NCBI GenBank assembly: GCA_947478845.1
Contig: CANJXC010000017.1
Span: 1 to 60,826, forward strand
Source of the DNA: Spirochaetales bacterium
Lineage (GTDB): Bacteria; Spirochaetota; Spirochaetia; JABEVK01
DNA length: 60,826 bases
Direction: 5' to 3'
In this document: piece after piece, positions 1-60,826 of the stretch
Layout of the letters: each line of letters starts with the position of its first letter
Numbering within the stretch: position 1 is the stretch's first letter
Notes under the pieces: generated by a model
Told to the model about the DNA's origin: nothing
Seen by the model: the letters and a program-made list of their open reading frames with translations, nothing else
The model's database searches: none
Translations under genes and position numbers: made by a program

Positions 1-444
1 CGGCGACCACCTTCATCATGGTAGCCTTCACGGCCTGCAGGTCTGGGCCCGCAACCGCTCGCACAGCCGGAGCCACCACCGCAACGGGCCTAGCCTCTGC
101 CTGCGCGACGGGAGCCAAAACCGCCCCGGACTGTGCGTTCATGTAGTCCACGATTTGGCCCAGTGTGCGTAGTTCGGCTAGGTCGGCGGGGTTAAGCTCG
201 GGCAACCCGGGAATCGCCTCCTGCACCGCTCCGAGAATCTCCACTCTTTTAATCGAGTCAATTCCTAGGTCGGCTTCCATGTCCATCGAAAGTTCCAGCA
301 TTTCCGAGGGATAACCGGTTTTATCGGCGACCACCTTCATCATGGTAGCCTTCACGGCCTGCAGGTCTGGGCCAGCGACTGCGTGCGCAACCGGAGCCAC
401 CACCACAGCACCGGGCCTAGCCACTGCCTGCGCGACGGGAGCCA
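1..444 (-). repeat. Tandem ACP module repeat, 324-base (108-codon) period
   Basis: About 50 bases at position 1 recur nearly unchanged from position 325, and the similarity continues through the Ala/Pro/Val linker to about 444. The two copies are consecutive linker-plus-ACP modules of the synthase gene. Only one full module is inside the window, so the copy number is unknown. Confidence 0.85.
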
Positions 445-3400
445 CAGGCACGGGTGCGGGCAGGGGCGCCTTCACAGCCACCTGAGGTGCCCCGAGGGGA
501 AGCGCTGGGGTCTTGGGAGAAGAAACTCGTGGGGTTCCGACGGCCCCGGAGGCAACTCCGAAGGCGTTGCTTTGGCTGGCAAGAAACTGCTCGTGAAGGC
601 GCATCGTCTCCAGCTGAAACTCGTGGTACATAGCCAAAGATCGGCCCAAGGCCTCGGGAGCACTTACGCCAGAGGCTTGTGAGGCCATCACATTTTGGAC
701 CACGCGGGAGTATTCTTCCGGACCCTTGAGAAATTGTTCGTGGATTGCCAAGAGGCGATTTTGCGTTTCCAGCAACTGGGTCACACTTTCCTCAAGAAAG
801 CTCGGGGAAGGTACAAATTGTTGTTCAGGAACGACTTGCTGTACGGGAGCGACTGGCGGGCTCACGTGAACCACCGGGGAAGTGCTCTTGAGGCGATACC
901 CATCGGTGAGCGCACTTTCAAAAGCCTCTCGGGTCTTAGGGCTCACATAGGGAGCCGCGTTGAGCTTGATCGATGTTGGCGATTTCTTGCGTCCTTGCGT
1001 TGGGCGCAGAACAGCCGAGTAAGGATCAACGGGCTTTAACTCCACGCCATACACGGCCAGTTCGATGGCGGCCAGTCGAAGCTGTCGGTCCGACGATTTC
1101 TTGGGTGAAGCACCGGTGGCCACAACCAAGACGTCACCCTTGTTCCCCAAAAGGCCTTCGAGCAACTTTGCAAGAACGTTTTTGGGCCCAAACTCGACAA
1201 AAACCCGAGCTCCTGCCTTGTACAGTGCTTCTATTTCTTGACGGAACCGCACAGGTTCTACCATGTGTCGCTTCATCGCTTGCTTGATGAGCTCAGGCTT
1301 CTTCGAATGAAGTTCACCGCTCAGGTTGGAGTACACCGGCAATTGGGGAACCCTGAAGGCGACTTTGTCGATGACTTCTGCCAGTGGGAGCTGGGCATGC
1401 CCGACAAGGGGTGTATGGAAAGCCGCCGATACAGGCAGAGGAACGACTTGAAAGCCGTGGGTTTTGAGAGCCTGAGTCGCGGCCTCTACTTGCGAGGTTG
1501 GCCCCGCGATGACGACCTGGGTTGCCGAGTTGTCATTGGCGATGACTACACCCTCGAACCTTTCCAAATGCTGGGCAACTTCTTCGGTCTTGCCAACCAC
1601 TGCAAACATCGTTCCGGGGTCGAAACCAGGCCGGGGTTGACTGGCCATCGCTTGACCACGGGCGTTGGCAACGTGCCGGTAGTCGTCATCCGACAACACT
1701 CCGGCAGCCCAAAGTGCCGTCCACTCGCCGAAACTATGTCCGGCAGCAAAATCAGGTGCGAGTCCCGCTTGGCGAAAAGTCTCATATAATCCCATGCTCA
1801 CAGCGCCTATGGCAGGCTGGGCATACTGGGTCTGTTGCAACCTCTGCTCGTTTTTCAGGGCCTCATCGGAAGAAAACACAGGAACCGGATAGGTGATGGT
1901 CGACAGGGCAGGCAACCCATTGTGCGAAAACTCCCTATCCATCGCGGCAGTGGCGTCCATGAGCGGAGGGAAATTACAAACAGCCTCAATGCCCATGTCC
2001 ACAAACTGTGAACCCTGACCGGAAAATACCGCCGCCACTTTGCCGTGAGTTGCCACCCCCGTAGCGCGGAAGTAGACCCCCGATAGAGCCCAGTTCAAAG
2101 CTTCCGGCTGTGAAGCCCAAGTTTTGCTCGCCAAGGAAAGTTGTACGAGCGCTTCAGCACCATTTTGGGCCAAGAAGCCAATTCGGGCATTCTGCAGAGC
2201 TGGTGTCGCCGCAGGCGCCTCGAGAACCAATTGATTGAACACGAAGGGTTGTTCGGCTTCAGCTACGGCAAGCTTTGAAATCCAGTTGCTAGCCAAACTC
2301 TTGAGCGAGCTCACATCCGGAGCCGACAAAAGGATTGACTGAGGCACTTCATTTAACCGATACGACCCACTCGGCTTCGGAGAATACTCCTGCAAGACAA
2401 AATGAAAGTTCGAACCACCAAAGCCGAAGGAGCTTACGCCCGCACGCCTGGGAACACCATCGACCCTCGGAATCCAAGGCCGCGTTTCTGTATTGAGGTA
2501 AAAAGGCGAGTTTTCAATCTTCAGTTGAGCATTAGGGCGGGTCACATTGATCGTCGCGGGTAACACCTTGTGATGAAGGGCCAGTGCCGCCTTAATTATT
2601 CCCGCTGTTCCTGCCGCGGCCTTGGTGTGACCAATTTGCGACTTCACCGTACCAAGGCCGATGTGTTGAGTTTTCTCGTTGTCTGCACCAAAAAATTTGG
2701 TGAGACCCTCAAACTCGGCAGCATCACCAGCAATGGTTCCGGTACCGTGGGCCTCGATAAGGCCCACGGAGGCGGGATCAAAACCTGCGTCTGAATAGGC
2801 CCGCATCAAGGCCTTGGCCTGACCATCGGGCCGCGGAGCGTAGATCGACTTGAAGCGTCCGTCGCTTGACGAGCCGATTCCATGAATCACCGCATAGATT
2901 TTGTCGCCGTCGCGCTCGGCATCGGCTAGGCGCTTGAGGGCAACCATGCCAATTCCTTCCCCAACCATCATACCTTTAGAGTTCTCATCAAACGAACGGA
3001 CATTTTCGTTGGTGGTAAATGCAGGGGTTTTAGAAAAGGACATGTACATGAACGGCGAGTTGTCGCAACAGATCCCGCCGGAGATCATCACTTCGCTACG
3101 GAACTCGAGAAGATCGCTGATAGCCAACTTCATCGCCGCAAGCGAGCCTGCACAGGCGGCATCGACGACGCAATTGGTTCCCCCAAAATCAAACCGGTTG
3201 GCAACCCGCCCGGCAATGACATTTCCCAACATTCCGGGAAAGGAGTTTTCTTCCCACCCTACGTAGGCTTTCTTGAACTTCTCGATGATATGGCCCCGGT
3301 CTGCCTCATCGATGCCACAGGAAGCAAGGACTTTCTCAAGGACCGGTCCTTGCAGGCGGGCGGAAAGCGGCACAATCTGCTGTTGACCGCCGCCAACTCC

Positions 3401-3778
3401 CAACACAATTCCCACTTTGTCGCGGTCGTAGCCGGAGGACTCCCCTATACCTGCATCGTCGAGGACGTCTCTAGCCACCACAAGGGCCATCAATTGTGCT
3501 ACGTCGGTGACTTCCAGAATGTTCGGTGGAAGTCCGAACTCCATCGGGTCAAAGTCGATGTCGGGGATGAAGCCGCCGCGCCGGCAATAGGTCTTGTCGG
3601 GGCTTTTTTTGTCGGGAGAGTAGTGGTCATCGATATTCCATCGGGAAAGCGGCACGTCCATGATGGCGTCGAGCTTTGTGGTGATATTTTCCCAGTACTG
3701 CTCCAGGTTTCTCGAATTGGCAAAAATACTGGCCATGCCAACAATTGCAATCGGATGCTGTTGCAACCTAGAGTTCAT
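1..3778 (-). CDS. pfaA: PfaA-type polyunsaturated fatty acid / polyketide synthase subunit (KS-AT-ACP-ACP..., 3' end outside window)
   Basis: Multidomain iterative synthase that would build long acyl chains on its own carrier domains in the cytoplasm. Reading from ATG at 3778, a ketosynthase comes first: DAACAGS with the active-site Cys near residue 209, then HGTGT and GHTKAAAGTAG. An acyltransferase follows with GHSFGE near residue 680 and the ALWAAGVL run typical of PUFA synthases. After an Ala/Pro/Val-rich linker comes an acyl carrier domain with LGIDSIKR near residue 1175 and the start of a second. Tandem ACPs with DSIKR after KS-AT are the PfaA hallmark (family knowledge). The expected further ACPs and ketoreductase, and partners pfaB-D, would lie left of the window. 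No strong ribosome site precedes the ATG. A heterocyst-glycolipid-type or other secondary lipid synthase is the main alternative. Confidence 0.88.
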   Translation of the reverse strand, partial: MNSRLQQHPIAIVGMASIFANSRNLEQYWENITTKLDAIMDVPLSRWNIDDHYSPDKKSPDKTYCRRGGFIPDIDFDPMEFGLPPNILEVTDVAQLMALVVARDVLDDAGIGESSGYDRDKVGIVLGVGGGQQQIVPLSARLQGPVLEKVLASCGIDEADRGHIIEKFKKAYVGWEENSFPGMLGNVIAGRVANRFDFGGTNCVVDAACAGSLAAMKLAISDLLEFRSEVMISGGICCDNSPFMYMSFSKTPAFTTNENVRSFDENSKGMMVGEGIGMVALKRLADAERDGDKIYAVIHGIGSSSDGRFKSIYAPRPDGQAKALMRAYSDAGFDPASVGLIEAHGTGTIAGDAAEFEGLTKFFGADNEKTQHIGLGTVKSQIGHTKAAAGTAGIIKAALALHHKVLPATINVTRPNAQLKIENSPFYLNTETRPWIPRVDGVPRRAGVSSFGFGGSNFHFVLQEYSPKPSGSYRLNEVPQSILLSAPDVSSLKSLASNWISKLAVAEAEQPFVFNQLVLEAPAATPALQNARIGFLAQNGAEALVQLSLASKTWASQPEALNWALSGVYFRATGVATHGKVAAVFSGQGSQFVDMGIEAVCNFPPLMDATAAMDREFSHNGLPALSTITYPVPVFSSDEALKNEQRLQQTQYAQPAIGAVSMGLYETFRQAGLAPDFAAGHSFGEWTALWAAGVLSDDDYRHVANARGQAMASQPRPGFDPGTMFAVVGKTEEVAQHLERFEGVVIANDNSATQVVIAGPTSQVEAATQALKTHGFQVVPLPVSAAFHTPLVGHAQLPLAEVIDKVAFRVPQLPVYSNLSGELHSKKPELIKQAMKRHMVEPVRFRQEIEALYKAGARVFVEFGPKNVLAKLLEGLLGNKGDVLVVATGASPKKSSDRQLRLAAIELAVYGVELKPVDPYSAVLRPTQGRKKSPTSIKLNAAPYVSPKTREAFESALTDGYRLKSTSPVVHVSPPVAPVQQVVPEQQFVPSPSFLEESVTQLLETQNRLLAIHEQFLKGPEEYSRVVQNVMASQASGVSAPEALGRSLAMYHEFQLETMRLHEQFLASQSNAFGVASGAVGTPRVSSPKTPALPLGAPQVAVKAPLPAPVPVAPVAQAVARPGAVVVAPVAHAVAGPDLQAVKATMMKVVADKTGYPSEMLELSMDMEADLGIDSIKRVEILGAVQEAIPGLPELNPADLAELRTLGQIVDYMNAQSGAVLAPVAQAEARPVAVVAPAVRAVAGPDLQAVKATMMKVVA

Positions 3779-3813
3779 TTCAGACCGGTCTTCAAGGTGT
3801 TTCAAAGTTTCCC

Positions 3814-3843
3814 TTTATCTCATTAAAAACTGTTAATTGTCAA
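3814..3843 (-). promoter_or_regulatory. Candidate sigma-70 promoter of the pfaA-like gene
   Basis: On the minus strand TTGACA (3843-3838) is followed after 18 bases by GATAAA (3819-3814), leaving a leader of about 30 bases before ATG at 3778. It sits right after the phosphopantetheinyl transferase stop, so the synthase can be transcribed independently of the two genes upstream. Confidence 0.5.
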
Positions 3844-3847
3844 GTTT

Positions 3848-4528
3848 CTAAGGTCTTAGCGGATTCAAAGTCTGGATCAATTTCCAACTTGAGATCCTCT
3901 GGGCACTCGCCGCAGCAACAATCGCTGGTCCGTTAAGCGTTTGTAGTTTTGTCAGAAAGCAACGTTTATCCAACGCTGGACCGAAGCCAAGCTCCGCATG
4001 GGCGGTCGAAAGTTCAACCCTCAGTCCTGAACCGCTGCATTTCAAAAAAGCCTCTTTCTGAGCAAAGAGCGACTGGAACCGCAGTTCAGTTTCCTCGGGA
4101 ACCGCCAACACCCAAGCTGCCTCCTCTGAAAGCAAGTACCGGCGTGCCAGAAGCCGGGCGTCTAAAGGCACGAGACCCGAGCGAACGACGTCTACCCCAA
4201 GGGGAGCGCCATAGCTCCAGCCGACAACAATCAGCCCGTGCGAGTGGGAAAGGCTGAACTCAAGACCGGTAGACGCTAGTTCTCCATCGAGGAATGGCTT
4301 CCCGCCTTCAGCGATGGATATTGGAAGTTCCCGGGGGGTACAGTTTGTTGCCCGGGAAAGGTGATTTCGCAGAAGGACCCTGCCCACTAAGAACTCCCAT
4401 GCGCGGTCTGGATGTCGCAGGTTCCTCCACGCTTGGAGCTCTGCCTCGGGCAAACACGACTGGAGGGCGGGCCCCAGATCCCCAGAAAGTTGATTTGCAT
4501 CGCACCAAACCAACGTCGCTTCCGTCAT
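3848..4528 (-). CDS. 4'-phosphopantetheinyl transferase, Sfp/PfaE type
   Basis: Transfers phosphopantetheine from CoA to the serine of carrier proteins; here the obvious client is the adjacent ACP-rich synthase. The 226 residues contain GVDV (Asp113) and an AQKEAFLK motif (Lys158, Glu159, Lys163), matching the family pattern GxD and WxxKEAxxK. The Trp of the second motif is Phe, and the second acidic metal ligand of the first motif (usually Glu two residues after the Asp) is Val115. The ATG overlaps the stop of the upstream thioesterase as ATGA, so the two are translationally coupled. In PUFA clusters this role is called PfaE; assignment to that role is from context. Confidence 0.9.
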   Translation of the reverse strand: MTEATLVWCDANQLSGDLGPALQSCLPEAELQAWRNLRHPDRAWEFLVGRVLLRNHLSRATNCTPRELPISIAEGGKPFLDGELASTGLEFSLSHSHGLIVVGWSYGAPLGVDVVRSGLVPLDARLLARRYLLSEEAAWVLAVPEETELRFQSLFAQKEAFLKCSGSGLRVELSTAHAELGFGPALDKRCFLTKLQTLNGPAIVAAASAQRISSWKLIQTLNPLRP

Positions 4529-4944
4529 GGAAGTGGTGGCAGCCTCATGGCCTCAAGGACTTCCCCCGGAATGGGCTGAAGGCGCTTTTCCCGATCGAGA
4601 CAGACCATTTCGATGTCAGCAACCACGGCGGCCTTGGATGCACGTGGCCTCCAGACCTCCTGCCGCCAAAGGGTTTTGTACTTGCCTTCCAGTTGATAGG
4701 AAGTTCGGATGTCACAGACTTCCGAGAAAAGAACACCATCTTGAAACACCAGTGAAGCCTTGTAGACGGCAAAGCCGAGTCCCTTTTCGTTCCAAAGGCG
4801 CGCAAGGCGCTCGCTGTCGATCACGTGTTCGCGTGCCCTCTCGAAGTACTTCAGGAAATTGGGATGGTAGACCACCCCCGAATGATCTGTATCTTCGTAA
4901 TAGATCTGCACGGGAAAGTGGTAGACTTGGCTTGTGGTGCTCAT
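4525..4944 (-). CDS. YbgC-like hotdog-fold acyl-CoA/ACP thioesterase
   Basis: Predicted to hydrolyse acyl thioesters. The N-terminal region carries YYEDTDHSGVVYHPNFLKYF, the conserved 4-hydroxybenzoyl-CoA thioesterase/YbgC pattern with the catalytic Asp in EDTD. The chosen ATG at 4944 (139 residues) is preceded by AGAGGA at good spacing; an upstream in-frame ATG would add 19 residues without family similarity. It overlaps the phosphopantetheinyl transferase by ATGA. Next to a PUFA-type synthase, a role in releasing the finished chain is a reasonable inference, but YbgC homologues also occur with Tol-Pal genes and in general lipid metabolism. Confidence 0.85.
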   Translation of the reverse strand: MSTTSQVYHFPVQIYYEDTDHSGVVYHPNFLKYFERAREHVIDSERLARLWNEKGLGFAVYKASLVFQDGVLFSEVCDIRTSYQLEGKYKTLWRQEVWRPRASKAAVVADIEMVCLDREKRLQPIPGEVLEAMRLPPLP

Positions 4945-5030
4945 CGAGGGGTCCTCTGGTCGCCTGACTTCTGGCAGATGGCGATAGTCTCGCACGGCCA
5001 ACGGGAGCCGTCAACGAGACTCAATCCACG

Positions 5031-5058
5031 AAAAAGGCGTCCCGAAGGACGCCTTTTT
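5031..5058 (-). terminator. Rho-independent terminator after gnd
   Basis: A perfect hairpin with stem AAAAAGGCGTCC, loop CGAA and stem GGACGCCTTTTT. The A-tract and T-tract make it symmetric, so it could work in both directions. It ends the minus-strand gnd transcript ahead of the thioesterase gene. Confidence 0.85.
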
Positions 5059-5080
5059 CACGAGTCAAGGAAGAAAAAAA

Positions 5081-6541
5081 CTAGGCGTTGTAGGTCGACG
5101 AACTGACGTTGCCACCGGTTCCGGTCCAGTTGGTATGGAACACCTGACCACGCGGTTTGTCGGTTCGTTCGTACGTGTGGGCTCCAAAGTAGTCACGAAG
5201 CCCCTGGAGCATATTCGCTGGCAACTGGGCGGTTCGGTAACCATCGAAGAACGACAGCGCCGTGCTCATAGCCGGAAGAGGGACACCAGCCATCACACCG
5301 GCTCCAATGACGCGCCGCCACGAATCTTGAGCTCGCAACATCACGTTCTTGAACCAGTCGTCCATCAAGAGGTTGTCAAGTTTGGGGTTCTTATCGTAGG
5401 CAGCCTTGATTTTGTCGAGGAACACAGACCGGATGATGCACCCGCCCCGCCACATCAGCGCAATGCCTCCGTAGTTAAGTTCCCAGCCGTATTCCTTGGC
5501 GGCTTCCCGCATCAACATGTAGCCTTGAGCATAACTGACCAGCTTGCTGGCCAGCAGAGCCTCTCCCAAGTCCTTCAGAAAAGCCGCTTTATCACCGGTG
5601 AACTTCTGGCGATTACCACCACCTAGCACCGCTGAAGCCCGTACCCGCTCGTCTTTCAGTGCCGAGAGGCAACGCGCAAACACCGCTTCACCGATAAGTG
5701 TCACCGGAATGCCCATATCTAAGGCGTCAACAGCGGTCCATTTTCCTGTGCCTTTCTGTCCGGCAGTATCAAGAATCTTTTCCAGCAGGGGGCCTCCGTC
5801 AGTGTCTTTGTACGCCATGACGCTCGCCGCAATTTCGATCAGGTAGCTGTTGAGCTCGCCCTTGTTCCACTCTTTTAGGGCGGCTGTCATTTCCTCATAG
5901 CTCAGGCCAGCGTAGTTCTTCATCAGATGGTACGCCTCGCTGATGAGCTGCATATCGCCATACTCGATGCCGTTGTGAACCATTTTCACGTAGTGGCCAG
6001 AACCGGTGCCACCCACCCAGTCGCAACAGGGCTCGCCCTTGTCTGTCTTTGCTGCGATAGCCTGAAATATCGGCTTCACCGAAGGCCAAGCTTGGGCATT
6101 GCCACCGGGCATGATACTCGGGCCGTTTCGCGCGCCCTCTTCGCCACCCGAAACTCCCGATCCCACAAAAAGGATTCCTTTGTCGGCCAAGGCCTTTGTA
6201 CGACGGTTGGAGTCGGGGAAATGGCTGTTCCCTCCGTCAATGATGATGTCACCTTTTTCCAGGTGGGGCGCCACCAAGTCGATAAACTGGTCAACAACTT
6301 CCCCGGCTTTGACCATGAGCATGACCTTACGAGGGCTCTTCAGGAGACCTACGAACTGTTCGATGGAGTGCGAGGGAAGTAGGTTGGTGAAACCTTTTCC
6401 TGCGTCATTCATGAACTCGTCGACCTTGCTGACGGTCCGGTTGAACACCGCCACGGTGTAGCCGTGGTCACACATGTTAAGTACGAGGTTCTGGCCCATG
6501 ACGGCCAATCCTATCAGGCCAATATCGGCTTTCTTATCCAT
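5081..6541 (-). CDS. gnd: 6-phosphogluconate dehydrogenase, decarboxylating
   Basis: Oxidises 6-phosphogluconate to ribulose 5-phosphate and CO2 with NADP in the pentose phosphate pathway; cytosolic. The 486-residue protein has the full family length, an N-terminal nucleotide-binding GLIGLAVMG motif, VGSGVSGGEEGARNGPS in the substrate site and the helical C-terminal domain. ATG at 6541 is preceded by TAGGAG. It appears monocistronic, with a terminator directly downstream. Confidence 0.97.
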   Translation of the reverse strand: MDKKADIGLIGLAVMGQNLVLNMCDHGYTVAVFNRTVSKVDEFMNDAGKGFTNLLPSHSIEQFVGLLKSPRKVMLMVKAGEVVDQFIDLVAPHLEKGDIIIDGGNSHFPDSNRRTKALADKGILFVGSGVSGGEEGARNGPSIMPGGNAQAWPSVKPIFQAIAAKTDKGEPCCDWVGGTGSGHYVKMVHNGIEYGDMQLISEAYHLMKNYAGLSYEEMTAALKEWNKGELNSYLIEIAASVMAYKDTDGGPLLEKILDTAGQKGTGKWTAVDALDMGIPVTLIGEAVFARCLSALKDERVRASAVLGGGNRQKFTGDKAAFLKDLGEALLASKLVSYAQGYMLMREAAKEYGWELNYGGIALMWRGGCIIRSVFLDKIKAAYDKNPKLDNLLMDDWFKNVMLRAQDSWRRVIGAGVMAGVPLPAMSTALSFFDGYRTAQLPANMLQGLRDYFGAHTYERTDKPRGQVFHTNWTGTGGNVSSSTYNA

Positions 6542-6582
6542 CTCAGTCTCCTATGGGGGATATTCTAAGTCACTTCCAGAGT

Positions 6583-7527
6583 TTAGGCAAACTTCTTCAA
6601 AACGTTGGACTCCATACTGTTGGCTATGCTGCGGGCCAGCTTCACTGCCGAGGGATGACCCCTGGTTCCGGCGTCCTGCCTTGCGTCGAGCATGCGAAGC
6701 TCCTGTTCCAGTAAGGTGATGAATGGAGCTTGAAGTTCCACAAGTTTCAGAAGCACTTTGCGAACTTGTGAACCATCCTGAAGGGCATGAAAAATCGTCG
6801 ACCTCACCCGGGAAATCTCATGAGCCTGCGACTGCAACAACTTTACGAGATCGGGAAAGGCGAACTGGGCTTCCTCCTGCCGACGGAACTCTTTTCTCAG
6901 TTCTTCGTCCTCTGCCTGCTGGATCACCCGGTAATGGGATTGGATGTTTTCTAGTATGCCGTCAAGCCGCTTTTTAAAGTTCATGAAAAAAGTGGCTGCA
7001 CGGTCGTCTGGAATCGAGAGCGACATCTGGGAGAAGTTCCCGAACTCCTTCTGGTACATCTGTATTGCCATGAAGATGTTCTTCACATGGGAGTTCTTGA
7101 CGAGTTCCGGGTTGGCCGCCACCCGATTTTTCACTTCCAGCATGACCTGTTCTACAGGCAGACGGCCGGAGCCGCTGTTCCCAGCCAGATCGTCTTCGGC
7201 TTCCTTGGCCGGCTTGAGGGAGCCATGGGCAAAAAGTACTTCTACCGAAAGAAAATACACCAGAACCCTCAACTCGCCTTCGATGTCAAGAATCTCCGCC
7301 TGATCGGGGGTGGTGAACGATAGCCGGGTGAGAAAAGTAAAAACGCTGTTGGCAAGCTTCTTCTTAACTTCGACTACACCCTCCATTCCGGCCATTCGTA
7401 GGGCTTGGGGGAGAGGCGACAACCGCTGATCATCGATTTTCAGGTACTGCTTGAGTCGCTGAGGCAGCAAAAGCTTTTCTCGGATCTCAATCCAGTCGCT
7501 GGTAATTCGTTTATCAAGGAGATCCAT
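6583..7527 (-). CDS. Unrecognised mostly helical protein
   Basis: I do not recognise this family. From ATG at 7527 the product is 314 residues, soluble, rich in charged helical stretches, with no signal peptide or clear membrane segment. One stretch around residues 190-235 is rich in Glu, Arg and Gln and may be a coiled coil. A TATAGT box lies 6 bases upstream of the ATG, which would make the mRNA leaderless; there is no ribosome-binding site. The upstream in-frame ATG at 7671 would add 48 residues of low-complexity Phe/Leu/Arg and is less likely. It is divergent from ssb. Confidence 0.65.
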   Translation of the reverse strand: MDLLDKRITSDWIEIREKLLLPQRLKQYLKIDDQRLSPLPQALRMAGMEGVVEVKKKLANSVFTFLTRLSFTTPDQAEILDIEGELRVLVYFLSVEVLFAHGSLKPAKEAEDDLAGNSGSGRLPVEQVMLEVKNRVAANPELVKNSHVKNIFMAIQMYQKEFGNFSQMSLSIPDDRAATFFMNFKKRLDGILENIQSHYRVIQQAEDEELRKEFRRQEEAQFAFPDLVKLLQSQAHEISRVRSTIFHALQDGSQVRKVLLKLVELQAPFITLLEQELRMLDARQDAGTRGHPSAVKLARSIANSMESNVLKKFA

Positions 7528-7691
7528 ACCATCACTATACGGTGTGCGAAACAAAAAAAACAGGCCCCAAGGGAATCGCTGTCGTACGAGAACTTTCGTC
7601 TGTCTCAGCAAAAAAAACAGTTTTTTTCTGAAGCAACAGACCAGGTTTCCCCGTCTGTTTAGGTACATCACCCCTTAGGAGGAAAACGGGT

Positions 7692-8078
7692 ATGAACAGT
7701 CTTAACAGTGTGCTGATCGAGGGCAACCTCGTGCACGATCCCGAAAAGCAGGAGTTCGACAGTGGCTCAAAACTCTGCCGATTTACCATGGCTTCGAACC
7801 GTTGGTTCAGCCAAGACAACGAGAAGAAGACCGAAGTGAGCTATTTCGACATCGAGGTTTGGAACAAGGTAGCCGAAAGCTGCCTCAAAACCTTGGCGAA
7901 GGGGCGTGGTGTCCGTGTTGTCGGGCGGCTCAAGCAGGACCGCTGGGCCGACAAAGACGGCAAAAACCACTCAAAGGTCAAGGTGGTGGGAGAAACAGTC
8001 GAGTTCAAGACTCAGTTCGACAAGAAGCCCTCTGAAGTGAAAGAGCCCGAAGATGCGGAAAAAGAGCCGGTCTTTTGA
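7692..8078 (+). CDS. ssb: Single-stranded DNA-binding protein
   Basis: Binds single-stranded DNA in replication, repair and recombination. An OB-fold SSB domain fills about residues 1-108 (MNSLNSVLIEGNL, FTMASNRWF, FDIEVWNK, KGRGVRVVGRLKQDRW). The N-terminus and the ASNR and KQDRW stretches resemble spirochaete SSBs. At 128 residues it is short, and the C-terminus (KEPVF) lacks the usual acidic DDDIPF-type tail, although Glu/Asp are frequent just before it. AGGAGG precedes the ATG. The last sense codon and stop read UUU UGA; a +1 slip would enter the frame of the next gene. Confidence 0.92.
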   Translation: MNSLNSVLIEGNLVHDPEKQEFDSGSKLCRFTMASNRWFSQDNEKKTEVSYFDIEVWNKVAESCLKTLAKGRGVRVVGRLKQDRWADKDGKNHSKVKVVGETVEFKTQFDKKPSEVKEPEDAEKEPVF

Positions 8079-8409
8079 ACCGCCGGTCGAGCTGAACTCG
8101 ATCTGGCTGGAAGGTACCGTGTTGGGGGAGCCCACCGATGTCAGCGACAGAGAGCGGCCTGCCTGCCGTTTTGAGGTTGCCACCTCGCGTTGGCACCTTC
8201 AAGAACAGGACCTGTCGGTCTTTACTGTCGAAGTGCGGGAGCCTCAGTTGGCCGCCTGCCGCAAGCAACTGACCAAGGGACGGGGAGTGCGCATCATAGG
8301 TCGGCTCCACCAGAACCGGTGGAAAGACTTGTCAGGAAACTCTCACACGGAGCTGCAAATTGTTGGCGAGCTTGTGCAAACGAGGCCCCTGTTCGCAGCA
8401 ACTGAGTAG
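8053..8409 (+). CDS. Second, divergent SSB-like OB-fold protein
   Basis: Overlaps the first ssb by 26 bases in the +1 frame. The 118 residues keep the SSB layout (LNSIWLEGTVL, FEVATSRW, LTKGRGVRIIGRLHQNRW, LQIVGELV) but are more diverged and also lack an acidic tip. The pair may make heterologous SSB subunits, or a two-OB-fold fusion if ribosomes shift at the UUU UGA end of ssb. The ATG at 8053 has only a weak upstream GAAG. A 16-bp-stem hairpin follows 18 bases after the stop. Confidence 0.8.
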   Translation: MRKKSRSFEPPVELNSIWLEGTVLGEPTDVSDRERPACRFEVATSRWHLQEQDLSVFTVEVREPQLAACRKQLTKGRGVRIIGRLHQNRWKDLSGNSHTELQIVGELVQTRPLFAATE

Positions 8410-8426
8410 GGCGGCAAAAGTTTAGT

Positions 8427-8463
8427 CTGTGAGGGTGGCCGGTTTCTCCGGCCACCCTCACAG
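8427..8463. repeat. Hairpin repeat, copy 1
   Basis: A perfect 16-bp stem, CTGTGAGGGTGGCCGG, with loop TTTCT. The same element recurs at 9203-9239 with one changed base. It has no T-run, so it may be a dispersed repeat, an mRNA-stabilising hairpin or a non-canonical terminator after the second ssb. Confidence 0.8.
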
Positions 8464-8504
8464 GCAAAAGCTGATGACGAGGAAACACTGTTTTTTACCA
8501 AAAT

Positions 8505-8522
8505 ATCACCCTTTTGGGTGAT
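8505..8522. promoter_or_regulatory. Inverted repeat upstream of lipoprotein gene
   Basis: ATCACCC-TTTT-GGGTGAT forms a 7-bp perfect hairpin about 50 bases upstream of the lipoprotein start at 8574. It could be an operator or leader structure; an AT-rich tract lies between it and the GGAGG ribosome site. Confidence 0.35.
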
Positions 8523-8573
8523 GGGCACGAAGGCGCATCCAACATAGAATAAATTTAATATATTGGAGGCCCG

Positions 8574-9188
8574 ATGAAAAATCTAGGCGTTTTTTTTACT
8601 GTAAGTCTGCTTTTGCTGGGGGGATGCGACCTCTTGACCGGCCCGTCAACGCCAGCTGCCACGACCAAGACACCTGAGGCAGGTACGGGTGCCATCACCT
8701 TCACTAACCCTGACGGCACCAAGACATCCTTGGATGTGACAGGCGCGGAATGGGGTGGCACGGGTGTCAATGTCGACTATGCTCTCTATTTCACAGCATC
8801 AGATGGCTCAAAATGGGCGGTCGCCTTCTATCTCCCGGGTAAGACCCATCCGTTTGGAATTACAAGCCAACCGATCAGTGCTTTCGCCGGGTACTATTCC
8901 CCAGTCGGTAACTTTGCTACCGACGGTAAAGAACTCTTCAATGCGAATAATGGCATCAAGCTAACCGCGACTTTCAACTTCAGTTCAAATCAGGTCAGCA
9001 GTGGCTTGTTAACTATGGCGGGTACCATTGATTTGCTCACTGGCCAAGGTGGCTCAGCTTGGAGGACGATGGCTTGGGACTTCAAAGACTTGCCAGTGAC
9101 TCTGAACTCCAATGCAACCCTTGCTGCGCTGAAGTACACTATTGCTTCGGACAGGTGGCAAGCAATCGAAACTGTCTCGACACACTGA
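8574..9188 (+). CDS. Lipoprotein of unknown function
   Basis: A type II signal peptide of about 19 residues ends in the lipobox LLGGC, followed by a Thr/Pro/Ala-rich linker, so the mature protein should be membrane-anchored and exposed to the periplasm or surface. The 204-residue body is probably beta-rich (many Thr, Ser, Gly, aromatic residues) with no motif I recognise. TTGGAGG precedes the ATG. It is flanked on both sides by the same hairpin repeat, which makes the gene look like a discrete transcription unit or inserted cassette. Confidence 0.75.
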   Translation: MKNLGVFFTVSLLLLGGCDLLTGPSTPAATTKTPEAGTGAITFTNPDGTKTSLDVTGAEWGGTGVNVDYALYFTASDGSKWAVAFYLPGKTHPFGITSQPISAFAGYYSPVGNFATDGKELFNANNGIKLTATFNFSSNQVSSGLLTMAGTIDLLTGQGGSAWRTMAWDFKDLPVTLNSNATLAALKYTIASDRWQAIETVSTH

Positions 9189-9202
9189 TTCTCAAAGCTA
9201 GT

Positions 9203-9239
9203 CTGTGAGGGTGGCCGGTTTCTCCGGCCGCCCTCACAG
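9203..9239. repeat. Hairpin repeat, copy 2
   Basis: Same element as at 8427: left arm CTGTGAGGGTGGCCGG, loop TTTCT, right arm with one A-to-G change that converts a T-A pair to T-G. It lies between two convergent genes and contains the stop codon of the minus-strand gene that follows. Confidence 0.8.
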
Positions 9240-9887
9240 GGCAAATCTCAATCCAAGATTCACCGTTAACACCAGTTGGTCCCACCACAACAGGTTACTC
9301 CAAAGGTTAAACACAGGCTCCATTCCCTGCACCCGCACAAAAAGGGTGTAGCGGTCTGAAAATTGGTAAAGCATGCCCAATCCAAACTCGGGGTATAAAA
9401 AACGTCCGGCGAGATACCAAGCGGTCAGCGGCAACACCATTTCCGTGGCGCCGGTCCCGGCGGTTCCAACGGGTAGCCGTAAGGCGAAGGCAACACCAAC
9501 CTCCGGTACCACAGTAAGAGTTTTGAGAACTGGGAACTCATAGCCGAGGTTGGCACTGGCGACCAACACCATCACGGACACGTTGTCGTACATGGCCTCG
9601 ACCGGTACCGGTCGGTCTATCAGGTATTGCATGGATTGGGAAAAGACCGACACCTCGGGCCGGAACACCAAATTGGGCGACACGACAAGGGGCACGGAGG
9701 CCCCAAAGGAGTTGCTGATTACGGGATTCGGGGCACTGTCGTCCACAGAGTTCAGAATAAAGTCATAACCAAACTGGAGTTCCAAACCAGGCACTTCAAC
9801 ACCCAGCAGGTTGGCAGCCTGCAGGGGCATCGCCATGAGGCCTAGGGCCAGCAACACGATTGTTTTGCAGGCGCCCTCGGTACACAT
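9234..9887 (-). CDS. Probable outer-membrane beta-barrel protein
   Basis: The 217-residue product from ATG at 9887 has a signal peptide (residues about 1-24, ending PLQA) and alternating hydrophobic/polar strands with many Tyr, Phe and Leu, ending in RFAL, consistent with a small porin-like barrel. No family is recognised. The ATG overlaps the stop of the upstream lipoprotein gene as TGATG, so this start is preferred over an in-frame ATG 75 bases upstream. Its stop codon lies inside the hairpin repeat. Confidence 0.6.
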   Translation of the reverse strand: MCTEGACKTIVLLALGLMAMPLQAANLLGVEVPGLELQFGYDFILNSVDDSAPNPVISNSFGASVPLVVSPNLVFRPEVSVFSQSMQYLIDRPVPVEAMYDNVSVMVLVASANLGYEFPVLKTLTVVPEVGVAFALRLPVGTAGTGATEMVLPLTAWYLAGRFLYPEFGLGMLYQFSDRYTLFVRVQGMEPVFNLWSNLLWWDQLVLTVNLGLRFAL

Positions 9888-10879
9888 CAGGGGGCAAGGA
9901 CCCCGTAGGGCACATAGACAAGCCCGGCGGCGCCAGCGTACCCGCGCCATCGGGTGTTCCAAGTGAGCACAAACCCATGGGTGAGCGCAACCGCATGCGT
10001 GTACTCACCGGCGGTGCCGATTTCTGGCAGACGATAAAGCCGCGACTCGGAACTTCCCTTCTGGCCAACCGCCACCCAACCCTCGCGGGTGGCCAAAAGC
10101 AAATGCCCTCCCTCGGTAGCTGAAAAAGTGGACACCTCGCCGCCAAGGCGTGCAGTTAGGCGTTGAACTAACGGGTCCAACTCTAAAGAGGGCGGAACCG
10201 GTTTGTCCATTTCAGTCAAAGTCACCGACTGTTCGTTCCCCGTGGCCAAATCCAAGCGGGTGTCGGCCGACTGCCAACCTTGGTCGCCCAGAAACCGCCA
10301 GTGGAGGTCGATGGTGGCGGGCTTGGCGTTGACAAGCTCCGGGTCGAGCCCGATCGCTTGGCGGGTTTTATCGCGGGTCTGCGAAATCAGCGGGTAAAAC
10401 GTTAATCGGGGATTGCCCTCCGCCCACCATGCCAAAGTCACGGCCTCGGGGTCGGTACCGTCCTCTGCGGACGCAGTCATCTCGCGGTAAAGTCCTAAAA
10501 AGGTTTTCTTGTTCCAGCGGAACAATCGGGAGGTTCGATAGGCGGTGAGCGCCGGCTCAGATTTGGGACGTTGAACCTGCAAAAGACCGGTGCTGTCGTC
10601 GAGAATCAGGAGACCCAAGCCGGAAACAGCCGCAGCACCCAGACCCCCTTCGCTGGGCGCTAGGTCTGAGGCGAAAACGGCTTCGCTCGCAGGCTTCCAA
10701 ACGACTTTGAGCGGCTGCTCGAACCCGGTGATGCTCTGAACTCCCGTTGCCGAGGCGGCATCGAAGACATACCAAGACACGCGACTCTGAAAAAAGGCGG
10801 CATTAACAGCCTTTTCGTCCGCACAGGACAAAATTCCGCCAAGAACAAGAACCGCTACAGTGAGCCTCAGGTTCCACAT
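9887..10879 (-). CDS. Lipoprotein of unknown function
   Basis: A 330-residue protein with signal peptide and lipobox GILSC, cleaved before Cys at about residue 19. The body is rich in Trp, Ser and short beta-like stretches resembling repeated blades (for example near residues 70-110 and 270-320), but I cannot assign a fold. It follows proS by 9 bases and is coupled to the barrel-like gene, so the three probably share a transcript. Function unknown. Confidence 0.65.
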   Translation of the reverse strand: MWNLRLTVAVLVLGGILSCADEKAVNAAFFQSRVSWYVFDAASATGVQSITGFEQPLKVVWKPASEAVFASDLAPSEGGLGAAAVSGLGLLILDDSTGLLQVQRPKSEPALTAYRTSRLFRWNKKTFLGLYREMTASAEDGTDPEAVTLAWWAEGNPRLTFYPLISQTRDKTRQAIGLDPELVNAKPATIDLHWRFLGDQGWQSADTRLDLATGNEQSVTLTEMDKPVPPSLELDPLVQRLTARLGGEVSTFSATEGGHLLLATREGWVAVGQKGSSESRLYRLPEIGTAGEYTHAVALTHGFVLTWNTRWRGYAGAAGLVYVPYGVLAP

Positions 10880-10888
10880 AAGGGAAGT

Positions 10889-12325
10889 CTAGTACGATTT
10901 GGCCCACACCGCCCAGTGCTGGCCCTTTTGACCGCACTTCAGGCAGGGCTTGTCCACTGGTTTGTCCATGAGTGCGAAAGGTAGGTTTCTTATGGTGGCC
11001 TTGGTGGCTTCCTTGACCTGTGCCTCGCACTTCGCGCTGCCACACCAAGCCGCTTCGGCGAAGCCACCGTCACCCTCCATGAGCTTGGTGAAATCGGTCC
11101 AAGAGTCGGGCAGGTAGGTGTGCTCCGTGCGGTTCTGGAGAGCCTTATCGTAAAGATTGGACTGGATAAGCGCCAGCAACTCTTTCACCTTGGCAGGAAC
11201 GTCGACCTTGGCAACATAAAACTTCTCACCCGTATCACGGCGCACCAACACCGCCTGATTGTTCTGCATGTCTTTGGGACCTGCCTCAATGCGAACCGGC
11301 ACTCCGACCATCTCCCATTCGGCGAACTTCCAGCCTGAACTAGCCGTCTCGTCGAGGTCGGTCTCTACCTTGATTCCCGCGGCTCGAAGATCCGAGGCAA
11401 GGCTCTTGGCGTAATCCGAAACTTCCGCAACCGTCTCCTTCCGGAAAATTGGCACGATAACAGCCTCGATGGGCGCAAGTTTGGGGGGAATCACCAGGCC
11501 CTTGTCGTCGGAGTGGGTCATGATCAGCGCTCCAATGAGGCGCGTCGAAACACCCCAACTGGAAGCCCACACGTGGTCGAGGCCACCTTCCTTGGTTTGA
11601 AAGGTCACGTCGAAAGCCTTAGCGAAGTTTTGGCCCAAATTGTGGCTTGTACCGGCCTGAAGTGCCTTGCGGTCCTGCATCATCGCTTCGATGGAGTAGG
11701 TTTTTACCGCCCCGGCAAACTTTTCACTTTGAGTCTTCTCGCCATCGATGACAGGAAGAGCCATGTAGTCCTCCGCAAAGGTCTTATAGACCTGAAGCAT
11801 TTTGAGGGTTTCTTCTTGGGCTTCCTGCGAGGTGGCATGAGCCGTGTGGCCTTCCTGCCATAGGAACTCGGTAGTGCGCAGAAACAGTCGGGTCCGTTTT
11901 TCCCAGCGCAGCACGTTGGCCCACTGATTAATCAGCAGGGGTAAGTCCCGATAACTCTGAATCCATTTTTTGTACATCGACCAAATAATCGTTTCGCTGG
12001 TAGGGCGAATGACCAAAGGCTCTTCGAGTTTCTCGCCGCCGGCAATGGTGACCACCGCCAATTCGGGGCTGAAGCCAACCACGTGTTCGGCCTCTTTTTT
12101 GAGAAAACTTTCGGGAATCAGGAGGGGAAAATAGGCGTTGGAATGCCCTGTAGCTTTGAACATGCCATCGAGCACCTGCTGAATGTTTTCCCACAGGGCG
12201 TAACCCCGGGGACGGATGACCATGCACCCCTTGACGGGAGAGTAGTCAGCTAGCTTGGCGTTGATGACAATATCAATGTACCACTGCGAATAATCGGTGG
12301 CACGGGGCGTGATTTTTTCGGCCAT
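10889..12325 (-). CDS. proS: Prolyl-tRNA synthetase, archaeal/eukaryote type
   Basis: Charges tRNA-Pro with proline. The 478-residue length, the opening [16 protein letters not shown], class II motif 2 in the [20 protein letters not shown] region and a C-terminal zinc-type domain with Cys residues ([17 protein letters not shown]) identify the short form without the editing insertion. This type occurs in archaea, eukaryotes and some bacteria including spirochaetes (family knowledge). Downstream genes follow at 9 bases. Confidence 0.95.
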
Positions 12326-12340
12326 AATGGCCGGATCGTA

Positions 12341-13051
12341 TCAGAATGTGAGAGTTTCGACCATATTCCGCAGGTTGATGCCGCCCTTCCCGTCACTTTC
12401 TTCCCTTTCGATGACAAACACCAGGGCCCGTTCGTTAGGGGTGAGGATGATCTGCACAACGGTGTAATTCTGGACGCCTTTGCGCACGACGTCCGGATGC
12501 CCCACCTTGTAGGTTCCCACGGCTTTACCGGTCTTGTCTTTGATTTCGAGGTTGATGAAGAACGAGGAGGACTTGATGGTACCCTTCGTGTTGATGGTCT
12601 TCTTTAGGCTCACCGCAGTCGTACGACCAGTCTTATAGTCGAGAACCGAGAAATTGTCGTAATCAGTGCCCGTGGCCTCACCGGTAACTCGGAAATAAAT
12701 GGGACGCCCCTGCTGAAGGAAATCGAGCTTGAGACCCTTTCGCTGTACACTGATCGAATCGAGATGAGCCATGAGAGCCTTCAGACCGTCATCACCCAAG
12801 GTAGCGGGAACAGAATACTCCACCTTAGACATTCCTGAGGGAGTAAAAAGGTTGCGGGGAACATCAACCGTATCAACTTGCACCCAAGGAGTTTGGGTCG
12901 TGCCGTCAATTCCGTATTGGGCGAACTGAAAGTAGCGGCTATCGGGTGAGAATCCGAGGTTCCGGAACACAGCGACATCGCCGGCCCAAAGGGACGCTGC
13001 GCCCCACAAAAGCAGGGTGGCGCTCATGATCACCTTCACGTGTTTCTTCAT
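12341..13051 (-). CDS. DUF2259-like secreted protein
   Basis: Secreted protein of about 236 residues with a signal peptide ending LWAG and the opening FRNLGFSPDSRYFQFAQYG, which I associate with the DUF2259 predicted secreted proteins of spirochaetes. Function unknown. A GGAGGGAC ribosome site precedes ATG at 13051; the TTG one codon earlier is less likely. It lies 15 bases upstream of proS and may share its transcript. Confidence 0.75.
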   Translation of the reverse strand: MKKHVKVIMSATLLLWGAASLWAGDVAVFRNLGFSPDSRYFQFAQYGIDGTTQTPWVQVDTVDVPRNLFTPSGMSKVEYSVPATLGDDGLKALMAHLDSISVQRKGLKLDFLQQGRPIYFRVTGEATGTDYDNFSVLDYKTGRTTAVSLKKTINTKGTIKSSSFFINLEIKDKTGKAVGTYKVGHPDVVRKGVQNYTVVQIILTPNERALVFVIEREESDGKGGINLRNMVETLTF

Positions 13052-13105
13052 CAATGTCCCTCCGAGTCTACTACCTAGTATCGTAGCCTTTTTTTTATTC
13101 CTGAA

Positions 13106-13885
13106 ATGATTTCTACTGTTGTCATGACACTCACGTTCCGAAATGGACTGCTGACACTGCTTTTGGCGGTGATGGCGGTCTTAGCGGCAGGCTACGGGGC
13201 GGCCCTTTTTCTTGTGTTTGGTGAGCCGGAAGGAGCCCTTTTGATCCAAGCCGGCCCACCCTTGCTGGTAGGCTTGGCAGGCATCCTCTGGCTCAGGGGC
13301 TTGTACCGCAAGAACAATGCCCCCCCTGTGTTTTTCTTGGCTGTGTTTGTTTTTTGCGTGGGCGCCGACACCTTGAGTGCCCTTCAAGCATACTTCCTCG
13401 TGACCAATGAGCCTTTCGCCTTCGGTGTGGCGTTGACGCGGACCGTATGGGGCTTTCGCATTGGAGGGTTGGTATGCCTCCTCCTGGGGAGTCTATTCCT
13501 CCTGGATTTCAGCTACGAGAAATACGGCACTTTGCTCGCAGTGGCGACCTTGTCCAGCATCGCACTTGTGAGCGGGCTTCCCCTGCAGACGACACGCCCG
13601 GATTCCCGAGGACTTTACCCTCTGGGAGACCCTCTTGGGCTAACGGTGCTCTTTGCCTTGATTCTGGCCCTGACCACCGCCAATTATCTGATAGCGTGGT
13701 GGAACGAGGAGAAGGTTGCAGCCACTGAACAAATAAATCGGCGAAAGGCACCACTACTGTTGGTTATTTGGCTTCTGATTTCTGTCGGCTGGGGGCTCGG
13801 TCTGTGGCTGAATCCTTGGTGGGAACTTCTCATGATTCCAGCAGTAGCCCTTTTGGTCCGTCGGCCCCGCGACACTCTCTTCTAG
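13106..13885 (+). CDS. Polytopic membrane protein of unknown function
   Basis: About 259 residues with roughly seven predicted hydrophobic helices and an Arg-rich C-terminus, so inner-membrane. Alternative starts at 13106 (MIST) or 13124 (MTLT) cannot be separated; neither has a clear ribosome site. It is divergent from the DUF2259-like gene and overlaps the end of the convergent dolichol-kinase-like gene by 4 bases. No family recognised. Confidence 0.6.
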   Translation: MISTVVMTLTFRNGLLTLLLAVMAVLAAGYGAALFLVFGEPEGALLIQAGPPLLVGLAGILWLRGLYRKNNAPPVFFLAVFVFCVGADTLSALQAYFLVTNEPFAFGVALTRTVWGFRIGGLVCLLLGSLFLLDFSYEKYGTLLAVATLSSIALVSGLPLQTTRPDSRGLYPLGDPLGLTVLFALILALTTANYLIAWWNEEKVAATEQINRRKAPLLLVIWLLISVGWGLGLWLNPWWELLMIPAVALLVRRPRDTLF

Positions 13886-14493
13886 TGAGGATACAGGAGC
13901 GAAAACACGAGGGCCGTTCCCAGCGGAATGACCAGATTGTCCAGATCGTCTAAGGGAAGAGCCTCTAAGGCGGTCCCGGCCAAAGCAACGGTAAGGGCGA
14001 CTGAGGGGTTCGGGTAGGCAGAGTAAGCGGCAAACCAGATGGCTAGAAAGGCCGTAAGGCTGCCTTCCAGCGTCTTGCCTCCGGTAAACGGGATATCGAT
14101 GCGGCCAAAAAGCTTGCCCACCAGACTGGAAAGTCCATCACCGAAGGCCAAGGCGTAGATGCCAACGGTTGCAGCGGGCTCGGGGTAGAGCATCAGACAC
14201 AAGAGCGCCCCAAGGCCAAGCGTCACGGGGCCCAAAACCGCTTTATTTCTGTCGCGGTCGCGAGATGCTAGTTGGGTGATTGCCGTGACAAAACCGAGCG
14301 ATTTGCCCCGAAGCCTCACAGACTCGGCCCAGCTGTAAACCACTATTCCGGAGGCAAGAAGAGCCATGGTTGCATAAAGATTCACGTTGGCCAACAAAGG
14401 GGTCATGCCGATCATTAAGTGGATACTTTTGCGCAAGACCTCAGTTCGAATCTCGTCGGATCTGCTGGTAGTTCGGCTTGAAACGGCAGTCAT
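13882..14493 (-). CDS. Dolichol/phytol kinase-like membrane protein
   Basis: A 203-residue membrane protein with the EVLRKSIHL N-terminal motif and a later GDGLSSLVGKLFG motif, typical of the CTP-dependent polyprenol/phytol/diacylglycerol kinase and CDP-diglyceride synthase-like group. It would phosphorylate a prenol or diacylglycerol at the inner membrane; the exact substrate cannot be read. ATG at 14493 has GAGG at proper spacing; the ORF extends 18 codons further upstream without family similarity. Confidence 0.75.
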   Translation of the reverse strand: MTAVSSRTTSRSDEIRTEVLRKSIHLMIGMTPLLANVNLYATMALLASGIVVYSWAESVRLRGKSLGFVTAITQLASRDRDRNKAVLGPVTLGLGALLCLMLYPEPAATVGIYALAFGDGLSSLVGKLFGRIDIPFTGGKTLEGSLTAFLAIWFAAYSAYPNPSVALTVALAGTALEALPLDDLDNLVIPLGTALVFSLLYPH

Positions 14494-14696
14494 TGAAACC
14501 TCGGGAACTTTCAAGCAAGATTCGTGCCAGCAAAAGCCATTGGGCATTAATCTCTATAAGGTCATCTCATACAACAAAATGGAGAATCTGGACACTGACT
14601 CGGCACCCGATTCTCAAGTTTTTAGTCCTAAAGTGTCTATTTTTGCGTACACTGGTGATTCTTTTTGTAGTGTCCACGAAGAGGTCGCTGCGGATA
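14494..14696. other. Intergenic region with nested inverted repeats
   Basis: No gene seen. The region holds GAGAATC...GATTCTC (arms about 20 bases apart) and TGGACACT...AGTGTCCA, with AAGTGTCTA between, so the same octamer theme appears several times. It could contain the promoter of the kinase-like gene or a regulator site. Confidence 0.3.
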
Positions 14697-15362
14697 CTAA
14701 TGTTCGGGCACTTCGCCGGTCCAACGGTAAAGGCTTTGCGAATTGGCAAGGTACTTGGCCTCAAACAAGGTTTCGGGCTCGTGTGGACACCATGGCGTGA
14801 CTTTGGAGGAAACGCCTGTGGCTATGGCAAAGGCGCGGGCCATTTCTAGTGCGTACACCTCCCAATTTGTGCGCAGTTCCCACAGGCCACCGCAGGCCAG
14901 AGCGTCGGGAAACACTGGATGAAAGGCCCAGCGCCTTAGCCTTTGTTCGGGTTTTGGCCATGGATTTGGATAGAAGAACGCCTGCACGGCAAACTTCCAA
15001 CCGGCCTGCCTCGCCAAAGGCCAAAAATCCTCGAGATCAATGCGCTCTAGGTGATAACGGCCGATGCTCGCGGTGTGTTTTTCAAGGCGCAACAGGGATT
15101 TGTCCAGCCCCAAAACAAGAGCCTCAGGATGCCTGTGGGCCAAGGCAATCGAGCTCAGACCGGTGCCACAACCGGTATCGAGAACAAGTTGACCTTTCCA
15201 GCCCTCGACAACCCGTTCAAGCTTTCGGAAGGCCTCGAGGTTGTGTGCCGCCACAGGTTTGCGCCACGGATAAGCCAGATGCTTGAGAACCGTTTCTTCG
15301 AGGCGGGGATGAGGATCGGTCTGGCGGCTCGTGACAGGCTGAGAGGGCTGATTCACAGGCAA
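14697..15362 (-). CDS. trmB: TrmB-like tRNA (guanine-N7) methyltransferase
   Basis: SAM-dependent methyltransferase expected to form m7G46 in tRNA. SAM motif LDTGCGTG near residue 61 and the TrmB signature PNPWPKPEQRLRRW with HPVF following (family pattern PDPWPK...RR). At 221 residues it matches the family, with a slightly extended N-terminus. It is divergent from the Hint-domain gene; a partial inverted repeat (CACAGG...CCCTGTG) sits between them. Confidence 0.85.
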   Translation of the reverse strand: MPVNQPSQPVTSRQTDPHPRLEETVLKHLAYPWRKPVAAHNLEAFRKLERVVEGWKGQLVLDTGCGTGLSSIALAHRHPEALVLGLDKSLLRLEKHTASIGRYHLERIDLEDFWPLARQAGWKFAVQAFFYPNPWPKPEQRLRRWAFHPVFPDALACGGLWELRTNWEVYALEMARAFAIATGVSSKVTPWCPHEPETLFEAKYLANSQSLYRWTGEVPEH

Positions 15363-15379
15363 GAGTTTGCCCTGTGGGT

Positions 15380-15907
15380 ATGAAAAAGCTCAATACCAGC
15401 ATATATTTTGACCCGAGGAACCTCATGACTTTGTTTGCCCTTCCCCTTATGCTGTTGAATCTTCTTTCGTTTGTGGCCCCTGCTCCGGGGCCTCAGGGTG
15501 AGGGAGCCCTAGCGGGGGATACTCCCGTGCTGATGGCTGATGGGAGCTCAAAAAAACTCTCCGACCTGAAGAAGGGTGATGTGGTGCAAGGCTGGAATCC
15601 AGAAAAAGGGCTTGTACCGGTGGCTGTAAAGGCGGTTGTTGGCAACTACTTCAACGCCTATTGGGCGGTCAGAACGGCTCAGGGAACCTTGCGGACGAGT
15701 GCAAACCTCTGGGTGGCTTCAGCCACGGGAGCTCTTTTGCAGGTATCGAACCTGCAACAGGAGGATTTGATGGCCCTGCGGGAAACGAAGCTCCAAACGG
15801 CTGTTCTGACGGCCCGACGGCAGTACCCTGCAAACCTTCGGCTTTTCAACCTAGATTTGGTGGTTCCGGGCCTGTATTTCGCCGGGGGATTGCTGGTTCA
15901 TGATTGA
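15380..15907 (+). CDS. Membrane-anchored Hint (intein-like) domain protein lacking catalytic residues
   Basis: Residues about 15-35 form a hydrophobic anchor or signal. Residues about 45-175 match a Hedgehog/intein Hint fold: LAGDTPVLMADGS at the start, LSDLKKGDVV, and a closing GLLVHD. In active inteins the first block begins with Cys or Ser and the last ends His-Asn. Here the position before LAGDT is Ala and the final pair is His-Asp at the very C-terminus, so self-splicing is not expected. ATG at 15380; a GTG two codons upstream is possible. The role is unknown. Confidence 0.7.
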   Translation: MKKLNTSIYFDPRNLMTLFALPLMLLNLLSFVAPAPGPQGEGALAGDTPVLMADGSSKKLSDLKKGDVVQGWNPEKGLVPVAVKAVVGNYFNAYWAVRTAQGTLRTSANLWVASATGALLQVSNLQQEDLMALRETKLQTAVLTARRQYPANLRLFNLDLVVPGLYFAGGLLVHD

Positions 15908-15926
15908 AAGACAAACGTCTGGGTAT

Positions 15927-16556
15927 TTAATAGATGACCGGTTCGCGGTCTATGGCACACCAAAGATGCCAGACGACAATGGTGCGCCAGGGCCTCCATT
16001 GCTCCGCCCGAGACGCGAGCAGCCCGGTTTCTAGGGGGTAGGCCCATCCAAACTCGCGCGAGGCCGACTTGAGGAGGCCCAGATCACCCAAGGGCAAGAC
16101 GTCGGGGCGCCTTAACTGAAAGATCAGAAACATCTCGGCAGTCCAGCGCCCAATGCCCCGCAGGTTTGTCAGTGAGGCCATGATTTCGGCATCCGGGCGG
16201 GAAGGCCACGAAGTTGGATCTAACTCGCCACCTGCGGAAGCTCTGGCGAGTACCTGGAGGTACTCGACTTTTCGCGCAGAAAGCCCAGCCTGCCGCAATT
16301 CCGCCTCTGACACCCGCTCCACGGCCACGGGATCCCAAGAGCCCAAGAGTTTTTCTAATCGACCAAAGATGGCAGCGGCCGCAGCCACAGAAATCTGCTG
16401 ACCCACGATGGCGTTGGCAAGGACCTGAAAAGGATCTCCGCTACTCTGAATACGTTCCCCAGGGAACCGATCAAAAAGTGTTCCCACCTGCGGGTCACGC
16501 TCCCGCAATTCCATTAGACCCCGCTTCCAGGTGTCGTCATCGAGAACCAGTTCCAC
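15927..16556 (-). CDS. alkA: DNA-3-methyladenine glycosylase II (AlkA-like, HhH-GPD)
   Basis: Removes alkylated purines from DNA. The 209-residue protein has the helix-hairpin-helix LRGIGRWTA and the following Pro/Gly-rich segment with the catalytic Asp in LPLGD, the HhH-GPD pattern. IVGQQISVAAA is typical of AlkA. It lacks the AlkA N-terminal domain, as many short bacterial forms do. Convergent with the Hint gene. Confidence 0.88.
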   Translation of the reverse strand: MELVLDDDTWKRGLMELRERDPQVGTLFDRFPGERIQSSGDPFQVLANAIVGQQISVAAAAAIFGRLEKLLGSWDPVAVERVSEAELRQAGLSARKVEYLQVLARASAGGELDPTSWPSRPDAEIMASLTNLRGIGRWTAEMFLIFQLRRPDVLPLGDLGLLKSASREFGWAYPLETGLLASRAEQWRPWRTIVVWHLWCAIDREPVIY

Positions 16557-16627
16557 GGCGCCTTCCTTTTCCTACTCTAACACAGCGAGTCGAGTCCACG
16601 AGTTGTAAATCCTGATCCTCCATTGTC

Positions 16628-17074
16628 GTGAACCCTATTCCAGTTTACACTTCTGCCATGGCCTTGAAGATAGGCGCCTCTAACAACGACGCCATGATGG
16701 CGATGATTCGCCAACTCCAGTCCCGCGATAGCACAGTTCGCAACCATGAAGCGGCCCACATAGGCGCCGGAGGTGGGGTGATCACTGGAGGTGCCCATTA
16801 TACCTACCAAAAAGGGCCCGACGGTAGAAACTATGCCATTGGTGGTGAAGTCGGAATTGACGCCAGTCCTGTCTCGGGAAACCCCCAAGCGACGCTCAGC
16901 AAAATGGCACTGGTCAAAGCGGCAGCTTTGGCTCCAGGTGAACCAAGCTCTGCAGACCGTTCTGTTGCTGCCGCAGCCACACAAATCGAGGCGCAGGCTC
17001 GCGTGGAAGCCTATAAAAAAAACAAGGAAAAGTCCGTTCCTGAACCCGGAACCACTTTGGATATTACCATATGA
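16628..17074 (+). CDS. SprA-related putative zinc metalloprotease
   Basis: A small protein (148 residues from GTG at 16628; ATG at 16658 is an alternative) with VRNHEAAHIGAGG, an HExxH-type zinc motif, followed by GGAHYTYQKGPDGRNYAIGGEV. This is the core of the SprA-related family. No signal peptide is seen, and the C-terminal half is an Ala-rich helix. It ends in ATGA with the FGE-like gene, so the two are coupled. Confidence 0.7.
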   Translation: MNPIPVYTSAMALKIGASNNDAMMAMIRQLQSRDSTVRNHEAAHIGAGGGVITGGAHYTYQKGPDGRNYAIGGEVGIDASPVSGNPQATLSKMALVKAAALAPGEPSSADRSVAAAATQIEAQARVEAYKKNKEKSVPEPGTTLDITI

Positions 17075-17883
17075 AGTTGCCCAACAGTCAGTCTGCCCTT
17101 GTTTTCGCCACCCTTGCAGTCCTCTTTGCCGCAGTTACCAGCGCAGAAGGTCAAAGCACAGGAGTTGTGAAAGCTGTACTTGTCGACGCAGGATCGTTCC
17201 TGCAGGGAAAAAGAACCTTGGAGCCGGTCAGCCCTGGCCGTCGTGTTTCTGTCTCCCCTTACTACATGTCAGAAACCGAGATTACCCAAGGACAATATAA
17301 AACCGTCACGGGCCTCGAACCAAGTTTGTTTCATAGCTCTGAAAACCCAGTGGAGCGAGTGAGCTGGTACGACGCGGTGGGCTTTTGCAATAAGCTCTCG
17401 GCCCTCGATGGACTGAAAGCTGCCTACCTCATCGAGGGAAGCAACGTGACCTGGGACCGCACTTCGGATGGCTGGCGGCTTCCCACCGAGGCCGAGTTTG
17501 AGTTTGCAGCGCGCGGTGGTGCGCAAGGCCATGATTTTGACTTTCCCGGAAGCAATACCGCTGACGACGTAGGCTGGAGTTTCAGCACCTCGGGCAAACA
17601 AACCCGGCCTGTACGTTCGCTGAAGCCAAACGAATTGGGCCTCTACGGTTTGGCCGGAAACGTATGGGAATGGTGCTGGGACTGGTACGCCTTCGACAGA
17701 TCTGCAATGCCCTCGATGGACCCCTCCGGGCCGCAGGTTGGCACCGATAGGATCAACCGGGGCGGAGGCTGGAACGACGACTTCGTCGACTCCATGCGCC
17801 CCTATTTTCGTGCCGACGATGGACCCGACTCCAAGGACAGCGACTTGGGCTTCCGAGTTGTGCGGACCTCTTTGGGGCTCTAG
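17071..17883 (+). CDS. Secreted formylglycine-generating-enzyme (SUMF1)-like protein
   Basis: Signal peptide of about 25 residues, then an FGE-sulfatase fold: YMSETEITQGQY, RLPTEAEFEFAARGG, the GNVWEW signature and the closing GFRVVR. In bacteria this fold also serves proteins that do not modify sulfatases, and no sulfatase gene is visible here, so the activity is uncertain. The start overlaps the stop of the protease-like gene; the end overlaps the convergent VWA gene by 4 bases. Confidence 0.85.
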   Translation: MKLPNSQSALVFATLAVLFAAVTSAEGQSTGVVKAVLVDAGSFLQGKRTLEPVSPGRRVSVSPYYMSETEITQGQYKTVTGLEPSLFHSSENPVERVSWYDAVGFCNKLSALDGLKAAYLIEGSNVTWDRTSDGWRLPTEAEFEFAARGGAQGHDFDFPGSNTADDVGWSFSTSGKQTRPVRSLKPNELGLYGLAGNVWEWCWDWYAFDRSAMPSMDPSGPQVGTDRINRGGGWNDDFVDSMRPYFRADDGPDSKDSDLGFRVVRTSLGL

Positions 17884-18998
17884 AACGTCGTCAGGGGCAA
17901 GAGTAGAAACTGCAGGGACACTCCTGCCGCTTTCGCCCGCTCAAGCACCGTAGTTTCAAGCACCTTACCGCGGGCTACGTCGTGTTGGGGAGCGTCGGCG
18001 TAGATGACAAGCTTGCGGTTGACCGTCGCTACATCAAACAGGTCAAGACCCGCATCCATCGCCTCGATGACCGCTTCTGGTATGTCTCCTCCCGCGTCGG
18101 TAGTCGCCGCAAGAAGTTCGCGCTTCCAAGTTTCCCGGTCGGCGGTCAAGGGCACCGGCCGCGTCAGAAACTTCTCCTGGTAGTCCCGGTAAAAGACGAA
18201 ACCAAGCCGAAAGTGAGAAAAGCCCGCGGTCAAGGTATCGAGTTGAGGCACCAGAAGTTCGTTAAGGGCAATGATGTTTTGCTTCATGCTCTTGGTGAGG
18301 TCGATGGCCCACACGAGGTCGAGATCGTCTGAAAGTGTTGCCTTCAACCGCTTGATGCCATCTGTCGGGTCGAGGGCTTTTTCGGTAGGTCCTAGGCGAC
18401 GAAACAGGTCTTCTGCTCCTTTCACATACTTACCGTGGTCGGGAGCCAAGTCGGCCACCACTAACATGGTAGACAACTCAAAAGCGTTGTCTTTATAGGC
18501 TCCCCTGTAGTCTTCATAAGGTTTGGCAAACAGCCGGATGGAAAACCACACTTTGCCGCCAGCCTTGGCCAGTTCTTCGGTGACATTCACCTTGCCGTAG
18601 CGGGATCCAGGAGCGGTGTTGCCCCACTCGATCACCGGTGGAATCACGATTTCAAAAGAAGAACCAAACCTCTCATCGGTCTTGGCGGTGGAAGATATCA
18701 GAAACTGATTAGGGCCTTTGAGGGCCTTTCCATTGAGCAGTCGCTTTTCCTTGGCGCCCGAAGGGTAATCCCCCAGAGCTTTCCAGGAATAGGTGGCCAG
18801 CTTGTGATCGGGGAGTTCAAAGGCCTCAACCAGCATCACCGATTTGACCCCGGCAAGCTGCCGGACGAAAAGATGAAACCCGTCATCCCGCGACTCCACC
18901 CTGACATCACCGGCCTTTAGGGTGAGTTGGGGAGCCGGAGATTGTGCCCAAAGCGCGGGAACAATCAGGGCTAGGGCTGCGCACAAGCGAAGTCTCAT
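17880..18998 (-). CDS. Secreted von Willebrand factor A domain protein
   Basis: Signal peptide ending WAQ, a beta-rich N-terminal half, and a VWA domain from about residue 228 with the metal site DLTKS in place of canonical DxSxS (Thr replaces the first Ser). The closing strands are KLVIYADAPQHD and VSLQFLLLP. Likely periplasmic or surface, mediating protein contacts. It is 13 bases downstream of the E1-lipoyl-KASIII fusion gene, so they may share a transcript. Confidence 0.78.
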   Translation of the reverse strand: MRLRLCAALALIVPALWAQSPAPQLTLKAGDVRVESRDDGFHLFVRQLAGVKSVMLVEAFELPDHKLATYSWKALGDYPSGAKEKRLLNGKALKGPNQFLISSTAKTDERFGSSFEIVIPPVIEWGNTAPGSRYGKVNVTEELAKAGGKVWFSIRLFAKPYEDYRGAYKDNAFELSTMLVVADLAPDHGKYVKGAEDLFRRLGPTEKALDPTDGIKRLKATLSDDLDLVWAIDLTKSMKQNIIALNELLVPQLDTLTAGFSHFRLGFVFYRDYQEKFLTRPVPLTADRETWKRELLAATTDAGGDIPEAVIEAMDAGLDLFDVATVNRKLVIYADAPQHDVARGKVLETTVLERAKAAGVSLQFLLLPLTTF

Positions 18999-19011
18999 CG
19001 GAAGCTCCTTG

Positions 19012-22000
19012 TTACTTGGTCCGCATCACGGCACCACCGAAAGTGAATCCGCCACCAAACGCACAAAGGCCTAGGAACTTGCCCGGGACTAATTGGGGCG
19101 TCAACTCAAACAGGGCCAATGGTATCGAGTTTGACGACGTGTTGCCATAGTGGGCAATGTTGGAGAAAATCTTTTCCGCAGGCAACTTGGTCTTCTGCCG
19201 AACGGCATTGAGGATGCGTTGGTTGGCTTGATGGGCAACCACCAGGTCGAGTTCGCTCGGCGAAAGACCGCTGGCATGGCAGGCTTGTTCGAGAAGTAGC
19301 ACCATATGCTTCACCGCTTCCAGGTAAACTTTGGGACCGTCCATCGTGATAAACTCTTCTGCCGACAAGGGAACTTTGAGGCTGCTTCCGTTTTCACCCC
19401 TCCCGGAAAGCAGCGGACGGTCGAACTCGGCGATAAACTCTTGAACCCGGTCGGAGCCTACGACAAGGGTAGCCGTGGCTGCATCACCAAAAACTGGCGC
19501 CGTCTGGACGTCGGTCGGGTCGGTTCGTCGGCTCAGGACCTCGGTGGTCACCACCAGCACTCGGCCAGAAGGGTTGTGTGCCAAATGATCCCAGGCCGCT
19601 TGTAGGCTGTAGAGGTAGCCGGAACAGGCCGCGTTGATGTCGTTTAACTGCAACAAAGGACCGTTTTCTCTCCCTTTGGTCAGCTCTGCCATAATCAGAC
19701 ACGCCATCGACGGAGTGAAACTTGCCGGGGTACCCGAAGTGCAGAAAACCGCCGTCAAGTCCTCGGGATTCAGCTGATGTGAGTTTAAAAGCTCGCTGCT
19801 CGCCCGTACCGCCAGACTCAAGGCCGTTTCGTCTTCAGTCGCCCACTGACGGGTCACTATACCTATTCGCTTGACGATTCCGGCAGGGCTCCAATCAGAG
19901 CAATTCTGGGAGATTTCCTCGTTGGTGACCCGCCGAGATCCGGGAGCGATACGGATGCCGGCGATGCCCACTTGAATGACGCGACCGGCCTTGCGTGAGG
20001 AGGTGGGCGCCAAAGGATTCCACGTGATGCGGGGCGTTCCGGGATTTTCCATGATAATTGGCTTCCTGGACACCCTTGCCTTTCCGGTGGCAACCTTTAA
20101 CAGGTGAGTTCCGACTTTGACTTGTTCCCCCTCGGCGACGAGGAGCTCGACCAGGGTACCCTCGAGAGGACTGGAGAGGTCGAAAGCAGCCTTATCCGCT
20201 TCGAGTTCGGCAAGCTTTTGGCCGGTCTTGAGGACTTGTCCGGCTTTCACCAGCCACTCCAACACGGTGACCGATTCATCCGAGGGACTGGAGCCAGTGG
20301 CTTCGACGAAGGAGAACCCTTCCTCGTCATGGGGCTGGGGTTCCCAAAATAATTCACCCTCCAGCATGTCTACGGCCGTGGCAAGGATTTTCTTGTAGGA
20401 GGGGAGTACTTCGAGTTGGTTGCCGAAGTTGCAGGGCACGTAGGTGTCGGGCCGGGTCACCCTGCGGATTTGCACCGAGACACCGGCTGTTTCCGCAATC
20501 GTGGCGCTGATTTCACTCGCCATCGAAGCGGAATGGGAATCCTCTTGGGCGATGAGAAGGCGGCCGGTCTTGCGTACCGACTCCAGCACGAGCGGCTGGT
20601 CCCAGGGCGAAAGCGAGCGGAGGTCGATGACGTCGCAGGTTCTGCCCGCGGCGCGCAAGGAGTCGGCTGCCCTAAGGCAGAGGTTTAGGGTGTTACCCCA
20701 GCCTACTAAGGTCAGTGCGTCTCCGTGACGGTGGAGCCGACCCCGACCTATGGGTACCAGATGCTCGCGGATGTCTTTGCTGGTGGTCTGGGTCCGGTCG
20801 TTAAGACAGCTCTTGGGGTAAAAGAAAATTGTGGGACGCTTGGATTCAAACGCGGCGTTGAGCAGCCCAGCAGCGTCGCCGGCCGTAGCAGGCAGGAACA
20901 CGTCGATACCCGGGGTGTGGGCGGCTATCGACTCCATGCTGCTGGCGTGGAACGGACCCAAACCGGGCTTGTAGCCACCGCAGCTCACCATGAGAATCAG
21001 GGGCGCCGTCCAGCCCCCATCGGTGCGCCATTGCATGGAGCCCATCTCCGCAAAGATTTGGTTGTAGGCAATAGCGAAGAAGTCTGCAAACTGTAAAAAA
21101 CCGACCGGGCGGCGACCGGCCAGAGCTTGTCCCACACTGACGCCCACAATTGTGGATTCAGCCAGGGGCGAGTTTTTGACCCGGCCCGGGAATGCTTGGC
21201 TCAGTCCCTTGGTGACCCCGAACACATCACCCTTGGGGTCTTCTATGTCCTCGCCGAATAGGGTGACAGCGGAATTGGTTTCCAACTGGTGGCGCAACAC
21301 CTCACGCAGGGCCTCCAGCATCACGATCTGTTCGCCGCCCTCGATACCGGTTTTCTCTTCGGCAGGGTTGCTCAGACGCGACGAAAGCTCAGCCTTGGCC
21401 GTAAAGACCGGCTTGGGATCCGGGCTGTCTTGCGCCTCGATGCTTTCGGCGAGCACTTGGGCTTTGATTTCGACTTTGAGTTTCTCAAGGCGGGCAAGAT
21501 CAACATCATTCTGGATAAGAAGTGCCTCCAGCCGGGGAATCGGATCGTCACGGCGTCGGGTTTCTTCGATTTCCTCGAGGGTGCGGTAGCTGCGGTGATC
21601 GTCGGCATTGGTGTGGCTGTTCAGCCGGCTCACCTGAAAGACGACGATTCCAGGACCGCGGGTGCGGCGGATGTCTTCCACGGCGGCCTGAAAAGCGGTG
21701 TCGCTGGCAACCGGATCTCGGCCGTCTACCCGCACTAAAGGAATGCCGTAATATTCAGAGGCATCCCCGGCGGGTAGGCTGAGGAAGGTCTGACCCTTGG
21801 TCTTTGTGCTGATGGCCCAGGTGTTATCTTCCACCACGAACAACACCGGAAGGGTTTCGCGTACGGCGTGCGCAATCGCTTCCAGTACCTCGCCCTGCTG
21901 GGTCGTGCCATCGCCGAGGGCGCAAACCACCAAAGGACGGCTGAGCCGATCCTTGATAACGGAAGCCACTCCGACAGCTTGGAGCGCGTTGTTTCCCACC

Positions 22001-22341
22001 GGCCCTACAAGGCTCAGCACCTTGAGGCGGGGATCGCTGAGGTGCGCCGACATCTGTCTCCCACGGCTGTGGCTTTGGTCTTTGCAGAACAGGCTCAGGA
22101 AAAACTGCCGGGGACTCACCCCGCGCGCAATCAAGAGTGACTTGTCGCGGTAATGGCAGTGCAGGTAGTCATTTTCGGTCAGGTAGTGGTTGAGGAACGC
22201 GATGTTCTCGTGGCCGGAACCCGAGACATGAAAAAATGCTTCGCCGCGCTGAGTGTAGTCCTGTTCAAGGAGGTCGACCTCCCGGGACTTCACGATGCTT
22301 TCAAACACAGAAAGGTATCGATCCACGGTGGTTTGGTTCAT
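19012..22341 (-). CDS. Four-part fusion: 2-oxoacid dehydrogenase E1 alpha - E1 beta - lipoyl domain - ketoacyl-ACP synthase III
   Basis: One uninterrupted 1109-residue reading frame. Residues about 1-320 are E1 alpha with the thiamine-diphosphate motif GDGTTQQGE...N near 142-172. About 340-670 is E1 beta (LFGEDIEDPKGDVFGVTKGL, LAESTIVGVSVG, Q..FADF). About 685-775 is a biotinyl/lipoyl domain whose attachment lysine is Lys717 in EADKA. About 815-1109 is KAS III with Cys906 (NAACSGYL), His1037 (HQANQ) and Asn1067 (GNTSSNS). All catalytic residues are present; no E2 acyltransferase or peripheral-subunit-binding domain is. The inferred chemistry is decarboxylation of a branched 2-oxo acid, acyl transfer to lipoate, then condensation to start a fatty acid. 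Confidence 0.88.
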   Translation of the reverse strand: MNQTTVDRYLSVFESIVKSREVDLLEQDYTQRGEAFFHVSGSGHENIAFLNHYLTENDYLHCHYRDKSLLIARGVSPRQFFLSLFCKDQSHSRGRQMSAHLSDPRLKVLSLVGPVGNNALQAVGVASVIKDRLSRPLVVCALGDGTTQQGEVLEAIAHAVRETLPVLFVVEDNTWAISTKTKGQTFLSLPAGDASEYYGIPLVRVDGRDPVASDTAFQAAVEDIRRTRGPGIVVFQVSRLNSHTNADDHRSYRTLEEIEETRRRDDPIPRLEALLIQNDVDLARLEKLKVEIKAQVLAESIEAQDSPDPKPVFTAKAELSSRLSNPAEEKTGIEGGEQIVMLEALREVLRHQLETNSAVTLFGEDIEDPKGDVFGVTKGLSQAFPGRVKNSPLAESTIVGVSVGQALAGRRPVGFLQFADFFAIAYNQIFAEMGSMQWRTDGGWTAPLILMVSCGGYKPGLGPFHASSMESIAAHTPGIDVFLPATAGDAAGLLNAAFESKRPTIFFYPKSCLNDRTQTTSKDIREHLVPIGRGRLHRHGDALTLVGWGNTLNLCLRAADSLRAAGRTCDVIDLRSLSPWDQPLVLESVRKTGRLLIAQEDSHSASMASEISATIAETAGVSVQIRRVTRPDTYVPCNFGNQLEVLPSYKKILATAVDMLEGELFWEPQPHDEEGFSFVEATGSSPSDESVTVLEWLVKAGQVLKTGQKLAELEADKAAFDLSSPLEGTLVELLVAEGEQVKVGTHLLKVATGKARVSRKPIIMENPGTPRITWNPLAPTSSRKAGRVIQVGIAGIRIAPGSRRVTNEEISQNCSDWSPAGIVKRIGIVTRQWATEDETALSLAVRASSELLNSHQLNPEDLTAVFCTSGTPASFTPSMACLIMAELTKGRENGPLLQLNDINAACSGYLYSLQAAWDHLAHNPSGRVLVVTTEVLSRRTDPTDVQTAPVFGDAATATLVVGSDRVQEFIAEFDRPLLSGRGENGSSLKVPLSAEEFITMDGPKVYLEAVKHMVLLLEQACHASGLSPSELDLVVAHQANQRILNAVRQKTKLPAEKIFSNIAHYGNTSSNSIPLALFELTPQLVPGKFLGLCAFGGGFTFGGAVMRTK

Positions 22342-22449
22342 TTTAAAGTCAAACTACGACCAATGCCACCAGTGAGTCAACAAACAGGCCTTGGGGTTAG
22401 GGTGCGAACTTACCACACCGGCGAACAAGTTTTCACCATCAGTCCCAGC

Positions 22450-23502
22450 TTAAAGCGCTGCAGACAAAGTCTGCGCAGACAATGTCTGCAAGCCACTGTC
22501 ACAGCGCCTCATTTCCAAGGGATAGTCTCCGGCCTCTAGCCAATATTCCTCTCCATCAAGTTGCATGGGCAAGCGCTCCGCTTGGATAATGCTAATCGCG
22601 TCTCCTGAGGCGAACTCGATACCAGGCAGGCCCCGGTGGGTGCCCCGATAGATCGGCCCCCGGTAGGCCAGCTTTGTGAGAAGGTTCACCCGGTGGGCGA
22701 GCACCACATTGTCGTCGTCGGGAAGGACATGTTTTCCGGCACCGTAAGTGCGGTGGCCGGAGGTTCCCACGGCCACCAATAGCAATTGCTCATCCCACTC
22801 GCTGACAACTTGGCCCTCTCGGGTGAGCTTGACTTGCATAGGCACCATTTTGGTTGCCCATTCATAAAAAACGGTTGCGGCATCGACCATCAGGCTGTAG
22901 GTATTGCCTGGCATCAGTTTTCGAAATCGGTTGGTGAGAGAGACCACCCAGGCGTCAAGACCGACACTTCCAATGTTGAAACTGTAATTCAGACCCAAGC
23001 TAGGAGAGGTCACCTCAAGCATGGCAAGGCTCCTCGGCTGGAATCCTGGGACGGGCCGACCTGACAAGACTTCTAGGCAGGTGGCCCAGTCATCCGCATC
23101 GGCGGCATCGTTTCCCGTACCTAAAGGCAGGCGGAAGAACAGAAGTTTTGCCTTTTCTTCGGCACTCATGCCCAGCGCAGAAATAAGAGCGGCACGGGAG
23201 GTGCCGTCACCGCCGGCGACAACCACAAGGTGAAGATCGGGGCCTACGGGATGTGGCACCAATGGCGGAAGCTCTGGGCTGGTGAGTCGGGTCTTTACGG
23301 TGACTCTGCGACCTGTCTCAGAAGTTGGTTTAGGCCACTGGTCGAGGGCACGAATCAGGTTAGCGAGGCGGGACCGGTTTCGGAACGCACCTGCGTAGGG
23401 ATTGATGAGCAGGTCAATGTGCAGACTTTGGTCGGGAAAAAGGTTGGTTTCACGCAACCAAGCCGTGAACCGGGCAGAAAAAGCGGCGACGGAGATTTCC
23501 AT
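22450..23502 (-). CDS. Diacylglycerol kinase-family lipid kinase
   Basis: Predicted to phosphorylate a lipid such as diacylglycerol or a sphingoid base. The catalytic domain shows NPYAG, GGDGTSR and PLGTGND, the DAGK signature set. The C-terminal part is a beta-rich domain ending with a short repeat (LQTLSAQTLSAAL) encoded by two tandem DNA palindromes. It lies 20 bases downstream of the NtrC-like regulator gene and probably belongs to the same sigma-54 operon. Confidence 0.85.
   Translation of the reverse strand: MEISVAAFSARFTAWLRETNLFPDQSLHIDLLINPYAGAFRNRSRLANLIRALDQWPKPTSETGRRVTVKTRLTSPELPPLVPHPVGPDLHLVVVAGGDGTSRAALISALGMSAEEKAKLLFFRLPLGTGNDAADADDWATCLEVLSGRPVPGFQPRSLAMLEVTSPSLGLNYSFNIGSVGLDAWVVSLTNRFRKLMPGNTYSLMVDAATVFYEWATKMVPMQVKLTREGQVVSEWDEQLLLVAVGTSGHRTYGAGKHVLPDDDNVVLAHRVNLLTKLAYRGPIYRGTHRGLPGIEFASGDAISIIQAERLPMQLDGEEYWLEAGDYPLEMRRCDSGLQTLSAQTLSAAL
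22460..22489. repeat. Two tandem 15-bp palindromes
   Basis: GCAGACAAAGTCTGC followed immediately by GCAGACAATGTCTGC. They encode part of the last residues of the lipid kinase and form two adjacent hairpins or a double protein-binding site near the end of the operon. Confidence 0.75.
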
Positions 23503-23522
23503 TAATCGTCATTCTCGTAGCT

Positions 23523-24872
23523 TCAGCCGGAAATTGCCAACCCATACTCTTTGATCTTGTTGAACATGGTTCGACGGGTGATCCCAAGCTCCTCGGCGGC
23601 TTTAGTTTGGTTACCTTCCCACTTGAGGAGGCACTCGGTAATGGCTCGGCGCTCCAGTTCCCACAAGGTTGACCCCAAGGAGGGTGCGGAGAGGATTTCC
23701 TCGGTAGAGACGACTGTGGAAGACGTCTTTGGCAGATCGAGATCTTCTTCCGTGATAACTTCACCTTCTGCAAAAATTAGGGCTCTTTCGAGAAGGTTTT
23801 CCAGCTCACGGATGTTGCCTGGAAATGAATACCCTCGGAGGCGATTCATCGCCAGTGCTGTCAGTCCGGTGACTTTTTTACCCATGGACTTTGCGAGTTT
23901 TTCCAAGAGTCGCGAGCACAACCAGGGCAAATCCTCCGCCCGCTCGCGCAAGGGTGGGACGAGAATGGGGACGACGTTCAAGCGGTAGAACAGGTCTTCG
24001 CGGAACCGACCGGCTTTGACTTCCTCGGAAAGATTGCGATTCGTGGCCGCCAAAATGCGCGACTCGACGGGAATCTGCACCGTACCGCCAATTCGCTGGA
24101 TTTTGCGTTCTTGCAACACTCGAAGAAGTTTCACCTGCAGGGGCATCGGCATTTCGCCAATCTCGTCGAGGAAAAGGGTCCCCTCCGAGGCGAGCTCGAA
24201 AAGTCCGTTTTTGCGCTTGTCGGCACCCGTAAACGAGCCTTTCTCAAAACCAAATAGCTCGCTTTCCAAAAGGTTTTCGGGGATTCCTCCGATGTTGATG
24301 GCCAGAAATGGACCCGAGGCGAAAGCGGAGTCAGCATGAATGCGACGGGCCAGAACTTCCTTTCCCGTGCCACTTTCGCCGGTGATCAGGATGAGCGAGG
24401 TGGTGGGTGCCGCTTTGCGGACCAAGGCATCGATTCGTCTCCAAGCCGGGGATTGAGGACCAGGACCCGATTCAGCCGCTAGTGGCTGGACACTGCGGGC
24501 TATGCGGTGATCCCGGTGAGCTTCGAGGGCCTGGCGTAGGCGAAAGTCCAACTCGTCGGGGTCAAAGGGTTTGGTGATGTAGTCGTGGGCGCCCCGTTTC
24601 ATGGCTTCTACTGCATCCGCGATTTCCCCGTGAGCCGAAATCATGACGAAAGGGACGTCGGGCCCGTAAGCGCGGCACCAGGTGAGCAATTCTAATCCAT
24701 CCATGCCGGGCATTTTCAGGTCGGCAATCACCCCGGCGAAGGCTTGTTCCTGAAGACGTCGTTGGGCAGCTAGCCCGTTCTCGGCGGCTTCCGCTTCCCA
24801 GCCCGAAGCCTTGAGCAGTTTGACCAAGGCTTCCCGGATATTCTTTTCGTCATCCGCCACGAGAATCTTCAT
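23523..24872 (-). CDS. NtrC-family sigma-54-dependent response regulator
   Basis: Receiver domain with phosphoacceptor Asp51 (ADLKMPG) at residues 1-120; AAA+ domain with Walker A GESGTGKE, the sigma-54 contact loop GSFTGA (canonical GAFTGA, one change) and Walker B LFLDEIGEM; Fis-type helix-turn-helix at the C-terminus (AAEELGITRRTMFNKI). It activates sigma-54 promoters when phosphorylated by the kinase encoded just upstream, with which it overlaps by ATGA. A consensus sigma-54 promoter heads this operon, so autoregulation is likely. Confidence 0.95.
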   Translation of the reverse strand: MKILVADDEKNIREALVKLLKASGWEAEAAENGLAAQRRLQEQAFAGVIADLKMPGMDGLELLTWCRAYGPDVPFVMISAHGEIADAVEAMKRGAHDYITKPFDPDELDFRLRQALEAHRDHRIARSVQPLAAESGPGPQSPAWRRIDALVRKAAPTTSLILITGESGTGKEVLARRIHADSAFASGPFLAINIGGIPENLLESELFGFEKGSFTGADKRKNGLFELASEGTLFLDEIGEMPMPLQVKLLRVLQERKIQRIGGTVQIPVESRILAATNRNLSEEVKAGRFREDLFYRLNVVPILVPPLRERAEDLPWLCSRLLEKLAKSMGKKVTGLTALAMNRLRGYSFPGNIRELENLLERALIFAEGEVITEEDLDLPKTSSTVVSTEEILSAPSLGSTLWELERRAITECLLKWEGNQTKAAEELGITRRTMFNKIKEYGLAISG

Positions 24873-26095
24873 GAGGCTTCCTTACTTTCCGGCAGATCGA
24901 TCCAAACCCGCGCCCCGCCCTCACTGCGGTTCTCCCATTTTAGGCTTCCCCCGGCGGCGTTCACAAAACTCTCCGTGATCGAGAGTCCAATGCCCGAACC
25001 CTGTGTCTTGGTGGTAAAGAACGGTGTGGACGCTTGTTTGAGGCTGGTTTCCGTGAATCCTGCTCCCCGGTCGAGCACTTCAAGGCGATTCCAGCCACTT
25101 TTGGGCCGGGAAAGACGAACTTCGGTCGGCGTTTCGCTGCCACTCTCGATGGCATTGCGCAAGAGATTTTCAAGTACCGAACGTAGGCGGTGGGGGTCAA
25201 ACGAAACGCGGAAGGGCCCCTGTTCGTTTCCCGACACCTGGATGGGCTCGGCAAACCTCCCGAGTAGGGCGGTAACTACCAGACACAGGTCATGGGTCTC
25301 GGGCTGGCCGATGGGGTCTTTCAAGAAGTCACGCACTCGGCTCACGAGTTGGTTGATGCGCTGGGCTTCTTCCTCGATCAGCTTGACTTCCTGCGGTGGG
25401 TCGCCGCCTGCGCTCCGCTTAAGAAGGGCGGTCTGTAATAGTATGGCGGCCAGAGGATTCTTGATTTCGTGGGAAAGAGTCCGAGCTGCCTCGGCAAATT
25501 GCAGTAACTCGCGGTTGTTGTTGAGGGCAGCCTGGTATTGTCGGCTCCGGTGCCAAAGCCAACCAACAAAAACAAGGAAAGCAGCCCAAACCAGTGGTCC
25601 GGCTACCGCACCCGCGGTCCAGATGACCACTTGTGAGCGGAAAGCATCGTCTTTGAGGCCCAAATACAGGACAGTTCCACCCACCCGGTGAGCAGGCCGA
25701 TTATCATCGTCGGAAGACATGCGATCTTCCAGTCGGTCCAAACGTTTGACAAAAACTACCTGGCCCCCCTCAAGCCGCTGAAAGATGCGCTCGGCGCGAC
25801 CCAGTCCTGGCGGTATCATCAGGGTCTTGGGTACGACACCGTAGCGGCTGATCGGAGCTCCACCCCGGCCATAAAGTCCAAAGCCGACCACATCCTCGGG
25901 CAAGGTTGCGGGGAATTGATCTTGAAGGGTAACGCGGACCAACTCATCTGCCACCCGCTCGGTTTGGAACTGAAACACCTGGTCAAGGTGGACGCGCTGC
26001 TCATTTACGAACAGAAGCCACAAGACAGTGCCTACGGCAAAAAGAAGGAAGAGGATCACCCAAGGCATGTGTTTCAGCGGTTTCATGGTTCCCAT
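24869..26095 (-). CDS. Membrane sensor histidine kinase, partner of the NtrC-like regulator
   Basis: Two membrane segments (near residues 10-30 and 160-185) flank a periplasmic sensor of about 130 residues, followed by the dimerisation helix with phospho-His in LSHEIKNPLAAI and an ATPase domain (N-box ENLLRNAIES, GSGIGLSI). The start at 26095 has AGAAGGGG upstream; an in-frame ATG lies 14 codons earlier. ATGA overlap with the regulator gene. Confidence 0.92.
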   Translation of the reverse strand: MGTMKPLKHMPWVILFLLFAVGTVLWLLFVNEQRVHLDQVFQFQTERVADELVRVTLQDQFPATLPEDVVGFGLYGRGGAPISRYGVVPKTLMIPPGLGRAERIFQRLEGGQVVFVKRLDRLEDRMSSDDDNRPAHRVGGTVLYLGLKDDAFRSQVVIWTAGAVAGPLVWAAFLVFVGWLWHRSRQYQAALNNNRELLQFAEAARTLSHEIKNPLAAILLQTALLKRSAGGDPPQEVKLIEEEAQRINQLVSRVRDFLKDPIGQPETHDLCLVVTALLGRFAEPIQVSGNEQGPFRVSFDPHRLRSVLENLLRNAIESGSETPTEVRLSRPKSGWNRLEVLDRGAGFTETSLKQASTPFFTTKTQGSGIGLSITESFVNAAGGSLKWENRSEGGARVWIDLPESKEAS

Positions 26096-26162
26096 GATGA
26101 CCCCTTCTCGCTTGTTTGTCAGTCTTGATCGCTCCATTTCACCAGCGTCATCCGCCGTTTCT

Positions 26163-26591
26163 TCAGTCGTCTCCCCTTCGGCGCATAAACTGAGTTAAAT
26201 CCACAGCCTTGCCGTTAACCGTCAATTTCAAGATGCGGTAGGTCGGCTTCACGTCTTGGCCCTTCACCGTGGTGGCTATCCCTTCTACGGTTACCTTGTC
26301 GCCGCTCTTCATGCCCAATTGTTCCGCAGTCGCAGGGAAAAACAGCTGATATTCCGTGTTGCCGAGTTTCAGTACCCAAGCATTGTTGGCCCCCGCGGTC
26401 AAACTACCGGTTCCGGCCTTGAACTCCTGCAGTACGCTTACACCCTGCTTCCAAGTTACCTGCGGGCCGAAGCCGCCTGTCCCCCCTTGCCCACGTTCAC
26501 CCCCGCCGCCCCCGAAAGGATCAGGACCATTTTGGGCGAACAGACCCACGGCACCAGCGAGCAGAAGAACTGCCAGAAATTGTTGCTTCAT
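26163..26591 (-). CDS. Small secreted OB-fold-like protein, first gene of a sigma-54 operon
   Basis: 142 residues from ATG at 26591, which has an excellent GGAGGTAATC site. A signal peptide ends LFAQ, a Gly-rich spacer of about 25 residues follows, then a beta-rich domain (WVLKLGNTEYQLFFPA, MKSGDKVTVEGIA, YRILKLTVNG) resembling bacterial OB-fold stress proteins. Being the first gene behind a sigma-54 promoter and upstream of a kinase-regulator pair, it could be the system's output or a sensed periplasmic component. Family not firmly recognised. Confidence 0.65.
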   Translation of the reverse strand: MKQQFLAVLLLAGAVGLFAQNGPDPFGGGGGERGQGGTGGFGPQVTWKQGVSVLQEFKAGTGSLTAGANNAWVLKLGNTEYQLFFPATAEQLGMKSGDKVTVEGIATTVKGQDVKPTYRILKLTVNGKAVDLTQFMRRRGDD

Positions 26592-26626
26592 GATTACCTC
26601 CATGCCCTCGGGCACAATATTGATTG

Positions 26627-26642
26627 AGCAAGGAGCGTGCCA
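26627..26642 (-). promoter_or_regulatory. Sigma-54 (-24/-12) promoter
   Basis: Minus-strand TGGCACG-N4-TTGCT matches the RpoN consensus (TGGCACG-N4-TTGCW) exactly, with GG and GC separated by 10 bases. Initiation about 12 bases downstream of the GC would leave a leader of about 24 bases before ATG at 26591. rpoN and two NtrC-family activators are encoded in the same window. Confidence 0.9.
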
Positions 26643-26731
26643 ATATTGACGCTTAATCGCCGAGATAAGTTCAATCATCAACCGCTATTGCGGCGGTGTT
26701 TGTGAAATGTTTTCCGTTTTGGGCCCGATGC

Positions 26732-26784
26732 GGGAAAAATATTCCCAAGTAGCGAAAAGGGTAGTGCAGGAAATTCGGCGTTCC
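26732..26784. promoter_or_regulatory. Candidate upstream activator sites for the sigma-54 promoter
   Basis: GGGAA-AAATA-TTCCC at 26732-26746 is a perfect 5-5-5 palindrome, and GGAAA...TTCC at 26769-26784 is a weaker relative. They lie roughly 95-150 bases upstream of the sigma-54 promoter, the usual distance for enhancer sites, in the gap after holA. Confidence 0.45.
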
Positions 26785-26813
26785 CTTTCCAAGGTTCCGA
26801 CCCCACCGAAGGG

Positions 26814-27809
26814 CTACAACTCGGCAGTTTCGGGCAAGCGACCTTTCCTCTTGATGACATAGTACAAGTAGAGTTCGAGCAGCTGTCCGTGGTGCTCACC
26901 TTTGAACTGCCGCAGTCGTTGGTCGAACTCTGCGGTCAGAACCAGGATGTTTTGTAGGTCGCTCAGGCTGTAGTGGCGGGCACCGCTACGGAGGTTGCCC
27001 TGCGCTTTTTTACCAAATACCCTGAGCTGGGTAAAGGCTTCCTCGGCCGGGTTGCGTTCCATGAGTTTGATTTGGAAGGCCAACAAGTTTTTAAACTGCC
27101 AAGTCAGGCCTCCGAGCAGGCCGATGCCTTCGGTTTCTTTCGAAGCCACCATTTTCTTGAGCACTTCCAGTGCCTTAGAAAACTGCGCTTCGGTGATCTT
27201 CTCAAACAGGGTAAACACGTTTTCCTCGCGTGAATGCACTAAGTAGTGTTCTAGGTCATCGAGGCTAATGGTGGCGCCCCTCTCAAAAAACAGGAGCAGT
27301 TTTTGAGCCTCCATGCGCAGTTGGTCGGTGCTGTTATCGATCATCTCGAGGAAGAACTCAGCCGCATCGGGGGTCAACCCCAGCCCGATTTCTTTGAAAT
27401 GGTGAATAACCCACCCCTTCTTCTCCTTTTCGAACATTTCCCAAAACACGTGGACTTGATCTTTGGCCATCACACGTGTCAGGGAATCGAGCTTGGTTTC
27501 ATCGCTTACCAGCACCAAGGTTGCGTCCTCCGAGGGGTGTTTGAGGTACCCCTTGATGAGGTCAAGGTCGCTTTTCTTGTAGTCCTCGACGTTGTTGACG
27601 ATGACAAGCTTGTGGGCACAGAAAAGGTCACCGTTTTGCAAAAGCGAAAGGATGTTTGTGAAGGGTGCCTCGAAGGCATAGAACTTATGTTGTTCGGGAG
27701 CTTCCTTGTATTGCTTGGTCAGTTTGTCGCGAAGGGCCATCACGTGATCTTGGCGACGCCCATGTTCGGGGCCCATCAACAGGCATACGCGTTCAGAAGC
27801 GGAAGCCAT
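26814..27809 (-). CDS. holA: DNA polymerase III delta subunit
   Basis: Clamp-loader subunit that opens the sliding clamp. The 331 residues follow HolA layout: LLMGPEHGRRQDHV near the N-terminus, a nucleotide-fold with VIVNNVEDY, LVLVSDETKLDSLTRV, and the C-terminal helical collar domain (GLTWQFKNLLAFQIKL). The degenerate P-loop is normal for delta. It starts inside the lexA stop (TGATG). Confidence 0.88.
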   Translation of the reverse strand: MASASERVCLLMGPEHGRRQDHVMALRDKLTKQYKEAPEQHKFYAFEAPFTNILSLLQNGDLFCAHKLVIVNNVEDYKKSDLDLIKGYLKHPSEDATLVLVSDETKLDSLTRVMAKDQVHVFWEMFEKEKKGWVIHHFKEIGLGLTPDAAEFFLEMIDNSTDQLRMEAQKLLLFFERGATISLDDLEHYLVHSREENVFTLFEKITEAQFSKALEVLKKMVASKETEGIGLLGGLTWQFKNLLAFQIKLMERNPAEEAFTQLRVFGKKAQGNLRSGARHYSLSDLQNILVLTAEFDQRLRQFKGEHHGQLLELYLYYVIKRKGRLPETAEL

Positions 27810-28411
27810 CAGTACTTCCGAATTACCGTGACCAACTTGCCTAGGATGCGCACACTCTGAGTGAAGATCGGGTTATAGGCAGGGTTCTCGGCCTGCAGTT
27901 TGATTCGGGTACGTTCCTGAAAATAACGTTTCAAGGTGACCGCGTCATCGTTGGTCATGGCCACCACAATTTCGCCGTTTTCGGCCGTGGACTGCGATTT
28001 GATCACCGCCATGTCTCCGTCGAGGATTCCTGCTCCCGTCATGCTATCGCCCCTTACCCGCAACGCAAAATGGTTGCCGCGGTCGAGAAACTCGGGGGTC
28101 AGCAACAGATTGCCCTCGAAGTTCTCTTCGGCCATGATGGGGGCTCCCGCTGCCACGCGACCGAGGATGGGCACCGAAATCACCGGACTTTCGTCGTCGG
28201 AATCTTGAATGACCTCAATGGACCTCGACTTGTTGCTGTTGCTCCTGATGAGGCCTTTCTTGGAGAGGGCTTTGACGTGGTTGTACGCTCCCATTACCGA
28301 AAGCTCAAAATGGTCGGCAATCTCACGGATGGTGGGCGGGTATTTATTGATGAGGAGGAACTCTTTGACAAAGTCGAGGACTTCTTCCTGGCGCCGGGTC
28401 GCAGCCTTCAT
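27809..28411 (-). CDS. lexA: LexA-type SOS repressor
   Basis: Winged-helix N-terminal domain (PPTIREIADHFELS) and S24 self-cleaving C-terminal domain with cleavage site Ala88-Gly89, Ser123 (GDSMTGAG) and Lys161. It represses DNA-damage genes and self-cleaves with RecA. It is placed between ntrX and holA with overlaps on both sides (ATGA, TGATG), so it shares a transcript with a nitrogen-type two-component system and has no room for its own promoter outside coding sequence. Confidence 0.95.
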   Translation of the reverse strand: MKAATRRQEEVLDFVKEFLLINKYPPTIREIADHFELSVMGAYNHVKALSKKGLIRSNSNKSRSIEVIQDSDDESPVISVPILGRVAAGAPIMAEENFEGNLLLTPEFLDRGNHFALRVRGDSMTGAGILDGDMAVIKSQSTAENGEIVVAMTNDDAVTLKRYFQERTRIKLQAENPAYNPIFTQSVRILGKLVTVIRKY

Positions 28412-29784
28412 TTTTCTCCCTCAATAGCAAACTTCTTCAGTTTGGTGTGCAGGTTACTAGCGTAGAGTCCCAATGACTGGGCCGTCTTGGAAACATTATA
28501 CTGATTTTTCTTAAGTCGATCTTCGATAAAGGCTTTTTCGAAAGCATCTTTGGCACTATTGAGGCCTAGATGTTCCCATGGTGCCAAGGGGTTGGGAGCC
28601 TCGGTCTGCCCGGGAGTTGTCGGACCTAGGAAAAGAACCGCTGTTTCGGGGTCAATGATCTGCTCGTCCACCATCAGCGAGACTCGTTCAAGGTAGTTGC
28701 GCAACTCGCGTATATTCCCCGGCCAAGGGTACTGTTGGAGTAGTTTCATGGCCTGTTCGGAAAAGACCGGGGGAGGGCCGTCGGACCCCTTGGCTTTGAG
28801 GAACTTTCTGAAGAAATAATCGACCAGTTGCGGTAAGTCTTCCACCCGTTCGCGAAGGGCCGGCACCGAAATCGGTACAACATTGAGCCGGTAAAATAAA
28901 TCTTCCCGGAACCGGCCGGCCGCGACTTCGGCAAGGATATCCTTGTTGGTGGCACAGATGACCCGAACGTCCACGTGAAGGGTTTGCTCGCCTCCAACCC
29001 GCTCAAAGCGCATTTCCTGCAAGGCACGCAAAAGCTTGGCCTGTGCAGGCAAGGAGAGGTCGGCCACTTCGTCGAGGAAGAGAGTTCCTGAATCGGCGAG
29101 TTCGAACTTTCCCTTGCGCCGGGCAACCGCGCTGGTGAAGGCGCCTTTTTCGTGTCCGAAAAGCTCGCTCTCAAACAAAGCATCGGGGATGGCTGCGCAA
29201 TTGACTTCGATAAAAGCCCGTCGCGCCCTGGGGCTTTGGCGATGAATCTCCCGAGCAACCAGTTCCTTTCCCGTGCCGTTTTCACCGAGAATCATCACCC
29301 GGGTATTGACCCCCGCACTCTGCGAAATGAGTTCCAGCACGTGCTTCATGGAGGGTGCAGAGCCTATCATCTGATCTTCGGACGCGAGTGCGTTTTTGAG
29401 CGCCCGGTTTTCACGTTTGAGTTCGATCACCTTCAGGGCGTTTTGGGTGAGGGAAAGGGTCTTGTCTATCGACAGGGGTTTCTCTATGAAGTCCCATGCG
29501 CCTTGCCTGACAGCTTTCACCGCCATCTCGATATTGGCATGACCCGAAATCATAATTACGGGGATTTCGGGGTAGGTCTCACGAATAGCTCTCAGGACGT
29601 CGAGTCCCCCCATGCCAGGCATCCAAACATCTAAGTACACCAAGTCAATCAGTTCGGAGGCCAGCAGCCTGAGCCCCTCTTGTCCATTGGCGGCTTTGTG
29701 AACCTGGTAATGTTCGTCGGTAAGAATGTCTGCCAGCACGTTGCGGATGCCGTCTTCGTCGTCGATGATCAGGATCTGGTTCAC
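28408..29784 (-). CDS. ntrX: NtrX-like sigma-54-type response regulator
   Basis: Receiver with Asp52 (YLDVWMPG), AAA+ domain with GENGTGKE, GAFTSA in the sigma-54 loop and LFLDEVADL, and a C-terminal Fis-type helix (SKTAQSLGLYASNLHTKLKK). GAFTSA instead of GAFTGA is common in NtrX-like members and may mean altered sigma-54 contact. Coupled by ATGA to ntrY upstream and lexA downstream. Confidence 0.92.
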   Translation of the reverse strand: MNQILIIDDEDGIRNVLADILTDEHYQVHKAANGQEGLRLLASELIDLVYLDVWMPGMGGLDVLRAIRETYPEIPVIMISGHANIEMAVKAVRQGAWDFIEKPLSIDKTLSLTQNALKVIELKRENRALKNALASEDQMIGSAPSMKHVLELISQSAGVNTRVMILGENGTGKELVAREIHRQSPRARRAFIEVNCAAIPDALFESELFGHEKGAFTSAVARRKGKFELADSGTLFLDEVADLSLPAQAKLLRALQEMRFERVGGEQTLHVDVRVICATNKDILAEVAAGRFREDLFYRLNVVPISVPALRERVEDLPQLVDYFFRKFLKAKGSDGPPPVFSEQAMKLLQQYPWPGNIRELRNYLERVSLMVDEQIIDPETAVLFLGPTTPGQTEAPNPLAPWEHLGLNSAKDAFEKAFIEDRLKKNQYNVSKTAQSLGLYASNLHTKLKKFAIEGEK

Positions 29785-31556
29785 GCCGGTTCCTCCAGAG
29801 GCAAATCCAGGAAGAAGGTGGTTCCGAAACCCAGTTGGGATTCAAACCAAACCCTACCCTGATGGTCAAAAACGATACGCTCAACAATGGCAAGGCCCAA
29901 CCCCGTACCATCGGCTTTGGAGGTCACGTAGGGATGGAACACCCTGGCACGAAGGTCTTCGGGAATACCGGGACCGTTGTCGTGCAGTTGAACCCTACAA
30001 TAGGAAACGTTGCCTTTTTTGACAAGATTCGAAACAACAGTGATTTCGCCTTCCCCATGCATCGCATCAACCGCATTCTTAATCAGGTTGGTGAACACCT
30101 GCTCGATTTGCCTCGGGTCGGCGAGGATCGTGATCCCTTCCATCAGCCCAGCATGATCCACTTTTAGGTTTCCATGAGAAGCCGCGTAAGTGCCTAGGAG
30201 GTTCTCCACCAAGGGCTTGAGGTCTACCACACTTTTCTGAGGCGCGGGTAGGCGCGCGAATCCGGCAAACTCCTTGAGCAGAGTGTCGAGGCGGACAACT
30301 TCGGTGACAATAGCCTGCACGGCCGGTTCAATGATCTGCGGGAGGCGAGCCGGGTCGGACTGACTTATTCGGAGAATCCGCTCTGCCGAAAGGCGGATGG
30401 GAGTCAGCGGATTTCGCAGTTCGTGGGCCAACTGACGGGCAATTTCCTGCCAAGCGGTCACCTTTTCGGTTTGCAGCAGCTTGGTGCGGCTTACAGCGAG
30501 CTCCGAAGTCATGGCATTGAAGCTTTCGGCGAGGAAGGACAACTCGTCTCGTTCTGGCGTGAGGATCTTGGTGGTGTAGTCACCAGAGGCAATTCGCTTC
30601 GTGGCCGATTCGAGGTTGACCAGCGGACGAATCAGGTCGTCAGCCTGAGTGAAGCTGATCAGCAGCGCAATCAAAAGGGTGGGAAAGGCAAACAAAAGGT
30701 AGAACAATGCCAAAAGTCCGCGAAAGGTTTGGTTGGAGGTCTGAAGATCCCTGAACGTTTCAACCGCCTCGGTGAGACTCTGTGTGGCTTCCTCGAAGCC
30801 CTTGGGAAGAATCAAAGACAGCACCACGGCATATTCAACCCCCCCGGAGTCAAGGTGAAGGATCTGCCTCAGTAGGGTGGTAGTGCCCGTGGTTTCTTTG
30901 GGAAGCGGGCCATCTAGTCGGGGCAGATTGGCAGATCGAGTCAGCAAGGCCCCCTTTTCGCCCAGAGAGAGCACCTGCTGTCCCGCAGGATCGAACACTT
31001 GAAGGCCGTCGGGCTTCAGGTTGGAAGCCTCCAAACCGCCAGCCAAAAGTGCCGCGTCGCGGCTGGGCAGAGCGCGCCGAACAATATCGGGAATCAGTGG
31101 CGACTGGGTGATATTCTTGAGTTCCTCGATGCGGTCGTGATGGTACTCCAGAGCAGTATCGAGTCCGTTTTGAAGGGCATCGCCCCACCTTTGGTTCACC
31201 CAGGTCTTCATGGCGGTATCGATGAAGCTCAGCGAAAGAATTGTTTGCGGTATCGAGGCCAAGAGCGCCGTGAGCGCGAAGAACAGACTGATTCGCACCT
31301 TAAGCTGGGTACCGGCTTTTCCCTGACGTCTATCGCGCAATAGGATCCAGACCTGATAACCGACAGCTCCGAGAAGCGTCAGGGGAAGGACCAAGACAAG
31401 GGGAATCAATACGGTGTCGAACTGCCGGCGGGCGTCGGCGACGTCTTCCAGAATTTGACGGGAAAGGAATACGGTAAAAACAACCAAGAGGACCAAGAGA
31501 CCCAAAAGGCTTAGAAAAGGGGCAAATCGTTTGGAGTTAGAAAGGTCACTCTTCAA
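29781..31556 (-). CDS. ntrY: NtrY-like membrane histidine kinase
   Basis: Three or four membrane helices in the N-terminal 100 residues and near 275-300, a large periplasmic part, HAMP (DLIRPLVNLESATKRIASGDY), a short linker and the NtrY-style H-box QLAHELRNPLTPIRLSAERI, then an ATPase domain (NLIKNAVDAM, DNGPGI, GTGLGLAI). It senses an unknown, probably nitrogen or redox related, signal and phosphorylates NtrX. It overlaps ptsH by 11 bases. Confidence 0.93.
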   Translation of the reverse strand: MKSDLSNSKRFAPFLSLLGLLVLLVVFTVFLSRQILEDVADARRQFDTVLIPLVLVLPLTLLGAVGYQVWILLRDRRQGKAGTQLKVRISLFFALTALLASIPQTILSLSFIDTAMKTWVNQRWGDALQNGLDTALEYHHDRIEELKNITQSPLIPDIVRRALPSRDAALLAGGLEASNLKPDGLQVFDPAGQQVLSLGEKGALLTRSANLPRLDGPLPKETTGTTTLLRQILHLDSGGVEYAVVLSLILPKGFEEATQSLTEAVETFRDLQTSNQTFRGLLALFYLLFAFPTLLIALLISFTQADDLIRPLVNLESATKRIASGDYTTKILTPERDELSFLAESFNAMTSELAVSRTKLLQTEKVTAWQEIARQLAHELRNPLTPIRLSAERILRISQSDPARLPQIIEPAVQAIVTEVVRLDTLLKEFAGFARLPAPQKSVVDLKPLVENLLGTYAASHGNLKVDHAGLMEGITILADPRQIEQVFTNLIKNAVDAMHGEGEITVVSNLVKKGNVSYCRVQLHDNGPGIPEDLRARVFHPYVTSKADGTGLGLAIVERIVFDHQGRVWFESQLGFGTTFFLDLPLEEPA

Positions 31557-31809
31557 AACGGTTGTCGATGAGCTTCACCAAGGCATCGACGGCAGCGCCC
31601 TCATCCGTACCGTTGGCGCTGATCTTGACTACGGTATTGCACAACACGCCCAGAGTGATCAGGCCCATGATCGATTTCGCGTTGATCTTCTCATTTTCTT
31701 TCTCGATAAAGATATGCGAACTGAACTTGTTCGCCAGAGTTACGATCATTCCCGCCGGTCTGGCATGAATTCCCGCCCTGTTCTTCACCGTCACGTCTTT
31801 TTCGACCAT
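31546..31809 (-). CDS. ptsH: HPr phosphocarrier protein
   Basis: 87 residues from ATG at 31809 with His15 in AGIHARPA and the regulatory Ser46 in KSIMGL. It is the substrate of the HprK encoded immediately upstream. No EI or EII genes are seen nearby, so it may act mainly in regulation. A longer in-frame start would overlap hprK and adds no family sequence. Confidence 0.95.
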   Translation of the reverse strand: MVEKDVTVKNRAGIHARPAGMIVTLANKFSSHIFIEKENEKINAKSIMGLITLGVLCNTVVKISANGTDEGAAVDALVKLIDNRFEE

Positions 31810-31819
31810 CAACCGACCT

Positions 31820-32815
31820 TTAAGAAACGGGACTGTCTTTGTTCTTACGTAAATATACGTTGCGTGCGTTCTCGCTTTCAAGCCATTGAATAACGTTTTG
31901 GTTAAACTCCTGTGCGGAATGGAAGCCCATCTGCTTCAGCCGGTGGTTCATCACCGCCGTCTCAATCAGGATGGCAATGTTCCGACCCGGTTTGACGGGT
32001 ATGGTCATCGAGGGCATCGAAACACCAAGAATTTCAACAGCCTGATCCTTGGTACCGAGTCGCTCATACTCCTTGTTGGAATCCCAAAGCTCCAACTCAA
32101 TCACCATTTCGATTTCCTTCTGGAACTGGATAGCGGAAACACCGAACAACTGGGCCACGTTGATGATACCAATGCCACGAACTTCGAGATGGTGTCCCAA
32201 GGTGGGGTTAACGGGCTTCCCCAGCAAGGTGTTGCCACTCACACAACGGATGTCGACCGCGTCATCGCACACCAGCCGATGTCCTCGTTCGATCAGTTCA
32301 AGGGCAGCCTCACTCTTGCCAACTCCGCTGTCGCCTAATAGGAGTACCCCCATGCCGGAAACTTCAACAAACACGCCGTGAACGGTGCGCTGGGGGGCAA
32401 ACACGTCCGCGAGCGTGCGAATCAGACGAACCGAAAAGTCTGCCGAACCCAAGGAGGTGGAAAGTACCGGGACATGGTGCAACTCCGAGAACTGCATCAC
32501 TTTATCTGGGGGCAGGTGATTATTGGTGAAAACAATGCAGGGCGGCTCGAGTTGAAAAATACGCTCTACGGTTTCCCATTTGTTTTCCTGTTCGAGCTTA
32601 CGGATATAGGCACTTTCACCGTTGCCAAACAACTGCAGGCGTCTGGAATTGAAGTCGTCGAAAAACCCGCTGAGTGCCAAGCCAGGCCGGTTGATATCCG
32701 GCTGAGTGATTGGCTTGGCCAAGCCTTTACGCCCCGCTTTGCAAACCAAGTTCAAAGCGTTGTGGTCACGCAGTTCGAGGTCTAGCAAGTCGAGAACGGT
32801 AAAGGCTTTACTCAC
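31820..32815 (-). CDS. hprK: HPr kinase/phosphorylase
   Basis: Phosphorylates and dephosphorylates Ser46 of HPr. 331 residues, with Walker A GDSGVGKS in the C-terminal kinase half and the HprK signature EVRGIGIINV after LVCDDAVDI. The N-terminal domain is also complete. ATGA overlap with hpf upstream. Confidence 0.97.
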   Translation of the reverse strand: MSKAFTVLDLLDLELRDHNALNLVCKAGRKGLAKPITQPDINRPGLALSGFFDDFNSRRLQLFGNGESAYIRKLEQENKWETVERIFQLEPPCIVFTNNHLPPDKVMQFSELHHVPVLSTSLGSADFSVRLIRTLADVFAPQRTVHGVFVEVSGMGVLLLGDSGVGKSEAALELIERGHRLVCDDAVDIRCVSGNTLLGKPVNPTLGHHLEVRGIGIINVAQLFGVSAIQFQKEIEMVIELELWDSNKEYERLGTKDQAVEILGVSMPSMTIPVKPGRNIAILIETAVMNHRLKQMGFHSAQEFNQNVIQWLESENARNVYLRKNKDSPVS

Positions 32816-33144
32816 GATTGTTCCACTTCTTCCTTGGCAGGGTGTACGTGGGGGTGGTGGTTTTTAATTTTTTCTTTTTCCTTAGAGATTTTCGCATCGA
32901 GCTTGTGCATGAGGTTTTCGATGGCCGGGTAGAGCTCCAAATGTTCTTCGGTGAGGTGCGCGATGGAGCCAAAGCGGAAGTGGACGTTCGAGTCTACTTG
33001 AAAGCCCGCTTTCTGCTTGGTTACCGTCACATCCACAGTGACAATCAGATCCTTAAACGGATCAAGGCGACTCAACTTCTCGTTGAGGAACTCCTTGGTC
33101 CTATCGCTGATTTCGTAGTGGACTCCCTTGAGGGCGATGTTCAT
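32812..33144 (-). CDS. hpf: Ribosome hibernation-promoting factor (short HPF/RaiA type)
   Basis: A 110-residue protein binding the 30S decoding centre in stationary phase. It shows the family opening (ALKGVHYEISDRTKEFLNEKL), the beta-strand VDVTVTKQKAGFQVD and a Lys/His-rich tail. It lacks the dimerisation domain of long HPF. Located directly after rpoN, as in many Gram-negatives. GAAGGAG precedes the ATG. Confidence 0.93.
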   Translation of the reverse strand: MNIALKGVHYEISDRTKEFLNEKLSRLDPFKDLIVTVDVTVTKQKAGFQVDSNVHFRFGSIAHLTEEHLELYPAIENLMHKLDAKISKEKEKIKNHHPHVHPAKEEVEQS

Positions 33145-33158
33145 GGTGTTGCTCCTTC

Positions 33159-34496
33159 TTACGCGTACTCTTTGGCGAGCTCGAGGCGGTACTTGGTCAC
33201 TGTCCGCCGGGCAATCTCGATGCCTCTTTGACTCAAGAGGTCGGATATTTTTTGATCTGAGAGTTTCTTGCTCGATCCTGCCTCGTGGGCAGCGATAACT
33301 TCCTTGATAATCTGTTTGACCCCCTCCTTTGAAAACTCATTTGACGAGATGGCGTTACTGAAAAAATGCTTGAGCTCGTAGATACCCCACTCGGTTTGAA
33401 CAAACTTACCTGTCGTGACCCGCGAAACCGTAGACTCATTCTTTTCAATCTGCTCGGCGACATCCTTGAGTGTGAGCGGTTTGAGGTATTTCGGGCCGCG
33501 GCGGAAGAACTCAACCTGGAACTCCATGATAGAACGGCAAACCTGAAAGAGCGTACTTCGCCGGTATCGAATGTTCTGGATGAACCGTTCGGCGTCGCTC
33601 ACTTTCTGCCGGACGAAACTGCGGGCCTCTTTGTCAGCAAGAGTCTCCCCGAGTCCATTCTGGAAGTCGCCGTCCACCCTGAGCACCGGAATCTCCTCTT
33701 CGTTGAACAGCAATTGGAGCTGCCCGTTCTTGAACCCGATAGCAGCGTCGGGTACCACATACGCGGGTGGTTGCTGCGAATAAGCGCGTCCCGGAAAAGG
33801 AGTGAGACTGGAGAGGTCCTCAAGGAGAAGCTGTATCTCGGCTTCACTGACCTTGAGGCGGCTGGCGAGTTCCTTGTACTTTTTCTTTTCCAACAGCTCC
33901 CAGCCGTCGGTAATCAAGCGGCTGGCTTCGTCAGCGAAGCGTTGCTGACGCATTTGGACAAGGAGGGACTGACGCCAGTCGCTCACTGCGCAGCCCTGTG
34001 GCTCCAATTTCTGGATCAGGACCAAAACAAACTCGAGCAATTGGGGGTCGATTCCCGGAGTTCCATCCGCCTTGGCTGGAAAAAGAGTCTCGGGAGGTTC
34101 CAAGTGGAAACCGTCGGCGTCGAGGTTGTTCACCAACAATTCGCCAATTTCCAGTGTCTCGGGAGGCAAGGGTTGCAACCTCAATTGCCACAGAAGATGT
34201 TCGTGCAGGCTTTCACCTCGACTGAGCACACCTTCTAGGAACCGCCTCTGGGAATCCTCGTCGTCAAAGGAAGCCCCGGAGGAACGGTAGCGGTGGCCCG
34301 CCATGGCGTCGAGTTCGTCATAACTCACCAGGCTTTTGTCCGGAATCGCTTCGAGGGCGGGGTTTTTCTCGAGTTCCTCTTCGATGCGCTGTTTGAGCTC
34401 GGTCAAAGTGAGGGGCAACAGGTTGATGGACTGAATAAGCTGAAGCGACATGCGTTGCCTCTGCTCCTGCCTCATCACCGGTCGTTGAAACTGCAC
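33159..34496 (-). CDS. rpoN: RNA polymerase sigma-54 factor
   Basis: 445 residues with the Gln/Leu-rich activator-contact region I (QEQRQRMSLQLIQSINLLPL), a core-binding region and the C-terminal RpoN box ARRTVTKYRLEL that reads the -24 element. The start is GTG at 34496 with an AGAGGGGGA site. It serves the sigma-54 promoter at 26627 and the two NtrC-family activators in this window. Confidence 0.96.
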   Translation of the reverse strand: MQFQRPVMRQEQRQRMSLQLIQSINLLPLTLTELKQRIEEELEKNPALEAIPDKSLVSYDELDAMAGHRYRSSGASFDDEDSQRRFLEGVLSRGESLHEHLLWQLRLQPLPPETLEIGELLVNNLDADGFHLEPPETLFPAKADGTPGIDPQLLEFVLVLIQKLEPQGCAVSDWRQSLLVQMRQQRFADEASRLITDGWELLEKKKYKELASRLKVSEAEIQLLLEDLSSLTPFPGRAYSQQPPAYVVPDAAIGFKNGQLQLLFNEEEIPVLRVDGDFQNGLGETLADKEARSFVRQKVSDAERFIQNIRYRRSTLFQVCRSIMEFQVEFFRRGPKYLKPLTLKDVAEQIEKNESTVSRVTTGKFVQTEWGIYELKHFFSNAISSNEFSKEGVKQIIKEVIAAHEAGSSKKLSDQKISDLLSQRGIEIARRTVTKYRLELAKEYA

Positions 34497-34532
34497 TTTG
34501 ATCCCCCTCTTGCTCTCAGTTTAAGGTAGAAA

Positions 34533-34908
34533 CCGTGCCGAATCAAACTGTTCCCGAGAATTGACAAGAAGGAGCGAAAACCGAGGCGAGGCCAGTCACC
34601 GCCGCCCGGCCCGCAGACCCCCCCGTTGGCCCTGCCCCGCCGTGGCGAGGACGAGCTCTGGCGAAGTCGCCAGCGGAACCGAAAGCCGGAGCGTACTGGA
34701 AGTACGTGAGGACTTGAGGGACGTTGGCGACGAAGTCAGAGTTCGCCGCCCGGCGCGCCGCAAGGGTTTGGTTCGGCCAGCCGTAGCGAGGACGGCGACT
34801 GGCAAGCCGAGGCCGAAGCGAGAAACGGAGCGTACTGGAAGTACGTGAGTATTCGAGCGAAAACCGAGGCGAGGCCAGTCACCGCCGCAGTAGGCTCGCC
34901 GAACCAAA
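34533..34908. repeat. Intergenic block of mosaic repeats with CGTACT-GGA-AGTACG palindromes
   Basis: No convincing gene. A 33-base unit (34572-34604) recurs exactly at 34855-34887, and a 23-base unit containing CGTACTGGAAGTACG occurs at 34688-34710 and 34827-34849. CGAGGACG-like blocks near 34645 and 34788 add a third, weaker pair. Arg/Pro-rich reading frames in all directions are by-products of the repeats. It separates lptB from rpoN. Confidence 0.75.
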
Positions 34909-35631
34909 CTACATGCTGAAGTGTTCGCCTAGGTATATCTGCCGAGCCCGCTCGTCGGCGAGAATCTCGTCGCGCGTGCCTTGGGTCAGAATCTCGCCGA
35001 CGTTGATGATGCAAGCGCGACCGGTGATATCCAGAGTGTCGCGCACGTTGTGATCGGTGATCAGCACACCGATGCCTTTGTCGGCCAGCTGACGGATAAT
35101 CCGCTTGATTTCGTAAACTGCGATAGGATCGATGCCTGCAAAGGGTTCGTCGAGAAGCAAAAACTTTGGTTCGATGGCCAAGGCCCGAGCAATCTCAGTG
35201 CGGCGTCGTTCGCCACCGGAAAGCGTGTAGGCCTTTTGCTTGCGCACACGGGTGATACCTAACTCCTCAAGCAGCTCTTCTAGTCGCTCTTTTCGGGCTT
35301 TGCCGTTCATTTTGCGGCGGGTTTCCAAAATTGCGCGGATATTGTCTTCAACGCTCAGTTTCCGAAACACCGAGGGCTCTTGCGGCAGGTAAGCGATTCC
35401 AGCCCGGGCGCGTTTGTACATGGGAAAGCGGGTAATAGCTTTTTCGTCGAGCAGAATTTTGCCGGCGTTGGGACGCAGAAAGCCAGCAATCATGTAAAAC
35501 ACGGTGGTTTTGCCCGCACCGTTGGGGCCGAGCAATCCTACAATTTCCCCCGACTCCATGGAGAAGCTCACCTCGCGCACCGCCAGTTTCTTACCAAAGC
35601 GTTTTCGCAAGCCTTCCACCTTGAGAGTCAT
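34909..35631 (-). CDS. lptB: LPS export ABC transporter ATPase
   Basis: 240-residue ATPase with Walker A GPNGAGKT, the LptB-type signature [15 protein letters not shown] and Walker [14 protein letters not shown]. It powers lipopolysaccharide extraction with LptF/G, which are not in the window. Translationally coupled to lptA (ATGA). Confidence 0.95.
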
Positions 35632-36305
35632 GGTGCATCCTTTGCCGGGGCATCCGGGCTGGCGGTCTCTTTCTTATCCGGCGTTATGCTTCCCGAAACC
35701 CTTCCGTCGAGGAGAATCTCATCGGTTTTGAGATTAACCTTAATCGTTCCTGCTTTGTATTCATCCTTTTTCTTGTTCACCTGAGGAAGGCCGGTCAGTT
35801 CCAAGGAGCTCTTGCTGCGGCTGTAAAGCGCGTTTTCAGCCCGGCACACCAGATCCTTTTTGAAGATCTTGACTCCGATCTGCATGGTGCAGTTTTCCGA
35901 GTCCTCGTCGTACTCGAAGTACCCCGATTTAATACTAAGTTCGTTGTCAGGATCCTGCATTTGGCAGAGTCCCCGGAACCGACTGAGTTTGAGCACGCGG
36001 TCGTATTCCATGGTATCGGCCAGAATCGTGAGGTTCTTCTTGCTGTCGACGACAATGACCTGCCCCTTGCAGGAAACATAGCGAAACGACTTGCCCGAAA
36101 GCTCAATTGCCTCCGCCTTGATGAGCAGATTTCCCGTATTGACGTTAGCATTGCCCTGCAACTGAGTCCGTTCTTGTCCTGCGGTGAAGTTGCTGGAAAG
36201 CCTGTCGCCACTGAACCTGAAGGGATCCTCCGCAGCCGAGAGCTCAAGGAGGGGGAGAGCCAGCAGGAGAAGCAACAGGTTTCGCCGGCGAAGTTTTCTA
36301 GTCAT
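35628..36305 (-). CDS. lptA: LptA/OstA-like periplasmic protein
   Basis: Signal peptide ending LSAAE, then repeated beta-strands of the OstA/LptA jellyroll ([41 protein letters not shown]). 225 residues, with an acidic/Pro C-terminal tail. It bridges lipopolysaccharide across the periplasm. Overlaps lptC by 8 bases. Confidence 0.85.
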
Positions 36306-36873
36306 CGTTTTTGGTTTCCGCCTTCCAAAGTCCTGTCACCGCTTTCTCAAGGACAAGCTCGTTGGTCTTGAGGCTCAGGACCATCCCCTGGGCCGAGATG
36401 CGAGAGCCGTCGTTTTTGCTCAGACGCACCCGGCTCCCTTCTACCGTGCTCATTCGTTTTTCGTCGTTGTTCCAGTCCACTCCGCCCGAAGCCCCGCCCT
36501 CCACAGTGAGAGCCACTCCCTGCTTAGACGACTTCGCCTGAAGCGTTCCCTCAATCCTTGCATCGTTAGACTTTGTTTTGATGGTCGCTTTCTCGGCTCG
36601 ACCTTCCGAAACAACTGTTCCCTCGGAATCATACTCTTGGAAGGAGAACTCCTTCAACCGAATTTCCTGTCGGGCGTTGAAGTTCTCGTAGCGCTTGCCC
36701 TGAACGGAATACAACTTGCGCCCTTCCTGAGTGGTTGTCTGGACAAAATCCTCCATCACGAGAAGAGGAATGTCGTCCGGGTTTACTGAACTACTATTTG
36801 TGAGGTCAAGGGTGCACCCTGTAAAGGCAAAAAGAAGACAAAAACCAATGGCTAACAGGGTGAACGGTCTCAC
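36298..36873 (-). CDS. lptC: LptC-like lipoprotein
   Basis: From GTG at 36873, which overlaps the pyrG stop as GTGA, the product is 191 residues with a lipobox AFTGC and an LptC/LptA-like beta-fold (MEDFVQTTTQEGRKLYSVQG, ARIEGTLQAK). LptC normally has an N-terminal membrane helix rather than a lipid anchor; a lipoprotein form is a modest variation. The ORF continues upstream into pyrG but without family sequence. Confidence 0.75.
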   Translation of the reverse strand: MRPFTLLAIGFCLLFAFTGCTLDLTNSSSVNPDDIPLLVMEDFVQTTTQEGRKLYSVQGKRYENFNARQEIRLKEFSFQEYDSEGTVVSEGRAEKATIKTKSNDARIEGTLQAKSSKQGVALTVEGGASGGVDWNNDEKRMSTVEGSRVRLSKNDGSRISAQGMVLSLKTNELVLEKAVTGLWKAETKNDD

Positions 36874-38465
36874 TTTATGCAGGCAGCGACAAAGGCTCGA
36901 AACAACGGATGGGGCTTGGTAGGTTTGGAGGTAAACTCGGGGTGGAATTGCACGCCGGTGCTCCATGGGTGATCTTTCCACTCTGTCGACTCGACGAGCA
37001 TACCATCGGAAGTGTAGCCGGAGATTTTGAGGCCCGCGTTCTCTAGACTCTCCTTGTAGGCGTTGGCAAACTCATAACGGTGACGGTGGCGCTCCCAGAT
37101 GATTTCGTGTCCATAAGCACTGCGGATATGGGTATGCCCTTTGGTATGGGTGGCGCTTTTGCCCAAACGCATGGTGCCCCCCATTTTGGTGACGCCTTCC
37201 TGTTCTTCCAACAGACTCACCACAGGATGAGGGGTCTGCGGATTCATCTCCGTCGAGTTGGCTCCTTCGAGCTGCAACACATGGCGGGCATATTCAATCA
37301 CCATGATCTGCATTCCCAGGCAAATGCCCAAGTAGGGCTTACGGGCTTGGCGGGCGTATTGGACGGCAAGTACCATCCCCTCCACTCCCCGCTGACCGAA
37401 ACCGCCGGGCACCAGAATTGCATCGGCGCCACCGAGAAGCTCCTCGGGAGTTGCACTCTTCTCGAGCTTTTCAGCGTCGATTTTTAGGATTTTCACCCTC
37501 ACCTTGTTGCCCATGCCGGCGTGAACCAAAGCCTCGTCGATGCTCTTGTAGGTATCGTGAAGGTCGACGTACTTGCCCACCATAGCAATGGTCACCGTCG
37601 ACTTGGCATTTTTGTACCCGGCCACCATTTCAGAAAGGTTGTCCACCTGAGCGGGCCTGAGTTCCAAGTGCAATTTGCGAAGGACGATTTCGTCGAGTTT
37701 TTGCTGGTGATAAATTAAGGGTATTTCATAGATTGTTGTATTGACGTCAATTGCCGAAAGAACTGACTCCACGTCGACGTTGGTGAAGTTGGCAATTTTC
37801 TTGCGCATGCTTTCGCTGAGTTCTTTTTTGGCACGGCACAGGAGGATATCGGGTTGAATGCCGATTTCCCGCAGTTCCTTGACGCTGTGCTGGGTGGGTT
37901 TGGTCTTCATCTCATCGCCCGATACCGTGGGGACCAAAGTGAGGTGCACCGAAAGGACGTTTTCGCGGCCCATTTCATGGATGCACTGGCGGGCGGTTTC
38001 AAGAAACGGAACCGACTCTATATCGCCGACGGTCCCACCAACCTCAACAATGGTGATGTCGGTTTCCTTGTTGCTGCCTATTCGCAGAATCTGGCTCTTG
38101 ATTTCGTCGGTGATGTGGGGAATCACCTGAACCGTCTTGCCCAAGTACTTGCCCTCGCGTTCCTTGTTGATCACCGTTTGGTAGATTTGCCCGGTAGTGA
38201 TGGAATTGGCCTTGCTCAGCGGACTCGAGGTGAACCGAGCATAGTTTCCCAAGTCGAGGTCGGTTTCGGCTCCATCGTCGGTTACGTACACTTCGCCATG
38301 TTGGTAGGGACTCATCGTGCCCGCATCGACGTTCAAATACGGGTCGATCTTGATCATGCTGACTCGGAACCCGCGACTTTCCAAAAGAGTGCCTAGCGAG
38401 GCTGCCGCTATCCCTTTCCCGAGGCTCGAACAAACCCCGCCCGTGACGAAAATGTATTTCTTCAT
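36870..38465 (-). CDS. pyrG: CTP synthase
   Basis: Makes CTP from UTP, ATP and glutamine. 531 residues: synthetase domain opening KKYIFVTGGVCSSLGKG, and a C-terminal class I glutamine amidotransferase with the nucleophile in YLGICLGMQ and the His/Glu pair in FHPE. First gene of the pyrG-lptC-lptA-lptB run. Confidence 0.98.
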   Translation of the reverse strand: MKKYIFVTGGVCSSLGKGIAAASLGTLLESRGFRVSMIKIDPYLNVDAGTMSPYQHGEVYVTDDGAETDLDLGNYARFTSSPLSKANSITTGQIYQTVINKEREGKYLGKTVQVIPHITDEIKSQILRIGSNKETDITIVEVGGTVGDIESVPFLETARQCIHEMGRENVLSVHLTLVPTVSGDEMKTKPTQHSVKELREIGIQPDILLCRAKKELSESMRKKIANFTNVDVESVLSAIDVNTTIYEIPLIYHQQKLDEIVLRKLHLELRPAQVDNLSEMVAGYKNAKSTVTIAMVGKYVDLHDTYKSIDEALVHAGMGNKVRVKILKIDAEKLEKSATPEELLGGADAILVPGGFGQRGVEGMVLAVQYARQARKPYLGICLGMQIMVIEYARHVLQLEGANSTEMNPQTPHPVVSLLEEQEGVTKMGGTMRLGKSATHTKGHTHIRSAYGHEIIWERHRHRYEFANAYKESLENAGLKISGYTSDGMLVESTEWKDHPWSTGVQFHPEFTSKPTKPHPLFRAFVAACIK

Positions 38466-38513
38466 GGGATTTCATTGTCCCCTTATCGCGGTGACGTGTC
38501 AATCAACGTTTCC

Positions 38514-38543
38514 TTGACTCGAGGGGGGGGGTCTGCCTACACT
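38514..38543 (+). promoter_or_regulatory. Candidate sigma-70 promoter of cheR-cheB
   Basis: TTGACT (38514-38519), an 18-base spacer containing nine consecutive G, and TACACT (38538-38543). A GGAG ribosome site follows 9 bases before the cheR ATG. Confidence 0.55.
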
Positions 38544-38563
38544 GGGGTTTTGGAGAGCCTGCC

Positions 38564-39391
38564 ATGTCCGAGTTCCTGACGGATCAAAACTTCGAGAAGT
38601 TCCGCAGTCTCATCTACGATGCCAGTGGTATAACGTTTTCAACCTCAAACAGACCCATTCTGGAAAGTCGCCTTCGCGAACGATTACGATTGTCCGAATT
38701 GGAAGAAGTGGGGGTCTATTTCGACCTGATCAAGCGCAACGAATCCGAGATGAAGACTTTTTTGGATTCCATCACCACCAACCTGACCCGTTTTTTTCGG
38801 AATCAGGCCCATTTTGATGCCTTGGAAAACTACGTACTTCCAGACTTGATCAAACAAAAGCGCGCCAGAAATGAAGAAAAGAAGATCAGGGTATGGAGCG
38901 CCGGGTGCTCGACGGGAGAGGAACCTTACACCATCTCAATGATTCTTAAGGAAAAGCTTCCTTCCGACTTTACCTACGAGATAACCGCGTCAGATCTCAG
39001 TCTCAAGTCACTTTTAACGGCCAACATTGGATTTTATCCTGATTCACGCATTCAAGGGATACCGGATGGTTATCTGAGCAAATACTTCCACCGAGCTGGA
39101 GACGGGTATCAACTCAAAGACGAGATTAAGGGCCGGGTCAAGTTTGACTACCACAACCTCAAGTTCGACTCCCGCTTGCGCGATCTCGACATCATTTTTT
39201 GCCGGAATGTATTGATCTATTTTGACGAAGCCGCCCAAAAGAACGTGATAGACCGCTTTTGGACCTCTATGACCAATCACTCCTACCTCTACATTGGCCA
39301 CTCAGAATCACTGTTTGGAATGAAGACCGAGTTTAAGTTTCTCAAGACCGAATGGGCTGTTTTGTATTCCAAGATAAAGGATGGAGCATGA
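38564..39391 (+). CDS. cheR: Chemotaxis protein methyltransferase
   Basis: Methylates glutamates of chemoreceptors. The 275 residues carry the N-terminal helical domain (TTNLTRFFRNQAHFD) and a SAM-binding domain (VWSAGCSTGEEPYTISM, DIIFCRNVLIYFD). Coupled to cheB by ATGA. No receptor, CheA or CheW gene is nearby, so this pair is detached from a main che operon. Confidence 0.96.
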   Translation: MSEFLTDQNFEKFRSLIYDASGITFSTSNRPILESRLRERLRLSELEEVGVYFDLIKRNESEMKTFLDSITTNLTRFFRNQAHFDALENYVLPDLIKQKRARNEEKKIRVWSAGCSTGEEPYTISMILKEKLPSDFTYEITASDLSLKSLLTANIGFYPDSRIQGIPDGYLSKYFHRAGDGYQLKDEIKGRVKFDYHNLKFDSRLRDLDIIFCRNVLIYFDEAAQKNVIDRFWTSMTNHSYLYIGHSESLFGMKTEFKFLKTEWAVLYSKIKDGA

Positions 39392-40518
39392 CAGAACAAA
39401 CTATCAACGTCTTGATCGTGGACGATTCGGCGCTCATGCGTAATCTCATAGGCCGCATCGTGGAAGCGACCCCCGGCTTTGCGGTTGCGGGAAAGGCCAT
39501 GAACGGCGTTTTTGCCCTCAAGAAACTTGAAACACTGACTCCTGACATCATTGTTCTTGACCTCGAAATGCCCGAGATGAATGGCATCGAGTTCCTCAAG
39601 AAACGTCGGGAATTGAAGATAGAAGTGCCGGTGATCATTTTGAGTTCCGTTGCCAGCCGGGGTGCCGAAATCACCATGGAGGCCCTTCATCTGGGAGCTT
39701 CCGACTTTGTGCAAAAACCGTCTGGCTCGGTGAGCGAAGACATTCATATGGTGGGAGACCATCTGATGGATCTTCTCAGGGTTTATGGTGGCAGAAAGAA
39801 ACCGATTGCCGCCTACCTACCAAGGCCCTTGCCGGTTACCCCGAACCCCACTTGGGCCCCAGTTTTCCCAGCCTTCGTGCCGCAGCCGGTCAAGCCCCCA
39901 GTGCTTCCTTCGGGCAACCTTAGGCCCCACAGCAACCTTCAGGTTCTTGCCATCGGTATTTCCACGGGAGGTCCCAACGCCCTGCGTCAGGTGTTCGCCG
40001 AACTTGACCCCGACTTCCCGCTACCCATCGTGGTAGTACAGCACATGCCAGCTGGCTTTACAGCCGAGTTTTCCCGGTCCCTCGACCGCACTTCGCCCCT
40101 GGAAGTCAAGGAAGCCGAAGAAGGCGACCTCATCAAGCGGGGCCGGATTCTGATAGCCCCCGGCGATTACCATATTGAGGTAGAAAGGCGTTCGCTGGCT
40201 GGTATCGTTCACGTTACCCAGGGCGACCAGATGAACGGTCACCGTCCGTCAGCAGGCATGCTGTTCAAGTCGGTGGCCCAGCAGTATGGTTCCAGCGGTT
40301 TTGGAGTCATCATGACGGGCATGGGCAAGGATGGGTCGCTAGAACTTGGCGAGATTTACCGCGCAGGTGGGCTCACCGTGGCCCAAGATGAAGCTAGCAG
40401 TATCGTGTTTGGAATGCCAAAAGTGGCCATTGAGTACGGCAATGCCGAGAAAATTGTCTCGCTTGCCGACATGGCTTCCACACTCAATACCCTGGCGAAG
40501 CAGTTCGCAAAAGTTTAA
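39388..40518 (+). CDS. cheB: Chemotaxis protein-glutamate methylesterase
   Basis: Receiver domain with Asp58 (VLDLEMPEM), a Pro-rich linker, and the methylesterase domain with Ser in GISTGGPNAL, His in QHMPAGFT and Asp in MTGMGKDG. 376 residues from ATG at 39388. It removes methyl groups placed by CheR. Confidence 0.96.
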   Translation: MTEQTINVLIVDDSALMRNLIGRIVEATPGFAVAGKAMNGVFALKKLETLTPDIIVLDLEMPEMNGIEFLKKRRELKIEVPVIILSSVASRGAEITMEALHLGASDFVQKPSGSVSEDIHMVGDHLMDLLRVYGGRKKPIAAYLPRPLPVTPNPTWAPVFPAFVPQPVKPPVLPSGNLRPHSNLQVLAIGISTGGPNALRQVFAELDPDFPLPIVVVQHMPAGFTAEFSRSLDRTSPLEVKEAEEGDLIKRGRILIAPGDYHIEVERRSLAGIVHVTQGDQMNGHRPSAGMLFKSVAQQYGSSGFGVIMTGMGKDGSLELGEIYRAGGLTVAQDEASSIVFGMPKVAIEYGNAEKIVSLADMASTLNTLAKQFAKV

Positions 40519-40526
40519 ACCCGGCT

Positions 40527-40931
40527 CTACGCCGTGAACGGCGTGAAATCTCCCACCGGGATGACGCCTTCCACCTTGGGGTGGCCCGACTCGGGGTCTT
40601 GCGGAAAGAGCAGGCTGACGACGATTCCTGCCACGGCCAGGGCCCCTGCAACCCAAGGGCTGAAAAAAACCAAACCTACAACCAGCAGAACGGCCGGAAC
40701 CACGGCGAGTCTAATAACTCCGCCCAAAGCTGCGCCCGAGGGAGTGCTGACTTCGACATAGTCGTTGAGAGAAAGGTTGAGGTTTTTGTTGTTGAGGGCC
40801 TTGAACTCAACCAAGGCCGTAGAACTCGCGCAATGGCAGATTGATCCGTCACCGCCGCAACAGGCGAGCGGAGCAAAGCTGATCCAGACGTGTTTTCCTT
40901 CAATCTTCTTGATCGTTCCCTGACGATTCAT
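40527..40931 (-). CDS. RseC/MucC-like membrane protein
   Basis: 134 residues: an N-terminal domain with a Cys cluster (ACCGGDGSICHC) and an OB-like segment ending YVEVSTPSGAALGG, then two membrane helices and a short tail. This matches the SoxR-reducing/RseC family, tied in other bacteria to redox control and Rnf complexes. ATG at 40931 has GGAGGAG upstream and overlaps the upstream YmdB-like gene by 32 bases. Confidence 0.72.
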   Translation of the reverse strand: MNRQGTIKKIEGKHVWISFAPLACCGGDGSICHCASSTALVEFKALNNKNLNLSLNDYVEVSTPSGAALGGVIRLAVVPAVLLVVGLVFFSPWVAGALAVAGIVVSLLFPQDPESGHPKVEGVIPVGDFTPFTA

Positions 40932-41721
40932 GGGGCTCCTCCAAACAAGGCATCTCAATTCTTTGAATGGACCGCGGTCGGCCCGTTTTTTCAATATCGA
41001 CCAAAACGCCTTGAAAAGCCAGACCCTCCCAGCTTTCCTGGCTGCGATCGGGAAGGCTCGTGAGGAACCTGCCGATCTCTTTGGAAGGAACAAAGCCCTG
41101 CACCGACTGAAGCGAGCCCGTTCGACCCGCGTCGGTGATCACAGCGGTTCCTTTGGGAAGCAGGCGCTCATCGGCGGTGACAATTTTGTTGTGGCTGCCA
41201 ATGACGGCCGAAACCTTGCCATCGGCGAAATAGAACAAAGTATTCTTCTCAGCAGTGGTGGCGGCATGAAAGTCGACCACGATGGTCTTCACTTCGCGCG
41301 GAATCTTTTCAAGAACAGCTTCAAGGGTAAGAAAAGGGCTAGGTACGTGAGACTTCTGGAAGCCGCTCTGGCCCAGGAGCGAAATAACCCCTATGCGACC
41401 TACAGGGGTATCAAACACCTTGTAACCGCGCCCCGGCGACAGCTCGGGAAAATTGGCCGGCCGGAGCACAAAGTTCATGGTGGCCAAGGCCGGAGGGAGG
41501 TCTTTCTTGTAGTAGGCGCAGTCGCCGAGAGTGATGGCCTGCAGTCCGAGTTTGTGCAAATAAAAGCCGTGGTTTTTGCCTAGGCCGAAACCACCGGTAG
41601 CGCCGTCGCCACTCCCGAAGATGAAATCCGGACGATATTCTTCCTTTATCGCGGCCAGAGTTTTGCGAAAGGTGAAAATCCCTGGTTTGCCTACCAGTTC
41701 GGCTACGTAGAGCACGCGCAT
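40900..41721 (-). CDS. YmdB-family calcineurin-like protein with altered metal site
   Basis: 273 residues aligned by pattern to YmdB/TIGR00282 phosphodiesterases: an N-terminal strand, GSGDGATGGFG, LRPANFPELSPG, VVDFHAATTAEK, GSHNKIVTADERLLP and TDAGRTG. The usual Asp in the first strand is Glu (AELVG), the ENAAGG Glu is Asp, and the GNH motif reads GDC. Three ligand-bearing positions thus differ while the later His motifs are kept. It may use another metal or be a binding protein. Confidence 0.75.
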   Translation of the reverse strand: MRVLYVAELVGKPGIFTFRKTLAAIKEEYRPDFIFGSGDGATGGFGLGKNHGFYLHKLGLQAITLGDCAYYKKDLPPALATMNFVLRPANFPELSPGRGYKVFDTPVGRIGVISLLGQSGFQKSHVPSPFLTLEAVLEKIPREVKTIVVDFHAATTAEKNTLFYFADGKVSAVIGSHNKIVTADERLLPKGTAVITDAGRTGSLQSVQGFVPSKEIGRFLTSLPDRSQESWEGLAFQGVLVDIEKTGRPRSIQRIEMPCLEEPHESSGNDQED

Positions 41722-41743
41722 CGTGTGCAGAGGTTAACCGACT

Positions 41744-41771
41744 TTGACTCCTTGGGTAAGGGCAGTATATT
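41744..41771 (+). promoter_or_regulatory. Sigma-70 promoter of hsp20
   Basis: TTGACT (41744-41749), a 16-base spacer and TATATT (41766-41771). The leader of about 95 bases contains GGTGCC...GGCACC arms just before the AAGGAGG site at 41859, a possible structured region. No CIRCE element is seen. Confidence 0.65.
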
Positions 41772-41871
41772 CAACACATGGCCCGTTGTGGCCACTCCTG
41801 ACGCCGAAAGGGTTGGGGCAAAATCCGGTGCCGGGATGTCACTCCCACTAGGGCACCCCAAGGAGGACTCT

Positions 41872-42381
41872 ATGAACAAGGACAACAAGTTTCCTTTCAT
41901 GGACCTGAATAAACTGCTCGACGAAGTGTTCGGGCAAGTAGACTCCATCAGCGAAAAGCTGCAGACCGAGATGGAGAAGAACTTTCCATTTCACGGCCAA
42001 GGCCAGTGGGGCGAGGGCTTGGACTTCTACCCCGCCTACGCCTACCCGCCGATGAACGTGTACCTCACCGGCGACAAGTCGCTGGTGATCGAGATGGCCA
42101 TGGCCGGCTTCCAGCAGGAAGATTTGAACCTTGAGTTTGTGGGCGACTCGTTGCTGTTTAGCGCGAAACCCCAGCCCGTGGCAGAGGTAGAAGGCCTGCG
42201 CTACCTCAAGCGCCGCCTGAAGATCAAACCCGTGGAACAGCAAAAGTACTTTGTGCCCGCCGACAAGTTTGATCAAAGCCAGGTGAGCGCCGTGTTTAAA
42301 AACGGCTTGTTGCGGATCACCGTTCCATCGCGCATCACCGTGACCCCCAAAGAAGGCGTGAAGGTCAACATTCAGGGCTGA
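41872..42381 (+). CDS. Hsp20/alpha-crystallin small heat-shock protein
   Basis: ATP-independent holdase. 169 residues from ATG at 41872 (AAGGAGG upstream): an N-terminal arm, then an alpha-crystallin domain (PPMNVYLTGDKSLVIEMAMAGFQQEDL, the FKNGLLRITVP motif near the end). The domain is somewhat diverged. Its end overlaps the convergent DinB-like gene by 10 bases. Confidence 0.88.
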   Translation: MNKDNKFPFMDLNKLLDEVFGQVDSISEKLQTEMEKNFPFHGQGQWGEGLDFYPAYAYPPMNVYLTGDKSLVIEMAMAGFQQEDLNLEFVGDSLLFSAKPQPVAEVEGLRYLKRRLKIKPVEQQKYFVPADKFDQSQVSAVFKNGLLRITVPSRITVTPKEGVKVNIQG

Positions 42382-42908
42382 GGCAAGGCCCCCACGTCGC
42401 GGCGCAACTGGAGGAGGTGGAGGCGCTCATGAATGCCTCCAAACGCCAGCCATTCGTAAAAGTTGAGCTTGCCCGCCAGCGGGTGCGGGAATGCCAAACC
42501 GTCCAGTTGTTTATGCTGGGCAAGCTCGGCCAACGCAAGGTGGCGGCTGTGCACCGAGTCCTCCAAAGCGCTCAAATCTTTGTCTGGAAGATTTTCATCT
42601 GGATCTGTCCCGCGGAAGGCCGCCATGGAAAAGGCAGTGTCGAGGGGAAAATCTAAGAGTTCCTGACGTATCGGCCAGGGTTCTTTAGCCTCCCGCTCGG
42701 AGAGCTCCTTGGCCTTGGAAACTAACCGCTCCAGCAGTCCCATCGAGCCACTTTCCGCGAGCAAAACATGATGGAAGACCTGCTTAGGCGTCCAAGCCTC
42801 CGGCCGCACGCCCGGAAGCAATTTGGCGTGGAGCAATGCTTTCAGGTTGGCCCGCACGTGGGCTCGAAACTTCTTGAGCTCAGCAAAACTGGTGATGGCA
42901 TCGGTCAC
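42372..42908 (-). CDS. DinB-superfamily protein
   Basis: A 178-residue four-helix-bundle-type protein with His in VFHHVLLAES and a C-terminal GIHERLHLLQL motif, the DinB/YfiT-like metal triad layout. These proteins are often thiol-dependent S-transferases or have unknown roles. It is the last core gene before the tRNA-Leu. Confidence 0.7.
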   Translation of the reverse strand: MTDAITSFAELKKFRAHVRANLKALLHAKLLPGVRPEAWTPKQVFHHVLLAESGSMGLLERLVSKAKELSEREAKEPWPIRQELLDFPLDTAFSMAAFRGTDPDENLPDKDLSALEDSVHSRHLALAELAQHKQLDGLAFPHPLAGKLNFYEWLAFGGIHERLHLLQLRRDVGALPQP

Positions 42909-43024
42909 GGTTTAGCTCCCGAGAATAATTCACCTTCGCTACTTTTGGCCGTCTACCACTCTCCATCCGTCGACCACCCTAGGTTGACAAAAACCACCCG
43001 CTTGGCTAGTCTGCGTCAACACCT

Positions 43025-43106
43025 GCCCAGGTGGTGAAATTGGTATACACGCTAGTTTCAGGTACTAGTGCCGCGAGGCGTGAAGGTTCGAGTCCTTTCC
43101 TGGGCA
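43025..43106 (+). tRNA. tRNA-Leu, anticodon CAG
   Basis: An 82-base cloverleaf: acceptor GCCCAGG paired with CCTGGGC, anticodon stem CTAGT/ACTAG around loop TTCAGGT, a long class II variable arm (GCCGCGAGGC) and GGTTCGAGTCC T-arm. CCA is not encoded. It is intact, and its 3' half is the insertion site of the islands to the right. Confidence 0.96.
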
Positions 43107-43108
43107 AC
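43057..43108 (+). repeat. Attachment site copy 1 (in tRNA-Leu)
   Basis: A 52-base stretch from the anticodon loop to just past the tRNA end. It is exactly repeated at 52013-52064 and repeated with a few mismatches at 59729-59780. Crossover near the anticodon loop leaves the tRNA complete on the left. Confidence 0.9.
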
Positions 43109-43258
43109 GGTTATTCCCTTACCGCGAAAGGGTTTGTAGAGCACCGCAAGGTGCTCTTTTTTTTATTGCCCAATGGCTCCTTAGGGCACTGACGCCGATA
43201 TTGACGCCTTTTGGTTTGCCGCCTAGGTTCGATGGAATGTGGCGAGATTTCGGGATTG
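43109..43258 (+). repeat. Shared left-end sequence, copy 1
   Basis: About 150 bases after the attachment repeat, similar to 52065-52211 and 59781-59920. Includes a terminator and the heptamer pair TGACGCC-N5-TGACGCC at 43190-43208. Confidence 0.85.
43138..43165 (+). terminator. Terminator of tRNA-Leu
   Basis: Stem AGAGCACC/GGTGCTCT with GCAA loop followed by a T-run. Related hairpins with a GTAA loop follow each of the other two attachment copies. Confidence 0.85.
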
Positions 43259-43317
43259 CGCGATCGACACTCTCTGAACATCGCGGTTGCTAGGTTCTCC
43301 CGGCAACCTTCCTCCGG

Positions 43318-43347
43318 TTGATTTTTACTGGAAATTCAGCCCATACT
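43318..43347 (+). promoter_or_regulatory. Candidate leaderless promoter of tetR
   Basis: TTGATT (43318-43323), an 18-base spacer, CATACT (43342-43347), then only 5 bases to ATG at 43353. Transcription would start at or beside the start codon. Confidence 0.5.
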
Positions 43348-43352
43348 CGACC

Positions 43353-43919
43353 ATGGCCCGCTTGGAAAACCTGACCGACCGGGGTCTAGAAACCCAACAA
43401 GTCTTTCGTGACTCATTCCTCGCCCTTGTCGTCGAGAAAGGCTACGATGCCGTCACCGTGAAGGACATCACTGACCGGGCCGGTCTCGAGAGGACGACAT
43501 TCTACCTGCATTTCAAAGGTAAGGAAGACTTGCTCGTGCGCGCCCAGACCGAACTGGAACAGGGACTCGTCGATCCAAGCCAAAACAACGATGGTCAGAC
43601 GATTCGAAGACTGTTTCAAATGGTGGCGGCGAAAAGCCTGGCCTTTCGCGCCTTGCTTCGACTCGACACCATGGGACACGTCGGAAAACGGATGTTTGAA
43701 CGTTCGGTGCGGGCCGTTTTGGCGTCCGGGGCTGTCGAACGGTTGGTTCCCGGCGGACTGGTCAACCGCGAACTCGCCGCCATCTTCATCACTTCGACCC
43801 TTCGCAGCGTCGTCCTCTGGTGGGTGGACCAGGACCAACCACCCACGCCGGACGAGGCCGCGGACACCGCCTTACTCTTGATTACGCAGGGCGTGCGGTC
43901 ACTGGGCAAAGCGGAATAG
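43353..43919 (+). CDS. TetR-family regulator
   Basis: 188 residues with an N-terminal helix-turn-helix (VTVKDITDRAGLERTTFYLHFKGKEDLL) and a helical ligand-binding domain. Placed at the left of the island ahead of an efflux operon, it probably controls that operon and perhaps the divergent lipoprotein through the palindrome at 44716. The ligand is unknown. The ORF is open 22 codons upstream, but ATG at 43353 fits family length and the promoter position. Confidence 0.9.
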   Translation: MARLENLTDRGLETQQVFRDSFLALVVEKGYDAVTVKDITDRAGLERTTFYLHFKGKEDLLVRAQTELEQGLVDPSQNNDGQTIRRLFQMVAAKSLAFRALLRLDTMGHVGKRMFERSVRAVLASGAVERLVPGGLVNRELAAIFITSTLRSVVLWWVDQDQPPTPDEAADTALLLITQGVRSLGKAE

Positions 43920-43931
43920 GAGACAGCGGAC

Positions 43932-44672
43932 TCAAGGGAAGGTCGTCCCGGCGTACGCATATTGGTGGTAGCCCTGTCCGAGGTTGTCGCCAACGATGTT
44001 GAAATACCCTCCCTTCATTGGCAGGATCCTCAAGGGTGCGGCCAGTTCCAGCCGTTGCACCTTCCACCCGTTGGGAAGGGCCACGTCCGACGTGGGAGTG
44101 CCGTTCTCGGTGGCGTGCATCACGTACAGGTTGCCCTTCCCATCGCTCAGCTGCCAAATGGTGCCGGTGAACTCGAGGACCTGCGGCTTAAGGATGGTTT
44201 TGACCACGAGGTGGCCGGCGGCGGGTTTCAACAGGTCCGTGGTCTGTCCTTCGGGGATATAGTCAATGGCCAAAGGCTTGGCCAGTTCCAGCCAGGTGTA
44301 CCGATCAAAGGTGCGGAAGCGGTAGCGGTCGCTCCCCACGGCGGAGTCGTCGACTCCAGGAGAGTGGAGGAAGGCCGTCCGGGAAAACAGAAGGTTCCTC
44401 TCGATGTTCTTTTGGTAGCCGAAGGGGGGCTGGTACTTTGCCCAGGCCTCGTCGGAAATCGGGTGCTCGCCTCCGCTGACCACGACGAGGCGCTCGTTGA
44501 CCTCAATCAGCTCGTGGGCCCGCCCTCGGGTTGCCCAGTCCAGGGACTCGGGGAGTTCCATGGGGATGGTCGTGAGCTTCAAACCCGCCTCCCGGGCGGT
44601 GGGGAACGAGATACAGGAAACGAGGCTCAACGCGGCCCCAACCGTACTCAAGAAAACAAAGACCCGTCTCAT
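43932..44672 (-). CDS. Lipoprotein of unknown function
   Basis: 246 residues with lipobox LVSC (Cys20). The body is beta-rich with paired Trp and Tyr residues, and no family is recognised. It is transcribed away from the efflux operon behind its own TTGACA-N17-TAAATC promoter and AAGGAGG site. The TetR-type palindrome covers the -35 box, suggesting co-regulation with the pump. Confidence 0.7.
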   Translation of the reverse strand: MRRVFVFLSTVGAALSLVSCISFPTAREAGLKLTTIPMELPESLDWATRGRAHELIEVNERLVVVSGGEHPISDEAWAKYQPPFGYQKNIERNLLFSRTAFLHSPGVDDSAVGSDRYRFRTFDRYTWLELAKPLAIDYIPEGQTTDLLKPAAGHLVVKTILKPQVLEFTGTIWQLSDGKGNLYVMHATENGTPTSDVALPNGWKVQRLELAAPLRILPMKGGYFNIVGDNLGQGYHQYAYAGTTFP

Positions 44673-44690
44673 GGTGAGCTCCTCCTTAAA

Positions 44691-44755
44691 GATTTATGAA
44701 ATGTCTGGCCCAATGTCAACACGGTGTTGATTTTTCAGGAATGAGCTCGTATTCT
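44691..44755. promoter_or_regulatory. Divergent promoters sharing one palindromic operator
   Basis: TCAACAC-G-GTGTTGA at 44716-44730 is a perfect 15-base palindrome. Its left arm overlaps the minus-strand -35 (TTGACA, 44719-44714; -10 TAAATC at 44696-44691; spacer 17). Its right arm overlaps the plus-strand -35 (TTGATT, 44727-44732; -10 TATTCT at 44750-44755; spacer 17). One bound repressor would block both promoters. The TetR protein of the island is the obvious candidate. Confidence 0.75.
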
Positions 44756-44761
44756 CCGGAA

Positions 44762-45406
44762 ATGAGACAGGTTTTACCCTTCGCAGCCATCTTATTCCTG
44801 GCATCCTCGGTCTGGGCCCTCGATGATCTGAGGGGGAAACCCTTCGGAGAAGTCATGGTCAGTACATTGTCGTTCACGGTGTTGACGGTCAGCGTCTACA
44901 ACACCGCTTCCTCCGGCGACTTTCCCGCCCAGGCATGGCCGGACCTTAACGCGGACAAACTGACCCGGGATACCGGGGCCAAGGCCGTCCGTTTGAACGG
45001 GCCACGGTTCTGGACGGTCGACGGCTTGACGGGCGTCGGCGTCGAAGCCGGTGCGGAGAAGAAGACCTTTGCTGGCGTCCGGACCTCCCTCCTGGGCGTC
45101 ATCAAGTTCGATGTCCTGAAAGGCAGGCCCTCAACCACCGCCTTTGAACCGACGCTGGTGTCCCGGACCGTGGCGGTCCGGTTCCTCACTGGTCGTCCTG
45201 TGACCCGTCTCAAGTCGCCAGAAGGAAAGACTTTCGTCTTGATTTCCACCTCCCGGCCCGGGGCGGTGCGTGAGGCTGATGCCGGCCTTCCCCCGGGGTG
45301 GGTACTGACCACCCAGCCCGCCGCCGAAGACCTCGTCCTGCCTGCCCGCAGTGCCGTGGCGCTGCTGCAGGACCGTTCCGAAAATACCTATCAGTCCCTC
45401 GAATAA
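44762..45406 (+). CDS. Secreted protein of unknown function, first gene of efflux operon
   Basis: 214 residues from ATG at 44762 with a signal peptide ending VWALD. The rest is soluble and beta-rich; no family recognised. The -10 box ends 6 bases before this ATG, so the mRNA is probably leaderless; an in-frame ATG 18 bases upstream would lie inside the promoter. It sits 9 bases ahead of the adaptor gene. It may be a periplasmic accessory of the pump, which is inference from position only. Confidence 0.65.
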   Translation: MRQVLPFAAILFLASSVWALDDLRGKPFGEVMVSTLSFTVLTVSVYNTASSGDFPAQAWPDLNADKLTRDTGAKAVRLNGPRFWTVDGLTGVGVEAGAEKKTFAGVRTSLLGVIKFDVLKGRPSTTAFEPTLVSRTVAVRFLTGRPVTRLKSPEGKTFVLISTSRPGAVREADAGLPPGWVLTTQPAAEDLVLPARSAVALLQDRSENTYQSLE

Positions 45407-45415
45407 GGAGCTTTC

Positions 45416-46447
45416 ATGCGACCTCTCTTTTTTTTCGCCGTCCTTTTGCCCGCGCTGTTGTTCACCTCATGTCAGCGGAAAGCCGAGGCCCCCGTGGTCC
45501 AAGGCAGCCTTGAAGCCACCGCAGTCAAGGTCGCTTCCCTCGTGAGCCGGAACGTCCAGGGCGGCCTGGATTTGAACGGGATGCTGCGGGCCGACCAAGA
45601 CGTGGTCATCAAGGCCGAAACCCAGGGACGGATCACGGCGATCCGGGTTCAGGTCGGAGACCGTGTCACAGCAGGGCAAGTGGTTGCCGAGGTGGACGAC
45701 GTGATCAAACGGGCCACGTGGGAGGCCAACCAGGCCAACCTGGAGAAGCTGAAAAAGGACCTTGACCGGATCTCCCTGTTGCGGACCCAAAAGGTGGCCA
45801 GCGACACCGATCTCGATGCGGTGAAGCTGGCGGTGGCCACGGCCCAAAGCCAGGCGATCATTGCTGCCAAGGACCTGGAGAACACCCGGATCAAGGCCCC
45901 CTTCGCTGGAACCATCACCGAGACCTCGGTGACCGTGGGGACCATGGCCAGCATCGGAGCCCCCGTGGTCCACCTGCTCAACCTCGAAAAGACAAAAATT
46001 CTGGTCAACGTGAATGAGAAGGACATTTTCCAGGTCCGCCCCGGAGACACCGTCGAAGTCCGGACCGAGGCCGCGCCTGGGGTGAAGTTAACGGGGAAGG
46101 TCCGGGCCATCAGCCCCCAGGCCTCGGCGGCCCAGAACTTTCCCGTGGAAATCGTCGTGGCCAACCAGGGACCCCTGACGCTCCTCGACGGTCTGTCGGT
46201 GACGGTCCACTTCGCCTTCGGAGAACGACGGGTGCAGGTGATTCCCCGGTCGGCCCTGGTCGGCAGCCTCCAGCAACCCCAGGTTTATGTGATCGAGGGC
46301 GGCCGGGCGGTGCTAAAGACCCTCGGCGTCGGGGGTCAGTTTGACACCGCCTTGGAGGTCACGTCCGGGCTGACGGCCACCGACGCCGTGGTGGTCAGCG
46401 GCCAGAACAACCTCCAGGACGGCATGGCCGTCCAGGTGGTCCCATGA
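45416..46447 (+). CDS. RND efflux periplasmic adaptor (membrane fusion lipoprotein)
   Basis: 343 residues with lipobox LFTSC, a lipoyl-like half (GRITAIRVQVGDRVTAGQVVAEVD), a short alpha-hairpin, the second half-motif (APFAGTITETSVTVGTM) and a beta-barrel domain. It links the inner-membrane pump with the outer-membrane channel. Ends with ATGA overlapping the pump gene. Confidence 0.93.
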   Translation: MRPLFFFAVLLPALLFTSCQRKAEAPVVQGSLEATAVKVASLVSRNVQGGLDLNGMLRADQDVVIKAETQGRITAIRVQVGDRVTAGQVVAEVDDVIKRATWEANQANLEKLKKDLDRISLLRTQKVASDTDLDAVKLAVATAQSQAIIAAKDLENTRIKAPFAGTITETSVTVGTMASIGAPVVHLLNLEKTKILVNVNEKDIFQVRPGDTVEVRTEAAPGVKLTGKVRAISPQASAAQNFPVEIVVANQGPLTLLDGLSVTVHFAFGERRVQVIPRSALVGSLQQPQVYVIEGGRAVLKTLGVGGQFDTALEVTSGLTATDAVVVSGQNNLQDGMAVQVVP

Positions 46448-49400
46448 ACCTGACCAAGTTCTCCATCGGCCGACCCCTGGTCATCCTCGTCCTCTTTGGG
46501 CTGGCCCTGCTCATGGGCGCCAACAGCTTCACCTCGCTGCGTTACGAACTGCTCCCCGACATCTCGACGCCCATCATTGCCATCACAACCGCCTACCCGG
46601 GGGCATCGCCCCGGGAGATTGAAGACGGGGTCAGCAAGATCGTGGAGAACGCCGTTTCGTCGGTGAACCGGGTAGTCCACATCAACACCACCTCGCTGGA
46701 AAATGCGTCGGTGATCACCCTGGAACTGGAACAGGGGGTGGACCTCGATGCCGCCGTCCAGGATGTGCAGCGCAACGTCAACACCGTGGTCAACAAGCTG
46801 CCCGTCGACGCCCAGGTTCCCGTGGTATCGAAGTTCAGCATCAACGACCTTCCCATCCTGCAGGCCTCGGTGACCAGCCAACTGGTGGCCGGGGAGTTCT
46901 ACCGGTTCATGACCGAAACCGTCACTCCCCGGCTGTCCAAGCTCGCCGGGGTCGGCCAGGTGTCCTTGGTGGGCGGAAACCGCCGGGAGATCCGGGTGAA
47001 CCTGGACCAGAACAAGCTCAACCTCTACCGGATCAGCCCCCTGCAGGTTCAGCAGGTGATCAAGAATGCCAACCTCGACGTTCCCGCCGGCACCCTCAAG
47101 GACACCGACGGACAGTACGTGGTCCGGCTTTCCGGCCAGCTCACCTCCCTCGACGAACTGCGCAACCTGGTGCTCTTCAGCTCGCCCCAATATGGCAACA
47201 TCGCCCTGAAAGACGTGGCCGAGGTCCAGGACGGCCTGGCGGAAAGTGTGACCTTGAGCCGGCTGAACGGCAAGGAAGCCATCGGCCTGAACCTGCAGAA
47301 ACAAAGCGGCGCCAACACCGTGAAAATCGCTGCCCTGGTCAAGGCTGAACTGGCTCAGATGGAAGAAGACTTCCGGGTCCAGGGGCTCAAGTTCGCCCTG
47401 ACCAAGGACGATTCGGTGTTCACCATCGACTCGGTGCGGGAAGTGTTCCGCGACATCCTCATCGCCATTATCTTGGTGGGGCTGACGATGTACGTGTTCC
47501 TCCACAGCCTCCGGAACACCCTCATCATCATGATCGCCATACCCTGCACCCTGCTGACCACCTTGCTGGGTGTGGCGTTCTTCAACTTCTCCTTGAACCT
47601 GATTTCGACCCTGGCCCTGACCCTGGTGGTCGGCATCCTGGTCGACGATTCGATCGTGGTCCTGGAGAACACCCACCGCCACCTCGAGATGGGGAAGGAC
47701 AAGGTGCAGTCTGCCCTGGACGGCCAGGGGGAAATCGCCTTCGCGGCCATTTCGATCACCCTGGTCATCGTCATCGCCTTTCTGCCCCTGGCCCTGGTCG
47801 GCGGCCTCATCGGCAGCATCACCCTGCAGTTCGCCCTGGTCATCATCATGGCCACCCTCCTCAGCCTCCTGGTCAGTTTCACCATGACGCCGTTGTTGTC
47901 GTCCCGGTTCGGCCGGTTGGAACACCCCCGGACCAAGGGCTGGTCCGCCGCCTTGACCCGGGGCTTTGACCGGGGGTTCGACGCGGTCATCGAAGGCTTC
48001 GTCGTGGCCCTCCGGTGGTGCTTGAAGCACAAAGTCACCTCGCTGACCGTGTGTCTGGTGATGTTGCTCGGGTCGTTGAGCCTCATCAGTTCCAAGCGTA
48101 TCGGTACCGAGTTCATCACCCCCGTGGACCGGGGCCAGATCTCGGTCACCTTGGAACTTCCCCAGCGTTCCACCCTCGACCAGACCAACCAGACCGCCCA
48201 CGACGCCGAAGAGGTCTTGTTCTCCCTTCCCGAGGTCGCCTCGGCCGTGGTGAGCGTCGGCGCCGCCAACACGGGGTTCTCCAACAAGACGGCCGCCAAC
48301 CTCACCCAGATCGACGTGACCCTGGTTCCCCGGTCGAGCCGGACGAGGAGCTCCCAAGACGTCGGCGAGGCCATCGAAGCCAAACTCAGTCAAATCCCGG
48401 GGGTCAGGGTGAAGGCCTTGGCCATCGGTATCTTGGGCAGCGCCCAGGACCCCATTGCCTACGCCCTGACCGGCACCGACGCGGCCGCCGTCCGGACCGC
48501 CGCCGCCCAACTCGTCCAGGCCCTGCGGGAGATCCCCGGGACGGGGCAGGTGCGGTCGTCGGCCGGGGATGGAAAGCCCGAACTCGACGTGCAGATCGAC
48601 CGGGACCGGATGGCCGGCCTGGGTCTGTCCCTCCAGACGGTGGGCGCCACCCTCCGGGTCGCCCTGACGGGGAACAGCGACCTCATTTACCGGGACCAGG
48701 GCAGCGATGTGGCCCTTCGGATTGTGTTTGACCAGGCTGACCGCCAAAAAACAGCCGATGTGGCTAACATTAGTTTCCTCAACGACCAGGGCAAGGTCGT
48801 CTCGCTCTACCAGTTTGCCCGGGTGGTCCAGACCCTGGGACCCGACAACCTGACCCGGCGCGACCGGCTAACGTCGGTGAGTCTGTCGAGCCAGGCCGTG
48901 GGCCGTTCGGCCGGAGAAATCGGGGCGGACGTCACGGCCTGGGTGGCGGCCCATCCCCTGCCACCGGGGGTCAGCCTCAAGGCCACCGGATCTTTGGCCA
49001 ACCAGGCCGACTCGTTCCAGGCCCTGGGGGCGGCGTTGGCCGTTTCCGTGCTTTTCATCTACGCCATCCTGGTCATCCTGTTCAATTCCTGGCTGTACCC
49101 CATCGCTGTGCTGTTCTCGATTCCCGTGGCCTTCATCGGGGCTCTCCTGGGCCTGTGGTTTACCCATACCACCCTCAATATCTTCAGCATTCTAGGCGTT
49201 CTGATGCTCCTGGGCCTGGTGGCCAAGAACGCCATCCTTCTGGTCGACCGGACCCTGAAAAACCAACAGGAGGGTCTCGGCCTGGCCGAGGCCCTGGAAG
49301 ACGCGGTCCGCACTCGGTTGAGGCCCATCTTCATGACCACCGCCACCATGATCTTCGGCATGCTGCCCGTGGCCCTGGGACTCGGTTCCTCCGGGGAGGT

Positions 49401-49524
49401 GAAGGCCTCGGTGGGGGTGGTGCTCATCGGCGGCCTGACTTCGTCACTCATCCTGACCATTTTTGTGGTCCCGGTGTTCCAGGCCCTGGTCTACCGGCTC
49501 AAGACAAGGAAGACCCATGCGTAA
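46444..49524 (+). CDS. RND-family efflux pump, AcrB/MdtB type
   Basis: 1026 residues with twelve predicted membrane helices and two large periplasmic loops. Proton-relay residues are present: VDDSIVVLEN in TM4 (Asp pair) and LVAKNAILLVD with Lys in TM10. GASPREIEDGV is the usual N-terminal motif. It is of the drug (HAE) type rather than the heavy-metal type by the DD motif; the substrate cannot be read. Runs on into the outer-membrane factor gene with an 8-base overlap. Confidence 0.96.
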   Translation: MNLTKFSIGRPLVILVLFGLALLMGANSFTSLRYELLPDISTPIIAITTAYPGASPREIEDGVSKIVENAVSSVNRVVHINTTSLENASVITLELEQGVDLDAAVQDVQRNVNTVVNKLPVDAQVPVVSKFSINDLPILQASVTSQLVAGEFYRFMTETVTPRLSKLAGVGQVSLVGGNRREIRVNLDQNKLNLYRISPLQVQQVIKNANLDVPAGTLKDTDGQYVVRLSGQLTSLDELRNLVLFSSPQYGNIALKDVAEVQDGLAESVTLSRLNGKEAIGLNLQKQSGANTVKIAALVKAELAQMEEDFRVQGLKFALTKDDSVFTIDSVREVFRDILIAIILVGLTMYVFLHSLRNTLIIMIAIPCTLLTTLLGVAFFNFSLNLISTLALTLVVGILVDDSIVVLENTHRHLEMGKDKVQSALDGQGEIAFAAISITLVIVIAFLPLALVGGLIGSITLQFALVIIMATLLSLLVSFTMTPLLSSRFGRLEHPRTKGWSAALTRGFDRGFDAVIEGFVVALRWCLKHKVTSLTVCLVMLLGSLSLISSKRIGTEFITPVDRGQISVTLELPQRSTLDQTNQTAHDAEEVLFSLPEVASAVVSVGAANTGFSNKTAANLTQIDVTLVPRSSRTRSSQDVGEAIEAKLSQIPGVRVKALAIGILGSAQDPIAYALTGTDAAAVRTAAAQLVQALREIPGTGQVRSSAGDGKPELDVQIDRDRMAGLGLSLQTVGATLRVALTGNSDLIYRDQGSDVALRIVFDQADRQKTADVANISFLNDQGKVVSLYQFARVVQTLGPDNLTRRDRLTSVSLSSQAVGRSAGEIGADVTAWVAAHPLPPGVSLKATGSLANQADSFQALGAALAVSVLFIYAILVILFNSWLYPIAVLFSIPVAFIGALLGLWFTHTTLNIFSILGVLMLLGLVAKNAILLVDRTLKNQQEGLGLAEALEDAVRTRLRPIFMTTATMIFGMLPVALGLGSSGEVKASVGVVLIGGLTSSLILTIFVVPVFQALVYRLKTRKTHA

Positions 49525-50872
49525 ACTGTTCGTCCTCGGGGGCCTAGCCCTCACAATGGGCCTCGGCGCCGAGACCCTGACCCTCGACCAAGCCGTGGAG
49601 CGAGCCCTGGCCCACAACCTCGGGCTCCGGACCCAGGATGCGGTGGTGGGATCGAAGAAGACTGCCAACGACCTCAGCTTCAACAGGCTGTTTCCCACGG
49701 TCCAGATCAATGGCGGAATGAGTCTGCTGTCGGCGCCGGAGAGCTCCAAGGCCCTGGCTGGCGTGACCCCTGTGGTGGTCGCCGGTGCTCTCAAACCGCC
49801 TTTCATCAACAACGTCTACGTCACCCCCGACGCGGCCACCGCCCTGGGGGGCCTCACCGTCCAATGGCCCCTGACCGTGGCGGCCTTCGAGGGGATGACC
49901 CAGGCGGCCCTCGAGTACCGGAACGCGGTGACGGGCCGGGAACAGGCGGCCCGGACACTGAAAACCAGCGTGAGCAAGGCTTACTTTTCCCTCGTCGTAC
50001 TTCAAGAGTCGATCCGGCTCAGCGAGCGGCAACTGGTCAACGCCGAAGAACGACTTCGTCAGATTACTCTCAGCAACCAGGCCGGTCAGGCCACCGAGCT
50101 GAGTCTGCTCCAGGCCCAGATGGCCCGACATGGGGTTTTGCCAGTGTTGAACACTTACCGGCAGAACGCTCAGCAGGCCCTGTTGGCCCTCGAGAGCCTC
50201 CTTGGTATGGACCCTGACCCGGGGCTGACCTTAAGCGAGGCCCCCGTCCTTTCGCTGCCTGCCGTCCTTCCCACCCCGGGGGAAGTCGTGGAACGGGGCC
50301 TGGGACGGAACCTGGAGCGGAAGGTCCTTGAGGGAACCCTAGCTTCAGTGGTTCAGCAGAAGGCCTCGTTGGACGCCCTGTTGTTCCCGTCCCTAGTGCT
50401 GCAGTACAGCGCCGATCCCGCCGTGAACAACCCGGGGGCCGTCGATTGGAAGGAAGTTGACAATTGGAAACAGAGGACCGGCGGCTTCTCGGCCCAGGTC
50501 GTCTGGAAGCTCGACCCTTGGCTTCCGGGGTCTTCATTCTGGGTGAACCGTCAGGCCTTGGAGGCTCAGGAAACCGCGGCCCAACTGAACCTCGACCAGT
50601 CCCGGAGGAAGCTCAGGACCGATGCGCTGAACCTCCTCGAGGCCCTCAAAAGGGGACAGGAGAACGCAGCCACCTGGTCGGAGATTGCCCGGGAGGCCGA
50701 CCGGGTGGTGGAACTCACCAAGGCCGGCTACGCCTCGGGGTCGAAGACTGTCCTCGAGGTCAACGATGCCGAGTTGAGCGCCCAGTCGGCCCAGTTGAAC
50801 CTGCTGAGCGTGCGTCAGACCCTCTACGCGGCGTGGCTAGATCTCCAAGATTTGATGGGGGATGCTCCCTGA
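49517..50872 (+). CDS. TolC-family outer membrane efflux channel
   Basis: 451 residues from ATG at 49517, with signal peptide ending GLGAE and two long alpha-helical repeats of the OEP family (LTLDQAVERALAHNLGLRTQD near the start, then LDQSRRKLRTDALNLLEALK and SARSAQLNLLSVRQTLY-like helices near the end). Completes the tripartite efflux system. Confidence 0.9.
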   Translation: MRKLFVLGGLALTMGLGAETLTLDQAVERALAHNLGLRTQDAVVGSKKTANDLSFNRLFPTVQINGGMSLLSAPESSKALAGVTPVVVAGALKPPFINNVYVTPDAATALGGLTVQWPLTVAAFEGMTQAALEYRNAVTGREQAARTLKTSVSKAYFSLVVLQESIRLSERQLVNAEERLRQITLSNQAGQATELSLLQAQMARHGVLPVLNTYRQNAQQALLALESLLGMDPDPGLTLSEAPVLSLPAVLPTPGEVVERGLGRNLERKVLEGTLASVVQQKASLDALLFPSLVLQYSADPAVNNPGAVDWKEVDNWKQRTGGFSAQVVWKLDPWLPGSSFWVNRQALEAQETAAQLNLDQSRRKLRTDALNLLEALKRGQENAATWSEIAREADRVVELTKAGYASGSKTVLEVNDAELSAQSAQLNLLSVRQTLYAAWLDLQDLMGDAP

Positions 50873-51253
50873 CCTATGGTCGCCAAACCGACTTGGGTGC
50901 CGCTACGGGTGGCGCCGTCGACCAGTTGGCTGGGTTGCTGCAAGTTCCCTGGCCGGCCACAAAAGACCTCAAGATTGCGTCGAGGTTGGACAATTCTAGC
51001 CAGATCCGTTTGAGGTCGCTTGTCGATTCACCACCTTGCGCAACATGCCGAAACCCATTTTAGGAAAAACGCCATGTCTCCAACGATGAGCTCCCCGTTT
51101 ACGCCCATGGTCGGGAATACAGAGGGCACGGTAACCTCAATGAGCTCGGCATAGACTAGCTCCGGGAGTTCGCCTGAGGCCAGGCATTTCCATAATTTGC
51201 ATTATGTTGCACTTTTCGCTGTCCATTATGTCGTACCTCTTGGACTTGCTCGC
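50873..51253. other. Non-coding or degenerate stretch between the efflux operon and HigBA
   Basis: No supported gene. Short minus-strand frames without starts can be read between 51060 and 51190, which could be a remnant. TTGCATTATGT occurs near 51200 and again near 59010 upstream of HicAB, a shared feature of the two TA promoter regions. Confidence 0.4.
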
Positions 51254-51274
51254 TATGCGCCAATGGCGTATAAC
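51246..51274 (+). promoter_or_regulatory. higBA promoter and HigA-type operator
   Basis: TTGCTC (51246-51251), a 17-base spacer, TATAAC (51269-51274), and 5 bases to the higB ATG, so leaderless. An 8-3-8 inverted repeat TATGCGCC-AAT-GGCGTATA (51254-51272, one mismatch) covers the -10 box, a classic autoregulatory operator position. Confidence 0.65.
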
Positions 51275-51279
51275 GGATT

Positions 51280-51597
51280 ATGGAGTTCATTGAGACCTCG
51301 GTCTTCACGCGACTGATCGATACCTTGCTCGACTCGGATCAATACCGGGCACTTCAGGATGCTCTCATCCTCCGCCCCGAGGCCGGCGACTTGATCCAGG
51401 GCACCGAAGGGCTCCGCAAGATCCGGTGGGGTGCGGAGGGCCGAGGGAAACGTGGCGGTCTGCGGGTTATCTACTACTTCAAAAACGACCGCGGACAAAT
51501 CTACTTCTTGTTCGCCTACCCGAAGAACAAGCAGGAAGATCTGTCGGCGGAGCAGAAATCGGTGCTGACCAAGTTGGTCAAGGACGAGTGGAAATGA
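51280..51597 (+). CDS. higB: RelE/HigB-type toxin
   Basis: 105 residues in the HigB/RelE fold: GLRKIRWGAEGRGKRGGLRVIYYF, then IYFLFAYPKNKQEDLSAEQ, a pattern of ribosome-dependent mRNA endonucleases. The toxin gene comes first, as in HigBA. ATGA overlap with higA. Confidence 0.88.
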   Translation: MEFIETSVFTRLIDTLLDSDQYRALQDALILRPEAGDLIQGTEGLRKIRWGAEGRGKRGGLRVIYYFKNDRGQIYFLFAYPKNKQEDLSAEQKSVLTKLVKDEWK

Positions 51598-51884
51598 AAG
51601 ATGAGGATTTTGCTGAACTGGTCGAAAGCGTCAAAGAGGCTGGTGCGATTATGCGAGGCGAGGCACAGCCCAGTCGCCGGATCGAGGTCACCAGCCTCGA
51701 CATCAAAGCGATCCGCGAAGGAACGAAGAAGTCCCAAAACGAGTTTGCTCTCATGATTGGTGTCAGTCTGGGAACCCTCCGCAACTGGGAGCAAGGACGC
51801 CGAAAGCCTGACGGTCCTGCGCGGGCACTACTGAAGGTCGTGGCCCAGAATCCGGCCTACGTGGAGCAGGTCCTGACTCACTGA
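51594..51884 (+). CDS. higA: HigA-type antitoxin (XRE helix-turn-helix)
   Basis: 96 residues; the C-terminal half has the helix-turn-helix (SQNEFALMIGVSLGTLRNWEQGRRKPDGPA). It neutralises HigB and represses the promoter. It is the last gene of island I; the end-repeat heptamers begin 4 bases after its stop. Confidence 0.9.
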   Translation: MKDEDFAELVESVKEAGAIMRGEAQPSRRIEVTSLDIKAIREGTKKSQNEFALMIGVSLGTLRNWEQGRRKPDGPARALLKVVAQNPAYVEQVLTH

Positions 51885-51888
51885 AGTC

Positions 51889-51907
51889 TGACGCCACTAT
51901 CGACGCC
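51889..51907 (+). repeat. Right-end heptamer pair, island I
   Basis: TGACGCC-N5-CGACGCC, the same 12-base spacing as the left-end pairs, followed by CAATTGAATACGAACC. About 80 extra bases separate this block from the attachment repeat compared with island II. Confidence 0.7.
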
Positions 51908-52012
51908 AATTGAATACGAACCCAGGGGCTGAATATGGAAGGATTACCACATAAGCCCTTCATATGCGGCTCTATATAGCTCTTTATGAGGTATAAAGTT
52001 AAGGATGCTGTA

Positions 52013-52064
52013 TTCAGGTACTAGTGCCGCGAGGCGTGAAGGTTCGAGTCCTTTCCTGGGCAAC
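52013..52064 (+). repeat. Attachment site copy 2
   Basis: Identical over 52 bases to 43057-43108 of tRNA-Leu. The 5' half of the tRNA is absent, so it is not a tRNA gene. Confidence 0.93.
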
Positions 52065-52211
52065 TGCTAACCCCGTGCAGCGAAAGGGTTTAAAGCTCAC
52101 CGTAAGGTGGGCTTTTTTATTGCCCAAGGGCTTTCGGGGCACTGACGCCAGTATTGACGCCGTTTGGTTTGCAGCCCTGGTTCGATGGAATGTAGCGAGA
52201 TTTCGGGACTG
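52065..52211 (+). repeat. Shared left-end sequence, copy 2
   Basis: Similar to 43109-43258, with hairpin AGCTCACC-GTAA-GGTGGGCT plus T-run (about 52093-52117) and heptamers TGACGCC-N5-TGACGCC at 52143-52161. The following 150 bases to the first gene hold no recognised feature. Confidence 0.83.
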
Positions 52212-52365
52212 AACTGAGTGGGTCGTCTTCAGTTTGGTGCCAAGTGGGGCAAATCCAAAGACACATGCCCAAGCCCGCTTGTGACTTCGCCCGTACTAGT
52301 TGCATCAATCTAATCCGATCGCATGTAGACAGGTGCCGATTCCTGAGCATACCATTCAGGTATCT

Positions 52366-53211
52366 ATGCCCCGCGTTGCTCGCCCAAATCCCAAGCTTGA
52401 TCAGACCTCCTCTGCCCTCCGCCACCGGATGACGATTGTGATCCTTGGCCTGGATGCCGTTGCCGTCGCTGTGCTCATGATGACCTCGGGTTACAGGGGA
52501 GCGTCGGACCTTCTCACTTTGGTGGGCTTAGGCGATTCCTTCGGTCTGCTGGCAGCCGCTTTTCTCTACCTGACCCTCCTCATTTCTCCCCTGGCACTCG
52601 TCTTCCCGAAATTGCCGCACAAGCAGAATTGGTTTCTGGCTCGGCGTGGCCTGGGACTCTCCAGCCTGCTCTTTGCCCTTCCCCACGCTTTGGTTTCTTT
52701 CTTCGGACCTCTCGGGGGGATCGCCGGGATTCCCTTCCTAGACCCTTATTCGGGCTGGGCCCTGGTACTGGGGCTGGTGGCGCTGGTCGTTCTCATTGTC
52801 TTGGGGAGCACCGCCTGGGATGGCGCCGTTCGGAAACTAGGCCAAGCGAGATGGAAGCTCCTTCACCGGACGGTTTATCTGGCGGCAGTGTTGGTCCTCA
52901 TCCACTTGATGCTCATCGGCACCCACTACGGCGACCCGCATTCACCATGGACCTTCTGGAGCCTGGCCGCCGTTGGCTTCCTCTTGTTCCTCGAAGCCCT
53001 TCGGTTCGACCACTGGTGGTCCAAGCGATTTCCTCAAGACAGACGCTTTGGACCTGCCTCGCTTCTCGCCGTGGCGCTGATCACCTCAACCTGGTTCTGG
53101 ACCTCGTCCCATCCGGAGACCGCAAGCGTCGGTGCCGGAGTCCGCTGGGTCACCGGACACCATGGAATGGTCCTCCCCGCTCCTGCCGAAACCGCCGAGG
53201 CCAAGCCTTGA
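52366..53211 (+). CDS. Ferric-reductase-like / YedZ-type heme membrane protein
   Basis: 281 residues, about seven membrane helices. Spaced His residues in helices (LPHALVSFF, LLHRTVYLAAVLVLIHLMLIG) fit the two-heme ferric-reductase-like transmembrane family that includes YedZ/MsrQ. It could pass electrons to a periplasmic copper or reductase partner. Start at 52366 is the first plausible ATG; MTIVIL at 52429 is an alternative. The stop overlaps the next start (TGATG). Confidence 0.72.
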   Translation: MPRVARPNPKLDQTSSALRHRMTIVILGLDAVAVAVLMMTSGYRGASDLLTLVGLGDSFGLLAAAFLYLTLLISPLALVFPKLPHKQNWFLARRGLGLSSLLFALPHALVSFFGPLGGIAGIPFLDPYSGWALVLGLVALVVLIVLGSTAWDGAVRKLGQARWKLLHRTVYLAAVLVLIHLMLIGTHYGDPHSPWTFWSLAAVGFLLFLEALRFDHWWSKRFPQDRRFGPASLLAVALITSTWFWTSSHPETASVGAGVRWVTGHHGMVLPAPAETAEAKP

Positions 53212-53747
53212 TGCGGACAACGGCACTTGCCGTGGTTATGTTGATTCTCAGTGCTCCTGCCTGGGGCCACGTGGTCCTGGCTGATGGAACCATCGGGGTG
53301 ACGATGCACATCGACCCCGACGACTCTCCCATAGCAGGCAAGACGAGTCGGTTTTACTTCTGGTTCAAAGACACCACGGGACACCTCAATCCAAACAGAT
53401 GCAAAGGAACCTTCAGTGTTGCACTGGACGACTGGATGGTCACGGGTCAGCCCCTGTTTGCCCAAAAGGACTCAGGGTTGATTTCGGTGCACGAAGTGAC
53501 CTTTTCGAAACCGGGCGTCTACACGGTACGGGTCAACGGTTACCCGATGGGCAACGTCACCTTCCAGCCCTTCCTTCTGCAGTTTTCCGTGAGGGTCGAA
53601 CCAGGTGACTCTGGGGTGGCCGATGACGCCCTTGTTTCGAGAAACTGGTTTCTCGACCACGCCCCGGTGTTGCTTGGTGGAGTTCTGGTGGCGGGACTGA
53701 TTCTCTGGCTGGGACTTCGTCCCCCTCGACCCAGGAGAAAATCGTGA
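53211..53747 (+). CDS. Secreted, C-terminally anchored protein with predicted N-terminal His
   Basis: 178 residues: a signal peptide ending PAWG, so the mature protein should begin HVVLADG, then a beta-sandwich-like domain and a C-terminal membrane helix with a basic tail. An N-terminal His is the hallmark of copper-brace proteins such as YcnI, and similar starts occur in two other proteins of this operon. Family not recognised. Confidence 0.6.
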   Translation: MRTTALAVVMLILSAPAWGHVVLADGTIGVTMHIDPDDSPIAGKTSRFYFWFKDTTGHLNPNRCKGTFSVALDDWMVTGQPLFAQKDSGLISVHEVTFSKPGVYTVRVNGYPMGNVTFQPFLLQFSVRVEPGDSGVADDALVSRNWFLDHAPVLLGGVLVAGLILWLGLRPPRPRRKS

Positions 53748-53749
53748 TC

Positions 53750-54112
53750 ATGGACGATCATTCGGGCCACCTGCTTTTGCTCCTTGTTACCCTGGTGTTG
53801 GTGGCCGTGTTCCGGTTCCGAAGATTGTTGCCCATAGCGGCGATGCTCCTGCTCCTCCACCACCACCTCGACCCGTTGCCGGGTTCGGCTTCCCCGACTC
53901 CACCGCCGGTTTGTTGCACCATGGCTCAGAGCACGGAGCCGACCAAGACCGTGCTGCCGACGCGCCTCGTGATAACAGACAGAGTCCAGCTGGGTGGAAG
54001 GTCCCTTCAGCCCCAAGGCTCCCTGTCTACTCCACCGGCGATCCGGGCGCCTCCTGCGACACTCGTCCTGCCGCCCCCGGCATCCTGGACGCCGGTATCC
54101 CGGGCCGCCTGA
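53750..54112 (+). CDS. Small membrane protein with His/Cys clusters
   Basis: 120 residues from ATG 53750 (GTG 53744 overlapping the previous stop is equally possible). A hydrophobic N-terminal half has flanking MDDHSGH and LLLLHHHLDP, then PVCCTM and a Pro/Thr-rich tail of low complexity. The clusters could bind copper. I recognise no family and the tail may not be conserved. Confidence 0.45.
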   Translation: MDDHSGHLLLLLVTLVLVAVFRFRRLLPIAAMLLLLHHHLDPLPGSASPTPPPVCCTMAQSTEPTKTVLPTRLVITDRVQLGGRSLQPQGSLSTPPAIRAPPATLVLPPPASWTPVSRAA

Positions 54113-54136
54113 ATCGGTCCGCTCTCAGAGAACACT

Positions 54137-54739
54137 ATGAACACCTCCCTTCGCGCCGCATTTTTCGCGGTAACCTTCTTGCTTCTTTCCGTCCCCACAT
54201 GGGCCCACGTCGTCGTCACTCCGTCGAAAGCGGGCGTCGGCGGCTGGGTGACCTTTACCGTCTCCGTTCCTAATGAAAAGGAAGTCACCAACACTCAGCT
54301 GACGCTCCAGATTCCAACGGGTCTCGAGTACGTGACCCCCACTCTCAAGCAGGGTTGGAAAGTCGTCGTTGAAAAAGACTCCAGTGGAAACGCCACCGCC
54401 ATTGTTTGGTCTGGTAGTCTTCCGGCAGAGTTCCGCGATGACTTCACCTTCAGCGCCCACCTGCCGGCCAAGCCGGTTGACCTGGCCTGGAAGGCCTATC
54501 AGACCTATCAGGGTGGTCAGGTTGTGGGATGGGACGTCGACCCCACCGACCCTTCGGCCAAGGACTTCGAGGCCCTGGAAAAGACAGGAAAAGGCCCTTT
54601 CTCGGTCACGAAGGTCATCGACGATCTGAACCCCTCACCGGCGGTAGAGTCCCCGACAGCGAATATCGCCCTCTTGGTTTCAACAGTGGCCCTGGCCGTC
54701 GGCATCGTTGCTCTGGTGCGCCGTCGGAAAGCCAACTAA
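54137..54739 (+). CDS. YcnI-like (DUF1775) copper-binding protein
   Basis: 200 residues: a signal peptide ending TWA, mature start HVVVTPSK, a beta-sandwich with LKQGWKV and PAEFRDDFTFSAHLP, a long linker and a C-terminal membrane helix with RRRK. YcnI proteins bind Cu(II) via the N-terminal His and a conserved Trp nearby (family knowledge), and act in periplasmic or surface copper handling. Confidence 0.85.
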   Translation: MNTSLRAAFFAVTFLLLSVPTWAHVVVTPSKAGVGGWVTFTVSVPNEKEVTNTQLTLQIPTGLEYVTPTLKQGWKVVVEKDSSGNATAIVWSGSLPAEFRDDFTFSAHLPAKPVDLAWKAYQTYQGGQVVGWDVDPTDPSAKDFEALEKTGKGPFSVTKVIDDLNPSPAVESPTANIALLVSTVALAVGIVALVRRRKAN

Positions 54740-54764
54740 ACTCAATTTCAAGGAGGTTATCCCA

Positions 54765-55259
54765 ATGAACAAATTCTTTCTCATCGGAGCCTTGGCACTC
54801 CTCACGTCGATCGCTTGGGCCCACGAAGGCCACTCCCATGATCACAAACCCGCCGACACCGACTTCAAGACCGACATCTGCGCCGTCTGCAAGATGGCTG
54901 TGACGAGCAAGAGCTATGCCGCTCAGATCGTGAACGACGGAAAGCCACTGTTCTTCGACGACATCGGCTGTCTGGTGCAGTACGAACGCAAGGGCCAAAT
55001 CATGCCCGAAGCCGTCAAAGCCCGGTACGTTCGGTCGGTGGCCGGCGACGCCTGGCTCGAGGCCGATAAGGCCGTGTGGGTCACGACCAAGGACGTGAGG
55101 ACACCCATGGGCTATGGCTTCCACGCGTTCGCCGACAAAAAGTCTGCCGAGGCTTTTGTGAAGACGCACAAGATGGCCCAGGTCGTTGCTTGGGCCGAGG
55201 TCCAGAAGCAGGTCCCCGACTCCATGGGTATGGGCACGGATTCCATGGGTAAGATGTGA
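54765..55259 (+). CDS. nosL: NosL-like copper chaperone, first copy
   Basis: 164 residues with a signal peptide ending IAWA, mature start HEGHSHDH (His-rich), the NosL metal motif CAVCKM and the downstream MGYGFHAFADKKSAEAF segment. NosL delivers Cu(I) to nitrous oxide reductase. It has the strongest ribosome site of the operon (AAGGAGG). It is secreted rather than lipidated, unlike the second copy. Confidence 0.88.
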   Translation: MNKFFLIGALALLTSIAWAHEGHSHDHKPADTDFKTDICAVCKMAVTSKSYAAQIVNDGKPLFFDDIGCLVQYERKGQIMPEAVKARYVRSVAGDAWLEADKAVWVTTKDVRTPMGYGFHAFADKKSAEAFVKTHKMAQVVAWAEVQKQVPDSMGMGTDSMGKM

Positions 55260-55729
55260 TGTTCCGTTCCTGGGGTGCGGGGGCCCTTCTTCTCTTGCTT
55301 TTCCAATCCTGCGGCCCTGTACTCCGGGAACCCCGGGAAGTGAGGCCCGAGTCCGATGTCTGCCCGGAATGCCGGATGACTGTCATTCCTGAGGGGCACG
55401 CCGCCGAGTCGGTGGACTCCGAAGGGACCTTGTTGGTCTTCGACGATCCGGGTTGTTTGGCCCTTTACGTTCATGATCATCCAGGGCAATTCCATGACGC
55501 CTCGTTTTTTGTCCAGGATGCCCAGTCGAAGGCTTGGGTGGCCTGGGACAAGGCCATCTTCGTCCGGGCCGACGACGTACCGAGTCCCATGAACTATGGC
55601 TGGCACGGGTTCTCGACCGAGGCCCGGGCCCGGACCTTCGCCACCAACCACCAAGGCTCCCACGTCGCGACCGGTGATGCCCTGGCCGTCCTTGTGGACG
55701 ACCTCAAGGACAGACGATGGAAGCCTTAG
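55259..55729 (+). CDS. nosL: NosL-like copper lipoprotein, second copy
   Basis: 156 residues with lipobox LFQSC, metal motif CPECRM and MNYGWHGFSTEARARTF. Start ATG overlaps the stop of the first copy (TGATG). Two NosL copies side by side suggest a relay or two targets (CuA and CuZ) for copper loading; this is inference. Confidence 0.87.
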   Translation: MFRSWGAGALLLLLFQSCGPVLREPREVRPESDVCPECRMTVIPEGHAAESVDSEGTLLVFDDPGCLALYVHDHPGQFHDASFFVQDAQSKAWVAWDKAIFVRADDVPSPMNYGWHGFSTEARARTFATNHQGSHVATGDALAVLVDDLKDRRWKP

Positions 55730-56517
55730 CCACGGCAGTCGCCCGGCTGCTGATCCGTGGAGGTTGGCTGGTCGGCCTGGTCATTCTCGAAACGCTCTTG
55801 TTGACGGGGTTTTGGTTTGCCGGACCGACGCCCTTCGGTGAGGCCTTTGATCGTCGGGCCGCCGAAGCCGACCTCCTCCTGTTGACTCTGACCTCGTTGC
55901 CGGCGCTGTTTGCCGGTGCCCTGCTGGCAGCGGGGGACCGAGAAGATGGGATGGGAGACTTCTACCGTTCGTGCCGAATCAGCCCTGAAATCCAAGTGAT
56001 GGGAACTCTGATCGGGCAATGGGGAGTTATGGGAGTCGCGTTGACGGTTTCCCTGGTTTTGAGCCTCGCCGTGGCCACTCCGGCGGTGTTGCTCACGGGG
56101 TCCTTTGGCATCAGTCTTGGTCTGTCCCTCCTCTCGACGGCGGTCCACGGTGCCTGGGGGCTGGTTCTTGGCAGTTGGCTGCGATCCCGATGGGCGGCGG
56201 TGGCCGGTGCCTTGGTGTTCTGGCTGCTCACGGTGTTTGCCCTCGAAGCCGTGGTCACCGCCCTGCTGGGAGTCCTTCCGGCCCGTTGGACCTTCCCGGT
56301 TCTTGGTTCGTTCTTGATCCTCGATCCTTCGCAATTTGTCAGGGTTTCGTCGGTATTCTTTCGGGGCCAAGGCTGGGCCTATGGGCCTGCTTTCGCACCG
56401 GTCAGGGAACGACTGGCGCTTCCCATGGGCTGGACCATCTTCGCCGCCGCGGCCATGCTCCACCTGATGGTCCCCATCTTTCTCGCCATCCGTGGGTGGA
56501 AAAGGCGCAGCCGATGA
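55717..56517 (+). CDS. nosY: NosY-like ABC transporter permease
   Basis: 266 residues with six membrane helices. ADLLLLTLTSLPALFAGALLAAGDREDG is the NosY-type extended motif ahead of TM2. It works with NosF and NosD in assembly of the copper-sulfide centre of nitrous oxide reductase. Overlaps the second nosL by 13 bases and nosF by ATGA. Confidence 0.85.
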   Translation: MEALATAVARLLIRGGWLVGLVILETLLLTGFWFAGPTPFGEAFDRRAAEADLLLLTLTSLPALFAGALLAAGDREDGMGDFYRSCRISPEIQVMGTLIGQWGVMGVALTVSLVLSLAVATPAVLLTGSFGISLGLSLLSTAVHGAWGLVLGSWLRSRWAAVAGALVFWLLTVFALEAVVTALLGVLPARWTFPVLGSFLILDPSQFVRVSSVFFRGQGWAYGPAFAPVRERLALPMGWTIFAAAAMLHLMVPIFLAIRGWKRRSR

Positions 56518-57203
56518 GCCGCCGAATCGTGCTGAGCCATGTCACCAAAACCTATGGGACCAAGCGGGCGCTCTCGGATGCCTCTGCCGTGTGGGAGGAA
56601 GGCTCCATCGTGGCCCTGGTCGGGGCCAATGGCGGGGGAAAGTCCACGCTCCTCAAACTCCTATCGGGTGTGATCCATCCCGACGAAGGTTCCATCGATG
56701 GACTAGAGCAGTTTTCCATGGCTTCGATGCCCGACCGCCTGGCGTTTTCGCGAGGCTGGACCGCCGAAGACTGGCTAGGGATGGTAGCAAAATGGAAGAA
56801 GGCACCGCGATCCCGGGTGAAGGAGGTGCTGTCTGAAGCCGGTCTGGACGAAGCCCGCACGAAGCCGGTGGCCGCCTTCAGTCAGGGGATGCTCCGGCGG
56901 CTCCTCTACGCCCAAACCCGGCTGACACCGGCGGACCTGATCCTCCTCGATGAACCCGAGGGAGGGCTCGACCCGGAATGGACCGTCCGGCTGGAGCAGG
57001 AAATGGACCGCCTTCGCGACGAAGAAAAGACAGTGATCTTCTCTACCCACTGGCTCGATTTTGCGGTGGAAAAGGCTGACTGGCTGTGTATCTTCGCTGG
57101 CGGGAAGATCGTGGTCCAGGAAGAGGCTGCTCGTTGGCGCCTGCTGGATTCCTCGACCAGGCGGCACGACCTTGTCCAGTGGATTCGTCGGGACGGCCTG
57201 TGA
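56514..57203 (+). CDS. nosF: NosF-like ABC transporter ATPase
   Basis: 229 residues with Walker A GANGGGKST, signature AFSQGMLRRLLYAQ (NosF-style in place of LSGGQ), Walker B LILLDEPEGGLD and switch His in STHW. It energises NosY for NosD. GTGA overlap with nosD. Confidence 0.9.
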   Translation: MSRRIVLSHVTKTYGTKRALSDASAVWEEGSIVALVGANGGGKSTLLKLLSGVIHPDEGSIDGLEQFSMASMPDRLAFSRGWTAEDWLGMVAKWKKAPRSRVKEVLSEAGLDEARTKPVAAFSQGMLRRLLYAQTRLTPADLILLDEPEGGLDPEWTVRLEQEMDRLRDEEKTVIFSTHWLDFAVEKADWLCIFAGGKIVVQEEAARWRLLDSSTRRHDLVQWIRRDGL

Positions 57204-58498
57204 ACCGGCCAGTTCTTACGCTGCTGTTTCTGGGTATCACGTCGTCGTGCTGGTCCCTTTCCGTTGGCGACCTCCAAAGCCTAATCGACCGGGCACCCCG
57301 TGGCGCGACAGTTCAGATTCCCTCCGGCATCTACCAGGGGGAACTCATCGTTGGTCACCCCGTCCTCCTTCGGGCCCTCCCTGGTGCCAAGCTCGTTCAT
57401 TCCCCTGGTACCGCAGGTCCGACCCTCTGGATAAAGAGTTCCGATGTCGAAGTCGACGGCCTCGAGATCGTAGGTTCAGGCGAGGGGACCCGCCGAGATC
57501 ACACAGCGATCCTGGTGTCGGGCTCGCGGGTACAATTGACTGGACTTCGCATCGAAAAGGCGTGGTCGGGTGTGTGGCTCGAGCGTTGCGGTGATGTGAC
57601 GATCCGGGACCTAGCCGTCACGGGTCTCAGGGACTTCCCGTTCTGGGAACGCGGCGAGGGGGTTCGCGTGACCGAGGGGACGAATATCCGACTTCAGAAC
57701 CTCCAACTTGCATCGGTTTCCGACGGGATTTATGCGGAACGTTCCGCCAACCTGACGGTCAGTGACTGTTCGGTGGTAGACGCCCGGTACGGCCTCCACC
57801 TCATGTTCTCCGACGGTGGGGAGGCGAGCCAGATCCGAACTTCCCAAACTGTTGCCGGCGTCATGGTGATGGAGTCGAGTCAGTGGGTCATTCGGGACAG
57901 TCATTTGGTCGATGGCTACCGAACCGGCTCCGCCGGGGTGAGGGAGATTCGGACCAAGAACGTCAGTGTCCTGCGAACCGAGGTCGCTCGCCAGGCTTCG
58001 GGCATTGAGCTACTTGATGTTCGGGCAGGACTCTTCGAGGGTAACCGAATTGCCGAAAATGGCATCGCCTGGACCTGGGGCGGCGACAACTCTGGGACCA
58101 TGGTCCAAGACAATAGCCACCTCGGCAACCTGATGGACTTCGCGGGTGACGAGCCTTCAGAAAAGGTACTCTTGGCGGTCGAGGCCCAGGACCACATGGC
58201 CATGGCCGGTCGCATGGGCACCCCTTCGGCCCAGGATCTCGCGCCGACGGTGACGGAAACGTCGCTCCACATGCGGCCCCAATTTGACCGAAACTCCTGG
58301 GACGCTTGGGGTGGAACAGACCTCGATCACGACGGGATTGGAGACACTCCCTATCGCTTTGATTCTGTGTCAGCGGCTCGCGCCGCATCCCGACCGTGGG
58401 CAGGAGTGTTTCTGGGAAGTCCCTGGTCGCAGTGGAGCCGGGGGATACCTGGCGGAGAGGTAATTGATGAGCATCCAAGGACAAAGTCGGTTCGTTAG
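57200..58498 (+). CDS. nosD: NosD-like periplasmic beta-helix protein
   Basis: 432 residues from GTG 57200 with a signal peptide ending CWSLS, a right-handed parallel beta-helix of repeated short strands, the NosD-typical RYGLHLMFSDG motif and a calcium-like loop DLDHDGIGDTPYRF near the end. It works with NosFY and NosL in metal-centre maturation of NosZ. No nosZ is in the window. Confidence 0.9.
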   Translation: MNRPVLTLLFLGITSSCWSLSVGDLQSLIDRAPRGATVQIPSGIYQGELIVGHPVLLRALPGAKLVHSPGTAGPTLWIKSSDVEVDGLEIVGSGEGTRRDHTAILVSGSRVQLTGLRIEKAWSGVWLERCGDVTIRDLAVTGLRDFPFWERGEGVRVTEGTNIRLQNLQLASVSDGIYAERSANLTVSDCSVVDARYGLHLMFSDGGEASQIRTSQTVAGVMVMESSQWVIRDSHLVDGYRTGSAGVREIRTKNVSVLRTEVARQASGIELLDVRAGLFEGNRIAENGIAWTWGGDNSGTMVQDNSHLGNLMDFAGDEPSEKVLLAVEAQDHMAMAGRMGTPSAQDLAPTVTETSLHMRPQFDRNSWDAWGGTDLDHDGIGDTPYRFDSVSAARAASRPWAGVFLGSPWSQWSRGIPGGEVIDEHPRTKSVR

Positions 58499-58642
58499 GC
58501 GCCACCTTCATAACAACCCCTAAATGGACAATTGAGAAGGATTTCCACATTTCAGTGTAAACCTGTCCCACCGTAGAACAACTTCTTCCCCCAAACTTTG
58601 GATACCGCTCTTCCAACGGCATAGTTAAATGTCGGAGGCAGC

Positions 58643-59008
58643 ATGGGACGACACCGACTCGAATACAAGCTCAAGAAGCCAAACCCACACCACAAGTACT
58701 GGAGGTACGTCCACTCGTCTGACCCGAAGCAGTCGGACATTTCCACCCAGACTAAGGTGAAGTACGAGGCTGAGAGGATAGCCAAAAAAGTCTGCGCCAA
58801 GGCAAGAGCGGAGCTGACTGCGCCACCGCTCTTCAGTGAGTACGCCAAGGACTTCCTCACCGACGAGATGCTGGCCCTCAAGCGCTCCCACGTCACCAGA
58901 TACCTCATCCCGGCTTTCGGCGAGGTGAGGATCATCGACATCACGACTCTCGGCTTTGAAGACTGGCCCCCTACCTTGCCGCTGGACTACTTCACCGACG
59001 CCGCATAA
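58643..59008 (+). pseudogene. Tyrosine-recombinase-like N-terminal remnant
   Basis: 121 residues that resemble the arm-binding/SAM-like N-terminus of a phage-type integrase (KYWRYVHSS, KYEAERIAKKV, SEYAKDFL, VTRYLIPAFGEVRIIDIT) and stop before any catalytic domain; no Arg-His-Tyr residues are present. The best reading is the remains of the island integrase. It could instead be a small intact DNA-binding protein. Confidence 0.55.
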
Positions 59009-59067
59009 GTTGCATTATGTGTTCGAGAACCCGTAGCTTATGTAGTGGTCGCGACAGGTTTGCTAGA

Positions 59068-59095
59068 TTGACGATGCGCACCCAGTGTGTATAAT
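59068..59095 (+). promoter_or_regulatory. Leaderless promoter of hicAB
   Basis: TTGACG (59068-59073), a 16-base spacer, perfect TATAAT (59090-59095), then 6 bases to ATG at 59102. No ribosome-binding site fits, so translation should begin on a leaderless mRNA. Confidence 0.75.
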
Positions 59096-59101
59096 TCTCT
59101 C

Positions 59102-59290
59102 ATGGACAGCAGGGCGCTGATCAAACTCCTGGAAGCTGATGGTTGGTTTTTGGTCGATACCAAAGGGTCCCATCATCAGTTCAAGCATCCCTCGAAACCA
59201 GGACGAGTCACTGTCCCACATCCGAAAAAGGATCTCCCCTTGGGTACCGAACGATCGATTCGCGCTCAAGCTGGACTTCCGAAGAGGTGA
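59102..59290 (+). CDS. hicA: HicA-type toxin
   Basis: 62 residues with the HicA double-stranded-RNA-binding-like fold: LIKLLEADGWFLVDTKGSHHQFKHP with the catalytic His24 in GSHH. It cleaves mRNA. The start is set by the promoter position. hicB follows after 2 bases. Confidence 0.93.
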   Translation: MDSRALIKLLEADGWFLVDTKGSHHQFKHPSKPGRVTVPHPKKDLPLGTERSIRAQAGLPKR

Positions 59291-59292
59291 CC

Positions 59293-59709
59293 GTGAGCGC
59301 TTACATTGCCGTACTTCACAAGGACAAAGACTCCGACTATGGAGTCAGCTTTCCCGACTTCCCGGGGTGCATCACCGCGGGTAGCAGTCTCGAGGAAGCC
59401 AAGGAAATGGCGAGGGAAGTGCTTCCGTTCCACGTCTCGGGCCTACTGGCTGACGGTGAGGCTATTCCTGAGCCGATGAGTCTGGATGCCGCCAATCGAC
59501 ATGAGCTTTCTCAAGGTGCGCAAGCTTTTTTCCTAGTCGAGGTTCCCATCGAGGACCCCATCGTTCGTGCCAACATTACGGTTCCCAAAGGATTGCTGGA
59601 TCGGATTGACCGGTACGCCAAAGCTCATCATCTCAGCCGAAGTGCCTTTCTGACGCAGGCTGCGCAGAAAAGTATGAGAACTGCTGATGCCAGTATCGAC
59701 GCCAATTGA
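59293..59709 (+). CDS. hicB: HicB-type antitoxin
   Basis: 138 residues from GTG 59293 (AGAGGTG upstream): an N-terminal HicB domain (YGVSFPDFPGCITAGSSLEEAKEMA) and a C-terminal ribbon-helix-helix-like DNA-binding part (NITVPKGLLDRIDRYAKAHHLSRSAF). The last residues (ASIDAN) and stop are encoded by the island end repeat, so the C-terminus was probably set by the recombination junction. Confidence 0.92.
   Translation: MSAYIAVLHKDKDSDYGVSFPDFPGCITAGSSLEEAKEMAREVLPFHVSGLLADGEAIPEPMSLDAANRHELSQGAQAFFLVEVPIEDPIVRANITVPKGLLDRIDRYAKAHHLSRSAFLTQAAQKSMRTADASIDAN
59685..59703 (+). repeat. Right-end heptamer pair, island II
   Basis: TGATGCC-N5-CGACGCC, 12 bases apart, inside the end of hicB. CAATTGAATACGAACC follows, as at the end of island I. 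Confidence 0.65.
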
Positions 59710-59728
59710 ATACGAACCTTGGGGCTGA

Positions 59729-59780
59729 ATCAGTTACTAGTGCCGCGAGGCGTGAAAGTTCGAGTCCTTTCCTGGGCAAC
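59729..59780 (+). repeat. Attachment site copy 3
   Basis: The tRNA-Leu 3'-half repeat with a few mismatches to copies 1 and 2 (for example GTT for GGT beside the anticodon and AAAG for AAGG before the T-arm). Confidence 0.88.
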
Positions 59781-59920
59781 TGCTAATCCCTTGCAGCGGA
59801 AGGGTTTAAAGCTCACCGTAAGGTGGGCTTTTTTATTGCCCGAAGGCTTTTGGGGCCACTGACGCCGATATTGACGCCTTTTGGGTTGCCTCGTGGAATG
59901 TGGCGAGATTTCCATTTAAA
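59781..59920 (+). repeat. Shared left-end sequence, copy 3
   Basis: Similar to the other two left ends, with hairpin plus T-run near 59810-59836 and TGACGCC-N5-TGACGCC at 59860-59878. It marks the start of a third unit that runs out of the window. Confidence 0.8.
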
Positions 59921-60004
59921 TGTGAGTGTTGGGACTGCTATTGACGACTTGAGGTCTTTGACCACCTAACCCGCAGATACGAGGCTTCACTTTAGACACA
60001 ACAG

Positions 60005-60154
60005 TCATTTAGCCACGGTGTAGCTCAGCGCCGTCGAATAGGTTCGGCCATCGGTGGGGACGCTCACATGCACGCTCCCTTCCGCTGTCGGAACAAAGTC
60101 AGCTTCAAAGAGCCCCTTGCTGTTCCTTTTCACTTTGACCCAGCGGTCAAACAG
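60005..60154 (-). pseudogene. C-terminal gene remnant, possibly of a secreted beta-sandwich protein
   Basis: A 49-codon minus-strand frame with no start, ending GSVHVSVPTDGRTYSTALSY and then VAK before the stop. Its composition resembles the end of a FixH/YtkA-like periplasmic domain. It looks like a leftover 3' end after deletion or rearrangement. Confidence 0.35.
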
Positions 60155-60210
60155 TCAAACTTTGTCATGGGACAGCAATGAGTCTTGGGCTTCGAGTATC
60201 CCTCATGAAC

Positions 60211-60696
60211 TCAGCTATCTGAAAGGACTTGTGACTCTCCAAGCTCGACAAATACCAACTTGCCAGGGTACGACACGTCGTACAATTCGAGAGTCTTCCA
60301 GAACTCGACTTCGTGGACGCATGACTCGGTGCGGAAGACTCTCTCTGGACCCAACTGCACCAATTGCATTTCGTCACGCTCTACATATAAGGCGCTCCTT
60401 AGCGCAGACCCAAACTTGAATGCCATAGTCCCACCCGGCCAGTCTGTCACAATGATGTACTTCGTAGTCCGCTTCCGCTCTGCGAATGCTAGTTGTGTCT
60501 GGAGTCTATATTCTCGAAGTTCATCCAGCCATGATCGAGTTGATCTTGTGTCGTGGTCAAGCAGACTTGGAGTGCTTCTGGACTCATCTAGATCCTCAAG
60601 CTCGTCCTGGGCGTCCTCTACTTCACCAACTCGCAGCTCAGTCGAGGAAGACCTAGGTGGTGAGGTCTCGACAAGCTTTGGACTTCCCCCAAATTC
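60211..60696 (-). pseudogene. Unknown gene apparently cut at its 5' end by an IS
   Basis: An open minus-strand frame from 60696 to the stop at 60211 with no ATG, GTG or TTG before an internal GTG at 60450. Roughly 161 codons: an acidic, Ser-rich start, a Lys/Arg helix, then a folded-looking half (ERKRTTKYIIVTDWPGG, YVERDEMQLVQLGPERVF). The frame ends at the sequence that precedes the IS3-like transposase, so the missing 5' part was probably displaced. Function unknown. Confidence 0.45.
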
Positions 60697-60826
60697 CTAG
60701 ACACCTGATACACTCAGAAGTCTAGGCAAAAGGGGAGCCCATGGGCGTATCGAAGTTCACGGCCGAGTTCAAGGACGAGGCGATCAAGCAGGTCACTGAG
60801 AAAGGGAGGCCTGTCAGCGAGGTGGC
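60697..60826 (+). mobile_element. Left end of an IS3-family-like insertion sequence
   Basis: The region upstream of the transposase start contains CCTAGAC...GTCTAGG arms (60696-60702, 60720-60726) and a GGGG ribosome site. The remainder lies outside the window. Confidence 0.6.
60741..60826 (+). CDS. IS3-type transposase OrfA, N-terminal part
   Basis: The first 28 residues read GVSKFTAEFKDEAIKQVTEKG followed by RPVSEVA, the start of the HTH_Tnp_1 domain of IS3-family OrfA proteins. Cut by the window edge. Confidence 0.8.
   Translation, partial: MGVSKFTAEFKDEAIKQVTEKGRPVSEV

Follow-up and report, generated by a model that had tools for sequence, protein, structure and literature searches.

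A gene in the window (the whole stretch of DNA that was analysed, 60,826 nucleotides, contig CANJXC010000017.1 of a Spirochaetales bacterium) encodes both chains of a 2-oxo acid dehydrogenase E1, a lipoyl domain and a ketoacyl synthase III (KAS III or FabH) in a single polypeptide. With good confidence it is read as a starter-unit synthase that serves type II fatty-acid synthesis and bypasses CoA, built like a 2-oxo acid dehydrogenase complex but with KAS III replacing the E2 acyltransferase. The modules are known ones; their order implies a reaction route that is new, and the arrangement appears to be undescribed. No description of a lipoyl-KAS III enzyme was found in the open full-text literature (subscription journals and preprints being outside this scope), in keeping with the remark in a preliminary description of the DNA that the protein may not have been characterised biochemically. 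The fusion probably belongs to an undescribed class of machine, a “2-oxoacid dehydrogenase-ketosynthase”, in which KAS III does the work of the E2 and lipoyllysine hands its acyl group directly to the ketosynthase, without acyl-CoA. The single-chain and lipoyl-PSBD-KASIII lineages may represent more than one origin of such a class, which may also explain why the lipids of Kiritimatiellota are iso-even.

In the textbook view of how fatty-acid synthesis begins, FabH takes its primer from acyl-CoA. If the reading is true, feeding FabH from a lipoyl arm would amount to initiation independent of CoA, and channelling by such an arm would extend to carbon-carbon bond formation. The fusion would be a compact, self-contained module turning 2-oxo acids into branched starters, and the even iso fatty acid signature would be explained in a group with few cultures (Kiritimatiellota).

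Domain architecture and proposed reaction

The features of the gene are listed in Table 1. The order E1-alpha, E1-beta, lipoyl, KAS III, first proposed from the reading frame, is borne out by Pfam and NCBIfam, with the gene lying on the minus strand, and the active-site residues named at that time (the ThDP motif, Lys717, Cys906, His1037 and Asn1067) are all in place. The E1-beta domain consists of Transket_pyr (338-513, 2.6e-23) and Transketolase_C (532-644, 3.2e-27), and the ThDP motif GDG...DN spans residues 143-173. NCBIfam extends KAS III over 790-1108 (2.5e-68), although the window protein falls under the NCBIfam cut-offs. In Pfam scans of the fusion protein there is no match to the E2 catalytic domain (PF00198) or to the E3-binding domain (PF02817).

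Table 1. Features of the fusion gene and its product in the window
Feature	Position	Strand	Support
E1alpha-E1beta-lipoyl-KASIII fusion gene (P0001), 1109 aa, ATG start	19012..22341	-	Pfam, NCBIfam, full-length homologues
E1-alpha domain, residues 19-311, ThDP motif GDG143-145...N173	21409..22287	-	Pfam PF00676 E1_dh, 7.6e-44
E1-beta domain, residues 338-644	20410..21330	-	Pfam PF02779 + PF02780
Lipoyl domain, residues 690-749	20095..20274	-	Pfam PF00364 Biotin_lipoyl, 5.6e-14
Predicted lipoyl-acceptor Lys717 (ELEADKAAFDL)	20191-20193	-	Turn between two predicted strands, DSSP of model
Linker, residues 750-789	19975..20094	-	Conserved KP..E.PG.P motif, low pLDDT
KAS III domain, residues 790-1107	19021..19974	-	Pfam ACP_syn_III 901-967, ACP_syn_III_C 1021-1107
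KAS III Cys906 (NAACSG)	19624-19626	-	
KAS III His1037 (HQAN)	19231-19233	-	
KAS III Asn1067 (YGNTS)	19141-19143	-	

In an AlphaFold model (53 homologues, mean pLDDT 89.7) every domain is folded. Low-confidence linkers occur around 630-640, 680-690 and 750-787, as expected for a swinging domain. Foldseek retrieves the E1-beta of PDH or branched-chain E1 and FabH as separate matches, and the KAS III part has a normal FabH fold (TM by target about 0.9).

The overall reaction would run from a 2-oxo acid through acyl-lipoyl and the KAS III cysteine to a 3-oxoacyl-ACP, with regeneration by an E3 acting in trans. The E1 domains, whose motifs are present, would use ThDP to decarboxylate the 2-oxo acid and would reductively acylate a lipoyl group that Lys717 is predicted to carry. 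The lipoyl domain, on its flexible linkers, would then swing to KAS III and pass the acyl group to Cys906. KAS III, which has both the triad and the docking Arg, would condense the acyl group with malonyl-ACP to a 3-oxoacyl-ACP. The dihydrolipoyl group would finally be reoxidised by an E3 borrowed from another complex; as the window fusion has no detectable E3-binding domain, this E3 would have to reach the lipoyl domain untethered.

With BKD/BCKDH (Thermus thermophilus E1, 1um9) the fusion shares the E1-alpha/beta fold, the ThDP motif and the lipoyl domain, and its split forms (see below) also an E3-binding domain. It differs in that the E1 chains are fused, that KAS III stands where the E2 acyltransferase and core are lacking, and that its expected product would be 3-oxoacyl-ACP rather than acyl-CoA. 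With FabH it has in common the fold, the Cys-His-Asn triad and the ACP-docking Arg249, but it is covalently tied to a lipoyl domain, and its CoA-contact positions (R151, R36 in some, probably W32) and the gate position F87 are altered. The two-step route through BKD and FabH (e.g. in Bacillus and Staphylococcus) has the same overall chemistry and product class, a branched starter, but there acyl-CoA is a free intermediate, whereas the fusion would channel the acyl group on the lipoyl arm.

Distribution and alternative layouts

The window is contig C17 of the host genome (2.99 Mb, 99.75% complete), whose closest named relatives are Spirochaetes MAGs. Every one of the six other genomes searched in the host family has the full fusion (54-74% identity), as do 54/248 genomes of the host class (Spirochaetes) and 28/116 of the class that includes a Pontiellaceae genome. 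Its occurrence is sparse in Planctomycetes, Lentisphaerae and others. A planctomycete-type phylum draw gives 6/294 genomes; in three of the six, the match at the chosen threshold is confined to the E1 part. Full-length homologues are 46-74% identical, and the best 80 public loci span Spirochaetes, Pirellulaceae, Lentisphaerae, Kiritimatiellales, Sumerlaeota and others. Across these 80 loci K717 and C906 (both 80/80), H243 and H465 are invariant, while H1037 (79/80, one gap) and N1067 (78/80, two gaps) are kept wherever the sequence covers them; the ThDP GDG...N motif is conserved among the homologues. The proposed search for the same domain order has thus found full-length homologues in several phyla, and an assembly artefact or chance fusion is ruled out by the 80 public loci together with the genome surveys.

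Two Candidatus Accumulibacter MAGs carry a spirochaete-like fusion (55-56% identity) near a LepA-like gene and other ORFs that are common to both contigs. This shared context suggests that the gene entered a betaproteobacterium by horizontal transfer and is not a contaminant. A partial homologue in a single-contig 3.8-Mb genome of the spirochaete class (G052:C1:815171-816763), in which the match runs across a TGA, may be a broken or frameshifted copy.

Two further layouts exist. In the second, found in spirochaetes, an E1-alpha/beta chain (656-697 aa) is followed by a lipoyl-KASIII gene (499-534 aa), and in the five split loci examined with enough flank the E1-alpha/beta gene is directly upstream on the same strand. 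Close relatives of one such lipoyl-KASIII protein (L098) occur in 6/248 genomes of the class, one of them cut at a contig end, and the full fusion is absent from all six. The possibility that fused (54/248) and split (6/248) forms exclude each other was set aside, zero overlaps against about 1.3 expected by chance being not significant. In two of the four split forms scanned, L098 and L126, lipoyl and KAS III are separated by an E3-binding domain (6.3e-9 and 2.8e-7); Pfam did not detect it in L097 and L124.

Of 241 genomes taken from a Verrucomicrobiota-type phylum (that of G249), seven have the third layout, lipoyl-E3-binding-KASIII (519-528 aa), and PF02817 is found in four of the Verrucomicrobiota lipoyl-KASIII proteins. 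The gene stands alone, with pyrG-like and RsmE-like ORFs among its neighbours. All three genomes tested have an unlinked E1-alpha/beta that belongs to the subfamily of the spirochaete split chain and is 42-44% identical to it (1e-159 or better), the other E1 match in these genomes reaching 31-33%, and by eye there is no recognisable E2 beside the unlinked gene in any of the three. From this E2-like architecture it follows that KAS III repeatedly sits where the E2 catalytic domain belongs. In trees of KAS III and of E1, the fused and the split forms each make up one well-supported clade. As to common or separate origin of the two, the trees give no decision, since the long branches meet, a warning of long-branch attraction.

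In two of the three third-layout genomes the E1-alpha/beta gene lies, judged by eye, among LPS-transport-like and KDO-phosphatase-like ORFs (L185 6180-8237, L187 6037-8166), an unusual setting for the E1 of a 2-oxo acid dehydrogenase.

CoA-contact positions and the E2s of carrier genomes

Ordinary FabH contacts the CoA adenine with Trp32 and Arg151 (E. coli FabH numbering). Arg is found at position 151 in none of 77 fused KAS III domains (Val945 in the window protein), while the flanking residues are kept (Asp150 75/77, Thr153 76/77); the five Verrucomicrobiota lipoyl-KASIII forms all have His. By contrast, all eight ordinary spirochaete FabH/KAS III proteins, and the FabH of the host itself, have Arg at this position. 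The spirochaete split forms also retain Arg, which counts against CoA bypass. In ungapped register no lipoyl-linked KAS III has Trp at position 32, the residues being mostly Asp in the fused, Tyr in the spirochaete split and Glu or Ala in the Verrucomicrobiota forms. However, a Trp lies four residues further upstream in 43 of the 77 fused proteins; one alignment pairs it with W32 by way of an insertion, and the loss of W32 was downgraded from a firm fact because of this ambiguous register. The M. tuberculosis FabH chain in PDB 2aj9 has Ala at the equivalents of both W32 and R151, consistent with an engineered double mutant.

The residues for catalysis and ACP docking are retained in the fused set: C112 and H244 in 77/77, N274 in 76/77 (one gap), and R249 in 77/77 (Arg1042 in the window protein). 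Judged by residue identity, the pattern of lost CoA-contact positions and retained catalytic and ACP-docking residues supports a lipoyl-linked KAS III that would work without CoA.

This pattern bears on an alternative of mere co-location, in which an E2 core acting in trans releases acyl-CoA from the lipoyl arm and the attached KAS III uses it conventionally. That alternative draws on the normal FabH fold of the KAS III and on the E2s of the carriers: the host has two, and most fusion-bearing genomes at least one, so that acyl-CoA could be made elsewhere, which tells against CoA bypass. We consider it rather improbable, since the ordinary FabH of the same organisms keeps the CoA-contact positions that have changed in the fused KAS III, and the second and third layouts put KAS III in the position of the E2 catalytic domain. 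The earlier statement that there is no E2 acyltransferase holds for the fusion gene and fails for the host genome, in which PF00198 has just two matches, on two other contigs (C18 and C5). By eye, two E3-like ORFs lie beside these two E2s, and a lipoate-ligase-like ORF beside the PDH genes. An absence of all E2s was accordingly rejected as proof of CoA bypass, and among the carriers only one genome is suggestive. G324 (4.4 Mb, of the class with the Pontiellaceae genome) combines the fusion with one ordinary FabH, in which W32, F87 and R151 are all present, and with a single E2 whose neighbour is an AceE-like E1; a further E1 matching the E1 family of the fusion was not found in it. This AceE-linked E2 is the only one available there, which speaks against co-location, and the gene content of G324 is suggestive of CoA bypass.

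Direct transfer from the lipoyl arm to KAS III, as the preliminary description had envisaged, is thus supported as the best reading by the split and third layouts, the losses at the CoA site and the lipids of Kiritimatiellota (below), with the transfer itself remaining putative.

On contig C18 of the host (L104, 2-10 kb), lipoate-ligase-like, E1a, E1b, E2 and E3 genes are interleaved with unrelated small ORFs, and the PDH gene order is similar in two family members (L100, L101). The host and Kiritimatiellota-type genomes (L154-L157 and L108) share a second, uncharacterised 2-oxo acid dehydrogenase set, in which a DeoR-like regulator lies beside an E2, a second lipoyl protein or E3, and a fused E1 of about 820 aa.

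Substrate, product and gene context

Branched 2-oxo acids are the likeliest substrates. The best candidate among them is 2-oxoisovalerate, which would yield iso-even fatty acids; the substrate may differ between phyla. Even iso chains derive from an isobutyryl starter, i.e. from valine/2-oxoisovalerate. In Kiritimatiellota isolates (Pontiella, Kiritimatiella, Tichowtungia) the major fatty acids are C18:0 together with i-C12:0, i-C14:0, i-C16:0 and i-C18:0 (PMC7356697, PMC10880615), thus mainly iso chains of even number. These lipids fit an isobutyryl starter, and the fusion is frequent in the class to which the group belongs. Two observations count against a branched starter of this kind. Salinispira, a spirochaete that may or may not carry the fusion, makes iso-C15 and anteiso-C15 and not mainly iso-even chains. 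To our knowledge, published fatty-acid profiles of Pirellulaceae are not rich in branched chains.

The same machine might be fed pyruvate (or 2-oxobutyrate), in which case acetyl-lipoyl (or propionyl-lipoyl) would start straight-chain fatty acids. The specificity of E1-alpha/beta is hard to read from sequence, the best NCBIfam E1 models are pyruvate dehydrogenase subfamilies (all under cut-off), and we do not know the Planctomycetes carriers as branched-chain producers. Such feeding is nevertheless unlikely. In a comparison of the family profile with PDB, both E1 chains best match the Thermus branched-chain E1 (1um9), and the E1-alpha matches listed after Thermus are human BCKDH alpha chains. 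In addition, the gate position F87 is Thr or Ser in 76/77 fused proteins (Thr876 in the window), which suggests a larger acyl pocket, and is Leu in the spirochaete split and Val in the Verrucomicrobiota forms, so that all lipoyl-linked forms have a smaller gate residue. The FabH of M. tuberculosis, an enzyme for long acyl groups, likewise has Thr there. The iso-even lipids of Kiritimatiellota also speak for branched 2-oxo acids over pyruvate.

A survey of the neighbourhoods of fusion loci reveals no general pathway linkage, and none to fatty-acid genes. This agrees with a further alternative, that KAS III is a plain acyltransferase which moves the acyl group from lipoyl to ACP or another acceptor without condensation, e.g. 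for a special lipid or secondary metabolite; KAS III-like acyltransferases do exist. Such a role is very unlikely, given that the His and Asn for decarboxylative condensation are kept at the frequencies noted above, and that each genome has one stand-alone, housekeeping-like fusion gene and no biosynthetic cluster around it. A condensing KAS III remains the preferred reading. The neighbours of the fusion are lineage-specific, such as aconitase, SelR, or a short-chain dehydrogenase near ten spirochaete loci.

In the window, a 372-aa secreted-looking ORF without counterpart in the other clustered loci (17880-18998, minus strand) starts 13 bp past the stop of the fusion. On the other side, upstream of the fusion and separated from it by about 110 bp, lies a DAGK_cat/YegS_C lipid-kinase-like gene on the same strand (22450-23502, minus strand), which is not conserved there in other lineages.
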